From positions 12,826,771 to 12,890,770 of the forward strand of contig NC_049990.1 in the NCBI RefSeq assembly GCF_000003815.2: a stretch of 64,000 nt of DNA, read 5' to 3'. Made by a program: the position numbers and the translations under genes. The notes under the pieces were generated by a model that was given only the letters and a program-made list of their open reading frames with translations, ran no database searches and was not told the origin of the DNA. The stretch's first letter is position 1; each line of letters begins with the position of its first letter. The DNA comes from Branchiostoma floridae. Taxonomy: Eukaryota; Chordata; Leptocardii; Amphioxiformes; Branchiostomatidae. Shown here piece after piece: positions 1 through 64,000 of this stretch.

Positions 1-690
1 GCTTCTTGCACTGTTTTTGGCTGTCATTTTCTTGTCGCCGTTTTGACTCGTAGAATGAGCTGACGACACGCCAACTAGCATGTACACGTAGGCTTGATTA
101 GAAACAGTACTAGTAGGAAGACTAGCCTGGATTCCACACTCAGCGAGAGACAAGATCCACCCCGTCGGCCGGGGGAGCGACATCCGCCGCTGCCAGCGTT
201 GCCACCCAACCGCAAATTATCTCTCGTGCAAGGCGAGCTAGCTAACTTCGAGTGTGCCAGCTTTCAGAGCGGGACGCGTGTTTTTGTCTCCAGTCGAAGG
301 GTTGGGTAATTCCCTTCGAGCGTTGGGTCTGGTAGCCAGGCTATAGAAATACTCACCGACAGTAGATGGATCTCAGATCTTGGCTTTTCAGTGTGAAGAC
401 TGATCTTGAAGTGTCGGGAGTCTGTCTTACACTGCTTTTCACTGCTGTGCAATAGTGGTTGCACGAGGCGCATCTAACTTCAGGTGTGAGCTCACGCGAC
501 CTGTTATATTACTTACAGATGATGAACCTGTGGTAAACACTGTACCTGTCAGGCGATGCTTGTACAGGTTAAGGGGTCTTGGGGGGGGGGGGGGTCGGGG
601 GGCTGTGTGGGGTTGTTGTACAGTTGCAATATTTTTCTTTGTTTTAGTTGTCTACAAGTTAACGTTTAAACATGATCTTGTGTTTCTGTA
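1..690. other. Non-coding conserved block at the start of duplication unit 1
   Basis: No gene is supported here. The part from about 95 to 540 matches 20800-21250 in the second unit: both contain the shared words gctagctaacttg-like, agagcgggac and tcgggagtctgtcttacactg-like in the same order. A poly-G tract lies at about 580-600. The small open frames here are not conserved between the two copies, so I read the block as non-coding or as untranslated upstream sequence of the duplicated locus. Confidence 0.5.
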
Positions 691-833
691 CTCTCCAAGC
701 AGAGGTTGGCGGGAAAAATCGTGACCTTTTCCTTTCATAATTTTTTTTCGACCGTTTGGTGGGAAGGCCGGTCGAAAAAAAAATTCTGAAAGGAAAAGGT
801 CACGCTTTTGCCCACCAACCTCTGCTCAGAGAG
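691..833. mobile_element. Hairpin MITE with 13-bp flanking direct repeats
   Basis: The element is almost entirely two inverted arms. The left arm runs from 691 (ctctcc, then agcagaggttggcggg) into gaccttttcctttca. The right arm is its complement and ends in accaacctctgct then cagagag at 833. It is bracketed by a perfect direct repeat TTGTGTTTCTGTA at 678-690 and 834-846. No coding capacity is present. Long inverted arms with a long target duplication resemble Mutator-type MITEs, but that assignment is inference. Confidence 0.75.
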
Positions 834-2175
834 TTGTGTTTCTGTATGCTGAGACAAAGAGTGACATGACTTCTGTGCAGTCGCATGTATCCCCCTCCAG
901 GCTACAGAAGGGGAGGGGGGGTGCATGTAGCCACTTCAGCGTGACTAATGCACATGTGTGACCTCATATTTCTACTCTTAAGGCCATACCATAACAGTCT
1001 TATTTGTTGCTTCTCGGATTCGGCAGTTTTATTTTTCCCAAATTGAATTAAAAAAACATGGCCACACCTCGCGTTACAAAATTTCTGCCTCTCCTTTCTC
1101 AAATAAACTATGGGCCTCAAATTCCAGCACCTGTACGTGCCTATTTTGGACGGTACGTTTATTCTTTGGTTTTTGATAACCAGGAACCCCTAAATATTGA
1201 CAGTTTAGGCTTTCCTGCCCGTGTTTCCCGGGATTTTTGCAGACTATTCACTATTTTTCGGCAAAGCGACATCCGAATTTTAATGATAACCCGCTGAAAA
1301 TCCGGGTAAAAGTGACTTGTGTTTTGGCGACCGAAATATTGCCGAAAACGTGCGCATCATTTTCAAGGGTGTGGCAACCTTGATTTTGATAATAACTGCT
1401 GGGAAATCCCGGTAAAATCTGCGTGTTTTGAGTTGCCGAGGAAAATCGAACATAGTGCCCGCGAGGTCATACGGTTCATTGGGATAGTCCACTGTAATTT
1501 AGGTACAAATGTTGCATGTGTTGTTTATTTCAGTCTACATTCAAATCTCACAAAATAGAAACTAATTCGTCGCAGATGCTGGTTTAGTATAGTAAACATG
1601 TATAATATATTTGTACGGCTTCATGTCGTATGTTGTTTGAAAAAAAAAGTATCTTTGTCTCTTTTTAATAAACTGCTCACCCATGCTTCTAGAGAAGTGT
1701 CGATTTTCAATATGTTGATATTACTAGAAACCTCGGTGTATTTTTACTTGTTTTTTCTCGGCAAATTCACGTTTTTTTTGCGGGGTTGAAACTACAAACT
1801 TAGACCAAAAGAAGAAGTCCCACACGTCATTTTCATGGGCAACATCGTTAAAATGTTATTTTTCTGCCGCGTTGCTGATTTGTAAGAAGGTTCCGTCTTG
1901 TGCCAGGTGCGCTTGCTATAATGTATCGCGGTAAGACATTTAATTTCGCAAACATAATAGCTCCCAAACTTTTAGCTCCCTAATTTTTCGGCCCATTGGC
2001 TATGATTCACAACGTAAAGATGAACATCGTATTTTAAAGCGCTCGTGAGGCGTCGGAAACTCTACCGAAAACAGCGATGTCTTTGTAGCGATGGACCGAT
2101 ATAAATGGACCATTTATATATAAGTCTTCAAGATTTTCTATCGCATCAGGAACCTACCTTCCCTTCTGTCCATAG
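834..2175. other. Intergenic sequence or intron 5' of the serine dehydratase-like exon
   Basis: There is no supported gene in this stretch. Short open frames exist on both strands but have no recognisable motif or conserved partner in unit 2. If the SDS-like gene is intact, this is probably intronic, because a good splice acceptor (cttctgtccatag) ends at 2175. Confidence 0.35.
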
Positions 2176-2372
2176 ATGATGAGCGCCTCCTGGTGGAGCC
2201 AGCGTGTGGTGCAGCCCAGACAGTGATCTGTCGTCCTGTCATCTCCAGACTGCAGGACCAGGGCAAACTGCCAGGGGGCGTCACGTCTGTGGTGGTGGTG
2301 GTGGTTTGTAGCGGGAACAACATCAAACTGAGGCCGATGGAGACTTGGAAGGCTCAGCTTGGCATGGCGTGA
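2176..2372 (+). CDS. Last exon of a serine dehydratase-like (SDS/threonine deaminase family) gene, copy 1
   Basis: The exon follows a pyrimidine-rich acceptor (cttctgtccatag) and starts in phase 1. It encodes a segment with LVEPACGAA, then VISRLQDQGKLPGG, then a Val run leading to CSGNN, and stops at TGA 2370-2372 after KAQLGMA. The PACGAA motif and the V-rich strand followed by CGG(N/S)N are characteristic of the C-terminal end of vertebrate-type L-serine dehydratase, a cytosolic PLP enzyme that deaminates serine or threonine. The copy has diverged: the usual AALAAIYS stretch reads AAQTVICR and CGGN reads CSGN. Upstream exons, including the PLP-lysine exon, would lie before the window, so integrity cannot be judged. 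The neighbour is a convergent LRR gene. Confidence 0.7.
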
Positions 2373-2560
2373 GGACACTACATTACAATTTGCAAAGTTT
2401 GTACCTTGGTGCACACTGTTCCGGGGAGCTAATGACGTTAGGTTCTAAGTTTCCCACCCAGCCTCCAGTTTTATCTTGACCTTTTCTGAATTAAAGAAAG
2501 AACTATGAAAATGAATTGGTGTGACCTTAGGTCAACAACTATGTTTTGAATGGACTAACA

Positions 2561-2740
2561 AAAGAATGGACGGTCCGATCCTGTCGAACGCCATATCGAA
2601 CAAATAGAACCCCCTATTCTATTTCGAACACCTCCGTCAAAAACTGCCACAGTGGGACAGAAATAGCTATTTTTGACGGAGGTGTTCGAAATAGAACCAT
2701 GATCGAACAGAGGGCGGAGTTTTGGGATCGGTCCATTGCC
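2561..2740. mobile_element. 180-bp inverted-repeat MITE with 13-bp flanking repeats
   Basis: The ends are inverted: AATGGACGGTCCGATCC on the left, and the complement of ggatcggtccatt on the right. An inner hairpin has arms at about 2614-2642 and 2670-2697 (tatttcgaacacctccgtca and its complement). The direct repeat GAATGGACTAACA occurs at 2548-2560 and 2741-2753. The equivalent place in unit 2 (about 23136-23175) has the flanks but no hairpin, so it acts as an empty site. Confidence 0.75.
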
Positions 2741-2763
2741 GAATGGACTAACAGCGGAGACTC

Positions 2764-3364
2764 ATCTAGAGGGACTAGAAGCTTTAGGGCCAACATGGCA
2801 ACACCTTTTAGATCTAAAACTCAACAGTTTGCCACCTCATACACCCCAAGACTCATTAGTATTTGGAATGGGCTGGATGGGAACCTTAGAGCCATGGGCC
2901 GCTATGTCTCTCAGTCATCACACACAACTACATTTAAACGTCAGTTGTTAAAATACCTACACAACCGATTCACACACCTTTATAATACAGACACCCCATG
3001 TACTTGGACGTCGTTCTGCTCCTGTTCGACGTGCAACAAGAGCACGTTAACCGTTCAACTTTGTATATAAACATTGTGCATTTTGTATATAAGTTATATT
3101 TTGTTTCCGATTATCACTGTGCATACCATTTTTGATTATTCTTATTATTTAATTGAATGTGTATTGTATATAAGGTATTGTTTGTTTCCGATTATTCCTG
3201 TATATACCATTGTTGACTCTTATTATTTACTTGTATTGTGTATTTTGTTTCGGGGAGACAACTTGCAGAGGTGGTATCACCTGTTTTGTCTCCCCAACAT
3301 TTATGGGAAGTGTAATAAACAAATAAACATAAACAAATAAACAAATAAACAAACAAGCAGTGCT
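2764..3364 (+). mobile_element. 5'-truncated non-LTR retrotransposon 3' end
   Basis: The open frame ending at TAA 3068-3070 contains SYTPRLISIWNGL, then LRAMGR, then TTTFKRQLLKYLHNRF. This pattern (P-R-x-W-N-x-L followed by a basic FKxxLxxYL segment) is the typical extreme C-terminus of CR1/L2-like non-LTR reverse transcriptases. It is followed by an AT-rich 3' UTR and a simple (AAATAAAC)n tail at about 3310-3356. Unit 2 lacks the insertion at the matching place: ggagact runs almost directly into aaaagggagtggatct there. Everything upstream of the RT tail is missing, so the copy is dead. Confidence 0.75.
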
Positions 3365-3853
3365 AATTAAAAGGGAGTGGATCTGCTTGTCTTTGGTCCT
3401 GGTTCAATGTAATTAATTTGTTGCAGTATGTTAGGGGAGAAAAGTTGTATGCAGTGAGAGAAAAAAGCTACACATAAGTTGGTCCATTTTCGGTAGGTTG
3501 GTTCGAAATTAAGGTTATCCACACTCTATATCTATACCTCGCTGTCTTTTAAAAAGCTTCTATTTAGGCCCTACAACTGTTGTATTAGCCCTAATGTAGG
3601 GTCATCCTCACAATGGGGACACACCAATTCAATCAATTGGTTCTTGGAATCGCCCGCTTCTATTTTTCCAAAAATGAAAAAAAAAACACCTTTCATTCAG
3701 CGAATATTCACCATTTAAGAACTACGAAGCCATTTAACAAGTTCCAATATAGTAAATAGGCCTTTATACTCATTACAGTGTGGGTACATGTATCGTTGCA
3801 GTTCAGTTTTCCATTTAGGAAGGACATACGTAACAAGAGTTCGGAGACCTCGT
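3365..3853. other. Spacer shared with unit 2
   Basis: No gene is seen. The sequence aligns with 23185-23650: both share gggagtggatct, the stretch around ccctacaactgttgtattagccc, and gaagccatt. It is paralogous non-coding DNA of the segmental duplication. Confidence 0.55.
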
Positions 3854-4408
3854 ATCTCCATGAATTTTTTTAATGAAATAGTCTGGTTGGTTATGTACGC
3901 ATTTAGATAACTTACACTGGTCACAATGTTGATTGTGCAATCATTTACTATTTAGAAGAATTATAGCACTTTTACATTAATTATGTAAATTAGGGACGCA
4001 TTTGCATAATTGATATCGGTTAATGTTCCAGCAGCCACAAACTACATATATGACAGGTATTTGAGTCCTACAATAGCCTACACTACAAATATAGATTTCC
4101 CTCATTAATTATGTAAATTAAGTGCTAGTTTGCATAATTTTCACTTGATTATGTACATCTCTCTCTAAGCTGTCTACATGCCAAATATCATCTAAATTTG
4201 TTATTCCCTTGTCCAGTTACGTCACAAGCTATCTGCCACCAAAAAATTAAGACCACAGCACATCCAGGTCAAAAGATTTTAAAAAACGAATTTCTGCTGC
4301 AGTACCAAGGTCACATAACAGGGGGCCTTGACACCTACATACCAAATATCATGGCAATCCATCCAGAGGTTCTTGAGTTATGACCTTGAGCTGACCACAA
4401 ATATCCAG

Positions 4409-4461
<53 letters not shown>

Positions 4462-4486
4462 TCATATCTCCAATTTTCATGGAGAT
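3854..4486. mobile_element. Dispersed element with ATCTCCATGAA ends, copy 1
   Basis: The left end reads atctccatgaatttt (from 3854). The right end is its complement, aattttcatggagat (ending 4486). Internal hallmarks are attatgtaaatta, accaaatatcat and ctgcagtacc, with a (CA)n tract at about 4411-4460 near the right end. Unit 2 has no such sequence at the matching position, so it inserted after the duplication. Relatives are at 11081-11732 and, without clear ends, at about 10050-10760, 59840-61160 and 63640-64000. The ORF at 4198-4383 lies inside and is not supported as a gene. Confidence 0.55.
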
Positions 4487-5236
4487 AAAAACCTACACTG
4501 AATATCTTCAAGTCTCAAATGTAGTTATAGACCATTAGTACGGCCATCACCTCACCAATTTTCTTCTTTAACAAAAAACTTATACTGCATTCACTATTGT
4601 GAGCACCACCACCACCGGCCTTACCAGCACCTCATTGACACATGGGCGGGCTTTAATGTATGGAATAGAATAGAATCCTCCAGTAACAACGCTGGAGCCC
4701 AACACTTTTAGTTCCCCTTTGGAACTTTTATTCATCCCATTTCTCACCAAAGACATGTGGTAATATTAGTGGATCTACAATTGAGCTCCTTAATGCAGGT
4801 TTTAACCTGCAAAAATTAAGATATTATATAATGCACATCGTTTTAGTAAAGTAAGTCCTTTCACCACAGAATCGTCACAGTAGTACATAGTATTCCTAAC
4901 GATGAACATTTAGAATCAAAGCTGTCATCCAACACAAACAAGTGTCATTCTCGAATGGTGAACATCTATTATTGAATACGAAACTTACCAAATATTCAAT
5001 TGCATTTAGAGATCTATAGTGAAGGAAGTTTACAAATGTCTTTGCAACCTTGTAACTAAATGTTTCGGCCCAATTCAGAACCTCTTTTCTCTTAAACAGA
5101 AAAGTCCATGTATTACTTTTTAAAGCAGATAAGAATTAAAAATGTTTGTCTGTCTGTATGTATGAAATGTTGAGGATACTTGGGGGTGTTCAGGGGTTTA
5201 TCAAATTGTCCCTGCCTCCTGGTGAAGATGTCGGTA
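4487..5236. other. AT-rich spacer
   Basis: No gene is seen. The stretch resembles 23930-24490 in unit 2: caacgctggagcc, gttcccctttggaac and ctgcctcctggtgaagatg occur in the same order. Confidence 0.5.
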
Positions 5237-5410
5237 CAGTAGAAGCCGCTTAATCGCACACCCAATTTGCCAGTTCATTTCGCGCAATTATAATGGTGGT
5301 GCAACAAAGCGACGTTGTTAAGCTGGATCCTACCACCATGGGTTATTTGGATTTCGTGCAATTAACAGAAGTATGCGATTATCCGTTGTGCAATTGAATG
5401 TCTTCTACTG
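5237..5410. mobile_element. 174-bp MITE with CAGTAGAA ends and TA target sites
   Basis: The termini are cagtagaagccgcttaatcg and the complement-type end ttgaatgtcttctactg. TA flanks both ends (5235-5236 and 5411-5412). In unit 2 the flanking sequences, gatgccg and tgatgctttt, are contiguous at about 24488, giving a clean empty site. TA duplication and CAGT ends fit the Tc1/mariner or pogo class; there is no coding capacity. Confidence 0.7.
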
Positions 5411-5412
5411 TA

Positions 5413-6629
5413 TGATGTTTTTATATTTTAAATTTAGGAAATTAGTATCTGATAACACTCGTTTCTGGAGTATAAGTGCTAAACAGAAAATTATATAAAC
5501 AGAAAATGATATAATAGGTATAAAGCATAATATTATCTATGTTAACCTATACATCACAAAGTCGTTAGTAAGTTAAATAGTCACTAATGAACTGTTAGTT
5601 CTCATCAACGTAAAAACTATTATCAAGATGAAGACTTTTAAAGCTTGAAGTATATAATGAAATATAAACTGAAATTCGGAATTATGATCAGTTTACAATT
5701 ACACTGAAGCCACTGTAGTTTAATGATTGAATATAATTCAAATTATCATTTAAGTTGTAACAGAATAGAACAATATTTGTATATAACAAGTAAATGACAT
5801 GAACTATATGAATCCTTTTCACCACGAAGATATTTTAGATGTCACCATGGTATATTGATAATGATTATGATAGTCCAAAATACAAAGATTCCTAAGATGA
5901 ATTCTTAGTATCATGATCGTTATTTAACACATATCGTATGTAGTAGTGTGTGAGGTGGAATGAGGAAATACAATCTTGTGACCAAACCTTGTACATCAGT
6001 TGTGCTCTCAGGAACATCCTGTATTCTAAATTTCTAAGTTCGCTCTCTGTTACCGTCTCAGTATGGTATGTTAATACCGTGCTCCATTTTTTGATCTTAC
6101 GTCCATCAGGGAATCAAAGTTATTGTTTGGTTGTGGGTTTCACACATATATTACCTAGGTCATTCATAGCATGGTTTGAGAACAGTGAAACATGAAAAGC
6201 TGTTTTCATGCTCTGGGACTACATTTTCCATATAATATAGGAAGTCTTACTGTCATACATGATAAACTGTGAAACTGTTTTAGTATCTTTATAACAAATG
6301 GTTTTCATATTTGTGGACCAACGTTCTCATATGATAACCTGTTGAACAGCATGTTCTCTTGTTTTTGACCTTCTTCATATTTGTGGGACTGTGGACCTAC
6401 TTAATCATAACTTTCTAATTCCCACCCATCAGACTATATTTAAGCACCACTTATTCTGGTACAGGATAATCTTTTACTATCATCTGTGGACCAGCTCCAT
6501 ATCTATTTAAGAGCTGCAGTTATTTGTGGGGCTGAAGAGTATTTCCATTACTGATTCGTTGTCGTTCATTGTCATAGTCCTGGGGCTACTCCAGAATCAA
6601 CTGTAATGCACACAAAAAAAAAACAGGCC
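5413..6629. other. AT-rich spacer between MITE and minisatellite
   Basis: Open frames here are short and not conserved. The stretch parallels 24500-25845 in unit 2 (shared words around gatattttagatgt, cttacgtccatc and ggttgtgggtttcaca). I see no gene, promoter or RNA. Confidence 0.5.
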
Positions 6630-7285
6630 GTACCCCTAAACCTGCGTGTACTTTGCCTACATGTGGGGGCAGGCACCTCTAAACCTACATGTACCTACAG
6701 TTTTGGGAAGGCGCGCACCTCTAAACCTACATGTACCTACAGTTTTGGGCAGGCACCTCTAAACCTACATGTACCTACAGTTTGGGGCAGGCACCTCTAA
6801 ACCTACATGTACCTACAGTTTTGGGCAGGCACCTCTAAACCTACATTTACCTACAGTTTTGGGCAGGCACCTCTAAACCTACATGTACCTGCAGTTTGGG
6901 CAGGCACCTCTAAACCTACATGTACCTACAGTTTTGGGAAGGCACCTCTAAACCTACATGTACCTACAGTTTTGGGCAGGCACCTCTAAACCTACATGTA
7001 CCTACAGTTTTGGGAAGGCATCTCTAAACCTACATGTACCTACAGTTTTGGGAAGGCGCCTCTAAACCTACATGTACCTACAGTTTTGGGAAGGCACCTC
7101 TAAACCTACATGTACCTACAGTTTTGGGAAGGCACCTCTAAACCTACAAGTACCTACAGTTTTGGGTAGGCACCTCTAAACCTGCATGTACCTACAGTTT
7201 GGGTAGGCACCTCTAAACCTACATGTACCTACAGTTTTGGGTTGACACCTCTAAACCTACATATACCTACAGTTTGAGGCATGCG
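6630..7285. repeat. 38-bp minisatellite, copy 1 (about 16 units)
   Basis: Tandem units centre on cacctctaaacctacatg followed by tacctacagttttgggcagg. The period is 38 bp, with a few units carrying extra gcgc or lacking one T. Units abut directly with no unique spacers, so this is not CRISPR-like. It lies just 3' of the unit 1 LRR gene, as its larger relative does in unit 2. Confidence 0.95.
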
Positions 7286-7289
7286 CCTC

Positions 7290-7620
7290 AATATGACAAA
7301 AAGCGTGTTTCACTTGTTAAAACACCGTAGCAGCTGTTGAAAGCCTGTCGCACTTGTTGACAACTTGTGACGCCTGTTGTAAGCCTCTGGCGACTGTCGA
7401 AAGCTTGTGGTACCTGTTTTAAGCTTTTAGAATCTTTCTTAAGCATTCCGCACCTGTTTTAGGCTGTACATAGCGCCCGTTGAAAGCTTGCGGCACCTGT
7501 TTTATAGCTCGTGGCACATGTTTAAAGCTTGAGAAACCTGCTTAAAGTGTGTGACACCTAGGTTAGGTGTGTGGCACCTGTTAACATATTGTGACACCTG
7601 TTTTAGCAGTTGTTTTATTG
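7290..7620. repeat. Degenerate CACCTG-containing tandem repeat, copy 1
   Basis: Imperfect units of about 25-30 bp resemble gcttgtggcacctgttttaa. Each carries CACCTG or a near match, which is the E-box also bound by ZEB/Snail factors. The array sits between the 38-bp minisatellite and the LRR stop codon, and recurs in the same place in unit 2. Confidence 0.75.
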
Positions 7621-7642
7621 CTTCTGATAGTGTTTCAAGAGT

Positions 7643-9868
7643 TTAGGAACACCTCTGCCTGAATTCTTGGAGACATGTGTTCCGACGTGTCGCTTGATCT
7701 GGGCAAACCTTCCGAAACTTCTTGCTGCATTTACTGCATTTCTTGCGGCACTTATTACACCTCTTTCTGCAACTAGCTTTCTTCCAAAACTGTATAGCGA
7801 TGCACTTCTTCCAAAAGATTCTGTCACTTTCACTGCTGCAACTTGCTGCAAGGTTATGGGTAGTTACTTGGGACGTGCTTCCGGCAGTAGAGGGAACAGG
7901 GGTAGATTCTGGGGTGGAGGTTCCAGCAGTGGATAGAACAGAGGTAGACTCTGGGGTGGAGGTTCCAGCAGTGGATAGAACAGAGGTAGACTCTGGGGTG
8001 GAGGTTCCAGCAGTGGATAGAACAGATGTAGACTCTGGGGTGGAGGTTCCAGCAGTGGATAGAACAGATGTAGGCTCTGGGGTGGAGGTTCCAGCAGTGG
8101 ATAGAACAGAGGTAAACTCTGGGGTGGAGGTTCCAGCAGTGGATAGAACAGAGGTAGACTCTGGGGTGGAGGTTCCAGCAGTGGATAGAACAGAGGTAGA
8201 CTCTGGGGTGGAGGTTCTAGCAGTGGATAGAACAGAGGTAGACTCTGGGGTGGAGGTTCCAGCAGTGGATAGAACAGAGGTAGACTCTGGGGTGGAGGTT
8301 CTAGCAGTGGATAGAACAGAGGTAGACTCTGGGGTGGAGGTTCTAGCAGTGGATAGAACAGAGGTAGACTCTGGGGTGGAGGTTCTAGCAGTGGATAGAA
8401 CAGAGGTAGACTCTGGGGTGGAGGTTCTTGTAGTGGAGGGAACTGTTGTGGTCTCTACACAGACCAGATCTTCAGCATTTACATCGTTTAGCAAGCTTAG
8501 ACCTGTAAGGTTAGCGGGGCTAGTAGGTCCGGCACAAATTATATGGCTTTCAAAGGCATGAGACCCGTTCATCAGTTGTTTAAAGGGAAGCATGTTGCAG
8601 TCGCACTGCCAGGGGTTGTCGGAAAGGTCAACGGAGGAAATGGCGGCCAATGCTGGAAATATGTCGGCCGGAAGGTTCGGTAACTGATTTTGTTCAAGAT
8701 CCAAATTCAGTAGATTACCAAGTCCCTCAAGTATATCAGCTGGAAGACTGTACAACTGATTTCGTTTAAGATCCAATCTTTCTAAGTTACCAAGACCCTC
8801 AAATACACCAGCTGGAAGACTGGATAACTGGTTTTGTTCAAGATCCAATCTCTCTAAGTTACCAAGACCCTCAAATACACCAGCTGGAAGACTGGATAAC
8901 TGGTTTTGTTCAAGATCCAATCTCTCTAAGTTACCAAGGCCCTCAAATACACCAGCTGGAAGACTGGATATCTGATTTTCCTCAAGACGCAATCTCTCTA
9001 GATTAGCAAGTCCCTCAAATACACCAGCTGTAAGGTTGGACAACTGATTATCGTAAATGTACAAGTGAAGGAGGTTCCCAAGTCCCACAAATACACCAGC
9101 TGGAAGGTTAGACAAGTGATTATCGTAAAGGTACAAGTAAATGAGGCTACCAAGTCCCTCAAATGTACCAACTGGAAGACTAGACATCTGATTGTTTTCC
9201 ATATCCAATTCCTCCAGGTTGCCAAGATCCTCGAATATATAAGCTGGAAGGGTAGACAATTGATTTTCGTAAAGGTACAATGTTACGAGGTTACCAAGTC
9301 CCTTAAATATATCAGCTGGAAGATTGGTCAATAGATTTTCTTCAAGATACAATTCCTCTAGGTTGCCAAGTCCCTGAAATATATCAGCTGGAAGACTGGA
9401 CAATTCATTACGGTATAGGGACAAGTATGTGAGGCTACCAAGACCCTGAAATATATCAGCTGGAAGAGTAGTCAACTGATTTACTTCAAGAGACAGGGAA
9501 AGGAGTTTACCAAGTCCCTCAAATGTGTTTGCGGGGAGACTAGCTAACTGATTACCTGCAAGGGTTAGGGAAGTTAAATTAGTCAAGTCCTGAAATACTC
9601 CATCATTGATTATGGAGATCTGATTTGAGGACAGTGATAGGATCTCTACGCTTCCATATCTTGAAAAATCAGCCTGACTTGGGGTTGAGATGGCGTTGCC
9701 ACGCAGCAAAAGGCGAGTGATGGTTGTAGGCAGGTCCTGGGGGACGCTGGTGAGGCCAGACCATCCACAGTCACAGGTTGTGGATGAACAGCTGCAGGTT
9801 TGCGCTGCTGTTGGTCCAGCCTCCTTCAGGACGATCAGCAGCAGAACCAGCAGCCTCTTCATCTTCAT
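7643..9868 (-). CDS. Secreted LRR protein with Thr/Pro stalk and basic ten-cysteine tail (LRR-1)
   Basis: The frame is a single coding exon of about 741 residues. I start at ATG 9868 (MKMKRLLVLLL), because the slightly longer open frame begins with TTG; a likely 3' splice site lies just upstream at about 9902. Residues 1-22 look like a signal peptide. A cysteine N-cap follows (TCSCSSTTCDCGW), then about 14 LRRs of 24 residues (LxxLxLxxNQLxxLPAxxFxGLGN), and a C-cap with NPWQCDCNMLPFKQLM. Next come 13 units of TSTPESTSVLSTA (14 residues, 42 bp), which look O-glycosylated and mucin-like. The last about 65 residues hold ten Cys among many Lys/Arg. No membrane segment or GPI tail is visible, so secretion is likely. 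It resembles innate-immune or VLR-like LRR receptors in layout only; ligand and role are unknown. Confidence 0.88.
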   Translation of the reverse strand: MKMKRLLVLLLIVLKEAGPTAAQTCSCSSTTCDCGWSGLTSVPQDLPTTITRLLLRGNAISTPSQADFSRYGSVEILSLSSNQISIINDGVFQDLTNLTSLTLAGNQLASLPANTFEGLGKLLSLSLEVNQLTTLPADIFQGLGSLTYLSLYRNELSSLPADIFQGLGNLEELYLEENLLTNLPADIFKGLGNLVTLYLYENQLSTLPAYIFEDLGNLEELDMENNQMSSLPVGTFEGLGSLIYLYLYDNHLSNLPAGVFVGLGNLLHLYIYDNQLSNLTAGVFEGLANLERLRLEENQISSLPAGVFEGLGNLERLDLEQNQLSSLPAGVFEGLGNLERLDLEQNQLSSLPAGVFEGLGNLERLDLKRNQLYSLPADILEGLGNLLNLDLEQNQLPNLPADIFPALAAISSVDLSDNPWQCDCNMLPFKQLMNGSHAFESHIICAGPTSPANLTGLSLLNDVNAEDLVCVETTTVPSTTRTSTPESTSVLSTARTSTPESTSVLSTARTSTPESTSVLSTARTSTPESTSVLSTAGTSTPESTSVLSTARTSTPESTSVLSTAGTSTPESTSVLSTAGTSTPEFTSVLSTAGTSTPEPTSVLSTAGTSTPESTSVLSTAGTSTPESTSVLSTAGTSTPESTSVLSTAGTSTPESTPVPSTAGSTSQVTTHNLAASCSSESDRIFWKKCIAIQFWKKASCRKRCNKCRKKCSKCSKKFRKVCPDQATRRNTCLQEFRQRCS
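7893..8440 (-). repeat. 42-bp coding repeat forming the stalk of LRR-1
   Basis: Thirteen head-to-tail 42-bp units encode (R/G)TSTPESTSVLSTA. Most differ by only one or two bases, which implies recent expansion or homogenisation. The unit 2 paralogue has only one such unit (TVPSTARTSTP). The complementary strand is also open through the array, a by-product of the 42-bp period. Confidence 0.93.
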
Positions 9869-9975
9869 GTTGAACCCACGCAAGGGTATCTATTCTCCAC
9901 TGCAAAAAAAAAATTCTACTGTTACGCATTTCAAAATTGCTGAGTTGGTCTACCCTGGATACAGAAAGCATAAAT
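9869..9975 (-). promoter_or_regulatory. 5' UTR and splice acceptor of LRR-1
   Basis: On the minus strand an uninterrupted T tract ending in GCAG lies at about 9902-9916. It is a strong 3' splice site 30-odd bases before the ATG, suggesting a non-coding first exon further upstream (higher coordinates). I could not place that exon or a TATA box. Confidence 0.45.
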
Positions 9976-11080
9976 GAAAATAGAATAGAATGGAATGAAG
10001 ACGTGTCACTTGCCAAAGAGACCTCTTTTTGTGATTAAGAGAAAAGAAACGCAGTTCCAAAATTAAATGTTAGGGGGCTCAAACTTGCTCCACTGTGTCA
10101 TGCTATCTGTCCTTCAAATGTCAAGGCCATGTCATGTTCGGGACCAGAGATACATTGAAAAAGCTGCTATGATAGAATATTCTAATTAATCAGGCAACAT
10201 CCCCCTCCCCCCCCATGCATGATTAGTATCTCGTTTTGTACATTTTGGTCTAAGCCTCCTACATACCAAAAATCATGAAAATCTGTTATTCCTATCTTGA
10301 GTTATCCTCTTCGGAATGTTTTTACAAAACTGCCACTGCACTTCCAAACCTTACCGCAAGGGGGTCCAAACGTACGTCACTTCTTCCCGAGCACAACAGC
10401 TATCAAACGCCTAAAATTGTGACCATAGCTTGTTCAGAACACGAGATATAAAAACTGGAAGATCCGCTGCAGTACCAAAGAAAGCCGCTGGGGGGGTGTG
10501 TCGTAAATCTAATCATATCTGGCCTTGTTACACCCCACCCACACAAACAATCAATCAATCAATCGTTCGCATGCATCATTTGTTGATGCGTGGCGGCTAC
10601 AGACAGACACCAACACACCAAGTATGAAACCAACCATCCAGCCGTCACCATCCAGCCGTCATTGAGTTATCTTGTTGACAGACAGACAGAAACACACACA
10701 CAAAAACACACGCAGATACATATTTGATTTTGTGAACAATTTATAAGTAATATGAATATTACACTCATTCACTCACTCCGGCGTGCTCGCTCGGAGTCTC
10801 CACATTACTAGTTTCAATTCTTACAAACGGCAGACAAGTTTAGAATGCTGTCTGAGGCTCAGTTAGGAGTAACCATGTGCTATATAACAGTCAAAGGGTA
10901 ATTTTGTGGCATGTGTTAAAGGGTCCTACAAGTGGGCGTCCCCACCTCCATCTACGCTAAACTAAGGGACCTGCCTACATCTTAAGTTGCATTGAATTTA
11001 GCATTAAACACATTATGCAAGTCAATCACCAAGGAGCTGACATATGAAAGGTCACACAAGTAGAGTTCGGGGACCTCATA
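9976..11080. other. Repeat-derived intergenic DNA
   Basis: No gene is seen. From about 10050 to 10760 the sequence belongs to the dispersed ATCTCCATGAA family (aaaatcatgaaaatct, gatccgctgcagtacc, ccgctggggggg, a cacaca tail) but lacks clear ends. A short (AATC)n tract is at about 10545-10563. Confidence 0.45.
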
Positions 11081-11732
11081 CCGCCATGAAATTGATTTTG
11101 TGCAAATGACTTACGCAATCCCATAATTCATACACCTTCAACTAATTTGCACATGTCACAAGCATAAAGTACCCATCATTTATCATTAACTGGTTTTGCA
11201 ATTTTTTGTCAATTATGCAAAACAGTCCCTTAAATGCATATTCTTCTTTTGTTTATGTTCCTTCTGACATGATCTACTTGTGCTACATTTATCGAAGTCC
11301 AGGTATTGAAAACAATTGAATCATAGAGTTTCCTAATTAATCATGCAAATGTCCTTATGTTTGCCTAAGCTACCTGCATGCCCAAAAGAATAGAGATCCG
11401 TCGCTCCTTTCTCCAGTTATCTTCTTCAGGATCCTTCTCAGAATATTTTGACAAAAGCGACCTTGCAGTTCCAATATCAAATGTTAGGGGGCCCAAGCCT
11501 GTCCCACTTTGTCATAACGTCAAAGCTATCTGCCACCGAAATGTCAACCTGCAGATAATATCATGTCCGAGACAAGAAATGAATTGAAAAAGAAACTGTT
11601 GTGATAGAATGTTGTCATTAATTATGCGAATGCACTCATATTTTGAATAATATTTCATTTTATAGATCTTTGTCTAAGTAACCCACATGCAAGCGCTGCC
11701 TAAAATATAACCTCCATGGCATTTCATGGAGG
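11081..11732. mobile_element. Dispersed element with CTCCATGAAAT ends, copy 2
   Basis: It begins with ccgccatgaaattgat and ends with the complementary atttcatggagg. Inside are catgcaaatg-type AT stretches, gagatccgtcgctcc and gttagggggccc, the same order as in the relatives at 3854-4486 and 10050-10760. There is no open frame of note. Confidence 0.5.
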
Positions 11733-12955
11733 TACTGATGTCTAACCGGTTTGTTCACTTTTGGTGAGGATTACTACTGAACTTTGAACTTTCACATCTG
11801 ACACGGCCGGGAGGCCACATTTGAGCCCGATAAACATCGCAGCTTCTTTCTAAATCAAGCAGGCAATGTCATGTTATCTTCGATGGTGCAAATTCCTATC
11901 TTTGTATATTTCGAAAAAAATGCGGTGTTATAGATGACTTCGCTCTGTCATGCTGGACAGGGATTCGACTGTGGTGTCACCTTTCAGCCGATGAACTGAT
12001 CTGAACTGAGATGGGCCCATGCTTGTGGGTACAGAATTAGAGGACACAGTTTTTACGTTGTCCTCAACAGGTGACAACAGAAAAGACCAACTTCCTAGTT
12101 GTACGTCTGGCTGACACACGCAGTTACGCTGTCCCCATCAAACCTCGCTTTATCTCGATGTCCCAATTCAGTGGGGAATTCGAAGAGTTTGATCTTGCCG
12201 GCGGCCCAATGTGTCACTAGACACGGGAGGGTCCAAGTCTTAGTAAGTGTGGGTCATAGAATTAGATATGACGTCATAATTACACCAAAGGTGCCGCAAT
12301 GACTTGATTTTACTTTAACGTCATCTTCTGAACATTTGGATTCTCATTCGTAAAATGAACGAATGACACCCAACTATGACGCAGTACTGTTGAGAAACAG
12401 TAGGGGGACTCGCCAAAGCTATCCTTGCCAAATATATTCACAGCTGTGAAAGTTACATTATACATAGTAAACATACATGTACATCTAAGCTGTACCAAAA
12501 AATATAACCTTCAAGTTGTTACTAGTGCTGCCCTCTATCCAAGTCCGATCAAAAGCTCACATGCAGCAATGTGCAAAAGTGTTACTTGGCTGTCTTAATT
12601 TGTCCATTAGCTGTACACTGCAGGTCATTTTGTTGCAGATTGAATGGGATTTTACCAACCTTGACTGTTATTCTGAAGGTTTTCTTTCTCTTGCAGCACA
12701 GCTCACTCAACCCAAGATGAGACAAAAGCGCCTGCAAAGAAAACAGTGAATTATAAGTTTGCTCTATTCCAGGACATACTTAAGGTGGCGTCACAACGTC
12801 AAAGGACACCGTCACGGCAGTTGTCAGGTTGGTAAATATCGTGCAGCTTCAGAATACAGTCACCGTGTGCATTTTTTATCTCGTCTAAGTCATATAGTCT
12901 CAACTAGACCACACAGCAAAGTTTAACTCTCGCAATTATTCTCACAAACAACTTT
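11733..12955. other. Intergenic, nothing recognised
   Basis: Several short open frames occur. One on the minus strand at 11928-12119 is Ser/Thr-rich and ends with its own stop, but it has no convincing splice site or motif. I do not call a gene. Confidence 0.4.
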
Positions 12956-14356
12956 CAACCCAGTCGTAAAAAAAGTTTGCCCGCAGACCTTCATGTACCT
13001 ACGTCATATCCCCTGGGGTTTACCTATATCTATTGTGTTCTTCCGCCTTTTTAAGGCCTTTACATTGTATGGGTGACTTGTATGAAACAACAGAAGGGGA
13101 ACTTATTTGACAGAAAGGCAGGCCCTTATAACTGTAAAATTTATCTCGTCAGTTGGAGAACTTTGAGTTATAGAATCCATGCCTGAAAATGGCGTGGTTT
13201 TAGAGCTGGACAAACTTTAAGTTTGCTGAAACTAGCACAGTGACGGTACTGAATGCTTCTGAGAGAACATTAAAAAGTGCGACCTTTAAGACATTTTGCC
13301 TCTTAAGCCATAAAAAAAGACAAATTAAAGGAGCAAGGACATCACAAATTATAGGGGCCAGAACATGTCATTCACTCCAATGAAGACACCTGTGGTGTGC
13401 TTTACAAGACACGCCCTGCAGGATGTTGTCCTTATCTGACCTATCCTCCCCATGGAAACTTCAGGGCGCATGCCCAGTGCTTTTAAAAAGGTCTGCACGG
13501 TATCCTTTTCGAGTTTTCTTTGATCTCTCCTCTTTCTGTCCATGCTTTTAACTCAATGGTTCATCGCTACCCATTCTTTAGTGTTGCCGTCTCTATATTT
13601 GCATAAACTATGGCTCTGTGTACAGTTGCTGTAGTTATAAGGTCAAACGTCTCATTGATGAGTTTCTTCTTCCCATAGACTTCTATATTATAATTCGTGG
13701 TTTAAATGGGCGCGTTCATAATGAAGCTACCTGAAATTTTAGCAGATTTTTCATTCTATGTCGAGCACATTTACCCTATATCGTGGGAAAAAGTGCCAAC
13801 ATAAACTATACGTAGGAACTTTTTTTATAGCAATTAAAAACTACGATTAGTCAATCCCCACAAAAGACACTTTTTCGCTGTTAGTGTACAACCGCACCAC
13901 TCAGAACCCGGGACTGTGTACCTCCGACCTAGCGCGCGGCTACAAAACTTTACCTGCTAATTTCTTCAGTTACAAACAAGCTTTCACCAATCTAACTTTT
14001 GAGATCAGTTCCGCTGGCTAAAGGGGAATTTCTCACCGCTAAAAACACGCGTCCATGCAGCCGTTTGTTTTTTGGCTTGGATCTATTTTAGGGTACCCAC
14101 TCGGAGTAATACATCAATGAGACCTTAAGATCTGAAGTCCTTGACATTTGTGTTGGTCATACTTGTACCAGCTCAGAGAGATTGTAAAGACCACCCTCGT
14201 CTTACATGTTATGTACATGAACGTTGTTGTTATGAGTGATGCGCATATGGCAGTAACTTTTGCAATTTTATGAGATCGTAAAATATTTGAAGTCCTTGAC
14301 ATTTGTGTCGGCCATACCAGTTCAGAAAGATCGTCATATGCACTCGTACCTTGATA

Positions 14357-14909
14357 AACTTGTAAACAATCGCGGTAGCGGATAAATAGGGTGTTTGCGA
14401 CGGTTTTGAGTTCGCGATAGCGCCATATACTGTAGACACATACTGTAACATCCTCCTACGCACGGTCCCAATGGCTAGCTGACTAAGCCTATTGGGCCCT
14501 GCTACCCCAGGCCCTACCCCCAGGTATTATGATTGTCGCCACAAACCAGCTGCCAGCCAATCAGAGAACAGGCGATGAGAGAGCTTTGAACAGGCTAAAG
14601 CTGTCCCGCAATGGCCGCTAGGAAGCTATCAGCCAATCATGTTACGTATTACCATGGCTTTGTTTGCTCACCATGCCGACGCCCGATCCTCAACGGCTGA
14701 CTGCCCATATAAGGGTAAGCTCATTAATATTCATAAGCAAGGCACCCCTAATAACCGAATACTGTGGCTGATTTGTCAGGGTTGATATCATAGGCTTTGC
14801 CGTGATTGTCAACCCTGAGTGTGAGGATGATACTGTAATGGAAAAATGAAACGGCCACCGCGAAAACCACGAACATAAAATCACCGCGAAAATTTCTGCA
14901 TTTACAGTA
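14357..14909. mobile_element. CGCGGT-type MITE interrupted by another element
   Basis: The left part (tgtaaacaatcgcggtag, from about 14371) and right part (ccaccgcgaa ... ctgcatttacagta, ending 14909) are the two halves of the MITE family found whole at 31163-31355 and 53721-53919. They are separated by the 382-bp insertion at 14449-14830. Confidence 0.65.
14449..14830. mobile_element. Insertion inside the MITE, 8-bp target duplication
   Basis: The direct repeat TACTGTAA flanks the insert at 14441-14448 and 14831-14838. Joining the flanks restores the normal MITE interior (compare ctataatggaaaaat at 53817). The insert has short inverted ends CATCCTC/GAGGATG. An 8-bp duplication suggests hAT-like transposition, but no transposase is present. 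Confidence 0.65.
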
Positions 14910-15569
14910 GCATAACAGCTGCCTGTACGCACATGTGTATGTATCAAGAAAGGGCAAATGGGGACATATGTCATTTGTGAAGTCTTCTTGATGTCATTGC
15001 TGTTACCATTGGCAACAGGCAGGCATAATCACCTCACCATTATCTGATCTGTTTGGCACCTTTGGACCAAAGGAACACATTTTCTAAAAATGGCACAATT
15101 TTGCCTTGACCAACTTTTAACTTGGTCAGGGCCAGTGTTGTATTCAACACTTACTAACAGAGACAGTACTGATAGCACCTGTGAACGTTCGAACAAAGAG
15201 TTGCGAGCTTCAAAGAATTTAATCTCTCCAGCTGTACAAAATAACAAGTTACAGGAGCCAGAACGCATCATACACTTCAGTGAAGACACCAAACCTTTGT
15301 TGTACTTTAAATGTGAAGGACACACAAAGGGACGTTGCTCTCACCTAACCTCCCTATGGGGACAATAGGGCGCATGCATATTAGAAAAGAGCTCTACTGA
15401 ACAATTGAAAGTCGCTTGATAATACTAATATACCTCAGTCAAGTAATTCAAGTCAATATAGTACTTTTAGCTACCTTGCCCGCCCCCCCTCCCCCCCCCC
15501 CCAACACACACACACACGACCTTCAGATCAGGGGACTGGGTAGGTAGTACTTATGATTGTCAAGAGGTC

Positions 15570-15704
15570 NNNNNNNNNNNNNNNNNNNNNNNNNNNNNNN
15601 NNNNNNNNNNNNNNNNNNNNNNNNNNNNNNNNNNNNNNNNNNNNNNNNNNNNNNNNNNNNNNNNNNNNNNNNNNNNNNNNNNNNNNNNNNNNNNNNNNNN
15701 NNNN
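15570..15704. other. Assembly gap (135 N)
   Basis: The run of N falls within one unit of the 1.7-kb array. The neighbouring unit (17277-17430) shows what kind of sequence is probably missing. Gap length and repeat copy number here should not be trusted. Confidence 0.99.
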
Positions 15705-15783
15705 GATGCTAAACTCCGTAATGCACTTGGAATTAGTTCATGCATATTGTGGCACTATCTACACCGTGATGTTTCGTATCATA

Positions 15784-15861
15784 CAGTCGCATGCAAAATT
15801 ATTCAACCCCCCTCACATTTTTGCTATTTTGGTAAAACAAGATACACTACAACTACATGTA
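15784..15861. mobile_element. 78-bp Tc1/mariner-like terminal fragment with TA duplication
   Basis: The sister unit reads cgtatca-TA-gttgaatgg at about 17551-17569. Here the same flanks are split by 78 bp, with TA at 15782-15783 and 15860-15861. The insert starts cagtcgcatgcaaaattatt, typical of Tc1/mariner terminal repeats; the right end is not a clear inverted copy. Confidence 0.6.
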
Positions 15862-18800
15862 GTTGAATGGAGTGAGGACTTGCAATACTTCTCACATACG
15901 ACTTTCAGCCGACTCTTAAGTTAAAACATTTTGGCAGAACTTCATTTAACGACGTCATAGACCCTGGAGGTCACGTATAGTTACTGTGTTCTTCGATTCT
16001 GAGCCTTTACATTGTATTAGTGACTTGTGAAACAAAACAGAAGGGCAACTTATTTGACAGAAAGGTAGGCCCTAATAACTTGACTATTTATCTCACCAGT
16101 TGAGCTATAGAATTCATTTCTGAAAATGGCGTGGTTTTCCCTGTCAAACTTAAAGTTTGCGTAAATGTAAGTTCTAAATTAACACTGTGGCGGTACTGAA
16201 TGTATCTGTGAACATTCCAAAGTGAGAAATGTTACGAGTTATGCCATATAACAACAAATTATAGGAGCAAGGACGTCCCAAATTATATGAGCCAGGTCAT
16301 GTCATACACTTCAATAGAGACACCTGTGTTGTACTTTAAATTTGAAAATCACACCCTGCAGGTTGTTGTCCTCACCTGACATATCCTTCCCATGGGGACC
16401 TCAGGGCGCGTGTTCAATGCTTGAAGGCCTACACGATATACTTTTCGAGTTCTCTTTGATCTCCGTCTGCCTTAGCTTATAATGCTTTAAACTTACTCGT
16501 TCATTCCTACCCATTCTATGGTGTTTTTGCCCCCCCCCCCCATGTTTGCATTAACTAGGGCCTTGCGTACAGTTGATGTAATGTTGTAATAAGATCTGAA
16601 GTCCTTGACATTTGTGTTGGTCATACTTGTACATCAAGAAAGGGAAAATGAGGACATGCGTCATTTGGGACGACTTTTTGATGTCATTGCTGTTACCATT
16701 GGCAACAGGCAGCCATAATCACCTCACCATTATCTGATCTGTTTGGCACCTTTGAGCCAAAGGAACACATTTTCTAAAAATGGCACAATTTTGCCTTGAC
16801 CAACTTTTAACTTGGTCAGGGCCAGTGTTGTAATCAACACTTAATAGCCAAAGTGTACTAAATACCGAGACAGTACTGGTAGCACCTGTGAACGTTCGAA
16901 CAAAGAGTTGCGAGCTTCAAAGATTTTAATCTCTCCAGCTGTACAAAATAACAAGTTACAGGAGCCAGAACGCATCATACACTTCAGTGAAGACACCAAA
17001 CCTTTGTTGTACTTTAAATGTGAAGGACACACAAAGGGACGTTGCTCTCACCTAACCTCCCTATGGGGACAATAGGGCGCATGCATATTAGAAAAGAGCT
17101 CTACTGAACAATTGAAAGTCGCTTGATAATACTAATATACCTCAGTCAAGTAAGTCAAGTCAATATAGTACTTTTAGCTACCTTGCCCGCCCCCCCTCCC
17201 CCCCCCCCCAACACACACACACACGACCTTCAGATCAGGGGACTGGGTAGGTAGTACTTATGATTGTCAAGAGGTCGGCTAGTTTTAAAATCAAGCGTAT
17301 TTTTCATCCGAAAATCGCAGGGAGGCTTAGCCAATAAAATAAAGGAATTTGTTAATGATCAGCAGCTCTCTGTGACCAACAGATATGAAACTCCTAGCAT
17401 TTGCAAAAATCGATGCTAAACTGTGGCTTGTAAACAGTACTAGTCGTCGAATTTGACATGATTTTCACCTTTTTTGTATAATTAGCACGCTCCGTAATGC
17501 ACTTGGAATTAGTTCATGCATATTGTGGCACTATCTACACCGTGATGTTTCGTATCATAGTTGAATGGAGTGAGGACTTGCAATACTTCTCACATACGAC
17601 TTTCAGCCGACTCTTAAGTTAAAACATTTTGGCAGAACTTCATTTAACGACGTCATAGACCCTGGAGGTCACGTATACTTACTGTGTTCTTCGATTCTAA
17701 GCCTTTACATTGTATTAGTGACTTGTGAAACAAAACAGAAGGGCAACTTATTTGACAGAAAGGTAGGCCCTAATAACTTGACTATTTAGCTCACCAGTTG
17801 AGCTATAGAATTCATTTCTGAAAATGGCGTGGTTTTCCCTGTCAAACTTAAAGTTTGCGTAAATGTAAGTTCTAAATTAACACTGTGGCGGTACTGAATG
17901 TATCTGTGAACATTCCAAAGTGAGAAATGTTACGAGTTATGCCATATAACAACAAATTATAGGAGCAAGGACGTCCCAAATTATATGAGCCAGGTCATGT
18001 CATACACTTCAATAGAGACACCTGTGTTGTACTTTAAATTTGAAAATCACACCCTGCAGGTTGTTGTCCTCACCTGACATATCCTTCCCATGGGGACCTC
18101 AGGGCGCGTGTTCAATGCTTGAAGGCCTACACGATATACTTTTCGAGTTCTCTTTGATCTCCGTCTGCCTTAGCTTATAATGCTTTAAACTTACTCGTTC
18201 ATTCCTACCCATTCTTTGGTGTTTTTGCCCCCCCATGTTTGCATTAACTAGGGCCTTGCGTACAGTTGATGTAATGTTGTAATAAGATCTGAAGTCCTTG
18301 ACATTTGTGTTGGTCATACTTGTACATCAAGAAAGGGAAAATGAGGACATGCGTCATTTGGGACGACTTTTTGATGTCATTGCTGTTACCATTGGCAACA
18401 GGCAGGCATAATCACCTCACCATTATCTGATCTTTTTGGCACCTTTGAGCCAAAGGAACACATTTTCTAAAAATGGCACAATTTTGCCTTGACCAACTTT
18501 TAACTTGGTCAAGGCCAGTGTTGTATTCAACACTTACTAACAGAGACAGTACTGATAGCACCTGTGAACGTTCGAACAAAGAGTTGCGAGCTTCAAAGAA
18601 TTTAATCTCTCCAGCTGTACAAAATAACAAGTTACAGGAGCCAGAACGCATCATACACTTCAGTGAAGACACCTTTGTTGTACTTAAAATGTGAAGGACA
18701 CACAAAGGGACGTTGCTCTCACCTAACATCCCTATGGGGACATTTTGGCGCACGCGCAGTGCCCGAAGACTGGCACAGTGTCCTCCACAGGATCCAAGTT

Positions 18801-20075
18801 GTCTTTAATCCCCCCTCTTCTTTCCGCCTATGGTAACAGCATCCCTGTCCACAGTTATTGTTTGATTATCACCCTGTTTATGAGTACCGTATCCTGCACC
18901 TTTGGTCATACCAGCTCAGAAAGATTTTCCAACTTTGTTTAAAACTTTTTTGTTTATCGCGCGATGTCGTTTGTTTACTTCTTCTTGGCGTCATTGGGGT
19001 ATGAAAATAATAGAATAGTTCAAGAGGACGCCTTTAATCAATAGTGTGACAAAAATTCTGTTGTGACGAAATTGCTTGTGTAAAACAGGGCTATTGGCAT
19101 ATGTCTGCCCTTATAAGCCTTAACTTTGTCTGGCTGTAAACAAAGTAATTAACACTCATGACGCAGCAGGTAATTCATGCAGGTAAACGCAGTGGCAGAA
19201 ATGATTGCATATGTGCACACACAAAGCACCGCGACCTTTCAAATTTATTTTATCTCTCAGGCAAATACAAAAGAACAAATTTTAGGAGCCAGCACGCGGC
19301 AAACAGTCTGTGAAGACTGTGGGACACACTCTGTCCTCACCTGACACGCACCTAACATTGCCCTTAATATGGGGTCAACTTGTTCGCGTGCTGGGCGGGT
19401 AGGCCTGCACTGTGGGCCTACTCTAGATTTCTGACCTCCCCATTCACAAACATTAGACCACCTGAAGGTCCAGGCACTTCTAATGCATACATATGGTACA
19501 TGTCACTTTCCCAAAAAAGATTGATATACCTCAGACTGGTGTAGAGTCTTTCATAGAGCTAGCATCTCATGAACAGTTCTTTTTAACCGCCTTGGTTCAA
19601 CCAAAATGTTTGCTCGAGCCTGGCAGGGTAAAAAAAACCTCCTTGATACGAGGAGGCCCCATGTCACTCCAGAAAAATATTATAGAAGAGCTCTACTGAA
19701 CATTGGATATTCACGTAGTACTTTTAGCTACCTTGTCCACCCCCTGGAGGTCAGGGGACTAGGTAGGTAGGTACTAGGCTATAGGAAGGTAGTACTTTTG
19801 ATTGTCAAGAGGTCAATCAGTTTTAAAATCAAGTGTATTTTTCATACGAAAATTGCAGGGAGGCTCAGTCGATAGAATACAGGAATATGATTATTAGCAG
19901 CTTTGTGACCAACAGGTGTTTGTCAATTCCTAGAATTGCTGATGCCAAAATCTGTCTTGTAATCAGTACTCGTCGCCTTTTTGCTTGTATTAGCACGCTC
20001 CGACACTTGAACTCAGTACATGCATGTATTGGCACTCCGTCCACTCCGTGTTTTGTAGCATGATTGATCAGGGAC

Positions 20076-20286
20076 TAGACCTCATGTGTTTTGAGTCAGG
20101 TTCCAACTAGAGGTTCTTTAAAAAATCTATAACAATTTTGAAATTTATTCATTTATTTGTTTTTATTTTATTTCTGTGTTCTTTTACCAGGGTAGGCTCC
20201 CATCAATGACTAACACTATCTATTGGATGTGGTATCGAATGGACAGCGATATGGCGACGACCATTTCAAATGGCAACAATCGTTTA
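20076..20286. other. Short intergenic stretch
   Basis: AT-rich, with no gene or repeat unit recognised apart from a short TTTATTT tract. Confidence 0.4.
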
Positions 20287-20289
20287 TTA

Positions 20290-20490
20290 GGCTAGCGTCA
20301 CATTTCTAGACCGGGGGCCGGCCGGGCTGTTTATGGAAACGAAAAATACAAATGTATACGCAAAAATATACACCAATAATGCGTAGGACTATTCTCCTCA
20401 CGTCCTGTGTAGTTTGGCGTCTTTTCTATCATACTTTTCGTTGCCAAAAGCTACCCGGCCGGGCCCCGGTTTGGAAATGTGACGTAGGTC
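20290..20490. mobile_element. Harbinger-like MITE, first of a head-to-tail pair
   Basis: The ends are inverted (ggctagcgtcacatttc and gaaatgtgacgtaggtc) and carry GC-rich inner arms built from ccggggccggccggg. TTA trinucleotides flank it (20287-20289 and 20491-20493), the usual target of PIF/Harbinger elements. Confidence 0.7.
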
Positions 20491-20493
20491 TTA

Positions 20494-20687
20494 GGCTTGG
20501 GTCACAATTCCCAACCGGGGCCCGGCCGGGTAGCTTTCGGAAACGATAAATATGATATAAAAGGCAACAAAACACAAAAACGTAAACAATATTAGTCATT
20601 GGCATAATTTGTGTATATTTCTTGGTCAACACTTTTACTTTTCGCAAACATCCCGGCCGGGGCCGGTTTGGAAATGTGACCCAGGCC
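20494..20687. mobile_element. Harbinger-like MITE, second of the pair
   Basis: Same family as its neighbour: ggcttgggtcacaattcc at the left and ggaaatgtgacccaggcc at the right, with TTA at 20491-20493 and 20688-20690. The middle TTA is shared with the first copy, so one copy landed on the edge of the other. Confidence 0.7.
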
Positions 20688-20769
20688 TTACAAGGTGAAC
20701 ACGGGTGACACTGACCACAGACATCGCGCAACGATCAAAATTGTAATTTACAGCCTGAAAACTCGTCGG

Positions 20770-22278
20770 CTGATCATCTCTGATATCAGGCAGGACTGCT
20801 GAGAAACAGCAGGAAGTCAGCCTGGGTGTCAGACACAGCGCGAGGCGATATTTGTCCCTTCGGTCGGGGGAGCAACTTGCCCCGCTCCCAGAGTTGCCAT
20901 CCTGCCTCTGTCTCTTGCGCCAGGCGCGCTAGCTAACTTGGGGCAGGGTGCCACTCTCAGAGCGGGACCTCGGTTTTCCCCCTAGCCGAAGAGATTTCGT
21001 CATGTACAATGTATCACCTTGCACGCTTTTAGTCAGCCATCCAGGCTTAATAGGAAGACTCACCGAGGTGTGGATGGACGACAGATCTTGGCTCTTCAGA
21101 CTGAAAACTTCTGCAAGTGTCGGGAGTCTGTCTTACACTGTCTAGATCTGTTCGTCACTGCTGTCCTGATATGGCTAGCGGTTGAACTAGGTGATTTTTG
21201 ATTTTATGCGTTCTGAGCTCGCACTGCCTACTGTCATCATCTGGTGATAAATCTGTCACAGTGCTAATCACATAGTAACCGGATCGGGGTAATTTGCAGG
21301 CAGGCAGATGACGGTGAAGGACGTTTGTGCTGCAGTCATGAGCTCAGAAACAAGCTGTGTTTGTCAGGGAGAGCAGATCTTTTGAACGTATTATGAAACG
21401 GATCCTTCGCATTATGTGAGAAACAGTTAGTCTACAGTGGATACATGTATAATAAATAAATAAATACAGCGGGAAAGTGGAGAAGAAAAAGGTATAATCA
21501 TCTCAGGAATCAAAACGTCAAATGCCTACCTAGGCCTGTTGCATCATTTGTTATCAAACGCATTTCCGATAAATTATGTAAGGTACACACCTAACAAGAC
21601 CTTTTAGATTAGCCTGGCCAAAAGATTCTTACATTATGTCATGGTGGTGCCAAAACTACCAAGATAGAGAAAGGTCATTGTTTTTGAATAAGTAGATGTT
21701 CCTCTCTCCAGCAACATTAAAGCGTAACAGATAATGGGCCTTAAAAATTACTAAAATTCAGTGATAAAGCTTTCAGTGGTTCTGGTAACCCCTAGTGCAC
21801 CCTCTTAAACTTCAATGCTTCATCTTCAACTTTTGGTCTGCACAACTTAAGAACCCATGCTATATGGAAATGCAAAACTGGATGATGTTCTGAATAAGAT
21901 TTGTCAGGAACACCATCGCAATTTCAGTAATTTTCTGCCACAAATTGTTTAATTTTCGAGGGTCTCTGAGGGGGGTCCAAGAACGCCATAACGAAAAATA
22001 GCTGGAGGGTTTTAATTATTATGGCTGTTCATAGTTCCGCATACCTAACACATATACAAAGCCGATTTGGCCGACCCCATCTTCCGACCTCTGCCTGGTT
22101 TTGCCTTTTTTATTCGTGTAGCCGGACTAGATCTTAGTAATAATCACTGGATACAAGGGCAGCCTTGGCTACACGTCCTTCACAGCCGAGGGACATATAA
22201 ACAGGGCTATGTATCACACCAATGAATAAGTTAGAATAAATCGATAATATCAAGTCCCTGCCTCCCCTCTGTTCCTAG
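20770..22278. other. Start of duplication unit 2, non-coding
   Basis: Positions 20800-21250 match 95-540. The rest up to 22278 contains no open frame that continues the serine dehydratase reading, so the other exons of that gene are not next to the SDS-like exon here. Confidence 0.5.
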
Positions 22279-22538
22279 ATGATGAGCGCCCCCTGGTGGA
22301 GCTGGCCTGCGGTGCAGCCCTGGCAGCGATCTACAGTCGTGTGATCTCCAGACTGCAGGACCAGGGCAGACTGCCAGGGGGCGCCACGTCTGTGGTGGTG
22401 GTGGTGGTTTGTGGCGGGAACAGCATCACACTGAAGCAGCTGGAGTTGGGCTGGGTACCGGTAAAGCGTACCGGTACAAAACCGGTTTTTCTTATTGGAC
22501 CGGTCCAGAAAAAAAACGGACCTGAAAAAATTAGGTGA
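22279..22538 (+). pseudogene. Serine dehydratase-like last exon, copy 2, C-terminus replaced by a transposon
   Basis: After a good acceptor (cctctgttcctag) the frame reads LVELACGAALAAIYSRVISR, then LQDQGRLPGG, a Val run, CGGNSITLKQLE, and then runs into a MITE at 22446, stopping at TGA 22536-22538. It is closer to the SDS family consensus than copy 1. The original ending survives beyond the insertion: ACT-TGG-AAG-GCT-CAG then TGA at 22971-22973. No upstream SDS exons are found between 9.9 and 22.2 kb, so this looks like an orphan exon in a pseudogene. If still transcribed, the protein would gain about 30 transposon-encoded residues. Confidence 0.65.
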
Positions 22539-22935
22539 ACCGGATGTTGGACCTATTAGAAAATTAACAAATTATTTCATCAGGCATTCAGACGATTTGG
22601 TGCTTGCAGGTGGAACAAAATAACAAGAGTGAAGTAGAATGGAATTTATAGTCAAATACAATTCAATCTCTACAACTGGATGAAAAACGGATATTTACTT
22701 CCGGACGTTTCGAGTGACACTCATCACTCTTCCTCAGCGTCACTAGAATGAGCTAGCAGAATAATTCCATACAGTGTTAGTCTAATACCCCACCAAACAG
22801 ATTTCTTTGTAGTGAAATGGATCATTGGTATGAGTCATAATGAATCAGGTCCAGGTTCAGGTCCGGACCTGGACCTGATCCTCTGGACCTGAACCGTACC
22901 TGGACCTGAATTTTCTGTACCGGTACCCAGCCCTA
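22446..22935. mobile_element. hAT-like MITE (490 bp) inside the SDS-like exon
   Basis: The termini are TTGGGCTGGGTACCGGTA and the complement of TAGGGCTGGGTACCGGTA. The 8-bp imperfect target duplication is agctggag (22438-22445) and ggatggag (22936-22943). The uninterrupted version in copy 1 reads gatggagacttgg. Ends of the T/CAGGG-TGGG type with 8-bp duplications are standard for hAT elements. No transposase is encoded. Confidence 0.85.
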
Positions 22936-22973
22936 GGATGGAGACTTGGAAGGCTCAGCTAGGCCTGACCTGA

Positions 22974-25847
22974 GGATACGACATTGCAATTTGCAATTTG
23001 AAAAGTCTGCACCTTGGTTTCAGGGATCGAGTTTCCTTCCCAGCAGCCTCCTGTTTCATCTTGACCTTTTTCTGAATCAAAGAAAGAAAAACTAAGGAAA
23101 TGAATTGATATGACCTTAGGTCAACAACTATGTTTTGATATGGGCCACTAAAGTTGCCGAATGGACTAGTAACAACAGAGACTAACTTAAAAGGGAGTGG
23201 ATCTACTTGTATTATAATGTAAGGTTATACAGAGATAACCTCCTTGGATAGGGAGTCAAAACATTGGACAATACAGTGCGAAAAGAAAGCCACACGTTGT
23301 CAAGTTGGTTCATTTTCGGTTGGTTGTTTGGTTAGTTGGTTGGTTGATTGGTTGGTTGGTTGGTTGGTTGGAAATTAAGGTTATTCACACTCAATAACTC
23401 TCACTCACTGTCTTTCAAAAATATTTTCACTTTTCAGTTGACTGCTAATATTGAGGCCCTACAACTGTTGTATTAGCCCTAATGTAACCCCAACCATCGC
23501 CACAATGGGATACACCAATGAAAAAAAAAAACACCTTCCATTCAGCAAATTTTCACCATTTTAAATTACTATGAAGCCATTCAATGACTTCCCAATACAG
23601 TAAATTGTCTTGCAATGTAGCCACATTCATCATTATAGTAATTTTCTTTCATTCACGAGGACATAAGTACATACTTATAGAAAATTGTACGTTTGATAAT
23701 TGTCAACAAACACCTGCAGCTACTGTGCACTTTTTTCTGCTATATTTTCAAGCTGAAAACCTATTATTCTTCATGTTTTGTATTAGCCCTTGTATTAAAC
23801 CCAGACGTTTTTTTTTAAATTATCTAAATGAAAGAACCTGTCGTTCCACATTTTTTTTCTGAAAAAAATTGAGATTCAACAATTTAACTTGGTGTGGCCT
23901 GATGGACGAACACTACTGTAGGGTAGACTAAACTAGTCTTGAAGCCAAACAACGCACTTGCACCACAACCATCCTTCATTAACAACGCCGGAACCACAGA
24001 CTTTTAGTTCCCCTTTGGAACTTTATTCAATCCATTTTGTCACCAAAAATGCGGTTATTGTACAGAATTTCAACTAATTGAACTGCTTAATTCAAGTTGA
24101 ATTAAGATATATGTAGGTGGTTTTAGTTGCTTAGCAAGTCCTTTCACCACAAAATTGTACATAGTATTCCTAACGTGAAGTTTTAACATCAAATCAGTAA
24201 TTCGACAGAATTAACAAGTGTTATTCTCAATGGTGAACATTTATGACTAAGAAACCACCCAAATCTTTAATTGCATTTAGAGATCTGGATAAAAGGAACT
24301 TAAAAAGGTATTTGTAAACTTGTAATTGAATATTTCATCCCAATTCAGACCCTCTAGATCTTTTTCCTTAAAGCAACCAAAAATCCGTGTATTACGTTTA
24401 CAAGCAAAGGAGAATTAAAAGTGCAATTCATAAATATCTAGGATCAAGTTGCTCAAAGGTTTTTCAAAATGGTACTGCCTCCTGGTGAAGATGCCGCTTT
24501 GATGCTTTTTTTAGATCATGAAATTAGTATCTTAAGAACTATAACCGGCTTGTATCTGAAGTATAAGTGCTATTAATGGAAGATGATGTAGTAGTTAATA
24601 GCGATAAATTCTGATATTATTCATGTTAAGATATACATCCACATCCTTTGATCACACCGTCGTTAGTAAGAATAAACAGCTTCTAGTATGGAAGATAAAT
24701 ACTTACAAATCAACATGATGTCAGTTCTCATCACCCTAAAGTTACTATTATCATGATATAGACTTTTATGGCTTGAAGGATATTAACAAATATAAACTGA
24801 ATTCTGATCGATATATAAATCGATTAAGTGACTAAAATTACCCTAAAGATATTATGTTTGAAACATATTTCAACTACAAAACTATATTTCATGTTGTATG
24901 TAAAAAAGTAATGACATGGATTATATATATAGCCCTTTCCGTGAAGATATTTTAGATGTAACCGTGGTATATTGATAATATTGATAGTCCGAAATTATAT
25001 ACAAATATTCTTAAGAATTGGTTAACTCAGATCTGCTGTAGCTGTGTATGACATGGAAGAAAATACATTCTTGTGCTCAAACATTGTACATCAGCGGTGT
25101 TCTCATGAATATCTTACAGTATGCATTCTTCCATCGGTATTCAGACATTCAAATAGTTTCTAAGGCCACTCTCTGTTTAGCATCTCTGTATGATGTATCT
25201 TAAGTACGTGTTACGATTCTTTATCTTACGTCCATCGGGGAATCATAGTTATTGCATGGTTGTGGGTTTCACAAATCTATTACGTGTAGGTCATTCATAG
25301 CATTAGAACAGTGAACACAGCTGTTTTCATGATGGGGGGGGGGGGTGAGGCTGAGGACTACATTTTGCAGGTAGCAAGTCTCACTGTCATCCTTGATAAC
25401 ATGTGAAACTGATGGAACATCTTTAACAACTGGTTCTCATATTTGTGGGACTCTGGGTCAACTTTCTCATGATATATGATAACATTAGCTGTTCACTTTG
25501 CAATGTTGTATTTCTCTGTGCCTCTGCATGATTTATCGTAAGTCATTGATACATCCATGATAACCTATGGAACTCCAGCAACATCTTTTGCAGCTGCTTT
25601 CACATGGCTGTTCTCATATTTATGGGACTCTGGGCCAACTTTCTCATTTGGCATTTGGTAACCTGTGGACCAGCTCTGTTGTCTTGAATGTAGCTGATAT
25701 CGTTGAGTTTCTTCATATTTGGGGGATTGTGGACCATTTTTTTACTTTTTATTTACAATTGTTTCCATCGATAATACGTTGTGGTCCAGTTTCAGACCAT
25801 TTTTTTTTATAAAATACACGTCTCATTTTGGTACAGGATAATCGTTA
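22974..25847. other. Spacer of unit 2
   Basis: Paralogous to 2373-6629 but without the four insertions seen there. It contains a (TTGG)n tract at about 23320-23370 and a G run at about 25336. No gene is seen. Confidence 0.5.
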
Positions 25848-27175
25848 ATGTACCTACAGTTTGGGGCAGGCACCCCTAAACCTATATGTACCTACAGTTT
25901 TGGGCAGGCACCTCTAAACTTATATGTACCTACAGTTTTGGGCAGGCACCCCTAAACTTATATGTACCTACAGTTTTGGGCAGGCACCTCTAAACTTATA
26001 TGTACCTACAGTTTTGGGTAGGCACCTCTAAACTTATATGTACCTACAGTTTTGGGCAGGCACCCCTAAACCTACATGTACCTACAGTTTTGGGTAGGCA
26101 CCTCTAAACTTATATGTACCTACAGTTTTGGGTAGGCACCTCTAAACTTATATGTACCTACAGTTTTGGACAGGCACCCCTAAACCTACATGTACCTACA
26201 GTTTTGGGCAGGCACCCCTAAACCTACATGTACCTACAGTTTTGGGCAGGCACCTCTAAACCTACATGTACCTACAGTTTTGGGTAGGTACCTCTGAACC
26301 TACATGTACCTACAGTTTTGGGCAGGCACCCCTAAACCTACATGTACCTACAGTTTTGGGCAGGCACCCCTAAACCTACATGTACCTACAGTTTTGGGCA
26401 GGCACCTCTAAACCTACATGTACCTACAGTTTTGGGTAGGTACCTCTGAACCTACATGTACCTACAGTTTTGGGCAGGCACCTCTAAACCTACATGTAGC
26501 TACAGTTTTGGACAGGCACATTACCTTCAGTTTGGAGCAGGCACCTCTAACGCTACCGTAGCTACAATTTTGGGCAGGCACCTCTAAACCAACATATACC
26601 CAAAGTTTGGACCAGCACCTCTAAACCTAGTACTTGTATCTACAGTTTGGGGCACCTCTAAACCTACATGTACCTTCAGATTTGGGAAGGTGCCTCTATG
26701 CCTTGTACCTGCAATTTTGGGCAAAGAGACCCCTAAACCTACATATACCTACACTTATAAGTAGATAGTCCCCACAGGTCTAAACCTACGTGTACCTACA
26801 GTTTTTGGGCCAGGTACATCTTAACCTACAGGTACCTACGGTTTGAGGAAGAGACAGTCCTTTATAATATAAACGTACATGTACCTACAGTTTTGGGTAG
26901 GCACCTCTTAACCTATATGCACCTACAGTTTGAGCAGATGCCTCTAAACCTACATGTACCTACAGTTTTGGGCAGGCACCTCTAAACCTACATGTACCTA
27001 CAGTTTTGGGCAGGCACCTCTAAACTTACACAAGTACCTACAGTTTTTGGTAAGCACCTCTAAACTACATGTACCTACAGTTTTGAGCAGGCACCACTAA
27101 ATCTACATGTTACTTCATCTAGACACCCCTAAACCTACATGTACCTACAATTTTGGTAGGCACCTCTACCCCTGG
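25848..27175. repeat. 38-bp minisatellite, copy 2 (about 34 units)
   Basis: Same unit as at 6630-7285 but about twice as long, with degenerate units after about 26500. Two local variants dominate: aaacttatatgtacc in the first part and aaacctacatgtacc later, which points to independent expansion. Confidence 0.93.
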
Positions 27176-27177
27176 TT

Positions 27178-28550
27178 GGGACACCTGTTTTAAAGTTCAT
27201 GGCACCTTTTAAAGTTTGTTGCACCTGTTTGGAAGCCTGTGACACCAGTTGGAAGCTTGTGGTACCTGTTTTGATGCTTGTGATACCTGTTTAAAGCTTG
27301 TAGGACCCCTTTTCAACGTGTGGCATCGATTTAAATTAAACACCTGTATAAAGCGTTTTTCACTTGTTGAAACATTGTAGTACCTGTTAACAGTTTGTGG
27401 TACCTGTTGTAAGCTTATGGCACCTGTTTAAAGCTTTTAGAATCTTTGTTAAGCATGCTGCGCCTGTTTTAAGCTTGTAGCCCCTGTTGAAAGCTTGCCG
27501 CACCTGTCGCACAGCTCGTGACACATCGTTTAAAGTTTGAGAGACCTGCTTTAAAGACCAGAAATCTGGACCCAGGGCAGGCGACCTTAAAAGACTATCT
27601 CCTACCAGGATGCCAGTTGCTAAATTGACTCCTCGCATACTCCCAACATCATAAATGGCTTAGACCCTGCAGGAGATCTCTACCCGTCTGGCTACTAAGA
27701 ACAATGGCTTGATGTTACTGCAGACGACAGGAAGAGATTTGCATATTAACTGAGATCAAGATTTCAAAAGTCCTGTCCACAAATTTTTCAGGAAATCATT
27801 TTCAGACACAGAAAAAAGACCCAGATAGTTGCTGCAAGAATAAAACCCAACGCAGTACAGTTCAGGTGTTCACAGTTTGTTTTCAAACAAGAGCTGGGGC
27901 ATGATGTTTTATCATTTTAGGCCTTCATTTTCAAATCCTTGTTTGAACTGACTCTCAGCAAAGAACAGCCCCTCAGCCTGTCAAGTTTGAACTACATAAT
28001 ATTTTGCAACTTGTAACTGTCTTCCCCATAGCTTTGATACCTAGTAATATGGCTTGTGGTTATACTTATAGTTGGTTTTCCAAAACAGAACAGTGTACAT
28101 GTACAAAACACTTCAAGGCAGACCCTGGCCAGCTATGCTTTATAATTTTTGTAAACTGACTTGTGAAGCTAAGCTGAATTTTGTGTAGTCATAGTTCAAT
28201 TCCTTATCTGTTCAAGACGACTGGCTTTTGTGCATTTCAAAACTGTTTTGAAGAGTAACTCCAATACTTGCTAATCTGTTTTAGCCTGCCTCCACTGATG
28301 TGAACACCATGGTGGTTGGGACCAGACTGAGGGCTGGTAGTGTACGTCAGCCGAATTTATTGGGTGATTTTATAGTACAACCTTGGTCTTTAAGTGTGTG
28401 GCAGCTATTCAAAGTGTGTGGCGCCTGTTAAAAGCTTGTGAACCTGTTTTGAAGTTTGTGACTCCTGTTTTAACGCTTTCAGTACCCGTATTATGTGTAA
28501 AGCTTGCAACACCTGTATCAAAGCTTGCAGCAGCTGTTGTATTTATGGCT
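27178..28550. repeat. CACCTG-containing degenerate tandem repeat, copy 2, split by an insertion
   Basis: Repeats like agcttgtggtacctgtttt occupy 27178-27554 and 28394-28550. They are interrupted by 835 bp of unrelated sequence. Position and composition match 7290-7620 in unit 1. Confidence 0.7.
27555..28389. mobile_element. 835-bp insertion flanked by TTAA
   Basis: Unit 1 is contiguous at the matching place (cctgcttaaagtgtgtg at about 7538). Here TTAA occurs on both sides (27551-27554 and 28390-28393) and the insert ends are inverted (AGACCA at the left, TGGTCT at the right). There is no coding capacity. TTAA targets are used by piggyBac-like elements, but the ends are not typical. Confidence 0.55.
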
Positions 28551-28570
28551 TCTGACAGTGTTTCAAAAGT

Positions 28571-29738
28571 TTAGGAACAACTCTTCCTGAATTCGCGGAG
28601 ACATGTGTTCCAACGTGTTCCTTTATTTGGACAAATCTTCCTAAACTTCTTCGTGCATTTATTGCATTTCCTGTTGCACTTACGGCACATCTTCCTGCAA
28701 CTATTTTTTTTCCAAAAGTGTATGGTGATACAATTCTTCCAAAAGGCGCTGTCACTTTCACTGCTGCAACTTGCTGCATGTTTCAGGGTAGTCGCTGGGG
28801 TCGAGGTTCTCGCAGTGGAGGGAACTGTTGTGGCCCCTGGACACATATCTTCAGGTGTTACATCGTTTAGCAAGCTTAGACCTGTAAGGTTAGCGGGTCC
28901 GGCACATGTGATCTGGCTTTCAAAGTCATGAGACCCGTTCATCAGTTGTTTAAAGGGAAGCATGTTGCAGTCACACTGCCAGGGGTTGTCATAAATGCTA
29001 ACAGTTCGAATTGAGGCCAGTATTGGAAACATTTCAGCCTCGAGACTGGACAACCGATTGCCATGAAACCTCAAGTACCCCATGTTACCAAGTCCCTCAA
29101 TCATGTTTGCAGGCAGACTAGTTAACTGATTGTCCTGCAGCCACAAGCCGGCCGGATCATCTAGTCCATCAAATATGCCATCTGGTAGACTGGACAACTG
29201 ATTACCGGGAAAATACAACCAAGCCGATTTACCAATTCCCTCAAATATGCCAGCTGGAAGACTTAACAACTGATTATTGGCAAAAAACAAGTCAGACAGA
29301 TTACCAAGTCCCTGAAATATGCCAGCTGGAAGACTTGACAACTGATTACCGGTAAAAAACAAGGAACGCAGGTTACTAAGACCCTCAAATATGTCGGCTG
29401 GAAGACTAGATAACTGATTATGTTGAAGACTCAAATGCTCCAGTTCACCAAGTGGCTCAAGTATGTCAGCTGGTAAGTCAGTCAAGTGATTTGCATCAAA
29501 ATTTAGGACTGTTAAGTTAGTCAGGTACTGGAATGCTCCGTCATTGATTCTGGAGATCTGGTTTTCTGAAAGGTCTAATCTTTCCAAGCTTCGATACCTT
29601 GATACAGACTGACTTACGCTTCTAAGGGCGTTGCCATACAAGCCAAGGCTTGTGATGGTTGTAGGCAGGTTAAAGGGTACATTAGTCAACTGATTACCTA
29701 GGCTAAGTTCAGTCAGGCTGGGCAAGTCATCAAATATT
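28571..29738 (-). CDS. Secreted LRR protein, unit 2 paralogue (LRR-2), 5' end lost in gap
   Basis: The frame is open from the gap edge to TAA 28571-28573, about 389 residues visible. It encodes about ten LRRs, a C-cap (NPWQCDCNMLPFKQLM), a very short stalk (TVPSTARTSTPATT) and the basic tail with ten Cys in the same spacing as LRR-1. Many LRR positions have diverged (SLFFTGNQL, AWLYFPGNQL, GLWLQDNQL), whereas the C-cap and tail stay close. The visible N-terminal part, IFDDLPSLTELSL then NQLTNVPFNLPTTITSL, shows an LRR where LRR-1 has its cysteine cap, so the true N-cap must be inside or beyond the gap. The signal peptide cannot be seen. Function is inferred only from the LRR family: extracellular recognition. 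Confidence 0.82.
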
Positions 29739-29838
29739 NNNNNNNNNNNNNNNNNNNNNNNNNNNNNNNNNNNNNNNNNNNNNNNNNNNNNNNNNNNNNN
29801 NNNNNNNNNNNNNNNNNNNNNNNNNNNNNNNNNNNNNN
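29739..29838. other. Assembly gap (100 N) at the 5' end of LRR-2
   Basis: A round 100-N run, probably a gap of unknown size. It removes the start codon, signal peptide and N-cap of LRR-2. Confidence 0.99.
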
Positions 29839-30853
29839 GATACACCTATATCTGTGTTAGCTATTTATTTCCAAAAGTCGGTACAACAAGGTACATATAA
29901 AAAAAAGAATTTGAAAATCGGTCCATTGTTGTCGAAAATATTGAGCAAAATATGACCTAAAACCCACTGTTACAATTTTAGGTAGCACTACATATCTTTG
30001 GAAAGCTAAGATATAAGATCATGTGGGTTGTGACCACTGGTTGTGACAAACACAAACACAAGGACAAGATTATAGCAGGTCTATGATATATTATACGAAG
30101 AAAACCCACCAATGGTATCTGCAAATGTCATTTACATGTATAAGAAGATCAACCCCCACCCCACAAATAGTTGGACCGTTCTAAACACCATTGTGTCGTG
30201 ACAAAAAGCGCCATCAAGCGGTCTTTGCAAGAAAAGCACTTCTGGCAACTTCTATTCTTCAATCCATTCCTTTTCCCGCTCTTCAGTTGAATCGGTTTCT
30301 TGCTTGTAAATATAACACTGAATAATGTTTGTAGCTCATAAAGATAAATATTCGCCACGTTTTTTCTTCTTCTGTGTTTCCCAAGCCATTACAATTGAAA
30401 CTAGGATGGGAGCAGGAATGGTATCGGTCGGAATTTTTACGGGGACGAGTCGGTCTTTTAGATATGGAAATTAGCATGCCAGGTGCATGAATCTCTTGAT
30501 GAACAATAAAGAGTTTGGCATAGCAGCGCACTGGGTGGTGGGGTTTCAGAAATCTTTGCATATACAGCAACATTAACAAGAAAAAAACAGAGGGAATTCT
30601 ACTGACAACATGGAAAATGTCGGCCTAACATAATGAACAGTTCAGTATGAAGGATTTGGCTCCCAATGTAGATGATTTTGAGAGCCAAAACATACTAAAG
30701 TTTAGCGCGCGCGCGTCCTGCATTTTTGAGGGAGTGGCGGTAATATGTATACAGCAGTTCACTTACATTTTCTCTTGCTTCTTAAGTGCCCATCTTTCAG
30801 CTTAGCTCTTGCTCCTTTCATTATCTTGACCGTATCTTGATAGGTGACCGTGT
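29839..30853. other. Intergenic, nothing recognised
   Basis: No open frame with a motif and no tandem repeat. A short GC alternation (gcgcgcgcg) is at about 30707. Confidence 0.4.
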
Positions 30854-31085
30854 CAAAGTTGACCAATGTTGTGGAGTAGTCTCCAAGCAGATCATTCGGT
30901 GCCTTAGAGATAGTATCAAAGCTGACCAAGGAGTATAGCCGGCACCGGGTGCCCGTTTCACTCTCTTTGGCCGGCTAGCTCCCTTTGGCCGGCTATACTC
31001 CTTTGCAATTGCATGGCCAGCTTTGATACTATCTCTAAGGCAACGTAGGGTCTGCTTGGAAACTATAGTGGAGTTCCGTCTTGGC
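30854..31085. mobile_element. Palindromic MITE
   Basis: Two arms of about 85 bp are complementary. The left contains ctccaagcaga then cttagagatagtatcaaagc and ggagtatagccggc; the right contains gccggctatactcc, then gctttgatactatctctaag and tctgcttgg. The short middle holds two copies of ctttggccggcta. No coding capacity. Confidence 0.75.
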
Positions 31086-31099
31086 TGTTCTTGATCTGT

Positions 31100-31522
31100 C
31101 CATCGGGGCAAGCCCTTTCACAGAGGTTAGAACGCATGTGCGACGACAGGAATTCTAGGTAATACTGTAAACTTGCATTTAATTTCGCGGTAGGGGGAAA
31201 AGGACCTTTCGCAGTGGTTTTAGATTCGCGGTAGCACCATGCACTGTAGTCTCTTCTCATGGAAAATGTTCGCGGTGGTTTTAAATTTGCGGTGAAGCGG
31301 CCATCGCAAAAACCGTGGACACTAAACCACCGCGAAAGTTTCTGCATTTACAGTATGTCAATGGTAAAGGCTCACAAAATGATAACAAAACCCGTCTGGG
31401 CGTTGTTATGCAAATCGAAACAATGGTCGAGACAAGAACTATTTTTTTCGAGGCTTTTACCTTTGACATATTACCTAGAATTCCTGTCGCCGAACATGCA
31501 CCCTGAATTCTGTGAAGGGGCT
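31100..31522. mobile_element. Inverted-repeat element hosting a nested MITE
   Basis: The left end (cctttcacagaggttagaa ... cgacaggaattctaggtaat) is complementary to the right end (attacctagaattcctgtcg ... ctgtgaaggg, ending about 31520). Terminal arms are about 50 bp. The CGCGGT MITE lies just inside the left arm. Confidence 0.65.
31163..31355. mobile_element. CGCGGT MITE, intact copy 1
   Basis: It starts tactgtaaacttgcattt and ends tttctgcatttacagta. TA lies at both tips, and inner inverted motifs ttcgcggt and accgcgaa are present. The same family occurs at 53721-53919 and, split, at 14357-14909. Confidence 0.8.
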
Positions 31523-31538
31523 TATGGGTTCGTGTGTA

Positions 31539-31856
31539 TTAAAGGCCGAATTTCTCTCGGAGAATCTTATCTGCGGTTGAGATACAGTTTTCACCTTTTA
31601 CAACTTTGCGTCCGCTGATATCTTTCCAACTTTTTGAGTCATCTATTTCAGATTCTCTTCTGCAATCTTTAGTTTTGCATTTCCATGCAACATGAGTTCT
31701 TGACATTTGAATACCAAAGGTTGAATCGTTGAAGGTACCAGAACCACTGACAGCAGAATATTTATCACAGTAAATTTTTGTCATTTTTAAGACACATGAT
31801 TTGTTATGCGCAGTAGCTATGGTGGGTGGTTTTAATGTTGAGGGAGACAAGGACAT
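31539..31856 (-). CDS. Possible terminal coding exon, unknown protein
   Basis: A 105-codon frame has coding-like composition (KIYCDKYSAVSGSGTFNDST, then HVAWKCKTKDCRRE, KGENCISTADKILREKFGL). On the minus strand a T-rich run ending in gaatag directly precedes the first ATG, which could be a 3' splice site. No partner exon or family was recognised. It lies in a transposon-rich stretch, so it may equally be a fragment of an element. Confidence 0.3.
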   Translation of the reverse strand: MSLSPSTLKPPTIATAHNKSCVLKMTKIYCDKYSAVSGSGTFNDSTFGIQMSRTHVAWKCKTKDCRRESEIDDSKSWKDISGRKVVKGENCISTADKILREKFGL

Positions 31857-31922
31857 CTATTCAAAAACAATCGTCAACTATTTTGGAAAATATATAACGC
31901 GAGCCATAAGAGGGGGGTCTTC

Positions 31923-32475
31923 ATGCCCGTAGCCAGGGGGGGTTCGGGGGGTTCGGAAGAACCCCCCACACACGATCAAAGGTCCGCTTTTTCACGCTCG
32001 AAGGTCCACTTTTTCATGTCAAGATTTTTTTCCAAAGGCATGACTGATTTGCATTTTTCACTGATAGACATTTCATTCAATTTTAATGAGTCTATTAGCA
32101 AAATTTGCCTCGGAAAGTGCAGGAAATGGCTTTTCAGAGGGTCCAGATTTCAAAATTCCCCCGGACTTCCATTGCAAGCCTCGCGCCTTTGGTATCGGAC
32201 ATGATGAAAATATGTTGGGGGAGTCGAAGACTTATGCCAAAAGTCTTGTGTATTTCAATAGAAATTCCATTAAACTTAACCAGCGAAAGCCCGTGAAAAT
32301 GCAGGAAAGGGCGTTTCAGAGGGTCAATATTTAAATTTTCTCCGGGGGAGCATGCCCCCGGACCCCCCTAGACAGCTCACGCCTTCGGCGTGAGTCTCGC
32401 GCCTGCGGCGCTCGATGGTCCCACAAGTACTAAAAAGAACCCCCCCCCCCCCAACCAAAATCCTGGCTACGGGCA
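31923..32475. mobile_element. Inverted-repeat element with ATGCCCGTAGCCAGG ends
   Basis: Perfect 15-bp termini (atgcccgtagccagg at the left, cctggctacgggcat at the right) are flanked by ggtcttc and ggtcttt, a 7-bp near-identical duplication. The interior holds a ggttcggggggttcgg palindrome and repeated cagagggtc motifs. No transposase was found and superfamily is not assigned. Confidence 0.8.
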
Positions 32476-32608
32476 TGGTCTTTACTGGGATTTTTCGGCC
32501 GTTTAGACGATAATAAATCGGGTAATAATATTTCACTATTGGACTATTTCATAGCAAATTTTTGTGTAGTTGAAGACCATACAGAACTGGGATATGCAAT
32601 GGGTAAAG

Positions 32609-32742
32609 NNNNNNNNNNNNNNNNNNNNNNNNNNNNNNNNNNNNNNNNNNNNNNNNNNNNNNNNNNNNNNNNNNNNNNNNNNNNNNNNNNNNNNNNNNNN
32701 NNNNNNNNNNNNNNNNNNNNNNNNNNNNNNNNNNNNNNNNNN
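32609..32742. other. Assembly gap (134 N) upstream of the large gene
   Basis: The gap lies about 200 bp before the proposed start codon of the large gene and may hide part of its promoter or 5' UTR. Confidence 0.99.
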
Positions 32743-32937
32743 TATTTGTTGATCTTTTGAAATTAAGACATAAACGATACTGATGATTTTGTATTAAATT
32801 ACTACATTTTCAGCTTGCTAGGATGAACTTTGTTAGAAACATGGTTGTCAAAATATATAAAATATATACTTCTCCCCCTTTCTAATGTAATCGCCCAATT
32901 CGCGGCAAAATCAAACCAAGCAGATTCGGCAACAAAG

Positions 32938-35900
32938 ATGGAGGACGGAGGTGGTCTCGGAGGAGAGGTGAGTGAATATCGGCCGGAAAACAACCGAAAC
33001 TCGACAAATGAAGGCTTTTGTAGTAGCGTATTGTAATAAGTATGTTACTGTGATGATATTCTGACCAGAACATCTGGGATTTGCCGGGGGGAACTTGAAT
33101 TTCAGGCGACAGAAATGGCGGGGTGGCCATGGCCAGTTGTCATCTTTCCACGAGTTTGGCGCAGGAGTTTCGGACTCGATCTAGAAAAATATGTTTGTTA
33201 ACATATTGTCAGTAAGCGAGGGTACATCCCTTTTACTCGTCGCTGAACAGTTAACGTTGAAGATGATTACGATAGATAGGTATGGCGTATCTTTGATGGC
33301 TGACGCGTATGACGGGACGGTATTATAAAGCAAGTTTGTGCCCGCCTGTTTTGGGCGCCACGGGACGTCCCAGGGGAGGGTAGACTGTCCAGGACAACAG
33401 AGTTTTCGCGGGAACTCGGCTTATTTTCTTGGAAGGAGTATTTTACATATCTCTCTTACATTGTGTAGTTGTTTCTGAGAACTGAGAGAATTGAATAAGA
33501 ATTTGAAAAGCAAAGAAGTCGAAAATTATTTTAATAATAACGGTTAGCAACAAAGCACCAAAAGTTATGAATAAAACAGTGTTAAAAGTTTTGTCTCCTG
33601 CTAATTATTCAGAAAATTATGTGCCAGGGGGTTTCAGGGGGTTGCCAGAAAGAGAAGTTGAAAACCTCAAACTAGACTGTAGACATAGAAACCCCCTGGA
33701 CTTGACTAGCTTTGTGTGTTATTTACGATAGCTGAAAGAAAGAATTTGTTGTTATCCCCATGTTGTATACTATATTTCACAGTTTTTGCTGGCATGTTTT
33801 GTTTGTGTTTCATCAATCACCATTTTTCCCAATCTGGAGGTGCTCACAGTAAGCCTTGTTTTGTTTTGAACAACAAAACAACAACTTTACCCACTATATC
33901 CTTTGTTCAGAAGTCCCTCAAGCGACCACATCCTACCGAAGATGAAGATGAAGTTGAGTTCATATCGTTCAAGAAGGAGGTAACGTTACAGACTTTCTTT
34001 AATTAGTGTCACTTTATTTCAGCAAGGAGGTTATGTAAGCATAATTGGTTACTTGGAGTTGGATACTTATATTAGTTGTAATCTCCACTGACTATCATAC
34101 TGCTATTCCACATTACCAAGAGGGTGTTTCTTGCCTATTTAAGTATTTTTCTAACATTTTGGAGATCTTTGTAACAACAAAACAAACTCTTTTCCCACTC
34201 TCGTATGTCCAGAAGTCCCACAAGCGACCACATCCTACTGAAGATGAAGATGAAGTTGAGTTCGTATCGTTCAAGAAGGAGGTACAGACTTTAATTAGCA
34301 TTACTGTAACAGCATTGGTTACGTGGTTACTTTATTCACTCCATTGGCTATCATAGTATCAGTGTGGATAAAGAGTTATAAGGATTGACTAAAGTTCAGG
34401 GAGCAATTTTGATAGAACAATGGTTGATGACAACATGATGCAATCAATCGATCAATCAATCAAACAATCTGAATCAGTCTTTAAGACAGGTATGCACATG
34501 TGATATGAAACTTTACAAGAAGTTCACACTTTTGCTGATGTGGCATATTTTGTTTGTGTTACATCAGGCTTCTCGCCAGGACAGTTGAGCTTAGGGGGCC
34601 CCTACACAGTAATTTACATCTCCTACGCTTTGATTTTGGCCCCCCTATGCTGTGTTTCAAAAATCCTGGTGAAAACCCTGAGATTCGTGACATACAGACT
34701 GTGCCAGCTTGGATGTAGTTTCTTCCCTCTTTTCTTCAAACAGAAGAAAGATCCTGGACTGGCCCAAGGGCCGAGCTCAGATGAAATAAAGAGGATGTTG
34801 TGATAGTGGAAGAGACACAAGGAGGTAAAAACTACTACAGAATGTCAAACTAAGAAAATGGGCTGAGCTAAGGTTACAAAAGTACAGGTATATATGTGGG
34901 CAATGAATGAAATTATGTGATGTTTGTGGTGGTTTGAATTTGATTGTGTGCATGTTGTTTGCTTTCTGGCATCCCCTCCCCCTGCCGTAGTGCTGGTCAG
35001 CTGAACTTTGGGGTAATATGTAACATCACATTCGTATATTCTGGGTTCTAGCAGATAATGTGCTGACAAGTAGGCTATACAGATAAGTGGATTCTATTAT
35101 ATGATGTTACAGAAGCATACATGTAGACTCACAGAGCATGCAAGCCCCTTGCCTTGCGCTTATAGTATATAAGTTATACACATGTACATAAGTCATTGAA
35201 GAATAGCTTTTCTTCAGTGAGGTTAAACTGGATCAAGCTACAGTTAATTGTTGATTTTATTTCTTAATTACAGCCACAGGCACATCAGCCAATGATGTCA
35301 AGCCATTAGGAAAGGAAGACTTTATAGTGACTTTCTTCAAGCCTTCTGATACCATCAAGTATCCACATGCTCGAGAAGACTGCAGGGTTCACAAGTTTCT
35401 GTAAGTGTTTAAAAAATTGGAAGTTAAAATAGTCTGAAGACTCTGAAGGTTGCGTGTATGTTTGAAATGTAGCTATGCTATGTAACAAAACATGTCAGCT
35501 AACTACATGTATAAAGATAACAGAGAAGACAGTTGAACATATCCATACTGTAATGTGTTATACAGTCAAACCTGTCTATAGCAACCACTCAAGGGACTGG
35601 AGAAATGTGGCCACTATGGACAGGTAGCCACTAGAGAGATAATGTTGATCAACTGACCACGAGCAATAAGTTACACATTTTTTCAGTACCCACTTATCTT
35701 TTTCGCCAATTAACATTGTCTCGATTGTCTCAGAATTCAACCTTCCCTGCCAAAGTAAAATCTACTGAAAATGATTGAAATTGCCATGTGGAATGTTGGT
35801 AAATTTGCCGAAAAAGACTTGCACTCTAACATCCCAGGCACATGTACCTTCTGCTACCGCACTTTTGTGTATTAAAAGTTTTAGTTTGATTGTAGGCAAC

Positions 35901-38900
35901 CCTGTTATTCTGACTATGCTAATCTTTAGCAATATTTTAGGTAAAGTTATGCATAGATGGTTGTAAAAAATTTGATCAATTAATGTCCTGTGTTTGTCTT
36001 GTGTAGGGCAGTACCCAGTCAACTCTATGGCTATGGTGGCAATGGCAAACAAGAGAATAAAGCTTCCTGTGACAGTTGCTACTGCTATGTTTGTGACATT
36101 CCAGCCAAGGAGGTAAGTGATATTACATTTTTTATTAGTTCTTTAAAACAATTTTGAATGTGACCATTCCTCATGTCACACCTCTGAAAAACCATGAGTT
36201 CCACTGTCATTCTAAAGAAGCCTAGAGGAGGTGCAGGAGTTGGGAGTATATATAGAATACAACACGCTGTATATTTGGCAATATCCGATGACGCAAATTC
36301 ATCGAAAGCAGATGAAAAACGCTGCTATTTGGGTCATCAGGCAAAAAGAACGCTTCACTGTTGCTGCTGACTAATACAAAAATAGCTTTGCTGGCTGACC
36401 AACTGCTCCACCACAAAAATGATACAACCCACAGGCTTTTCAGGAAATACAAATAATCTATGCTCAGCTTTAACGATCACCAAAGGAGAGCAAAAGTTAG
36501 GGAGACAGCTGCGCACTTACGGCCTATTACAGCACCCTTAAGCTTCCGCCAACTCCGGTCAGATTTAAACTCCTGAACCATAGTATTACCTACCAAACAG
36601 ACAAGGTTCCGTGCTAATATGGACCCCATTTACACTCAGAAAAACGATTTGAATAAAACATGTTATCCAAATAAAACGACCCGATTTGAATAAGTTTCTG
36701 CAGTGGGAACGCTCCCAAATCACTTGGATTTCATCGAAGTGAATCCTTCGCGATCCACCTCGGGGAGGTGGATAGAACTGGGGCAAGTGGATAGAACTGC
36801 GCTGCGGGGAGTCCCGATTTGTGCGATTTGGCAGTGTGAACGTGCAAGTGGATAGGATTTCGCTAATTCCGGGGTGTAACTTCATTCATCCGGGATTCGC
36901 TTTGTTTTTCAGCGAGCATTTTCCGCCGTATTTTACTTCCAACATTAATATGGGGAAAGAAAGGGAAATCTTCATCATTCGCCAAGTGGACACCGTAACA
37001 AACGAAGCTGCTTATGTCTATCTGGGGGTACGTGAGAGGAGACGCAGAAAAAGCTTGGGAAAGTTCATAAAAACAGGGACATTATAACATGAAGATATAT
37101 CCGAAGGAATGGCGGAGCATGGAGTTGAGAAATGCCTCGACCAGTGCAGAAATAAAGTGAATCTCACCCCCAACTACCACAAGACGTAGCGATACATCTG
37201 TGAAACGCAACTAATGTTTTATTCAGATAAGACTGAGGGCGCGCTAATCGGATTGCTGAAGAGCAATGTGAACACAATTTTGGATCGGATAGAAAATTTT
37301 TTATTCGGATAAACGTTTTATTCGAATCGTTTTTCTGAGTGTGAGCATGATTTGTTTGCTTTGCCAGTGCCAAGAGTGGACAAGAGGAGACCACTGCAAT
37401 GCTCACAGCAAAGACACCAGTTGGAAGTTGAAAAGAAAGAAGACAGTAGCAGACAACTCCAAAAAGACAGCAAGAGTGGCCTTTTCTTCACATCCAAGTC
37501 TTAGGTCTTCCTTATCACAGGAGGAAAGGGAGGCTGAGGGCATGTCTACTATTCATGGTACATCTTCCACATTTAGTGTTGTTCTCTCTACAATGCCTTG
37601 ACTTGTTCTGTTAAAAAGCAAAATGCTGCACAACAGTATTGTTTTTGGTTTAACTGTGTGTCTGTCTATCTATGTGTTTTCTTAAATGCAGTTTCTGTAT
37701 GTTCTGCCAGAGGGCACAGTACAGTTTCTGCATTTTCTGCCAGAGAGTGCTTACCATTATCAGGGGATTAAGCTGCATGGAATGTATTTGATTTTTCTTC
37801 CAGATTCTTCTTTGGATGAAATCCTCAGTCACATAGACTCTACGTATGAGGAGTATTCAGCCTATGAAGATGACGAGGAAGAGGAGGAAGATGACTGCTA
37901 TTGTTACTGTCATGATGATGACCCCTGGAGGTAAAGTGTATCAGTCTTAGGCCTTACTAATTTGTTTCCTTATTCACAATTTGAGAAGTAAAGTATTTTT
38001 AAGAATTCAGATTCTCAGTTTGAGAAGTAAAGTATTTTTAAGAATTCAGATTCTCAATTTGAGAAGTATTTTTAAGAATTGAGTAGTGGAGATGTTTCCA
38101 GATATTTCAGACCCAAAAGCAAGTTTGAGAATTTAGTTGTCTTTCTAATTTTTGGAACTTCTTTGCTAGGTGTGAGTATGAAGATGAAGATGAAGATGAT
38201 GACGATAAAGATGACCCATGTTATCGATGTGAGGGCTATCATTACGGTACCAGAAACTCGCTTCATGAGTAAGTACTTTGTGCTACGACCATACTGAGTG
38301 ACTGATAATGATTATCAATCACTTATTAATTTTTGTGCTGGTCAACAAGAATGGTGTCATAATGAGAAAAATGAACTGCTCTCTAACTCGAAGAAATTTC
38401 ACTTACTAGAATCTTCAACCGATAGTGTCAGCCTATCTGTCAGTAACTCTGTCAGTAAAATTATGTTAAATCATCAAGATTGCATGTTAATTGTTATACA
38501 TACATTTTGATATCTTTCCACAGGTGAAAATATAATCATAGAGATGTCTCGGAACTAGGTGCTGTTTACACAAATTTTTATAGTGTTAAATCAATTGATA
38601 AATGTGAATTGCTACACACAGTTCTTTAATTCCTATAGTTGTATGCTTTATCCAAGTTCTTCTGATGTGGTCAGTTTTTGAAAATATGTGTTACCTCCCC
38701 AGCTATGACCCAGTTAAGAGAGCATTGAACAGTGCAGTGGTCTCTGCTCGCACACACTGGCAAAACAAGAAACCGTTTGAAGCTCTGATCGTTCTGGAGG
38801 AAACCATGCGTTCTCTTTGTCTGCACCAGCCAAAGTATGCTACTCATCTTAATATAGTATTTCAAGACTTGTTCAAGTGAATGTCTGTAAAGGAAGATAA

Positions 38901-41900
38901 TGTACTATTATGTAGCATCTTGTAGAATATACCAGCTGTCATTTTGAACAGAGAGTAAACTTTATGGTGTTTTAACAAAAGTTTATCTTTCACCTGTCCT
39001 CAGATTATGTTGCTTATTGCAGACTAGAAAACAGGAATTTACTCTATGGTGTTTTGCAAAAAGTTTATATCATATTTTTCACCTGTCCTCAGTTGTTCTG
39101 TCCATCTTATATTTCAGTGAGGTGACTATAGACAGGTTTGGAGAAACTAGTGATGGAGGCCTGGTAGCCTGCAAACGATTAGTCATGCAGTCGTAAGTTA
39201 GGCCTTGCTATTTTTCAATTATCACATATCTTCATGATTGTGTCAATTATCACATATCTTCATCATTGACAATACCTTTTAATTTTCTCAATACTCATTT
39301 GAATGTGTGATATGCCATGGAATTTAAGAGGGATGAGCTTTGCCAAATTTCTGAGATTTAGTTTACATACATACATTGATATAATCACAATCAGAGCTGT
39401 CTCAAAAACCTGTTCCTCTGTCCTGGCACGGAAATTTGCTTGTATGTTTTGACAGACAAAAAGTTCACCGTCACAAAATCTGAACTTTTGGATACACATG
39501 TATTTTTGTAAGCTTAGAATATAGATTTAACAAAGAAAAAATAAACATTAGGCTCCCCAAAAAGGAGTGGGACAGAAAAAAAATTACCAGTAAAGCCCTG
39601 GTCTCAGTAAGAAATTCTCTGCTTTCCAATTAACGATCTATGTTTATTAATTTTTTCCAGGATAGAAGAACTCCTTGTGGACATGTTTGTAGACAGGAGC
39701 GGCATTTTGCCATCTTCACTGAAGGAGAAAGCTATGAGTAGCATCAAAAGGACCTTTGACCTGGCTCCTCGCGACTGTGGTAACATCAGGCCAGACATGT
39801 GAGTATCAACGTTTGTAGTACTGTTTAGGGCAGAAAGTTGCAACTTGTCAGACATTGCATGATTTGTAGGATATACAAATACAAAGAATGGCTGAGAGTT
39901 CCATTGATTCAGATTATAGATTTAGGCAATGATTGCCCTAGTTTGAGATGTATACGTTGGAATTTGTTTTTGAGTTTATGATATTGGATCAGTGACATTG
40001 TAATGGCTGTTGTTTTTTAATTGTCTTGATGCAAATAAACCATTTATCATTCATTAATTCAGCATTAATTAATTCATTCAATCTTTTATTCATTCAAGTT
40101 CTTATACATACAGCCACACTTACATTTTCTATCAGCATTGTCTCTGCCATTACTGGAGATTGCCATCACTAGCGGTGGGTACCAATACAAAACCACTTTT
40201 TTGACCAGTCCAGAAAAAATGGACCTGAAAAAAATTAGTGGACAGGATTTTGGACCGATTAAAAAATAAACAGGTTATACTGGCAAGTATTAATGCATTT
40301 TGGGGCTTATTGGTCCAAGAAAATAACATGAGCGAAGTAAAGGAGAGTTGATAGTTATTTTTGCTAAGTTTCTACAGTCAAACTTGGTCTAAGTTAACAG
40401 ACTAGAGGTAGTTGGTGTCATTAACATGAAGGTAGGTAAAATGCCAGTGGAGGTCACCAAACAGAATCCTTCATAGCAAAATGGACCATTGTTTTGTGTA
40501 TCGCCCATTCACAAGTTCTAAGGTCTTCTGGACCTGAACCGTTCCTGTACCTGAATTTTCTGTACTGGTACCCACCCCTAGTCATCACTTCATTGTACAT
40601 GTAGCATTTGTATGTTGAAATATCCCGATGCATTCCAACAGCCTATTCTTGTTGTTTTACCTGTTGACTTTTTCTCCTCAGAGCCCTTGGTTTGAAAAGC
40701 TGGGATGATCAGGAGCTTTTGGCAGTGCTGGATGGTACCTACAACCCTGGACAAGACAAGACAACGAGCCGCTCTATAGGGAACAGCACAGATGAGGTCA
40801 TCGTAGTGGAAGACAACCCCGTGAACAGCAGGAACAGCAGCTTTACTGAGGACTACTTAGTGGTGAAGAAGAGGCTCCAAGTTCTGGAGAGTGAAAAGAG
40901 GTATTGCATGAATGAAGGAATGAACAGGTGAAAGATAGAGATTTGTATATGTCTGTGTTTCACTCAATATATCATATAGTTATATATTATATGATGTTTT
41001 TTGCTTCAGGTGGCAAGGTGCAGTCAACTACATCCAGAGAGTGAATATCAAATCCAAGCAGTATGGGACTGAAAGGTGATGTTACCAGTCCACACTTTCA
41101 TCTCCTTGAAACACAGTCTTGTTCCAGTTTTTATTAAAAGAAGATGTAAGATTAAGATAAATTCAAATTACAATTTTTTTATTTATTTTTAAAAGTTTAA
41201 TTTTAATTTTAGTTGGCTGAAGAACAAGTTGCTGACCTACCTGGCACACCTGGGGAACTGGAAGGAAGTGCACTCAGAGCTAGTAAAGTCTGAAAACTCT
41301 AACTACCAGGGAAAGAGGCCCAGACTGGCCAGGATGGATCCTACAGACTTCCTCAACATCATGAAGTGTTTCACAACTGGTCAAGGTTTGTAGGACACCC
41401 TTGTCTAAAATGATTTCATGATTATTTTTTAAAATATGTTTCCTTTTAAACCCCTTGAGTTGTGTAAGTGTGGAATTCACTTTTGCCACAGCTTTGTAAA
41501 CCTTCAGACTACTGTTAATTCATTTATTGTTGCAGGCGCTCAGTTTGGTAAGAGAACTGGAAAGGATGATTTTGCAGTGTTAATGATACAGATATTCGCT
41601 GTGTGTTAAACCTGTCGTAAAGAGATCAATGTAAGAAATGCAAAAATGAAAGAAATGCAAAAAGATTTAGTAGTAAAGGGTGTTTATTGAATGTCTTTCC
41701 CTACAGAAATGGAGATGTTGCCAGCTGATTCAGCATCTGCCTCTTCACCCAGCCCAGATGTTAACCTTGATGAAGTCTTCAGGATTTATCTGTGTGCACT
41801 GGCACAGAACAGCAGTCTCCAGTCCAGTGTACGTCTTCACATTCCCTACAAAATATAACAGGAGGTTTTGATATGACAGTAGTTAATTGCAAAGTCTTGC

Positions 41901-44900
41901 CCGAGGGCTACATGTAAATGCAGGTAACATGAAACGAGACAAATAGTGTAGAATGATATAGCATGTGTCTACTTTAATCTAAAAATAGCTCAAAATTCTG
42001 AGTTATTGGGTTCAACTTCTTTTTCGGAAACAGCGGAATACGAAAGATCCCAACTTTTCTGTAATGTGTGGGTTGTGTGATGTTAGGACTTAGGAGGAGG
42101 GTAGCTTTCTTGCAATGATATGATGCTGTGGTTGAATGCATTTAATCAAATTCTATGAATAAGCATACATATAGATTTGTGTCTCCCTTGTNNNNNNNNN
42201 NNNNNNNNNNNNNNNNNNNNNNNNNNNNNNNNNNNNNNNNNNNNNNNNNNNNNNNNNNNNNNNNNNNNNNNNNNNNNNNNNNNNNNNNNNNCAACTGGGA
42301 GCATGGCTACATTCTGATCAGATAAACTACTCGGATCCACGAGTATAGTCATTATGAAAAACAGTGTAGAATTATACTTTTTTTTTTACACATTGAACTT
42401 AATTGACAGTCAAGTTCAAATACTGCTGGAGTCTTCCTCATTGTATGAAGAACATGTGTGACCTTATGGTCATCTCTCTATCCCAATTGGTCAGGAAACC
42501 AGGAAACTTAACCATCTACTACATATGTTAACTGTCAACACTAATATATTTTCTTGATTTATCATGGAAGCTCATCTGTGTTGGTAGTAATCATAGTACA
42601 AAGCTAAACTTTCTTCCAACACAAAATTACACACAGATCAGTATTGATCCTGAAGAAGGCGACAGTGGTCATTGAAAATTTGATCCGTGTGTAGTTTTGT
42701 GTTTGAAGAAAGCTTAGCATTGAACTATGTTTTCTTGATAACCAAATAGTGTTTGTTGACATGTTTTTTCTTCTTTAGAACAACCTCTGGTTGGCAGTCT
42801 GTCTGCTGATCAGACTATGTGATGATCTCAAACTAGTCAAAGCTTACTACAACAACAGGCTGTCAGATGTGTGCCACCAAGTAGCAAAGTGGATCGCAGG
42901 CCATGAAGGACTTGACTTGCAATGTGGACATCCTGGCAGTATTGCCATGGGGAAGTAGGTTTAACTTAATGGAAACATATGATGATGATGATGATACATA
43001 AGTTTAAAGTATCTCAATCAGGATTTCCTCTTGCTCTAGATATTTTTCCATCCTGTAGTTTTGTCTGAAGGCTAGACTAAAGGTTCCCATTGAGTGGCAA
43101 ACTGTGTGAGAACTTTATTCGATGTATTTACTGCCTATTTATTTTCTTGAACGTAGAGTACTTTCTCAGCTGCCTTTGGTAAAGGCAAAAGAAGTCTTGG
43201 AAACCATTTTGTCTGCTGCTCTTACTGGTGAGCCATAATTTTCTCTCATTCTTTCGTCTTAAGCTTGATCAAACCTACTTTAAGAGTATGCTGTTCTTTG
43301 CCTCACTTTCAAGGTAAAAATCAGTTTGCTATTTTTACCATGTTCACATTTGTCTTGCAGAATGTTTATAATTCACTATATGTGAAACATGTGTGTTGCT
43401 GAATTTTTTTTGAATTACAATAAAATTTTTGATATTTCCGCCAAACCCTTATCTTGGCTGATATTGTGTTGGTCTATACCAAACATAGTGTCTGTTGGAA
43501 CGAAGCATCATAGCCCTTTTCTCCTGGTGAAAATTTATATGATTTAACAGTAGAGTTGATTCTGAATTCTGAATTCTTTTTACATCTCAGGTAACCGGAT
43601 GCCTGAAGAAAGGATTAAGATTGTCCTTCAAGCAAAGACAGTTGTAAGTGAACTTGAAAATAACAGGTTAGTAATCGGTACATTTTCAAGACTCTCGAAG
43701 AGCAACTGATTTAGATGTTGACAAGCTTTGTGAAGTTTATGGCATGCATTGAATTCTGTTATTTAACAGTTTTCATTTGATTGGTTTGCCTGGTATACAC
43801 ACACAGGCATACAGCCAAGGCTGCCCAGCTGCATGCTGCTGTTGACTATTATTGGGAGGAATAAAAATGCATACCCGTTGGTAGGAATAGAAATAAGTAC
43901 TAGTACACATTGGGAGGAATAAAATGAGTACATAATCAGTAATTACTAACTTAAAAACACATTTATACATCATGTCATATATAGGTACACAGTTTATTGT
44001 AGCCTTAGGCTTTGCTCTAAAAACTCACAGTTATGGCCTCCTTTGGTCAATATTGACCATGGTAAAATCCTAATTGATATCAGCTCTACAGCGTTGACTG
44101 TGGCTAAACAGTCCTATACGAGAATGACAGTCTCTGCCACATACTGTAGGGCACATCTGTGGGCTACCTCTAGAAACTACTGTCACAATTTTGTGTCACA
44201 TGTCTTCAATCTCCTTACATCTCAGGGAGCTGATAGGTAAGGTCTTGGTGTACATGGCTAGAGTGGGCAAGTGCATGGAAGTACAAGAGGAGTTGATGAA
44301 AGAGAAACAGGATGGTACGTTACGAATTCGGCCATCAAAAGCAGTGTCGCAGATTGGTGATGATGACTTCTTGGACATCATGAAAGCCTTGGTGGAAAGT
44401 GTGAAGAACCTGTGGGGAGCTGATCAACTGCAAGGTGTAGTATGGCATCTACGTTTGTGGAAGAAAGTTATACTGAAAACCATTGCTCACTCTCACTGTA
44501 GATTTTGTACTAGTCTGTTAAGACAGTGCCTATCAACTCATCATATTTTCTTGAAGCTAGTACTGTAGTACTTGTGAAACGCTTCAAAATTTAAAAGTTA
44601 CCCTAAGTTGTTGCCACGTAGGAGTATGTATTTTTGTTGAGGATATTCCATGGATTGATTTTAATTGGGAATATCCATTTACTTGAAACAATATGACAAA
44701 ATCATTAACGTCAGGTAAATGGCAACTTACATATTGTACATATATTTCCAGCTACACAGTATATTGAGAATGAGATCTTCACGTGCTGCATACATGGATT
44801 GGTTTGGAATGACAAGGTCCAACATAGTGTAAGTGTGCTGTTATCAATGTACCTTTTCTCACTATTCACTAATTACATTGCATTCAAATGTAGTACAATG

Positions 44901-47900
44901 ATTCTGTTAGGATGTAAGTTATATAGGAGGCAGGTGTCATTTGTTGCAATGACAATATCTTCTATTTCTATTTTGAATGAAAAAAAAAATTGTAGAGCAT
45001 TTAAGTTAATTTTTCTATGTACTACATGTATTCTAATTAAATTTTCCTGACAATTTTCATTGTAAATTGTAAGTATTTGTAACCTCACTCTTAGCAAAAA
45101 AGAGAATCTATAATACACCATTCTACTGAAAGTGACAGGATGGATGCTAAAAGTATCATAGAGATGCCAACAAAGACTGAGGAATCTTAACTTTTCTAAT
45201 GCTTTATGCCCATGTTTTTCACAGCTGAGCTTCATAGCCTGGTTCCTGGATTTATTGTGTGCAAGGAAGATGGAAGAGCCAAGTGACTCACTAACGAAGG
45301 TGCAAAATGTTGATATGTATGTTTGAACTCTTTCAGGCCCATAAACAATGCATGAAACGAAAAAATGACTTTTGATAAGCTATGTGATTATTAATCAGTT
45401 AAGAAATATTTGAATGTGTAATACATCATACATGTATGTAACAAATGACATTGTACATTTTCAGAATCTTGAACACATGGCCAAAAACTTGAGGAAGGCT
45501 GTGGACAAGAGACATACTGAAAGTATAGCTACTAGAATAGAGGGAAAGGTTGGATACATTTTTCTCTCCTTATACATGTTCGAACGTTATGATTCTGATC
45601 ATGTTTTTCCAGAAAAAAATAGAAGTAACAATATGTGAGAGGTTGATATTGAAATGTTACTACATGTAGATTATGAATTTTAAATTATACTTAACCCAGT
45701 GTATTATTTTTCATATGAGGGTGAGAGATCATAGCCAAGACTAGAACTCCCTCTCAACTTTCCAGGTCCGGGGTGTTTTGCCTGTGGCATATAATCTTGG
45801 TATGCTTACTCTGCAGGAAGGCAAAGCCGTGGCTGCCTGTATCCTGTCACTACCTGGTTTCAAGGGCAGCGGCTATACTTATCAGCAGAGGATGAAGAAC
45901 ATTCTTAATACTTTTAAGGTTGGTATCAACAGTGGATCAGTTCATTTAGCATTCACCTTATTGTGAAGATTATTTGTTTTTTTATCGTTGTCTCCATTTA
46001 GTAATTTACAACTAATTACTTTTCTTCCTTGAGTCCTTGACTACATTTTTTATAATAGAACATAAAGGGATTATTATAAGCCTTAATGAATGTGCATTGT
46101 CTTGTTCAAGTTTAGTAAAATTGATAGATATACAGTTGTTAAATGGATTGTGTGATTTATGAAAAGCTGGCAAGTCAATTACTTCAACCTTCAGTCTTCC
46201 ATGCATAGGAATGTCTAGTCTGAAGAAAACAAGTTTAAACAAATCATACAGTTTTCATGTACCTGTGGTCTTCACAGCAAAACAAGTGGCTGCTGACATT
46301 CCTGTTGAATCAGCCGGACGGCCCCAAGGGTACAGTTGTGGCTGACTGGATCTGGGAGAACGGTCCTGAGATACTGGACAAGCTGACTGAGGAGGCAACA
46401 ACAAGGTGAGCTTCAATCACAGATGATATTGTAAATAGTGGGGCAAAGGGATATTGCTTCCTTTCTATTGTATATCAGATTCTGTGCCATTAAGAAAATA
46501 AGAATCCGATGCAGCATAATTGTCCATTTATGACCAGAGAGTTGGAATTGTGCTCTTTTAAAGGACTTATACATGTTCCATATTGATACCTGCATGGAAA
46601 AAGGACCTGCCAGATCTATGATTATGTTTCAGGCTGGTGTCATCTGTGGAAAAGGGGAGTGGCTACAACATCTTAAAAGGGTTGGTGAAATCATCAGGTA
46701 AAGGAACCCCACCATACCTCACACAAAATCACTATTGTTTTCTTGATGTGGAATTCACCTGTATTTTTTCTTTGATCTTATAATTTGGTTTCAAATGTTT
46801 GCCACATGGCTACTGCAGAACATCTACTTTTATCTTTAACAGAACATTGCCTAAATCTCCTGGTACTTTAAAATTTATTAGAAAATGTACTTATTTGTCC
46901 ATAGGTAACAAAGGCATTGAAAAGAAAAGGAGGATCGTGCAGTTTGCCCAGTGCCTGCTCAACCAACTCCAAAAGTATGACAGAATGTCCAATGATATCC
47001 TAGCATACATCATAACAAAGGTAGGTCCTATCCAAGTGATGTACATTGTTGATTAGATTCCCCTAATGGTGATTCAGCACCATTGTTTTTGCTATACATG
47101 TACCTTTTACCTTAGTGCCTTAACTTGCTTTTGCAGGGTTGTGTACCTTGTACATGTACTTACAGAAATTAGCTAACAAAATTTTAATCCCGTATGTTAC
47201 AGGTTGACCCCATCATCAGGTCTATGGATGATCCATCAGCAAAGGCTTCCCTGCAGCAGCTGTATCAGAAAAACTTTGAGTTCTGCCCCACAATGAAGAG
47301 TTTGGAGGAACTCAAGAAAGTGTGCAGGTCGGTGTAAGAAATCTGTAGCTTAAGTCAAAATGCTAGTAAGTTACATGTGCATGGGTTTCTTGTGCCAAGT
47401 GTGCATGTGAACTACACTTGTATTCAATAATTATTACTACAATGGTTTCTTCTTAGCATTGGTTATCTGCCATTATTAGTGCTGATTGGATGTCCATGTC
47501 TGTGACTGTCCTTGGTGCTGATTGGCTGTCCATGTCTGTGACTGTCCTTGGTGCTGATTGGCTGTCCATGTCTGTGACTGTCCTTGGTGCTGTTTTGCTG
47601 ACCATGTCTCTATGCGACTGTCCTTGGTACTGATTTGCTGTCCATGTCTGCATGTTACTGTTGTCTGCATGTGACTCGGTGTTGATTGGCCAGTTGTGGC
47701 TGCATGTTGTCAGTCTTTGACGCTGATTGGTTGTCCATGCCTGCCTATGACATGTCCCTAGCTCTGATTGGCCATCATATGTCCTGTCTTTGGTCATTAT
47801 CAGTTGGCCCCTGCCTACTTGTGATCCGTCCTTGGTGCTAATTGGCTAACCCAATTTTCCCTCACCATCTTTGTTAATGGCACTTGTAGCTCTTGAACAT

Positions 47901-50900
47901 TGTCCTGTCTTGCACTATGAATGGCTTAGATAAAAGGTGTTATATTCAACATTTCACGCAGCCGACCGATGATGATGATGATTCAACATTTATGTATTTA
48001 CAGCCCTGAAGAATGGTTAGACAAGAAGGACTCGTGCCTTGTTTATTACATCAATGACATCAAAAGGTGAGTAAAACCTTTGGCATGTAAACCATGCCCT
48101 TCAAACTTCCCTAATGCATTATGTAAATAGTATAATCAATGCTTTGTAAGCCTCAATATGCCAAACCACACATATATATACAAGAACAATCTCATATTTT
48201 CCCCAGTTATGGCTTGTTTATGCACATATGAATTGCATCCAACAGTATTTGATTTTATGGTAGTCTTCTATTTTCAAATTTTCCCTATATGATGTAAGCA
48301 CATGCACACACAAATATGCACACACACATGTGCACACACGCATATGCACACACACACACATGTGCACACACATGTGCACACACATGTGCACACACGTGTA
48401 CACACACATGTGTACACACACAATGTGTACACACACACACACAGACACACCGTCACACACACACACACACACTTTTTCAAAGCCATATTCATTGAACCTC
48501 TCCAGTCTCCCCACCTGCCTGACGTGCCTTGTCCTGTTGATGAAGAGTGGCAGTGACCACATCACAGAGCTGCTGTCGCTGCCTGTCACCAGGGAAACCT
48601 GCAACAGCTTTAGCAGCGGTCCAGATTCCTTCAGCCCTGCCTGTCCTGCAGTAATTAAGAAGGTTTGTCCTATTGCGTGTTTTATGCTGTAAGGGCAGTG
48701 CCCAGCCCACTCCTTCCACCAACTTTTACCTCCCCAACCAGTCAGGTACCCAATTCTACACCTGGATGAGGAAATACGTGCAAAGTGCCTTTCCCAAGGG
48801 CACAAGATCGGTGACATGACATGACAGAACTCAAACCTGAGGCCACTTGGTTCTGAGCCGAACACTCTATTGTTACACCACGGGACCCCACAAGATTACA
48901 GATTTCTGCATCCGACAGTCGATTGTCCCTCTTCCTCAACATACCCACTTTCTCCTGCATATTCAGAGGATAACAGACTTCAGAAGGCTTTTTTCTCATT
49001 CTCACTTCTGTCCCATGCCTCTTTTTGATCAACCTCTAACAGATAGCAGCAGTTCTGAAGGAGATCCCCAGTGCTGAAGCAACACAGTTCCTCGAGAAGG
49101 CCAAGAGCTGGCTAGTGGCTGAAAGCTGGAGTAGTTTACTCTGTGCGGGAAGGCCTTGTAGAAATAAGGTACTTGGCATCGCTTTATCATCATTATCTTA
49201 CAATAAGGCTTACATGTATTTGTTGAGAGAACCCAAAAGAATAGCATGATTTGAAATAGTTCATTACTCTCATAAGCATTGAGATGATGCTTTTTATACA
49301 TTTCTCTGTTGTAATCAATGATATTGTACTTGTTTGTATGTGTTTGTTTATCATACCTCAAATACACAGTGTTAAAGAACTGCATTATACCATGGCAAAT
49401 AAACAGGCCATTATATCACCTTCACATTGCCTGTGCCAGGTTCAGCCATCCATGGACGTCCTGTGGAAGGTGATAGCAGAGATCTCGCCACAAGAACTCG
49501 TTAACATCCTGAGGGCTGCTATGAAGGCTGTGGAGAGAGTATGTTATATCATACATGTTCCCTTTATTGATATCAGCATGATGGATTTTTTGTGACTGTT
49601 TCCCTTATTTCAAAATAGCAGTAGTAAAGTTACCAGACATTTCTTTACCCATAGTAAACAGCTTGCACTCTATGATATGGAAGGTATGATCATGGGTTCT
49701 TCTCTACACTTGCAGGAATATCCCTGTAACACGTTGTTGTCTTTATGGTTATTTTTCCAGAAATTTAACGTTATCACCGTGACCCACTTTATGCGTAGTG
49801 CGTATGTCACCTGGCTGTTGCGTGTCAAGGATGCCTTCCGACTGGCAAATCAGCTGGTTCAATTCGGCCGAAATCTCAACGGGACCTTGCGGGTGCTAAA
49901 AAGGAAGAAGCCTCTCACACAGTAATTGATTCTGTATATGATTTCTTAGTCTGTCAGTTGAACCATGTAACAACTTTCTGTTCAAGGGAAGCTTATGTTT
50001 ATATCTGTTATACCTGTACTACCTTTATTTCTTATTATGTAATTATATTTCAGCCATACGATAGGTATGGTGAAATATATTGTATTCGTAATGTTTCTTC
50101 TTTCTTCTTTCTTCTTCTTCTTCTTCTTTCTCCTGTCAAATCTTCAAATCGATTCAACTCTGTCGTTCCTGGACCGAATTACTTGAAATCTGGCACAAGG
50201 GTAGAGTGGGTCAATACCCAGGTGCAGTTTTCTAATTTTTTTCATATCTTCCTTTGAAATGATTTTATTCATGTTTTTTGCACTTTTTATGTACATTTTG
50301 CCCCCTGTACCCTGGTATTACAGCCGAATGACCTGAAATTTGGTACCGAGGTGCCTTGAACATATGCCCACAAAAATCCAAAAACAATTTTGGCATACGG
50401 TACAACAAAATGCTTAATTTTTGCATTTTTTGCCTTTTTTTGCCCGAAAAATGACATTATTGGCTCCTATACCCCCATTTTACAACCAAATGACCTGAAA
50501 TTTGGTATAGGAGTGCCGTCTACATATGCGCACATGAATTCATTAACACTTTTGGTATACAGTACAACAAAATGCTTAATTTTGGAATTTTTTGGCCATT
50601 GTTTGACCAAAAACGTACGCTTTTGGCTCCTGTTCCCTGGTCTTGTAACCAAATGACCTACATTTTGGTAAATAGCTGCACTAGATATTTATTCAAATGA
50701 CCCATGTATAATTTCTGGCATAAACCACTTCAAAATGATATATTTGTGGACTTTTCTGGTAATTCTCCACTGGCCAGAGGGTCAACGACCTCTCCCACCT
50801 GAAGACAGCATGTGCACATGTCTGTATATACTAGTAACTTGATTAAAGAGGCAACCAATCACGTAGCCTGAGTCAACATCCCGAAGGGGATTGGCAGCCA

Positions 50901-53900
50901 ATCAGTGAGCCCGGTGTTATCTGGATGAGTCCATTCTGGCATGGAGGGGGTACATATTTTTTAAATTCATCTTTGGACTGTTGATAATATAATGTCTCTC
51001 AGTGGGGGTATTTTTGAACTGGACTATTTTGCAATTTTACATGGAGTGTACTGGAAGAGTCCCATTCTTGTATGGAGGGGGACATTTTTTTAAAATTTGT
51101 TTATGGACTTTGGTGATTTGATATGTGAAATTGTTTCAGTAACTGACAGCATCAAAGTTCCCTTACTGTCTAAAACGTTAGTGTACAAATATTGAGCTTT
51201 AAAACACTGTATCGTATAAAAGCTCGATAAAAGCTTGGGGTTAGATTTACAATTTACAGTTTGCATCGGGCATGTTTTGAGTCAATACTCTTCTCAGCGA
51301 CCACCTGCCCAAATCGACCGCTTTTCCCCGGTCCCCCGGGTGGTCATCTTGGACAGGTTTGACTGTATTCTTAAATTCGATCTTTGTAGTTACATTTATA
51401 TGATAGTATCCTAAGGTGACTGAATTGGATCGTCTTTGAACAATCTCAAATTAAGACAATTGTGTCATGCAAAGAATATGTACAACAAGAGCTTGCATTG
51501 ATTGGAAAAGATGTAATAACTTTCAGTTCTTTAAATGTCCTTTTGTTTCAGTGAGGTCAAGGCCAGTGGACTGCTTCTGAACCTCCCAGACAAGGAGAAC
51601 CCACTGAAGCAGAGTCCGGCCATGCAGAATGCCAAGAAGGGGAATGGGGCTAGCCCTAACGTTACCAAAGCTCTCAAAACCCTCAACATTTCCAACAAAG
51701 GATCTGGAACAAACAAGGATGACGCAGCAACTAGGCTGATGAAAGAACTGATCACAAAAAAATCCTCTCCTGGGGCAGATAGATGTGGAATTAAGCACCC
51801 AGCCACTTGTGTATCTGCAAATGCAACCCCCATGGAGTTGGCAGATAGTGGTAATTCGGTAAAGAAGGCCAGCAGACACTTTCTCAGTGCAACAAGTGTC
51901 CAATCTACCGGAAAATCTGCCAACAAATACAGCTATCAAACACGAAGCAAAGACAAAAGTACTGCGCAGAGTACAGGTTCATGTGCCTTAGCAAAGACAG
52001 CACTTACATCTTCACCACTGTCTACTGCACAGAGTACAGGTTCATGTGCCTTAGCAAAGACAGCACTTACGTCTTCACCACTTTCTACTGCACAGAGTAC
52101 AGGTTCATGTGCCTTAGCAAAGACAGCACTTACGTCTTCACCACTTTCTACTGCACAGAGTACAGGTTCATGTGCCTTAGCAAAGACAGCACTTACGTCT
52201 TCACCACTTTCTACACAAGCTCCAGCTGCAGGGACGAACAGCAGTGCATTGTCTGCTTCTGCCGGCAGCACTGGAGGAGACCAAAAGGGTGGCAACACTG
52301 GCGGAGACCAAACGGGTGGCAACACTGGAGGAGACCAAAAGGGTGGCAACACTGGAGGAGACCAAAAGGGTGGCAACACTGGAGGAGACCAAAAGGGTGG
52401 CAACACTGGAGGAGGCCAAAAGGGTGGCAACACTGGAGGAGACCAAAAGGGTGGCAACACTGGAGGAGACCAAAAGGGTGGCAACACTGGAGGAGGCCAA
52501 AAGGGTGGCAACACTGGAGGAGGCCAAAAGGGTGGCAACACTGGAGGAGACCAAAAGGGTGGCAACACTGGAGGAGGCCAAAAGGGTGGCAACACTGGAG
52601 GAGGCCAAAAGGGTGGCAACACTGGAGGAGACCAAAAGGGTGGTAGCACTGGAGGAGACCAAAAGGGTGGCAACACTGGAGGAGGCCAAAAGGGTGGCAA
52701 CACTGGAGGAGACCAAAAGGGTGGTAGCACTGGAGGAGGCCAAAAGGGAGGTAACACTGGAGGAGGCCAAAAGGGTGGCAACACTGGAGGAGACCAAAAG
52801 GGTGGCAACACTGGAGGAGGCCAAAAGGGTGGCAACACTGGAGGAGGCCAAAAGGGAGGTAACACTGGAGGAGATCAAAAGGGAGGTTCGCCTGAGTTGA
52901 CGAACATTGGATCAAAGATCCTGGGTTAGTCATCACCATGTTTAAGTAACACAATCATGCTGCAACAGTTCTAGTCTGTTTTGAAATATTTGAAATTTGT
53001 CCATCCAACACAGCTGATTTTTTTTTACATCAATTGTGTTATACATGTTTGTGCTTTATAAGTTTTATAATTGAATGTTCTAGATACGTTATTTTGTAGC
53101 GAGTTATTCACATTTCTCGAATCAAGTACAACAGATTTTAAGGTACTCATACATTTATTTTGTTCTTTGTGTAACTGTTACAGTTCTTGCCATACATTGT
53201 ACCATGTGTACAATTGTCATGCAATAAAGTTATGTAATCCATTTTAAAGGCACATAATGTTGAGGCATATCGTAAGGAAACTTTGCTGGTTGAAATTAAT
53301 CAGCAAAGTACATTTCCAAGTAGATTTTCCAAGTCCTCGCTCCTCAGTGTCTTCCCAGTTTTGAAGTAACAAGACTCCATTATCCTGTTTCTCCACAGAA
53401 CTGACCAAGACTACAGGAGTAGATGGAGCCTTTCAGCTCATCATTGGCAGGATGACAGGGAAGGTGGCCTCTTCCTCACCGCTGGCAGAAGACATTGTCT
53501 CCAAGCTCCTTAAACTGAAGGGACCCATCAACCTTAAGATAGGTCAGGGGACTGTTAAAGTTGTTACTACACATCCGTACTTGATTGAATTGTACAGTAC
53601 AAGTACATGTAGATGTTATATTGACCTTGTTGCATACGCTTTCTTTGAGTTGTTGCATTTTTAAAATGATAAACCTCTAAGATAAACCTCTAAGGGACAC
53701 CAATATCTATACCAACTAAGTACCGTAAATGCATATGCAAAGTCTGCGGGTAGCAGGAAAATGGAGTGTTCGCTGTGGTTTTAAGTTTGCGGTAGTGCCA
53801 TAGACTGCAGTCTCAAACTATAATGGAAAAATATTCGCGGCGGTTTTAAGTTCACTGTGAAGTGGTCACTGTGAAACCGCAAACATAAAACCACCGGGAA

Positions 53901-54500
53901 CATTTCTGCATTTACAGTAACAAAGTTTCTTTGTTACTAAGTAATGCTATAAGATGAGATGTACTTCCAAACTATCAGCTTCAGGTAGGAATTGCTTTAT
54001 TATGACTTTTAACTTTACCATCAGATTGCCTCTAAAATATACCAATTTCATCAACTGCAGGCAACAATAGACTGGTGATCAATGCACAACTAGCAGCAAC
54101 TTCAGCTGTAATCCCAAATGTGCCACCACCCCAGCCTGCCCAGACAATGCCAAACCCGAGAAGTGTGACGACTGTGCCGTACGTTGATCCAACAACTCCT
54201 AACATCTCCCAGTCAGCCCCACAGCATATGTATGGGCCGACTGGTCCAAACCTTGCTCTGCGCCCCATTTTACCTCGGGCACCAGCTACAGGTTCTGTCT
54301 CCACGTATGTACCAGGTGCCATGCCTACTGTTCCACATGCTGGGAGCTTTACTATGCCAGTAGTACCTACATGTAGTGTAGCAGTACAACCAACCACCCA
54401 TTCTACACCAGTTACTGGTGCCATATCCAGTGCCTCAAGTTCATCCACCACAAACATCCAGCCAACAATGGGGGCCCATGGCCAACAACACCACCACTAA
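32938..54500 (+). CDS. Large uncharacterised multi-exon gene (about 37 exons, about 1,900 residues)
   Basis: Exons joined by GT-AG introns with matching phases: 32938-32967, 33911-33979, 34213-34281, 34744-34824 (frame problem), 35274-35400, 36007-36112, 37368-37557, 37804-37930, 38170-38268, 38703-38834, 39118-39192, 39661-39798, 40682-40900, 41010-41075, 41213-41385, 41536-41547, 41707-41828, 42779-42954, 43157-43227, 43591-43666, 44226-44434, 44752-44828, 45225-45299, 45465-45548, 45766-45918, 46278-46405, 46633-46697, 46905-47020, 47203-47327, 48004-48066, 48506-48662, 49043-49168, 49440-49538, 49761-49921, 51552-52924, 53399-53542, 54061-54500 (stop TAA 54498-54500). The start is ATG 32938 (MEDGGGLGGE, then gtgagt). 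Domain order: NLS-like and acidic N-terminus with two SUMO-interaction-like motifs, a Cys-rich CYCYVCD motif (about residues 140-185), acidic Cys-containing blocks (225-300), a long helix-rich region (about 340-1265), then low-complexity repeats and a Pro/Thr/Ser-rich end. No membrane segment is seen. A nuclear, SUMO-linked role is inference; I do not recognise the family. Confidence 0.78.
32968..33910. other. Intron 1 of the large gene
   Basis: It begins gtgagt and ends tcctttgttcag. Nothing coding is seen. A YY1-like aaatggcgg lies at about 33113. Confidence 0.5.
33911..33979 (+). CDS. Exon 2 of the large gene (duplicated exon A)
   Basis: This 69-bp phase 0-0 exon encodes KSLKRPHPTEDEDEVEF then ISFKKE. 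It combines a short basic cluster (nuclear-localisation-like) with an acidic run and a hydrophobic EVEFISF core. It is bounded by ttgttcag and gtaacg. Exon 3 is a near copy. Confidence 0.82.
34213..34281 (+). CDS. Exon 3 of the large gene (duplicated exon B)
   Basis: Also 69 bp and phase 0-0, it encodes KSHKRPHPTEDEDEVEF then VSFKKE and differs from exon 2 at two residues. About 25 bp of upstream intron (acaacaaaac ... ccactat/ccactct) is shared as well, so exon and acceptor were duplicated together. Either both are used or they are alternatives; the phase permits both. Confidence 0.82.
34744..34824 (+). CDS. Exon 4 of the large gene, frameshift suspected
   Basis: From the acceptor cttcaaacag the in-frame reading (KKDPGLAQGPSSDEIKR) ends at TGA 34801. 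The downstream part fits the next exon only in another frame, DVVIVEETQG followed by A from exon 5, and VVIVEE looks like a SUMO-interaction motif. Either one or two bases are wrong or mutated at about 34783-34793, or a weak acceptor ending at 34793 is used, giving a short exon 34794-34824 with correct phase. Confidence 0.5.
34825..36006. other. Introns 4 and 5 of the large gene with exon 5 between
   Basis: Exon 5 (35274-35400) encodes GTSANDVKPLGKEDF then IVTFFKPSDTIKYPHARED. In intron 5, starting at about 35563, lies one end of a repeat (cagtcaaacctgtctatagc) whose opposite end type is at about 51364. Nothing else is recognised. Confidence 0.5.
36007..37557 (+). CDS. Exons 6-7 of the large gene: CYCYVCD cysteine motif
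   Basis: Exon 6 (36007-36112) ends CDSCYCYVCDIPAKE and exon 7 (37368-37557) begins CQEWTRGDHCNAHSKDTSW. Across the phase 0 junction this gives C-x2-C-Y-C-Y-V-C-D-x-P-x3-C-x2-W-x4-H-C-x-A, a pattern able to bind metal. Plant proteins of the RPM1-interacting protein 13 type carry a similar CYCYVCD-P-C-W-HCHA segment, recalled from general knowledge and not checked. Exon 7 continues with a Lys-rich stretch and ends in phase 1 at CATG. Intron 6 contains two transposon-like segments. Confidence 0.7.
36632..37342. mobile_element. 711-bp transposon in intron 6, with Myb/SANT-like fragment
   Basis: Inverted termini of about 35 bp start acactcagaaaaacgatt and end in the complement. An open frame at 36821-37087 includes MGKEREIFIIRQVDTV then a basic ERRRRKSLGK. 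A second frame at 37091-37186 reads MAEHGVEKCLDQCRNKV, like the third helix of Myb/SANT-type (trihelix) DNA-binding proteins carried by Harbinger and related elements. The frames are broken. The right end lies only 25 bp from the exon 7 acceptor. Confidence 0.65.
37804..38268 (+). CDS. Exons 8-9 of the large gene: acidic, cysteine-containing blocks
   Basis: Exon 8 (37804-37930) encodes DSSLDEILSHIDSTYEE then a Glu/Asp run and DDCYCYCHDDDPWR. Exon 9 (38170-38268) encodes CEYEDEDEDDDDKDDPCYRC then EGYHYGTRNSLHD. Both pair Asp/Glu runs with CYC or CYRC clusters, so they may come from an old exon duplication. Intron 8 contains a 40-bp direct repeat (agtatttttaagaattcaga) at about 37980-38085. Confidence 0.75.
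38703..49921 (+). CDS. Exons 10-34 of the large gene: long helical region
   Basis: Twenty-five small exons encode about 965 residues rich in Leu, Ala, Lys and Glu with helix-like patterning. Examples are PFEALIVLEETMRSLCLH, NKLLTYLAHLGNWKEVHSEL, LVYMARVGKCMEVQEELM and HLGNWKEVH. Two segments show a similar D-x-(T/D)-(D)-F-L-(N/D)-I-M-K motif (exon 15 and exon 21), which hints at repeated alpha-helical units. Exon 13 (40682-40900) has a SUMO-interaction-like STDEVIVVEDNP. Reading through the exon 34 donor would stop at TAA 49923. Confidence 0.78.
40170..40580. mobile_element. hAT-like MITE (411 bp) in intron 12
   Basis: The ends are TAGCGGTGGGTACC and the complement of TAGGGGTGGGTACC, with near-perfect 8-bp duplication gccatcac (40162-40169) and gtcatcac (40581-40588). 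Internal words (accagtccagaaaaaa, atggacctgaaaaa, ggacctgaaccgt) are shared with the copy at 22446-22935. Confidence 0.85.
42192..42291. other. Assembly gap (100 N)
   Basis: A round 100-N run within intron 17 of the large gene. Confidence 0.99.
42601..42719. mobile_element. Palindromic hairpin repeat in intron 17
   Basis: Arms of about 37 bp: gctaaactttcttccaacac at the left and gtgtttgaagaaagcttagc at the right. The middle reads gatcctgaagaaggcgacag, a phrase typical of LINE-derived or Penelope-like tails. No flanking duplication was evident. Confidence 0.55.
47465..47850. repeat. 36-bp minisatellite in intron 29
   Basis: Tandem units resemble gtgctgattggctgtccatg followed by tctgtgactgtccttg; about ten copies become degenerate toward 47850. 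Each regular unit contains ATTGG, the complement of CCAAT. The open frames across it are repeat artefacts. Confidence 0.85.
48297..48476. repeat. (CA)n-rich tract before the exon 31 acceptor
   Basis: Interrupted CA repeats with many CACATGTG words fill the last part of intron 30 and end about 30 bp before the acceptor of exon 31 (48506). A tract able to form Z-DNA so close to a splice site could affect splicing, but nothing in the sequence proves this. Confidence 0.9.
48715..48900 (-). repeat. SINE-like repeat in intron 31
   Basis: On the minus strand a tRNA-like head is visible: ggtgtaacaatagagtgttc as an A-box-like segment and caggtttgagttc as a B-box-like segment. It is followed by cttgtgcccttgggaaaggc, also present in the copy at about 63140-63340. 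The open frame 48742-49032 is an artefact of it. Confidence 0.5.
49922..51551. other. Intron 34 of the large gene
   Basis: It contains a (TTC)n tract at about 50096-50130. About three diverged tandem units of about 170 bp lie at 50320-50660 (aaatgacctgaaatttggta, acaacaaaatgcttaattt). One terminal fragment of the cagtcaaacctgtc repeat ends at about 51365. No extra exon is seen. Confidence 0.6.
51552..52924 (+). CDS. Exon 35 of the large gene: repeat-rich low-complexity segment
   Basis: This is the largest exon (1,373 bp, phase 2 to phase 1). It begins HEVKASGLLLNLPDKENPL and contains a Lys/Ser/Thr-rich linker. Four units of STAQSTGSCALAKTALTSSPL follow (63 bp each, about 51958-52212), then about 23 units of NTGGDQKGG or NTGGGQKGG (27 bp each, about 52268-52888). 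The second array should be disordered and Gly-rich. Frame and both splice sites agree with exons 34 and 36, so the array is truly translated on this strand; the long open frames in the other five readings are by-products of the 27-bp period. Confidence 0.82.
52925..53398. other. Intron 35 of the large gene
   Basis: Starts gttagt and ends ctgtttctccacag. An AATAAA at 53223 could allow early polyadenylation after a stop (TAG) just past exon 35, but this is speculative. Confidence 0.45.
53399..54500 (+). CDS. Exons 36-37 of the large gene: C-terminal end
   Basis: Exon 36 (53399-53542) encodes ELTKTTGVDGAFQLIIGRM then EDIVSKLLKLKGPINLKIG. Exon 37 (54061-54500) encodes GNNRLVINAQLAATSAV then a Pro/Thr/Ser/Val-rich tail ending in QQHHH and TAA. 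Junction phases agree. Intron 36 hosts a CGCGGT MITE. Confidence 0.75.
53721..53919. mobile_element. CGCGGT MITE, intact copy 2, in intron 36
   Basis: Ends taccgtaaatgcatatgc and tttctgcatttacagta. Inner motifs (gtggttttaagtttgcggta, accgcaaac) follow the same order as the copy at 31163-31355. Confidence 0.78.
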
Positions 54501-56089
54501 GCTGGAAACTGTCAAGCCTTCAACACACAAGGACCAAGTGCAACATTCGCAGGGGATATTCTAAGGCAGTTCATATCCAGAATTGACATTGACAAGGGTG
54601 CAGCTTCAAGGGTGGTCGGCAAACCAGCAGAGTCACCAACATCAGACCAAGTGTCATCTATAGCACCTATGGAAGTAGATTTGATAAACTAAAGTGGATC
54701 AAACACAAACAAGACTACTGATGAAGTTATGTTGCACGTTGCAAAAAGATGGACCTGAAGAACGATGCATCCCCTCATGCTAGGCCCTCTTATAATCAGT
54801 CAAACTACAATTATGATGTACCCACCTTTGATCCATACTTCTTGCTACATAATTGCTGAATGCTGACAAAACATCAAACCATCAAATACTCCCCCTCCTG
54901 TTGTGGATAGGAGAGTTGTCGGTCTATGATATAATGTCTTCAATGTAGCTGTCAATCAGATTTGCTGGTCACAGCTGCCTTGCGCTAATGTGGCAAGAAG
55001 CAAGAAATGCAGGTTGATATGCCCGTGTCATTGCTTCACGTATGCAAGCAGTTGGCCAGGCGTGAAAGCATGGTTTTATTGTGTAGAACTGTGTGCCATC
55101 TATCATGACTACCGGAATGTAGAATGTATTAACATGTTTAATAAGTACTTTTCTAACAGCTTAGAGTTTTACTGTTACCTACTGTATGTTGTAGACTTCA
55201 TTGTAGTCTATGTAGACTTCACTAAGGGTTTGTTTTGTTTTGTTCATTTACCTTTGGGTACTTAGGAATTAGAATTGTACTAAAACTTTATCCCACAGAG
55301 TCAACAAGTAACTAAGCAGTTTACACTTCCTATGTTCACATGTTCATGCACATGCTGGTCCCAACAAGTTATAAGTAACTTGTTTATCTGTCATAAACTA
55401 TTTTAGGAGCAGTGGTATATATATATACAAATTATTTTCTGTTGCTCTCACAGTTAAGATTATTTTCTAATGTGCTTGGCTTATGAAATATAGATGGACC
55501 ATGCCGTATTGTTGGAAGAAACAAAGATATATCTTATAGCAGAGGTCACTTACATGTGATACCACCATTTATTTGCAGCTTATGTTTCCCAGTGACAAAT
55601 CGTGGTTGTTTGCCCAGAAGTCTACCAGAAACGAATACCTATGATACATGTATATGCAAGAATCACAGGGAAGAGTTCAAAGTCTATTTACTCTTTATAG
55701 CCAGTAGAAGCCAGTTTTAGGCCATCACCTTTTAGTTTTAGGTGTTGAAGTTTGGTTACAACCAGCTAAAAACTGTTTTATGTTTCTGTTACCTGTAATT
55801 TAGATAGTAAAACAATCATAGCTGAAGTGTCCTCTGCCATATGTTGCATAGGGCTGTTGTTTACAGTGCCAATGTATGGAGAAGACAAATATACATGTTC
55901 ATTACTTTATTTTTCAAACCAGACCTGCTTATACACTGTAGGCATATATGCCAGTATCTTTTTTAAAAGTTGCTGGACTGTACAGCTACCATTGTAGCGT
56001 TGTTTAAGTCTTCACCATACTTCTTGTGTTGTAATTTTGTTTTAGTCTTCACCATACTTCTTGTGTTGCTGGAAAATACTAGTAGCTGG

Positions 56090-56210
56090 AGTTGGCTAAA
56101 TAGACTGAATGGTATGCCATAGTTAGCTAGCCATAGAATTACAATATGTAACAATGTGAAATTCTATGGCCAGCTAACGCCTGGTATATCATTTATTCTA
56201 TTGGCCAGTT
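56090..56210. mobile_element. Palindromic hairpin repeat
   Basis: Arms of about 45 bp: ttagctagccatagaatt on the left and aattctatggccagctaa on the right, with outer parts (gaatggtatgcca / ctggtatatcatt) also complementary. The loop is about 15 bp. No coding capacity. Confidence 0.55.
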
Positions 56211-57150
56211 TCTGCTATTTTTCCAGCAACCTATGGAGTCTGGTAGAAACAAGGAACTTTGGGTAGATTCTAGCTTGTCTTTAACTGATTTACTATGTTA
56301 CACTTGTTTATTGTGGTACTGTCATGGCATCGTTGTGATAGTGCACTCAAAGCAATAGAATACATGTTCTACTACTTATACTACCTTTCCTCATGTTAAT
56401 GATTCTCACATTTCGTTCACTGCCTCACTCTCATACATATACGCACACACACACACACACACACGCAAATGCACTCAATCTCACGTGGACATAAGCACTC
56501 CAACACAAACACACACATGTATGCTCTCGCACATACAGACTCATACACACAGACACATAACGTTATATTATCTTCACATAGTGTGGATACTCAAACATGA
56601 TAGTTCACAAGTAAGGTAGGTAACAATGTATAGTACAGTCGCACTATCTACACATAGCAAGACTTTCTTGCTAAACTATACTTCTTTATATCTACACATA
56701 GCAAGACTTTCTTGCTAAACTATGGTTCTTTTCATATATTTTAATATCTAACATATCTCAGTGTGACATATATGATGAAATATTCATTAATTATGCTAAT
56801 TTTGTGACGTAATTGGTCAAAATTTAAGATGGCCGCCAATATCATGATGAAAAGTATAACCAGCTTATTATCAGTCAAGACAAAAATAATTGTATGTACC
56901 AAAAATGGTCATGCGTTATCAAATTTCAAACTCCATTTATCAAGACATAGAGACAGTTTCCTCATACTGCTATTTTGGAGTGGTGGTTACAGCCGCAACT
57001 TCACAACAGCAATTAAAACATTACAAGAAAAGACATTGGAGCTCTGTTAGGCATTAAAACAAGGAACCATAGGAGATACCAGCCCTTCCACATATTATAA
57101 ACTGCTTGATGTTAAGTGTTATTAGACTTCTGTTCTCAAAAGCCGACGCA

Positions 57151-57200
57151 ACGACGTCAAAAATGACGTCATCTGTAGTTTAGCTATCCGCCATCTTGGA
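57151..57200. promoter_or_regulatory. CRE pair and YY1-like site cluster
   Basis: GACGTCA (57153-57159) and the full palindrome TGACGTCA (57164-57171) match the CREB/ATF site. CCGCCATCTTGG (57188-57199) is the reverse of the YY1 core CCAAGATGGCGG often found at transcription starts. A forward AAGATGGCCGCC lies at 56826. No gene start could be tied to them. Confidence 0.3.
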
Positions 57201-57640
57201 TTACCAGCCTTACATTTTCCTATTATAAGATACATATTTTTCAAAATATAACGCAAAATCGCATGGAAACGGTTTGAAAACGTTCACATGAATGTTTTCT
57301 GTAAGAAAATGTCAAGTAATGATGAAATCCGAGTGAAAATTTCCATTTGTTGCAGTAACGACCCAGTGTGTTAATTGTGTTTTGAAGGCCATGCAGGTTA
57401 AATAGGGAAGGACTTGTTTGACTCCTATATCAATAGGGAAATTATATTCATAATAATATGCTTTAGTGGTACATTATGGGTTTTGTACATTTCTGACATT
57501 GGTACGTGAAGTGTAGTCTAGCTTCATTCGACATGCATGTTTGACATAATTTTCCCCGTTGATGAGAAGCTGAAGGTAGTGACTCGTGGAACTCTCGTTG
57601 TTTTAAGATGAAATAAATGTAATATCGTCACAAGACTATG

Positions 57641-58340
57641 GACTTATTACACATGGCTCCGGACTCCTGCCGTAAAATGTGAAGGGCGCCTGATGATACA
57701 CGGAGTCTAAATAGTAAACCACCAGGCACAGATTACCAGGCGCAGTTTCAACATGTATGTCTCCTAGTTTTATAGGTCTTATCTGGTTCCGTCAATAAGC
57801 GAAGTGGCCTTTTGTCTGGCGAGCGGTATTGATAGGCAGACTCTAGAAAACTCCAGGAGTTTAAGATTCCACCAGCGCAAAATAGATCCACTAGAAGATG
57901 CCAGCGAAACATCAAAGAAAAGTACAATGGGCCGAACCCCACTTTATTGCCTTTTTCCATTTGGGTTCCCAGCCCATTACTGTCTGACGGAAAATCGATC
58001 TCACTTCCATTGTTTGAAGAATGGCGTGTTTAACACGCCTCATTATTTACGCTGGGCAGGTTCAGAAGCCCTTAAAACAGCCCCTAGCCGACCATAAACA
58101 CTGTTGGACGAGAGGGCAGAGGGCACAGGTTGAGTTTCATGTCAACTGGTCGCAGCTGTAGAATGTGAAGGAGATGTGCAAATGTATCCCAATCTGAGAA
58201 AAAGAACAATAAAACGGGGGACATGGGACTCGGTGGGATAAGGTTTATTGATTTGTACATTGAACTGCTCCTACGACCGGTAAGGCTTTGGGACTGGTGA
58301 GGTGAAGTGTGGTAATGTTACGTTTGGGTATTCAGTGAGT
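57641..58340. other. Intergenic, possibly retrotransposon-derived
   Basis: A 97-codon frame (57804-58097) has no recognised motif. The following 100 bp belong to a retrotransposon tail, so this stretch may be older element sequence. Confidence 0.35.
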
Positions 58341-58344
58341 TTCC

Positions 58345-58516
58345 ATGTCCTTTCCCGGACGTGTCATGCCCGCACTGCAACAGACACTTCAAAATAGGGC
58401 TGTACAGCCACCTGCGAACTCATGTGACTATCTGAATGATGTACAAGATGATGACGAAAGCGGTCCTCGTCGACTCGACGGACGAACAAAACAACACACT
58501 CCTTACTTACTTACTT
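58345..58516 (+). mobile_element. 3' end of a non-LTR retrotransposon
   Basis: The frame PDVSCPHCNRHFKIGLYSHL then RTH and a TGA stop shows the C-x2-C-R-x-F-x-IGL-x-SH-x-RTH zinc-finger-like ending found at the C-terminus of many animal non-LTR retrotransposon ORFs. A short 3' UTR (cgtcgactcgacgg) and a (CTTA)n tail at about 58502-58517 complete a 5'-truncated insertion. Confidence 0.65.
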
Positions 58517-58517
58517 A

Positions 58518-59840
58518 GTTCTTAGGTCCTCCTGTGCCGTGAGGCACATTGGGCAGCAAGTAGTTTCCAAAATCGATAACAATCCGAGCCGTTTAAGGGA
58601 TATCAAACTATTCTAAAACGACACTGTGTTGCAGTAGAGATCTTACTCAAGCTATGCAACATTAATAATCGGCGGCGTCATTTCAGCACACCTCCCCCAC
58701 CCCAGTCGTGACGAGCTCGAAAGGGACTCCGATACGCCGTGTGAAGCTGACTGACGTGACACGCATACATATCTTGAAGAATATCGAGTTAACTTCCATG
58801 GGAATGATTCTTCATAACTGTCCTACACATTTATCCTCAAATGGATGGTATCTTTATTACCGGTCGCGCCAATAAAGCAGAACTACACTACAGGGGCCTA
58901 TTATCCGGACTATCTCGTTTGGCATATCTATCGGGATTCCGTGAATGAATTGATTAAGCAATATTTTACCATAAGGTTTACAATACTCTCGATGTACCTC
59001 ATGACGTTCTGAGGACGATTAAGGTGCTGCCATATGTGAGACATTCAAAATATAACAAATGTTATGGTCTCTGCATCCTTTCTTTTAGAAATTGTGCCAC
59101 ATAAGAACTTGTGCCACATAAGAACAAAATGTTGCCATGATGGGCGAGGCATGTCAGGCAAGAAGCTAACAATTTTCCCTATGGCGATATACATAATGAA
59201 AAATGACATAGGAAGGTCAGCAAATAAATATATATTCACCATCTTCATACTGAAAGCGCACACAGCAGAGGACAGCAACAGCTCCCACACAGCCAGGCGC
59301 GGACTTCACCTGTGGCAACTGCAACAGAATTAGCCTTTACATACAGTCACACGAGCCGCTGGAATCCAACTACAAACTGAACTGAACAGACCAAGGCGAG
59401 AATTCTCAGAAGAATGCCAACATACAATTCAGTGACAGATGCAGACAGGCAGAATGATAAGCGTGTGATATGGTCCCGACTTGTAGAATGTTGATAGAAC
59501 CTTGATGTCGAATGGCTCATTGAAAGAATTTTCCTAGAATTAGCATTTCGTACACGTTAAACGACCTCTGGCGTAACAACCCAGTTTTTAACAAATAAAC
59601 TGTAAACCTGAACAGATGTTTTGTCGACTCTTACAGAGAAGGACCTCTACTCTCTTTGATAAATATGGTGTTTTTAACGTGCTAGAGGTGTGACTCCTAT
59701 GGGAGGAACGTCCCTAATGGACACATTCCTGCCATGAAAAGGCATTTCTAAAGTGCAAAAGGAGTCTGAGTAGAACATATTACAACTAGAGTTCCACGAA
59801 CACATACCTTCGCCAAATTGATAAAGATTATGAGTGGTTT
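58518..59840. other. Intergenic, nothing recognised
   Basis: Short open frames only; none conserved within the window. A direct repeat of tgtgccacataagaac is at 59094-59125. Confidence 0.4.
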
Positions 59841-61165
59841 TGTTTATTTATTGTACATAATTTGTGTTAATTAAGTTCAGTTCTTAGATTTTACAATTCG
59901 ATACAAATGTTATGTTAAATAGATATATTGTATACTCCCACATAGCCAGTAAATATAATGCAAAACAATCTACAGCTTCTCGAGTTATGTTGTCCGCAAA
60001 CAAACACACACAAGTACAAGCACACACTCAGCCCGCTGTAGTACTGGTGAAATCAACCTTTGTTTTCCCCATCGCTACTTAAATACCAAGTATCATGAAG
60101 ATCCATTAATCAGTTCTCCAGTTGTACTGTTGACCTACATAAATACTCACCTAACACTACGGAATAACCGAAAATATAATCTTCTTGACGAAGGTAATAA
60201 CAAGGCCACAGAACCACCACGCTTTCACTTTTCCATGCCCTGTATGGTAAAGGATCACCAAAACTAGGGGGGGAAACACCCCTTCACATCAAAATGGTGA
60301 AACAACTTCCCATCATACACTTCTGCCGTAAAGAACATGGCACACACAAACTAATAGATAACATGTCAGCAAAAAAAAGCATATCTGTTTTGCTATCACA
60401 AGCCAAGGGGGTTTTATCAAGCACAAAGCTGTCATCAACTATACATAGCTGGTGCACAGGTGGCCGGTTAGGAGAAGTCCTGAGTGTCCGTGAAAAGAGG
60501 GCGATTTTTGGAATTCCAAAAAAACATTCCATTTTAATCATCACCTAAGGTATGTACATACTAAAAATAATGCAAATCCACCAACATCTGCTTGATTTAT
60601 TCTCTACCAAAAAAATAAAAACAAAATTGCCCACTGCAGTTCAGAACAAGCCGCCAAATAGCCCAAACATACACGATTTACTCGAGAGCTCCCTGCCCAA
60701 AGATGTATCCACTACTAAAAAAAATCATGAACCTGGCACTTTAGAAACTCTTTACCTCCAAATTTGAACCTCCGCTGCAGTACCTCCACCCAAGATCGAA
60801 CTTGACCTTTATTTTCCTAACCCCCACATAACTACCAAAAATCATGCTAAACGATCCACAACATCTCGAGTTATCTTGTACGCAAACACACACAGACACA
60901 CTCATCTCGCTGCAGTGCCGACGGAAAGCACCAGGAGGCCCATTATCGAACTTGATGTTAATTTTCCCAACCCCACATAACTACCAAAGATCATGCAAAA
61001 TGATTCACATCGTCTCGAGTTATCTTGTACGCAAACACACACACAGACACACTCACCTTGCTGCAGTGCCGACGGAAAGCTCAAGGTGAACCGTTTTCTA
61101 TCAGGACCTTCATTTCTGCAACTGCTACTCAAATACCAAATATCATGATTGTCCATCCACACTCT
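59840..61165. repeat. Dispersed-family repeat cluster with about 165-bp tandem pair
   Basis: The words accaaatatcatg, gatcca, gagttat(c/g)ttgt, acacacac and ctgcagtgcc recur. From about 60830 to 61090 two units of about 165 bp stand in tandem (ctcgagttatcttgtacgc at about 60863 and 61014; gctgcagtgccgacggaaag at about 60909 and 61060). The open frames here, such as 60294-60548, are not supported as genes. Confidence 0.55.
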
Positions 61166-62167
61166 AGTTATATGCTGTTGACCTACATAGATAAGCTGGA
61201 AATGTGTGCAATTATCACAAACATGACGGAAAAGGTCTTTTGGCGTCTCTTCCCGAAGCCTTAGAATTTATTTCCATCACTGGCTTGGATTTAATGCCAT
61301 ACATGTTTTTGTATCTTCGTCTGGTCATGGACAAATTTCGGTATTTAGACTGCTTAAACTGCTTATAGCTATTCTTAAAAATGGGAATCATGCCGGCAGA
61401 AAGAGGCTGTCAAAAATCACCTGAGTTTTAGAACATAAAACACTCACATTGGCATGGTTTTGACGACAAAACAAGGAAAAACGGCAGAATTATGTTATAC
61501 GGGATCAAAAGATAGGTGGTGACCTTTTTACCCATTTTCACTGCCTGTGAACAACACCAAAATACCTAACTTCTAAAAGCCTTCTGCAACCACACATATT
61601 GCGAAAAATTTGTTGTTGTTTTTTTCAACACAATATAGAGGTTGCAACGGTTACCTGTAATATACAGCCCCAAATCTAAACGTATCCCAAGAAAAACATT
61701 TCTACAGGCACTTTTGCCAAGGGTACCTTATCATTTTGGGCTGAATATAGGATATCTGCGCGTGTCCGGAAATACTGAAATTTGCCCCATGTATCAGTTT
61801 TAAATGAATTATTGCATTTAGCAGTTCTTCCCCTTCCCGTGATGCTTCGTTATTATGTAACTATCACATTCACCTCAGATGACCTTTGAATCAATGAACA
61901 GCAAATCAGGACGGTTAGAAATTTCTTCACGTGATGGAGCCTGTCCGATTGGCTGCGGGGTGAGAGAAGCATGCAATTTGCGTCCTGCACTTAATAAAGT
62001 CTGTATTGATTTTTCAGTAGACTTTAACGTAACCTCTTACCAGCAATGACAAATGTTGCCAGCGGAGCAAAATGACGCCGTTAGATTGATGTCCCAACTG
62101 GTGGTCATTCATACACAGACGTGATACTTCACGACGTCCGAAGCAACAGCAAATAACAGGTACGTAC
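61166..62167. other. Intergenic, nothing recognised
   Basis: No open frame with motif, tandem repeat or inverted repeat stands out. Confidence 0.4.
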
Positions 62168-62393
62168 CCAAGCAGCCGGATATGATTTTGAAAACGGCCA
62201 CAGATGTTTCAGGTAGAATCCACCACCTTTCGTCAGTGCCACTATAAAGAGATATCGTTCGACGCAGAGATGTATTCGTATAACAAACCGTCCATAACAC
62301 TGTCCACCAAAACAGCATCTCCGCAGCAAAATTCTGTTTCGTAAACGGCTGTTGCCTTCGAGAAGGGTCGTTGCCAAATTTTACAACGCTCAT
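62168..62393 (-). CDS. Weak candidate first coding exon, membrane-protein-like
   Basis: ATG at 62393 opens MSVVKFGNDPSRRQQPFTKQ, then NFAAEMLFWWTVLWTVCYTN, ending at SVAVFKIISGCL with a splice-donor-like GTACGT after 62168 (phase 1). Residues 25-40 could form a membrane segment. No following exon was found between 54.5 and 62 kb and no family was recognised. Confidence 0.25.
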
Positions 62394-63135
62394 TGCCTTT
62401 CTAACGATTCCATTTCCTAGCGACCGATCTTGAATTCCTAGTGCTTGTGAAGTGTCCGTAGCTTCTCGGGACGTTTCTATAATTCATGAAAGAAGGGCCA
62501 GATCTTGCTCCACTGGGGGAAGAACAGCAAAGACCTTCTCAGGACTGTAACTCTGTCTTTTACTCAGCCGAGGATACCGCTATGACTGCACAATGACCGA
62601 CAGTACAGATCGCCATAAATCATACCGCTACCGTCTTGATCTTTATGGCCATAAACTTCTTCCACTTCCCATGTGGTTAGCGTTTTGAGCGAGACATTTT
62701 ATCCGCAAAAAAACTAATGAACATTAATAACATAAAAGCTTGATGCCGTTTTTCACTTGGACCTTGAATGTACAAAATTGTAAGGTCTCTCAGAGTTCAC
62801 GACGCATAGTCTTCATTTGCATAGAATTACATTAGTTGAACATCTGAAATAACATAGACAATTTTATCTGATGAAGGCATTTTCTTATCAGTAATGATAG
62901 GGAGGGTTTTAAGGCGACCCGTGTGCCTGGCCTGCACTTGGGTTTTTAAGGTGAAGGAGGGGTGTGCACTTCGTTCTCCACTATCTCGTCAACTAACACA
63001 CTAAGTCCTACAGGGGCAACTGTATGCAACGTGTAAGAGGGCCCCAGCAGATGCAGGTTTGTTGTTTGGAGTTTCCGTCTCCCAGGAGGACGTCCGGCCA
63101 GGCATGCAAACTCCTATCCCTGACTCGTGTGTCAG
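62394..63135. other. Intergenic, nothing recognised
   Basis: No supported feature. If the 62393 exon is real, this would be its promoter region; I see no TATA box. Confidence 0.35.
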
Positions 63136-63345
63136 GTGCGTCATGCCCGAACATGCCCCTATGGCCTGTCACTGTCACAAAAGACCGTCACTGCCACTAA
63201 CCGCAGCTAGGTGCTCATTCACACCTGAGTTTAGTGAGGAAAGTCGTGTAAAGTGCCTTTCCCAAGGGCACAAGATTGGTGACACGGCAGTCGGGTTCGA
63301 ACTCGAGACCAACGCGCTGCCGATTGTGCCACGCCATCTCACACA
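63136..63345 (-). repeat. tRNA-derived SINE-like repeat
   Basis: On the minus strand tggcacaatcggcagcgcgt (A-box-like) is followed by gagttcgaacccgac (B-box-like), as in a tRNA-derived promoter. Then comes cttgtgcccttgggaaaggc, shared with the copy at 48715-48900. The head is more tRNA-like than the intron 31 copy. It is not a tRNA gene, because acceptor stem pairing is absent. Confidence 0.6.
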
Positions 63346-63639
63346 TGTCCACATTTATATAATTTATATTCAACGACGTTCACCTTCACGTAACTTACAA
63401 ATTCCACAAGTATGAATCACCCTCATCAACCACTATTGGATTATAGTATATTGTAACTAATATAAATGTACAAATTATCTTGATTATTTTCATCTATAAA
63501 ATTGAATGTTCTTTTCTTTCTCAAACATGTTACAAATGTCACATGTTTGAATAGTTCTATTATGGAACGATAGGATAACATTTTCTAATTAGTTATTAAA
63601 TAAGATTCGAATTTACATAATTTGAATATATTAGGCACC

Positions 63640-64000
63640 AAATTAGCTATCTTCATACAAAAAAAGATGAAGATCCGTCAACCTCTTTTTCCTCTTCCAA
63701 CGTCTGGAACTGAATTTGTCTTCTGCAGTAATGTTATAAAGAACGCCGCTAGGGGGCCAAAACCCACATCCCCTTTCCCACCAAAGCTACCTATTATTGA
63801 AATATTAAAGCATGTCTAGAACTCGATATATCAAAATGGAAGTTCAGGGTCAGTAGGCCGAGCCGTTAGAGGGCGCAAATGTAATCGAAGTCTTACCAAT
63901 CCCTATTCCCATGCCAAATATCAATACAATCCATCTAGGGCTTCGCCAGTCATGCTGCCCGTGCACATGCATACACATACACAAATACAAACTTACAAAC
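63640..64000. repeat. Dispersed-family repeat fragment, cut by the window end
   Basis: It contains gaagatccgtcaacc, cttctgcagtaatg, acgccgctagggggcc and ccaaatatcaatac, followed by a cacatac tract. These are the same landmarks as the repeats at 3854, 10050, 11081 and 59840. Confidence 0.5.

What the first reader, a model, noticed from the sequence alone, without database searches (positions are those of the whole stretch)
7643..9868. LRR protein with mucin-like stalk and basic ten-cysteine tail
Both paralogues end in about 65 residues with ten Cys at conserved spacing and many Lys/Arg, after an LRR C-cap and a Thr/Ser/Pro stalk. The LRR-cap-stalk order recalls lamprey VLRs, but the cationic Cys tail in place of a membrane anchor is unfamiliar to me. 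The layout would fit a secreted pattern-recognition molecule with an antimicrobial- or polyanion-binding end.
Basis: partly seen in the sequence, partly recalled or inferred. Interest (0 to 1): 0.72.

Follow-up and report, generated by a model that had tools for sequence, protein, structure and literature searches.

The report
Secreted LRR proteins with cysteine-rich cationic tail
Two neighbouring animal genes appear to encode secreted horseshoe-shaped recognition proteins that end in a positively charged, cysteine-packed tail of no recognised family, a layout much like the secreted antibody-like molecules of lampreys.

Summary
9868..7643 (-) is an open frame of 741 residues: signal-like start, LRR N-cap, 15 LRRs, C-cap, 201-residue Thr/Ser/Pro stalk, and a 65-residue tail with ten Cys and net charge +17. 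A paralogue, 5' end lost in an assembly gap, has the same ten-Cys spacing and 45 of 65 identical tail residues, but a 19-residue stalk. The tail has no significant match in Pfam, NCBIfam or PDB sequences, and Foldseek finds no PDB chain. Five Cys lie on one face of a predicted helix. Neutral simulation keeps all ten Cys in 0.7% of runs, but tail dN/dS does not exclude neutrality. Secreted lamprey VLRB also ends in a multi-Cys tail, which makes disulfide-linked decamers (PMC11335541), so the layout is VLRB-like; but the gene is complete in the genome and the tail not detectably homologous, so it is not a VLR. Most likely a germline-encoded secreted recognition protein whose tail is a disulfide-stapled cationic anchor, or else an oligomeriser. 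Species, transcripts and copy number were not established.

The parts
7643..9868 (-). gene copy 1: single uninterrupted coding frame, 741 aa plus stop
   Evidence: Pfam LRR hits
9797..9868 (-). signal-peptide-like hydrophobic N terminus (by eye; end approximate)
   Evidence: read from the translations; no signal predictor was available
9900..9913 (-). possible splice acceptor (T-rich tract then GCAG), 31 bases before the ATG, suggesting an upstream 5' UTR exon
   Evidence: read directly; not tested
8642..9796 (-). LRR N-cap (four Cys) and 15 LRR motifs, mostly 24-residue (72-bp) units, acidic overall
8459..8641 (-). LRR C-cap (approximate limits), four Cys
   Evidence: alignment with copy 2; weak PDB matches to Toll, amphioxus Bf66946 and SLITRK caps; Pfam lists no match for window:8441-8614
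7850..8452 (-). Thr/Ser/Pro-rich stalk, 201 aa, mostly a 42-bp minisatellite (7879-8427) with 13.1 copies at 97%
7646..7840 (-). ten-Cys cationic tail, 65 aa, copy 1
7614..7619 (-). AATAAA polyadenylation-like signal, 23 bases after the stop codon
   Evidence: read directly
28571..29737 (-). gene copy 2, 388 aa seen, 5' end missing in the assembly gap 29739-29838
28574..28768 (-). ten-Cys cationic tail, copy 2

Best explanation
A germline-encoded, secreted pattern-recognition protein. The LRR horseshoe, acidic in net charge and most variable at concave-face positions, would bind a microbial or tissue ligand. The Thr/Ser/Pro stalk, whose length is set by a minisatellite in copy 1, would be an O-glycosylated spacer. 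The C-terminal 65 residues would fold into a compact helical module: a central helix carries five Cys on one face, which pair with the five Cys outside it, stapling the module and exposing about 20 Lys/Arg. That cationic module would hold the protein on polyanions (glycosaminoglycans, mucins, teichoic acid or LPS), giving local retention and avidity. Shown here: the frame, the layout, the Cys spacing, the charge, the helical periodicity, the lack of a recognised relative of the tail in the libraries searched. Inferred: secretion, the disulfide pairing, glycosylation, polyanion binding, and any immune role.
Against: Only two sequences. Tail dN/dS is 0.48 with a bootstrap range 0.20-1.19, changes are spread 11/10/13 over codon positions, and synonymous against non-synonymous change gives P 0.12. 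The 3' flank just after the stop is as similar as the tail (28 of 30 in the block that spans the stop). The helix segment 23-47 was chosen after the pattern was noticed; segments 1-24 and 47-65 are not significant (3028 and 3990, 889 and 286 of 5000 shuffles). The tail model is of modest confidence (the five models range from 70.4 down to 45.0), and in the longer model the tail is mostly below pLDDT 50 though still helical. The concave positions of copy 2 are near neutral (7 acidic, 6 basic of 40), so the parallel with Bf66946 holds for copy 1 only. No binding or expression data.
Confidence: 0.4

Rival explanations
1. The tail works as in secreted lamprey VLRB: its cysteines form intermolecular disulfides and make a covalent multimer, so weak LRR binding becomes high-avidity binding. 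The heptad of Cys would be the core of a disulfide-locked coiled coil.
For: Same order of parts; VLRB's stalk holds multiple C-terminal Cys that form disulfide-linked decamers. Cys on heptad core positions. Mosquito LRIM1/APL1C are secreted LRR proteins that pair through a Cys next to a coiled coil.
Against: Ten Cys, an even number, against seven in the VLRB motif; no sequence similarity between the tails (the alignment score is reached by 1416 and 1849 of 2000 shuffles); strong like charge on each tail would oppose assembly without a polyanion (inference).
Confidence: 0.33
2. The tail is an antimicrobial effector peptide delivered by the LRR domain, or released by cleavage in the stalk.
For: Amphipathic cationic segment, +17 charge, Cys scaffold.
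Against: No match to an antimicrobial family in Pfam; no cleavage site was sought or identified; no activity data.
Confidence: 0.15
3. The tail is a fast-drifting, lineage-specific C terminus without a selected function, its similarity reflecting only a tandem duplication and gene conversion.
For: dN/dS range includes 1; synonymous divergence of the C-cap (0.115) is far lower than of the N-terminal LRR part (0.80; Fisher P 0.0006); matching repeats 19-21 kb apart lie at and downstream of both genes.
Against: All ten Cys kept, 0.7% expected by neutral simulation; kept and with no stop codon 0.16-0.24%; frame open without any indel.
Confidence: 0.12

Closest known systems
Lamprey VLRB (variable lymphocyte receptor B)
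   Same: Signal peptide, LRR N-cap, LRRs, C-cap, Thr/Pro-rich stalk, multi-Cys C terminus, secreted form.
   Different: VLRB is completed somatically and its printed tail motif has seven Cys with other spacing; here the whole of copy 1 is complete in the genomic sequence, the tail is longer, far more basic, has ten Cys, and shows no sequence similarity.
Amphioxus VLR-like proteins (Bf66946, PDB 4xsq, and eight other candidates of Cao et al. 2016)
   Same: LRR proteins with both caps and the 24-residue LRR consensus; C-cap match E 0.001.
   Different: Bf66946 is short (five LRRs) and the text read (parts 1-2 of 5) mentions no ten-Cys tail; whether our genes are among the nine candidates could not be tested.
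Mosquito LRIM1/APL1C
   Same: Secreted LRR proteins with a Cys-rich region and C-terminal coiled coil that form disulfide-bonded complexes (abstract and one section read).
   Different: Their C terminus is a coiled coil that binds TEP proteins; no mucin-like stalk and no basic ten-Cys tail is mentioned in what was read.
Chondroadherin (LRR matrix protein)
   Different: No stalk and no ten-Cys module (recalled).

Membership tests
Variable lymphocyte receptor (VLR) | Cys-bearing LRR N-cap and C-cap around LRRs | tested here: met
   Copy 1: sequence and Pfam LRR hits; C-cap resemblance. The Pfam N-cap match (13.5 bits) stays below its cut-off of 25.8 and the C-cap piece has no Pfam match. N-cap of copy 2 not visible (gap).
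Variable lymphocyte receptor (VLR) | Thr/Pro-rich stalk after the C-cap | tested here: met
   112 Ser/Thr and 17 Pro in 201 residues of copy 1; only 19 residues in copy 2
Variable lymphocyte receptor (VLR) | Incomplete germline gene, completed by somatic insertion of LRR cassettes | tested here: not met
   Copy 1 is one complete frame in the genomic sequence with 15 LRR motifs
VLRB | Homologous seven-Cys C-terminal motif | tested here: not met
   Local alignment no better than shuffles; ten Cys with different spacing
VLRB | Secreted as disulfide-linked multimers | not testable with these tools
   needs expressed protein
   0 families for tail 1 and one unrelated match (E 0.18) for tail 2 at E up to 10
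Amphioxus VLR-like LRR proteins | LRR N-cap and C-cap, no other known domain, LRRV consensus | tested here: inconclusive
   consistent by sequence, but the species is unknown and the nine candidates were not compared
LRIM/APL1 family | LRR, Cys pattern, then coiled coil | tested here: inconclusive
   one heptad-patterned helix of about 25 residues; no LRIM profile compared

The most novel reading that the evidence does not exclude
A non-vertebrate chordate (if the host is amphioxus) carries a germline gene family with the whole molecular layout of a secreted VLRB: a diversifying LRR head, a homogenised C-cap, a mucin-like stalk, and a new ten-Cys cationic helical domain that makes it multivalent or anchors it to microbes. 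The split between a divergent LRR head and a near-identical C-cap in two neighbouring copies would be a germline counterpart of the variable and invariant parts of VLRs.
Probability: 0.2. Interest if true: 0.7.

Novelty: new variant of a known kind. Interest (0 to 1): 0.42.

Why it matters
If the tail is a real domain it is a disulfide-rich cationic fold without a recognised relative in Pfam or among solved structures, attached to an antibody-like LRR scaffold. It would show that the LRR-stalk-Cys-tail design of secreted VLRB can arise, or existed, without somatic assembly, and gives a simple biochemical test of how such molecules become multivalent or surface-bound.

Tried and rejected
Tail in known families: Pfam at E up to 10 gave nothing for tail 1 and one unrelated match (E 0.18) for tail 2; NCBIfam, which models prokaryote proteins, 0 for 2 tails; PDB sequences, 4 matches with one sequence (best E 0.097) and 7 with the two-row profile (best E 0.46), none significant. 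Fold of the tail model: Foldseek returned no PDB chain and no viral match at E up to 10; with a model of pLDDT 70 this does not prove a new fold. Tail relatives in viral and prokaryote contigs: 0 confirmed of 132 and of 58 pattern matches, as expected for an animal gene. VLRB-tail homology: rejected. Purifying selection on the whole tail: not demonstrated. Among the 50 fold rows VLR appears only inside chimaeras with LGR4 or Toll; this excludes nothing. By sequence, the 60 PDB rows shown of 210 do include lamprey VLRA (3m19, 3m18, E 4.7e-42 and 8.7e-42), below LRRC15 and LGR4.

The window's own assembly could not be searched: searches were all unanswered, so copy number, species and transcripts remain open. 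No tRNA and no Rfam family gave a clue to the species. The bacterial promoter scan is not informative for an animal gene. Ten stretches of the window (one of them the C-cap) were scanned with Pfam for context; nothing passed a curated cut-off.

Full report
Observation. The frame 9868..7643 on the minus strand is open from ATG to stop, 741 residues. It reads: hydrophobic signal-like start (by eye), a four-Cys N-cap, 15 LRR motifs mostly in 24-residue register, a four-Cys C-cap, a 201-residue stalk with 112 Ser/Thr, and a 65-residue tail. A T-rich tract ending in GCAG lies 31 bases before the ATG and AATAAA lies 23 bases after the stop (read), so the sequence looks like a complete coding exon. 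Copy 2, 29737..28571, has the same C-cap and tail; its N terminus is lost in a 100-N gap. In copy 2 the frame next to the gap reads as a further LRR directly before the LTNVPFNLP segment, where copy 1 has its N-cap cysteines, so copy 2 may be rearranged there.

The tail. Both tails have ten Cys at positions 1, 13, 24, 28, 31, 35, 38, 46, 56 and 64, net charge +17 and +16, and 45 of 65 residues identical without a gap. Under a neutral simulation with the observed 34 differences all ten Cys are kept in 0.7% of runs; total identity as high as seen arises in 8-10%. dN/dS is 0.48, bootstrap 0.20-1.19, and the synonymous against non-synonymous contrast gives P 0.12. So the Cys scaffold looks constrained; the rest is not shown to be. 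Residues 23-47 form a striking amphipathic pattern (1 and 0 of 5000 shuffles reach the moment), with Cys on heptad core positions; this segment was chosen after the pattern was seen, and the two ends of the tail show no such signal. AlphaFold2 on the two-row alignment gives three helices, 7-17, 21-45, 53-63, pLDDT 70.4 and pTM 0.45, with the five models ranging down to 45.0. In the 388-residue copy-2 model the LRR part is confident and the tail is mostly under 50, again helical. An attractive reading, not tested, is that the five Cys of the central helix pair with the five outside it.

No recognised family. Pfam, NCBIfam and PDB sequence searches give nothing significant, and Foldseek finds no PDB chain and no viral structure for the tail model. 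There was no eukaryote proteome to search and the genome search did not answer in 15 tries, so the spread of the tail is unknown.

Evolution. The two genes lie in the same orientation with starts of matching segments 20.4-20.9 kb apart, a 38-bp minisatellite lies downstream of each, and a further pair of segments (2160-2342 and 22263-22445, 87%) lies 20.1 kb apart; I infer a tandem segmental duplication. Synonymous divergence is 0.115 in the C-cap, 0.355 in the tail and 0.80 in the N-terminal LRR part; C-cap against N-terminal part P 0.0006, tail against N-terminal part P 0.06, C-cap against tail P 0.13. The C-cap end has thus been homogenised, or the LRR head has diversified; within the LRR units the five concave-face positions are the most variable. 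The stalk minisatellite has 13.1 copies of 42 bp at 97% in copy 1, while the stalk of copy 2 is only 19 residues.

Comparison. PMC11335541 (passages) states that the invariant VLRB stalk holds multiple C-terminal cysteines that form disulfide-linked soluble decamers, and prints the motif. PMC5395774 (passages) places the multimer-forming cysteines in the same stalk region. The layout is therefore VLRB-like. It is not a VLR by the tests possible: copy 1 is complete in the genomic sequence, and the tails are not similar beyond shuffles. Amphioxus VLR-like proteins are known: Bf66946 (PDB 4xsq) binds Gram-positive bacteria by acidic residues of its concave face (PMC4731796, parts 1-2 of 5), and PMC10199209 (abstract and passages) notes that neither Bf66946 nor FrLRR seems to arise by somatic recombination. 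The concave positions of our copy 1 are acidic (26 acidic, 9 basic of 70) but those of copy 2 are near neutral (7 and 6 of 40). Among solved structures 4xsq is the second-best match to our C-cap, E 0.001, tied in practice with Toll and SLITRK caps. Over the whole protein the best PDB sequence matches are LRRC15 and LGR4. The mosquito LRIM1/APL1C pair (PMC3077365, abstract and one section) is another secreted LRR design in which cysteines beyond the LRRs control complex formation. In lampreys VLRB associates with C1q and is thought to lead to C3 activation (PMC6015906, passages), a role that a constant tail could in principle share.

Literature. Searches (25 of 31 papers listed; 4 of 4; 5 of 5; 8 of 8; 12 of 42; 8 of 53) of the open-licence library listed no paper whose title or abstract start describes an LRR-stalk-ten-Cys-tail protein. 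Subscription papers are mostly not held, so this is weak evidence of novelty. PMC5787515 was seen in passages.

Verdict. A real and unusual layout, very likely a new variant of secreted LRR recognition proteins, with a tail module that has no recognised relatives in the libraries at hand. The mechanism preferred is a disulfide-stapled cationic anchor (0.4) over a VLRB-like covalent multimer (0.33). Species, expression and the spread of the family are the main gaps.

Noticed in passing
window 6667-7289 and 25848-27168: A 38-bp minisatellite lies downstream of both LRR genes; with the genes themselves and the pair 2160-2342 / 22263-22445 (87%) it suggests a tandem duplication of about 20 kb.
   Followed up: partly
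window 14943-18625: Segments repeated two or three times at a spacing of about 1.7 kb with 76-99% identity, possibly a tandemly duplicated mobile element.
   Followed up: no
window 51535-52929: Long plus-strand ORF with a 63-bp repeat (4 copies) and a 27-bp repeat encoding GGDQKGGNT-like units (23 copies); its first 219 residues have no Pfam match.
   Followed up: partly
window 29739-29838: Assembly gap that removes the N terminus of copy 2; the frame next to it suggests an extra LRR where copy 1 has N-cap cysteines.
   Followed up: partly
window 7879-8427: The stalk minisatellite is 97% uniform, so stalk length may well be polymorphic between individuals (inference).
   Followed up: no
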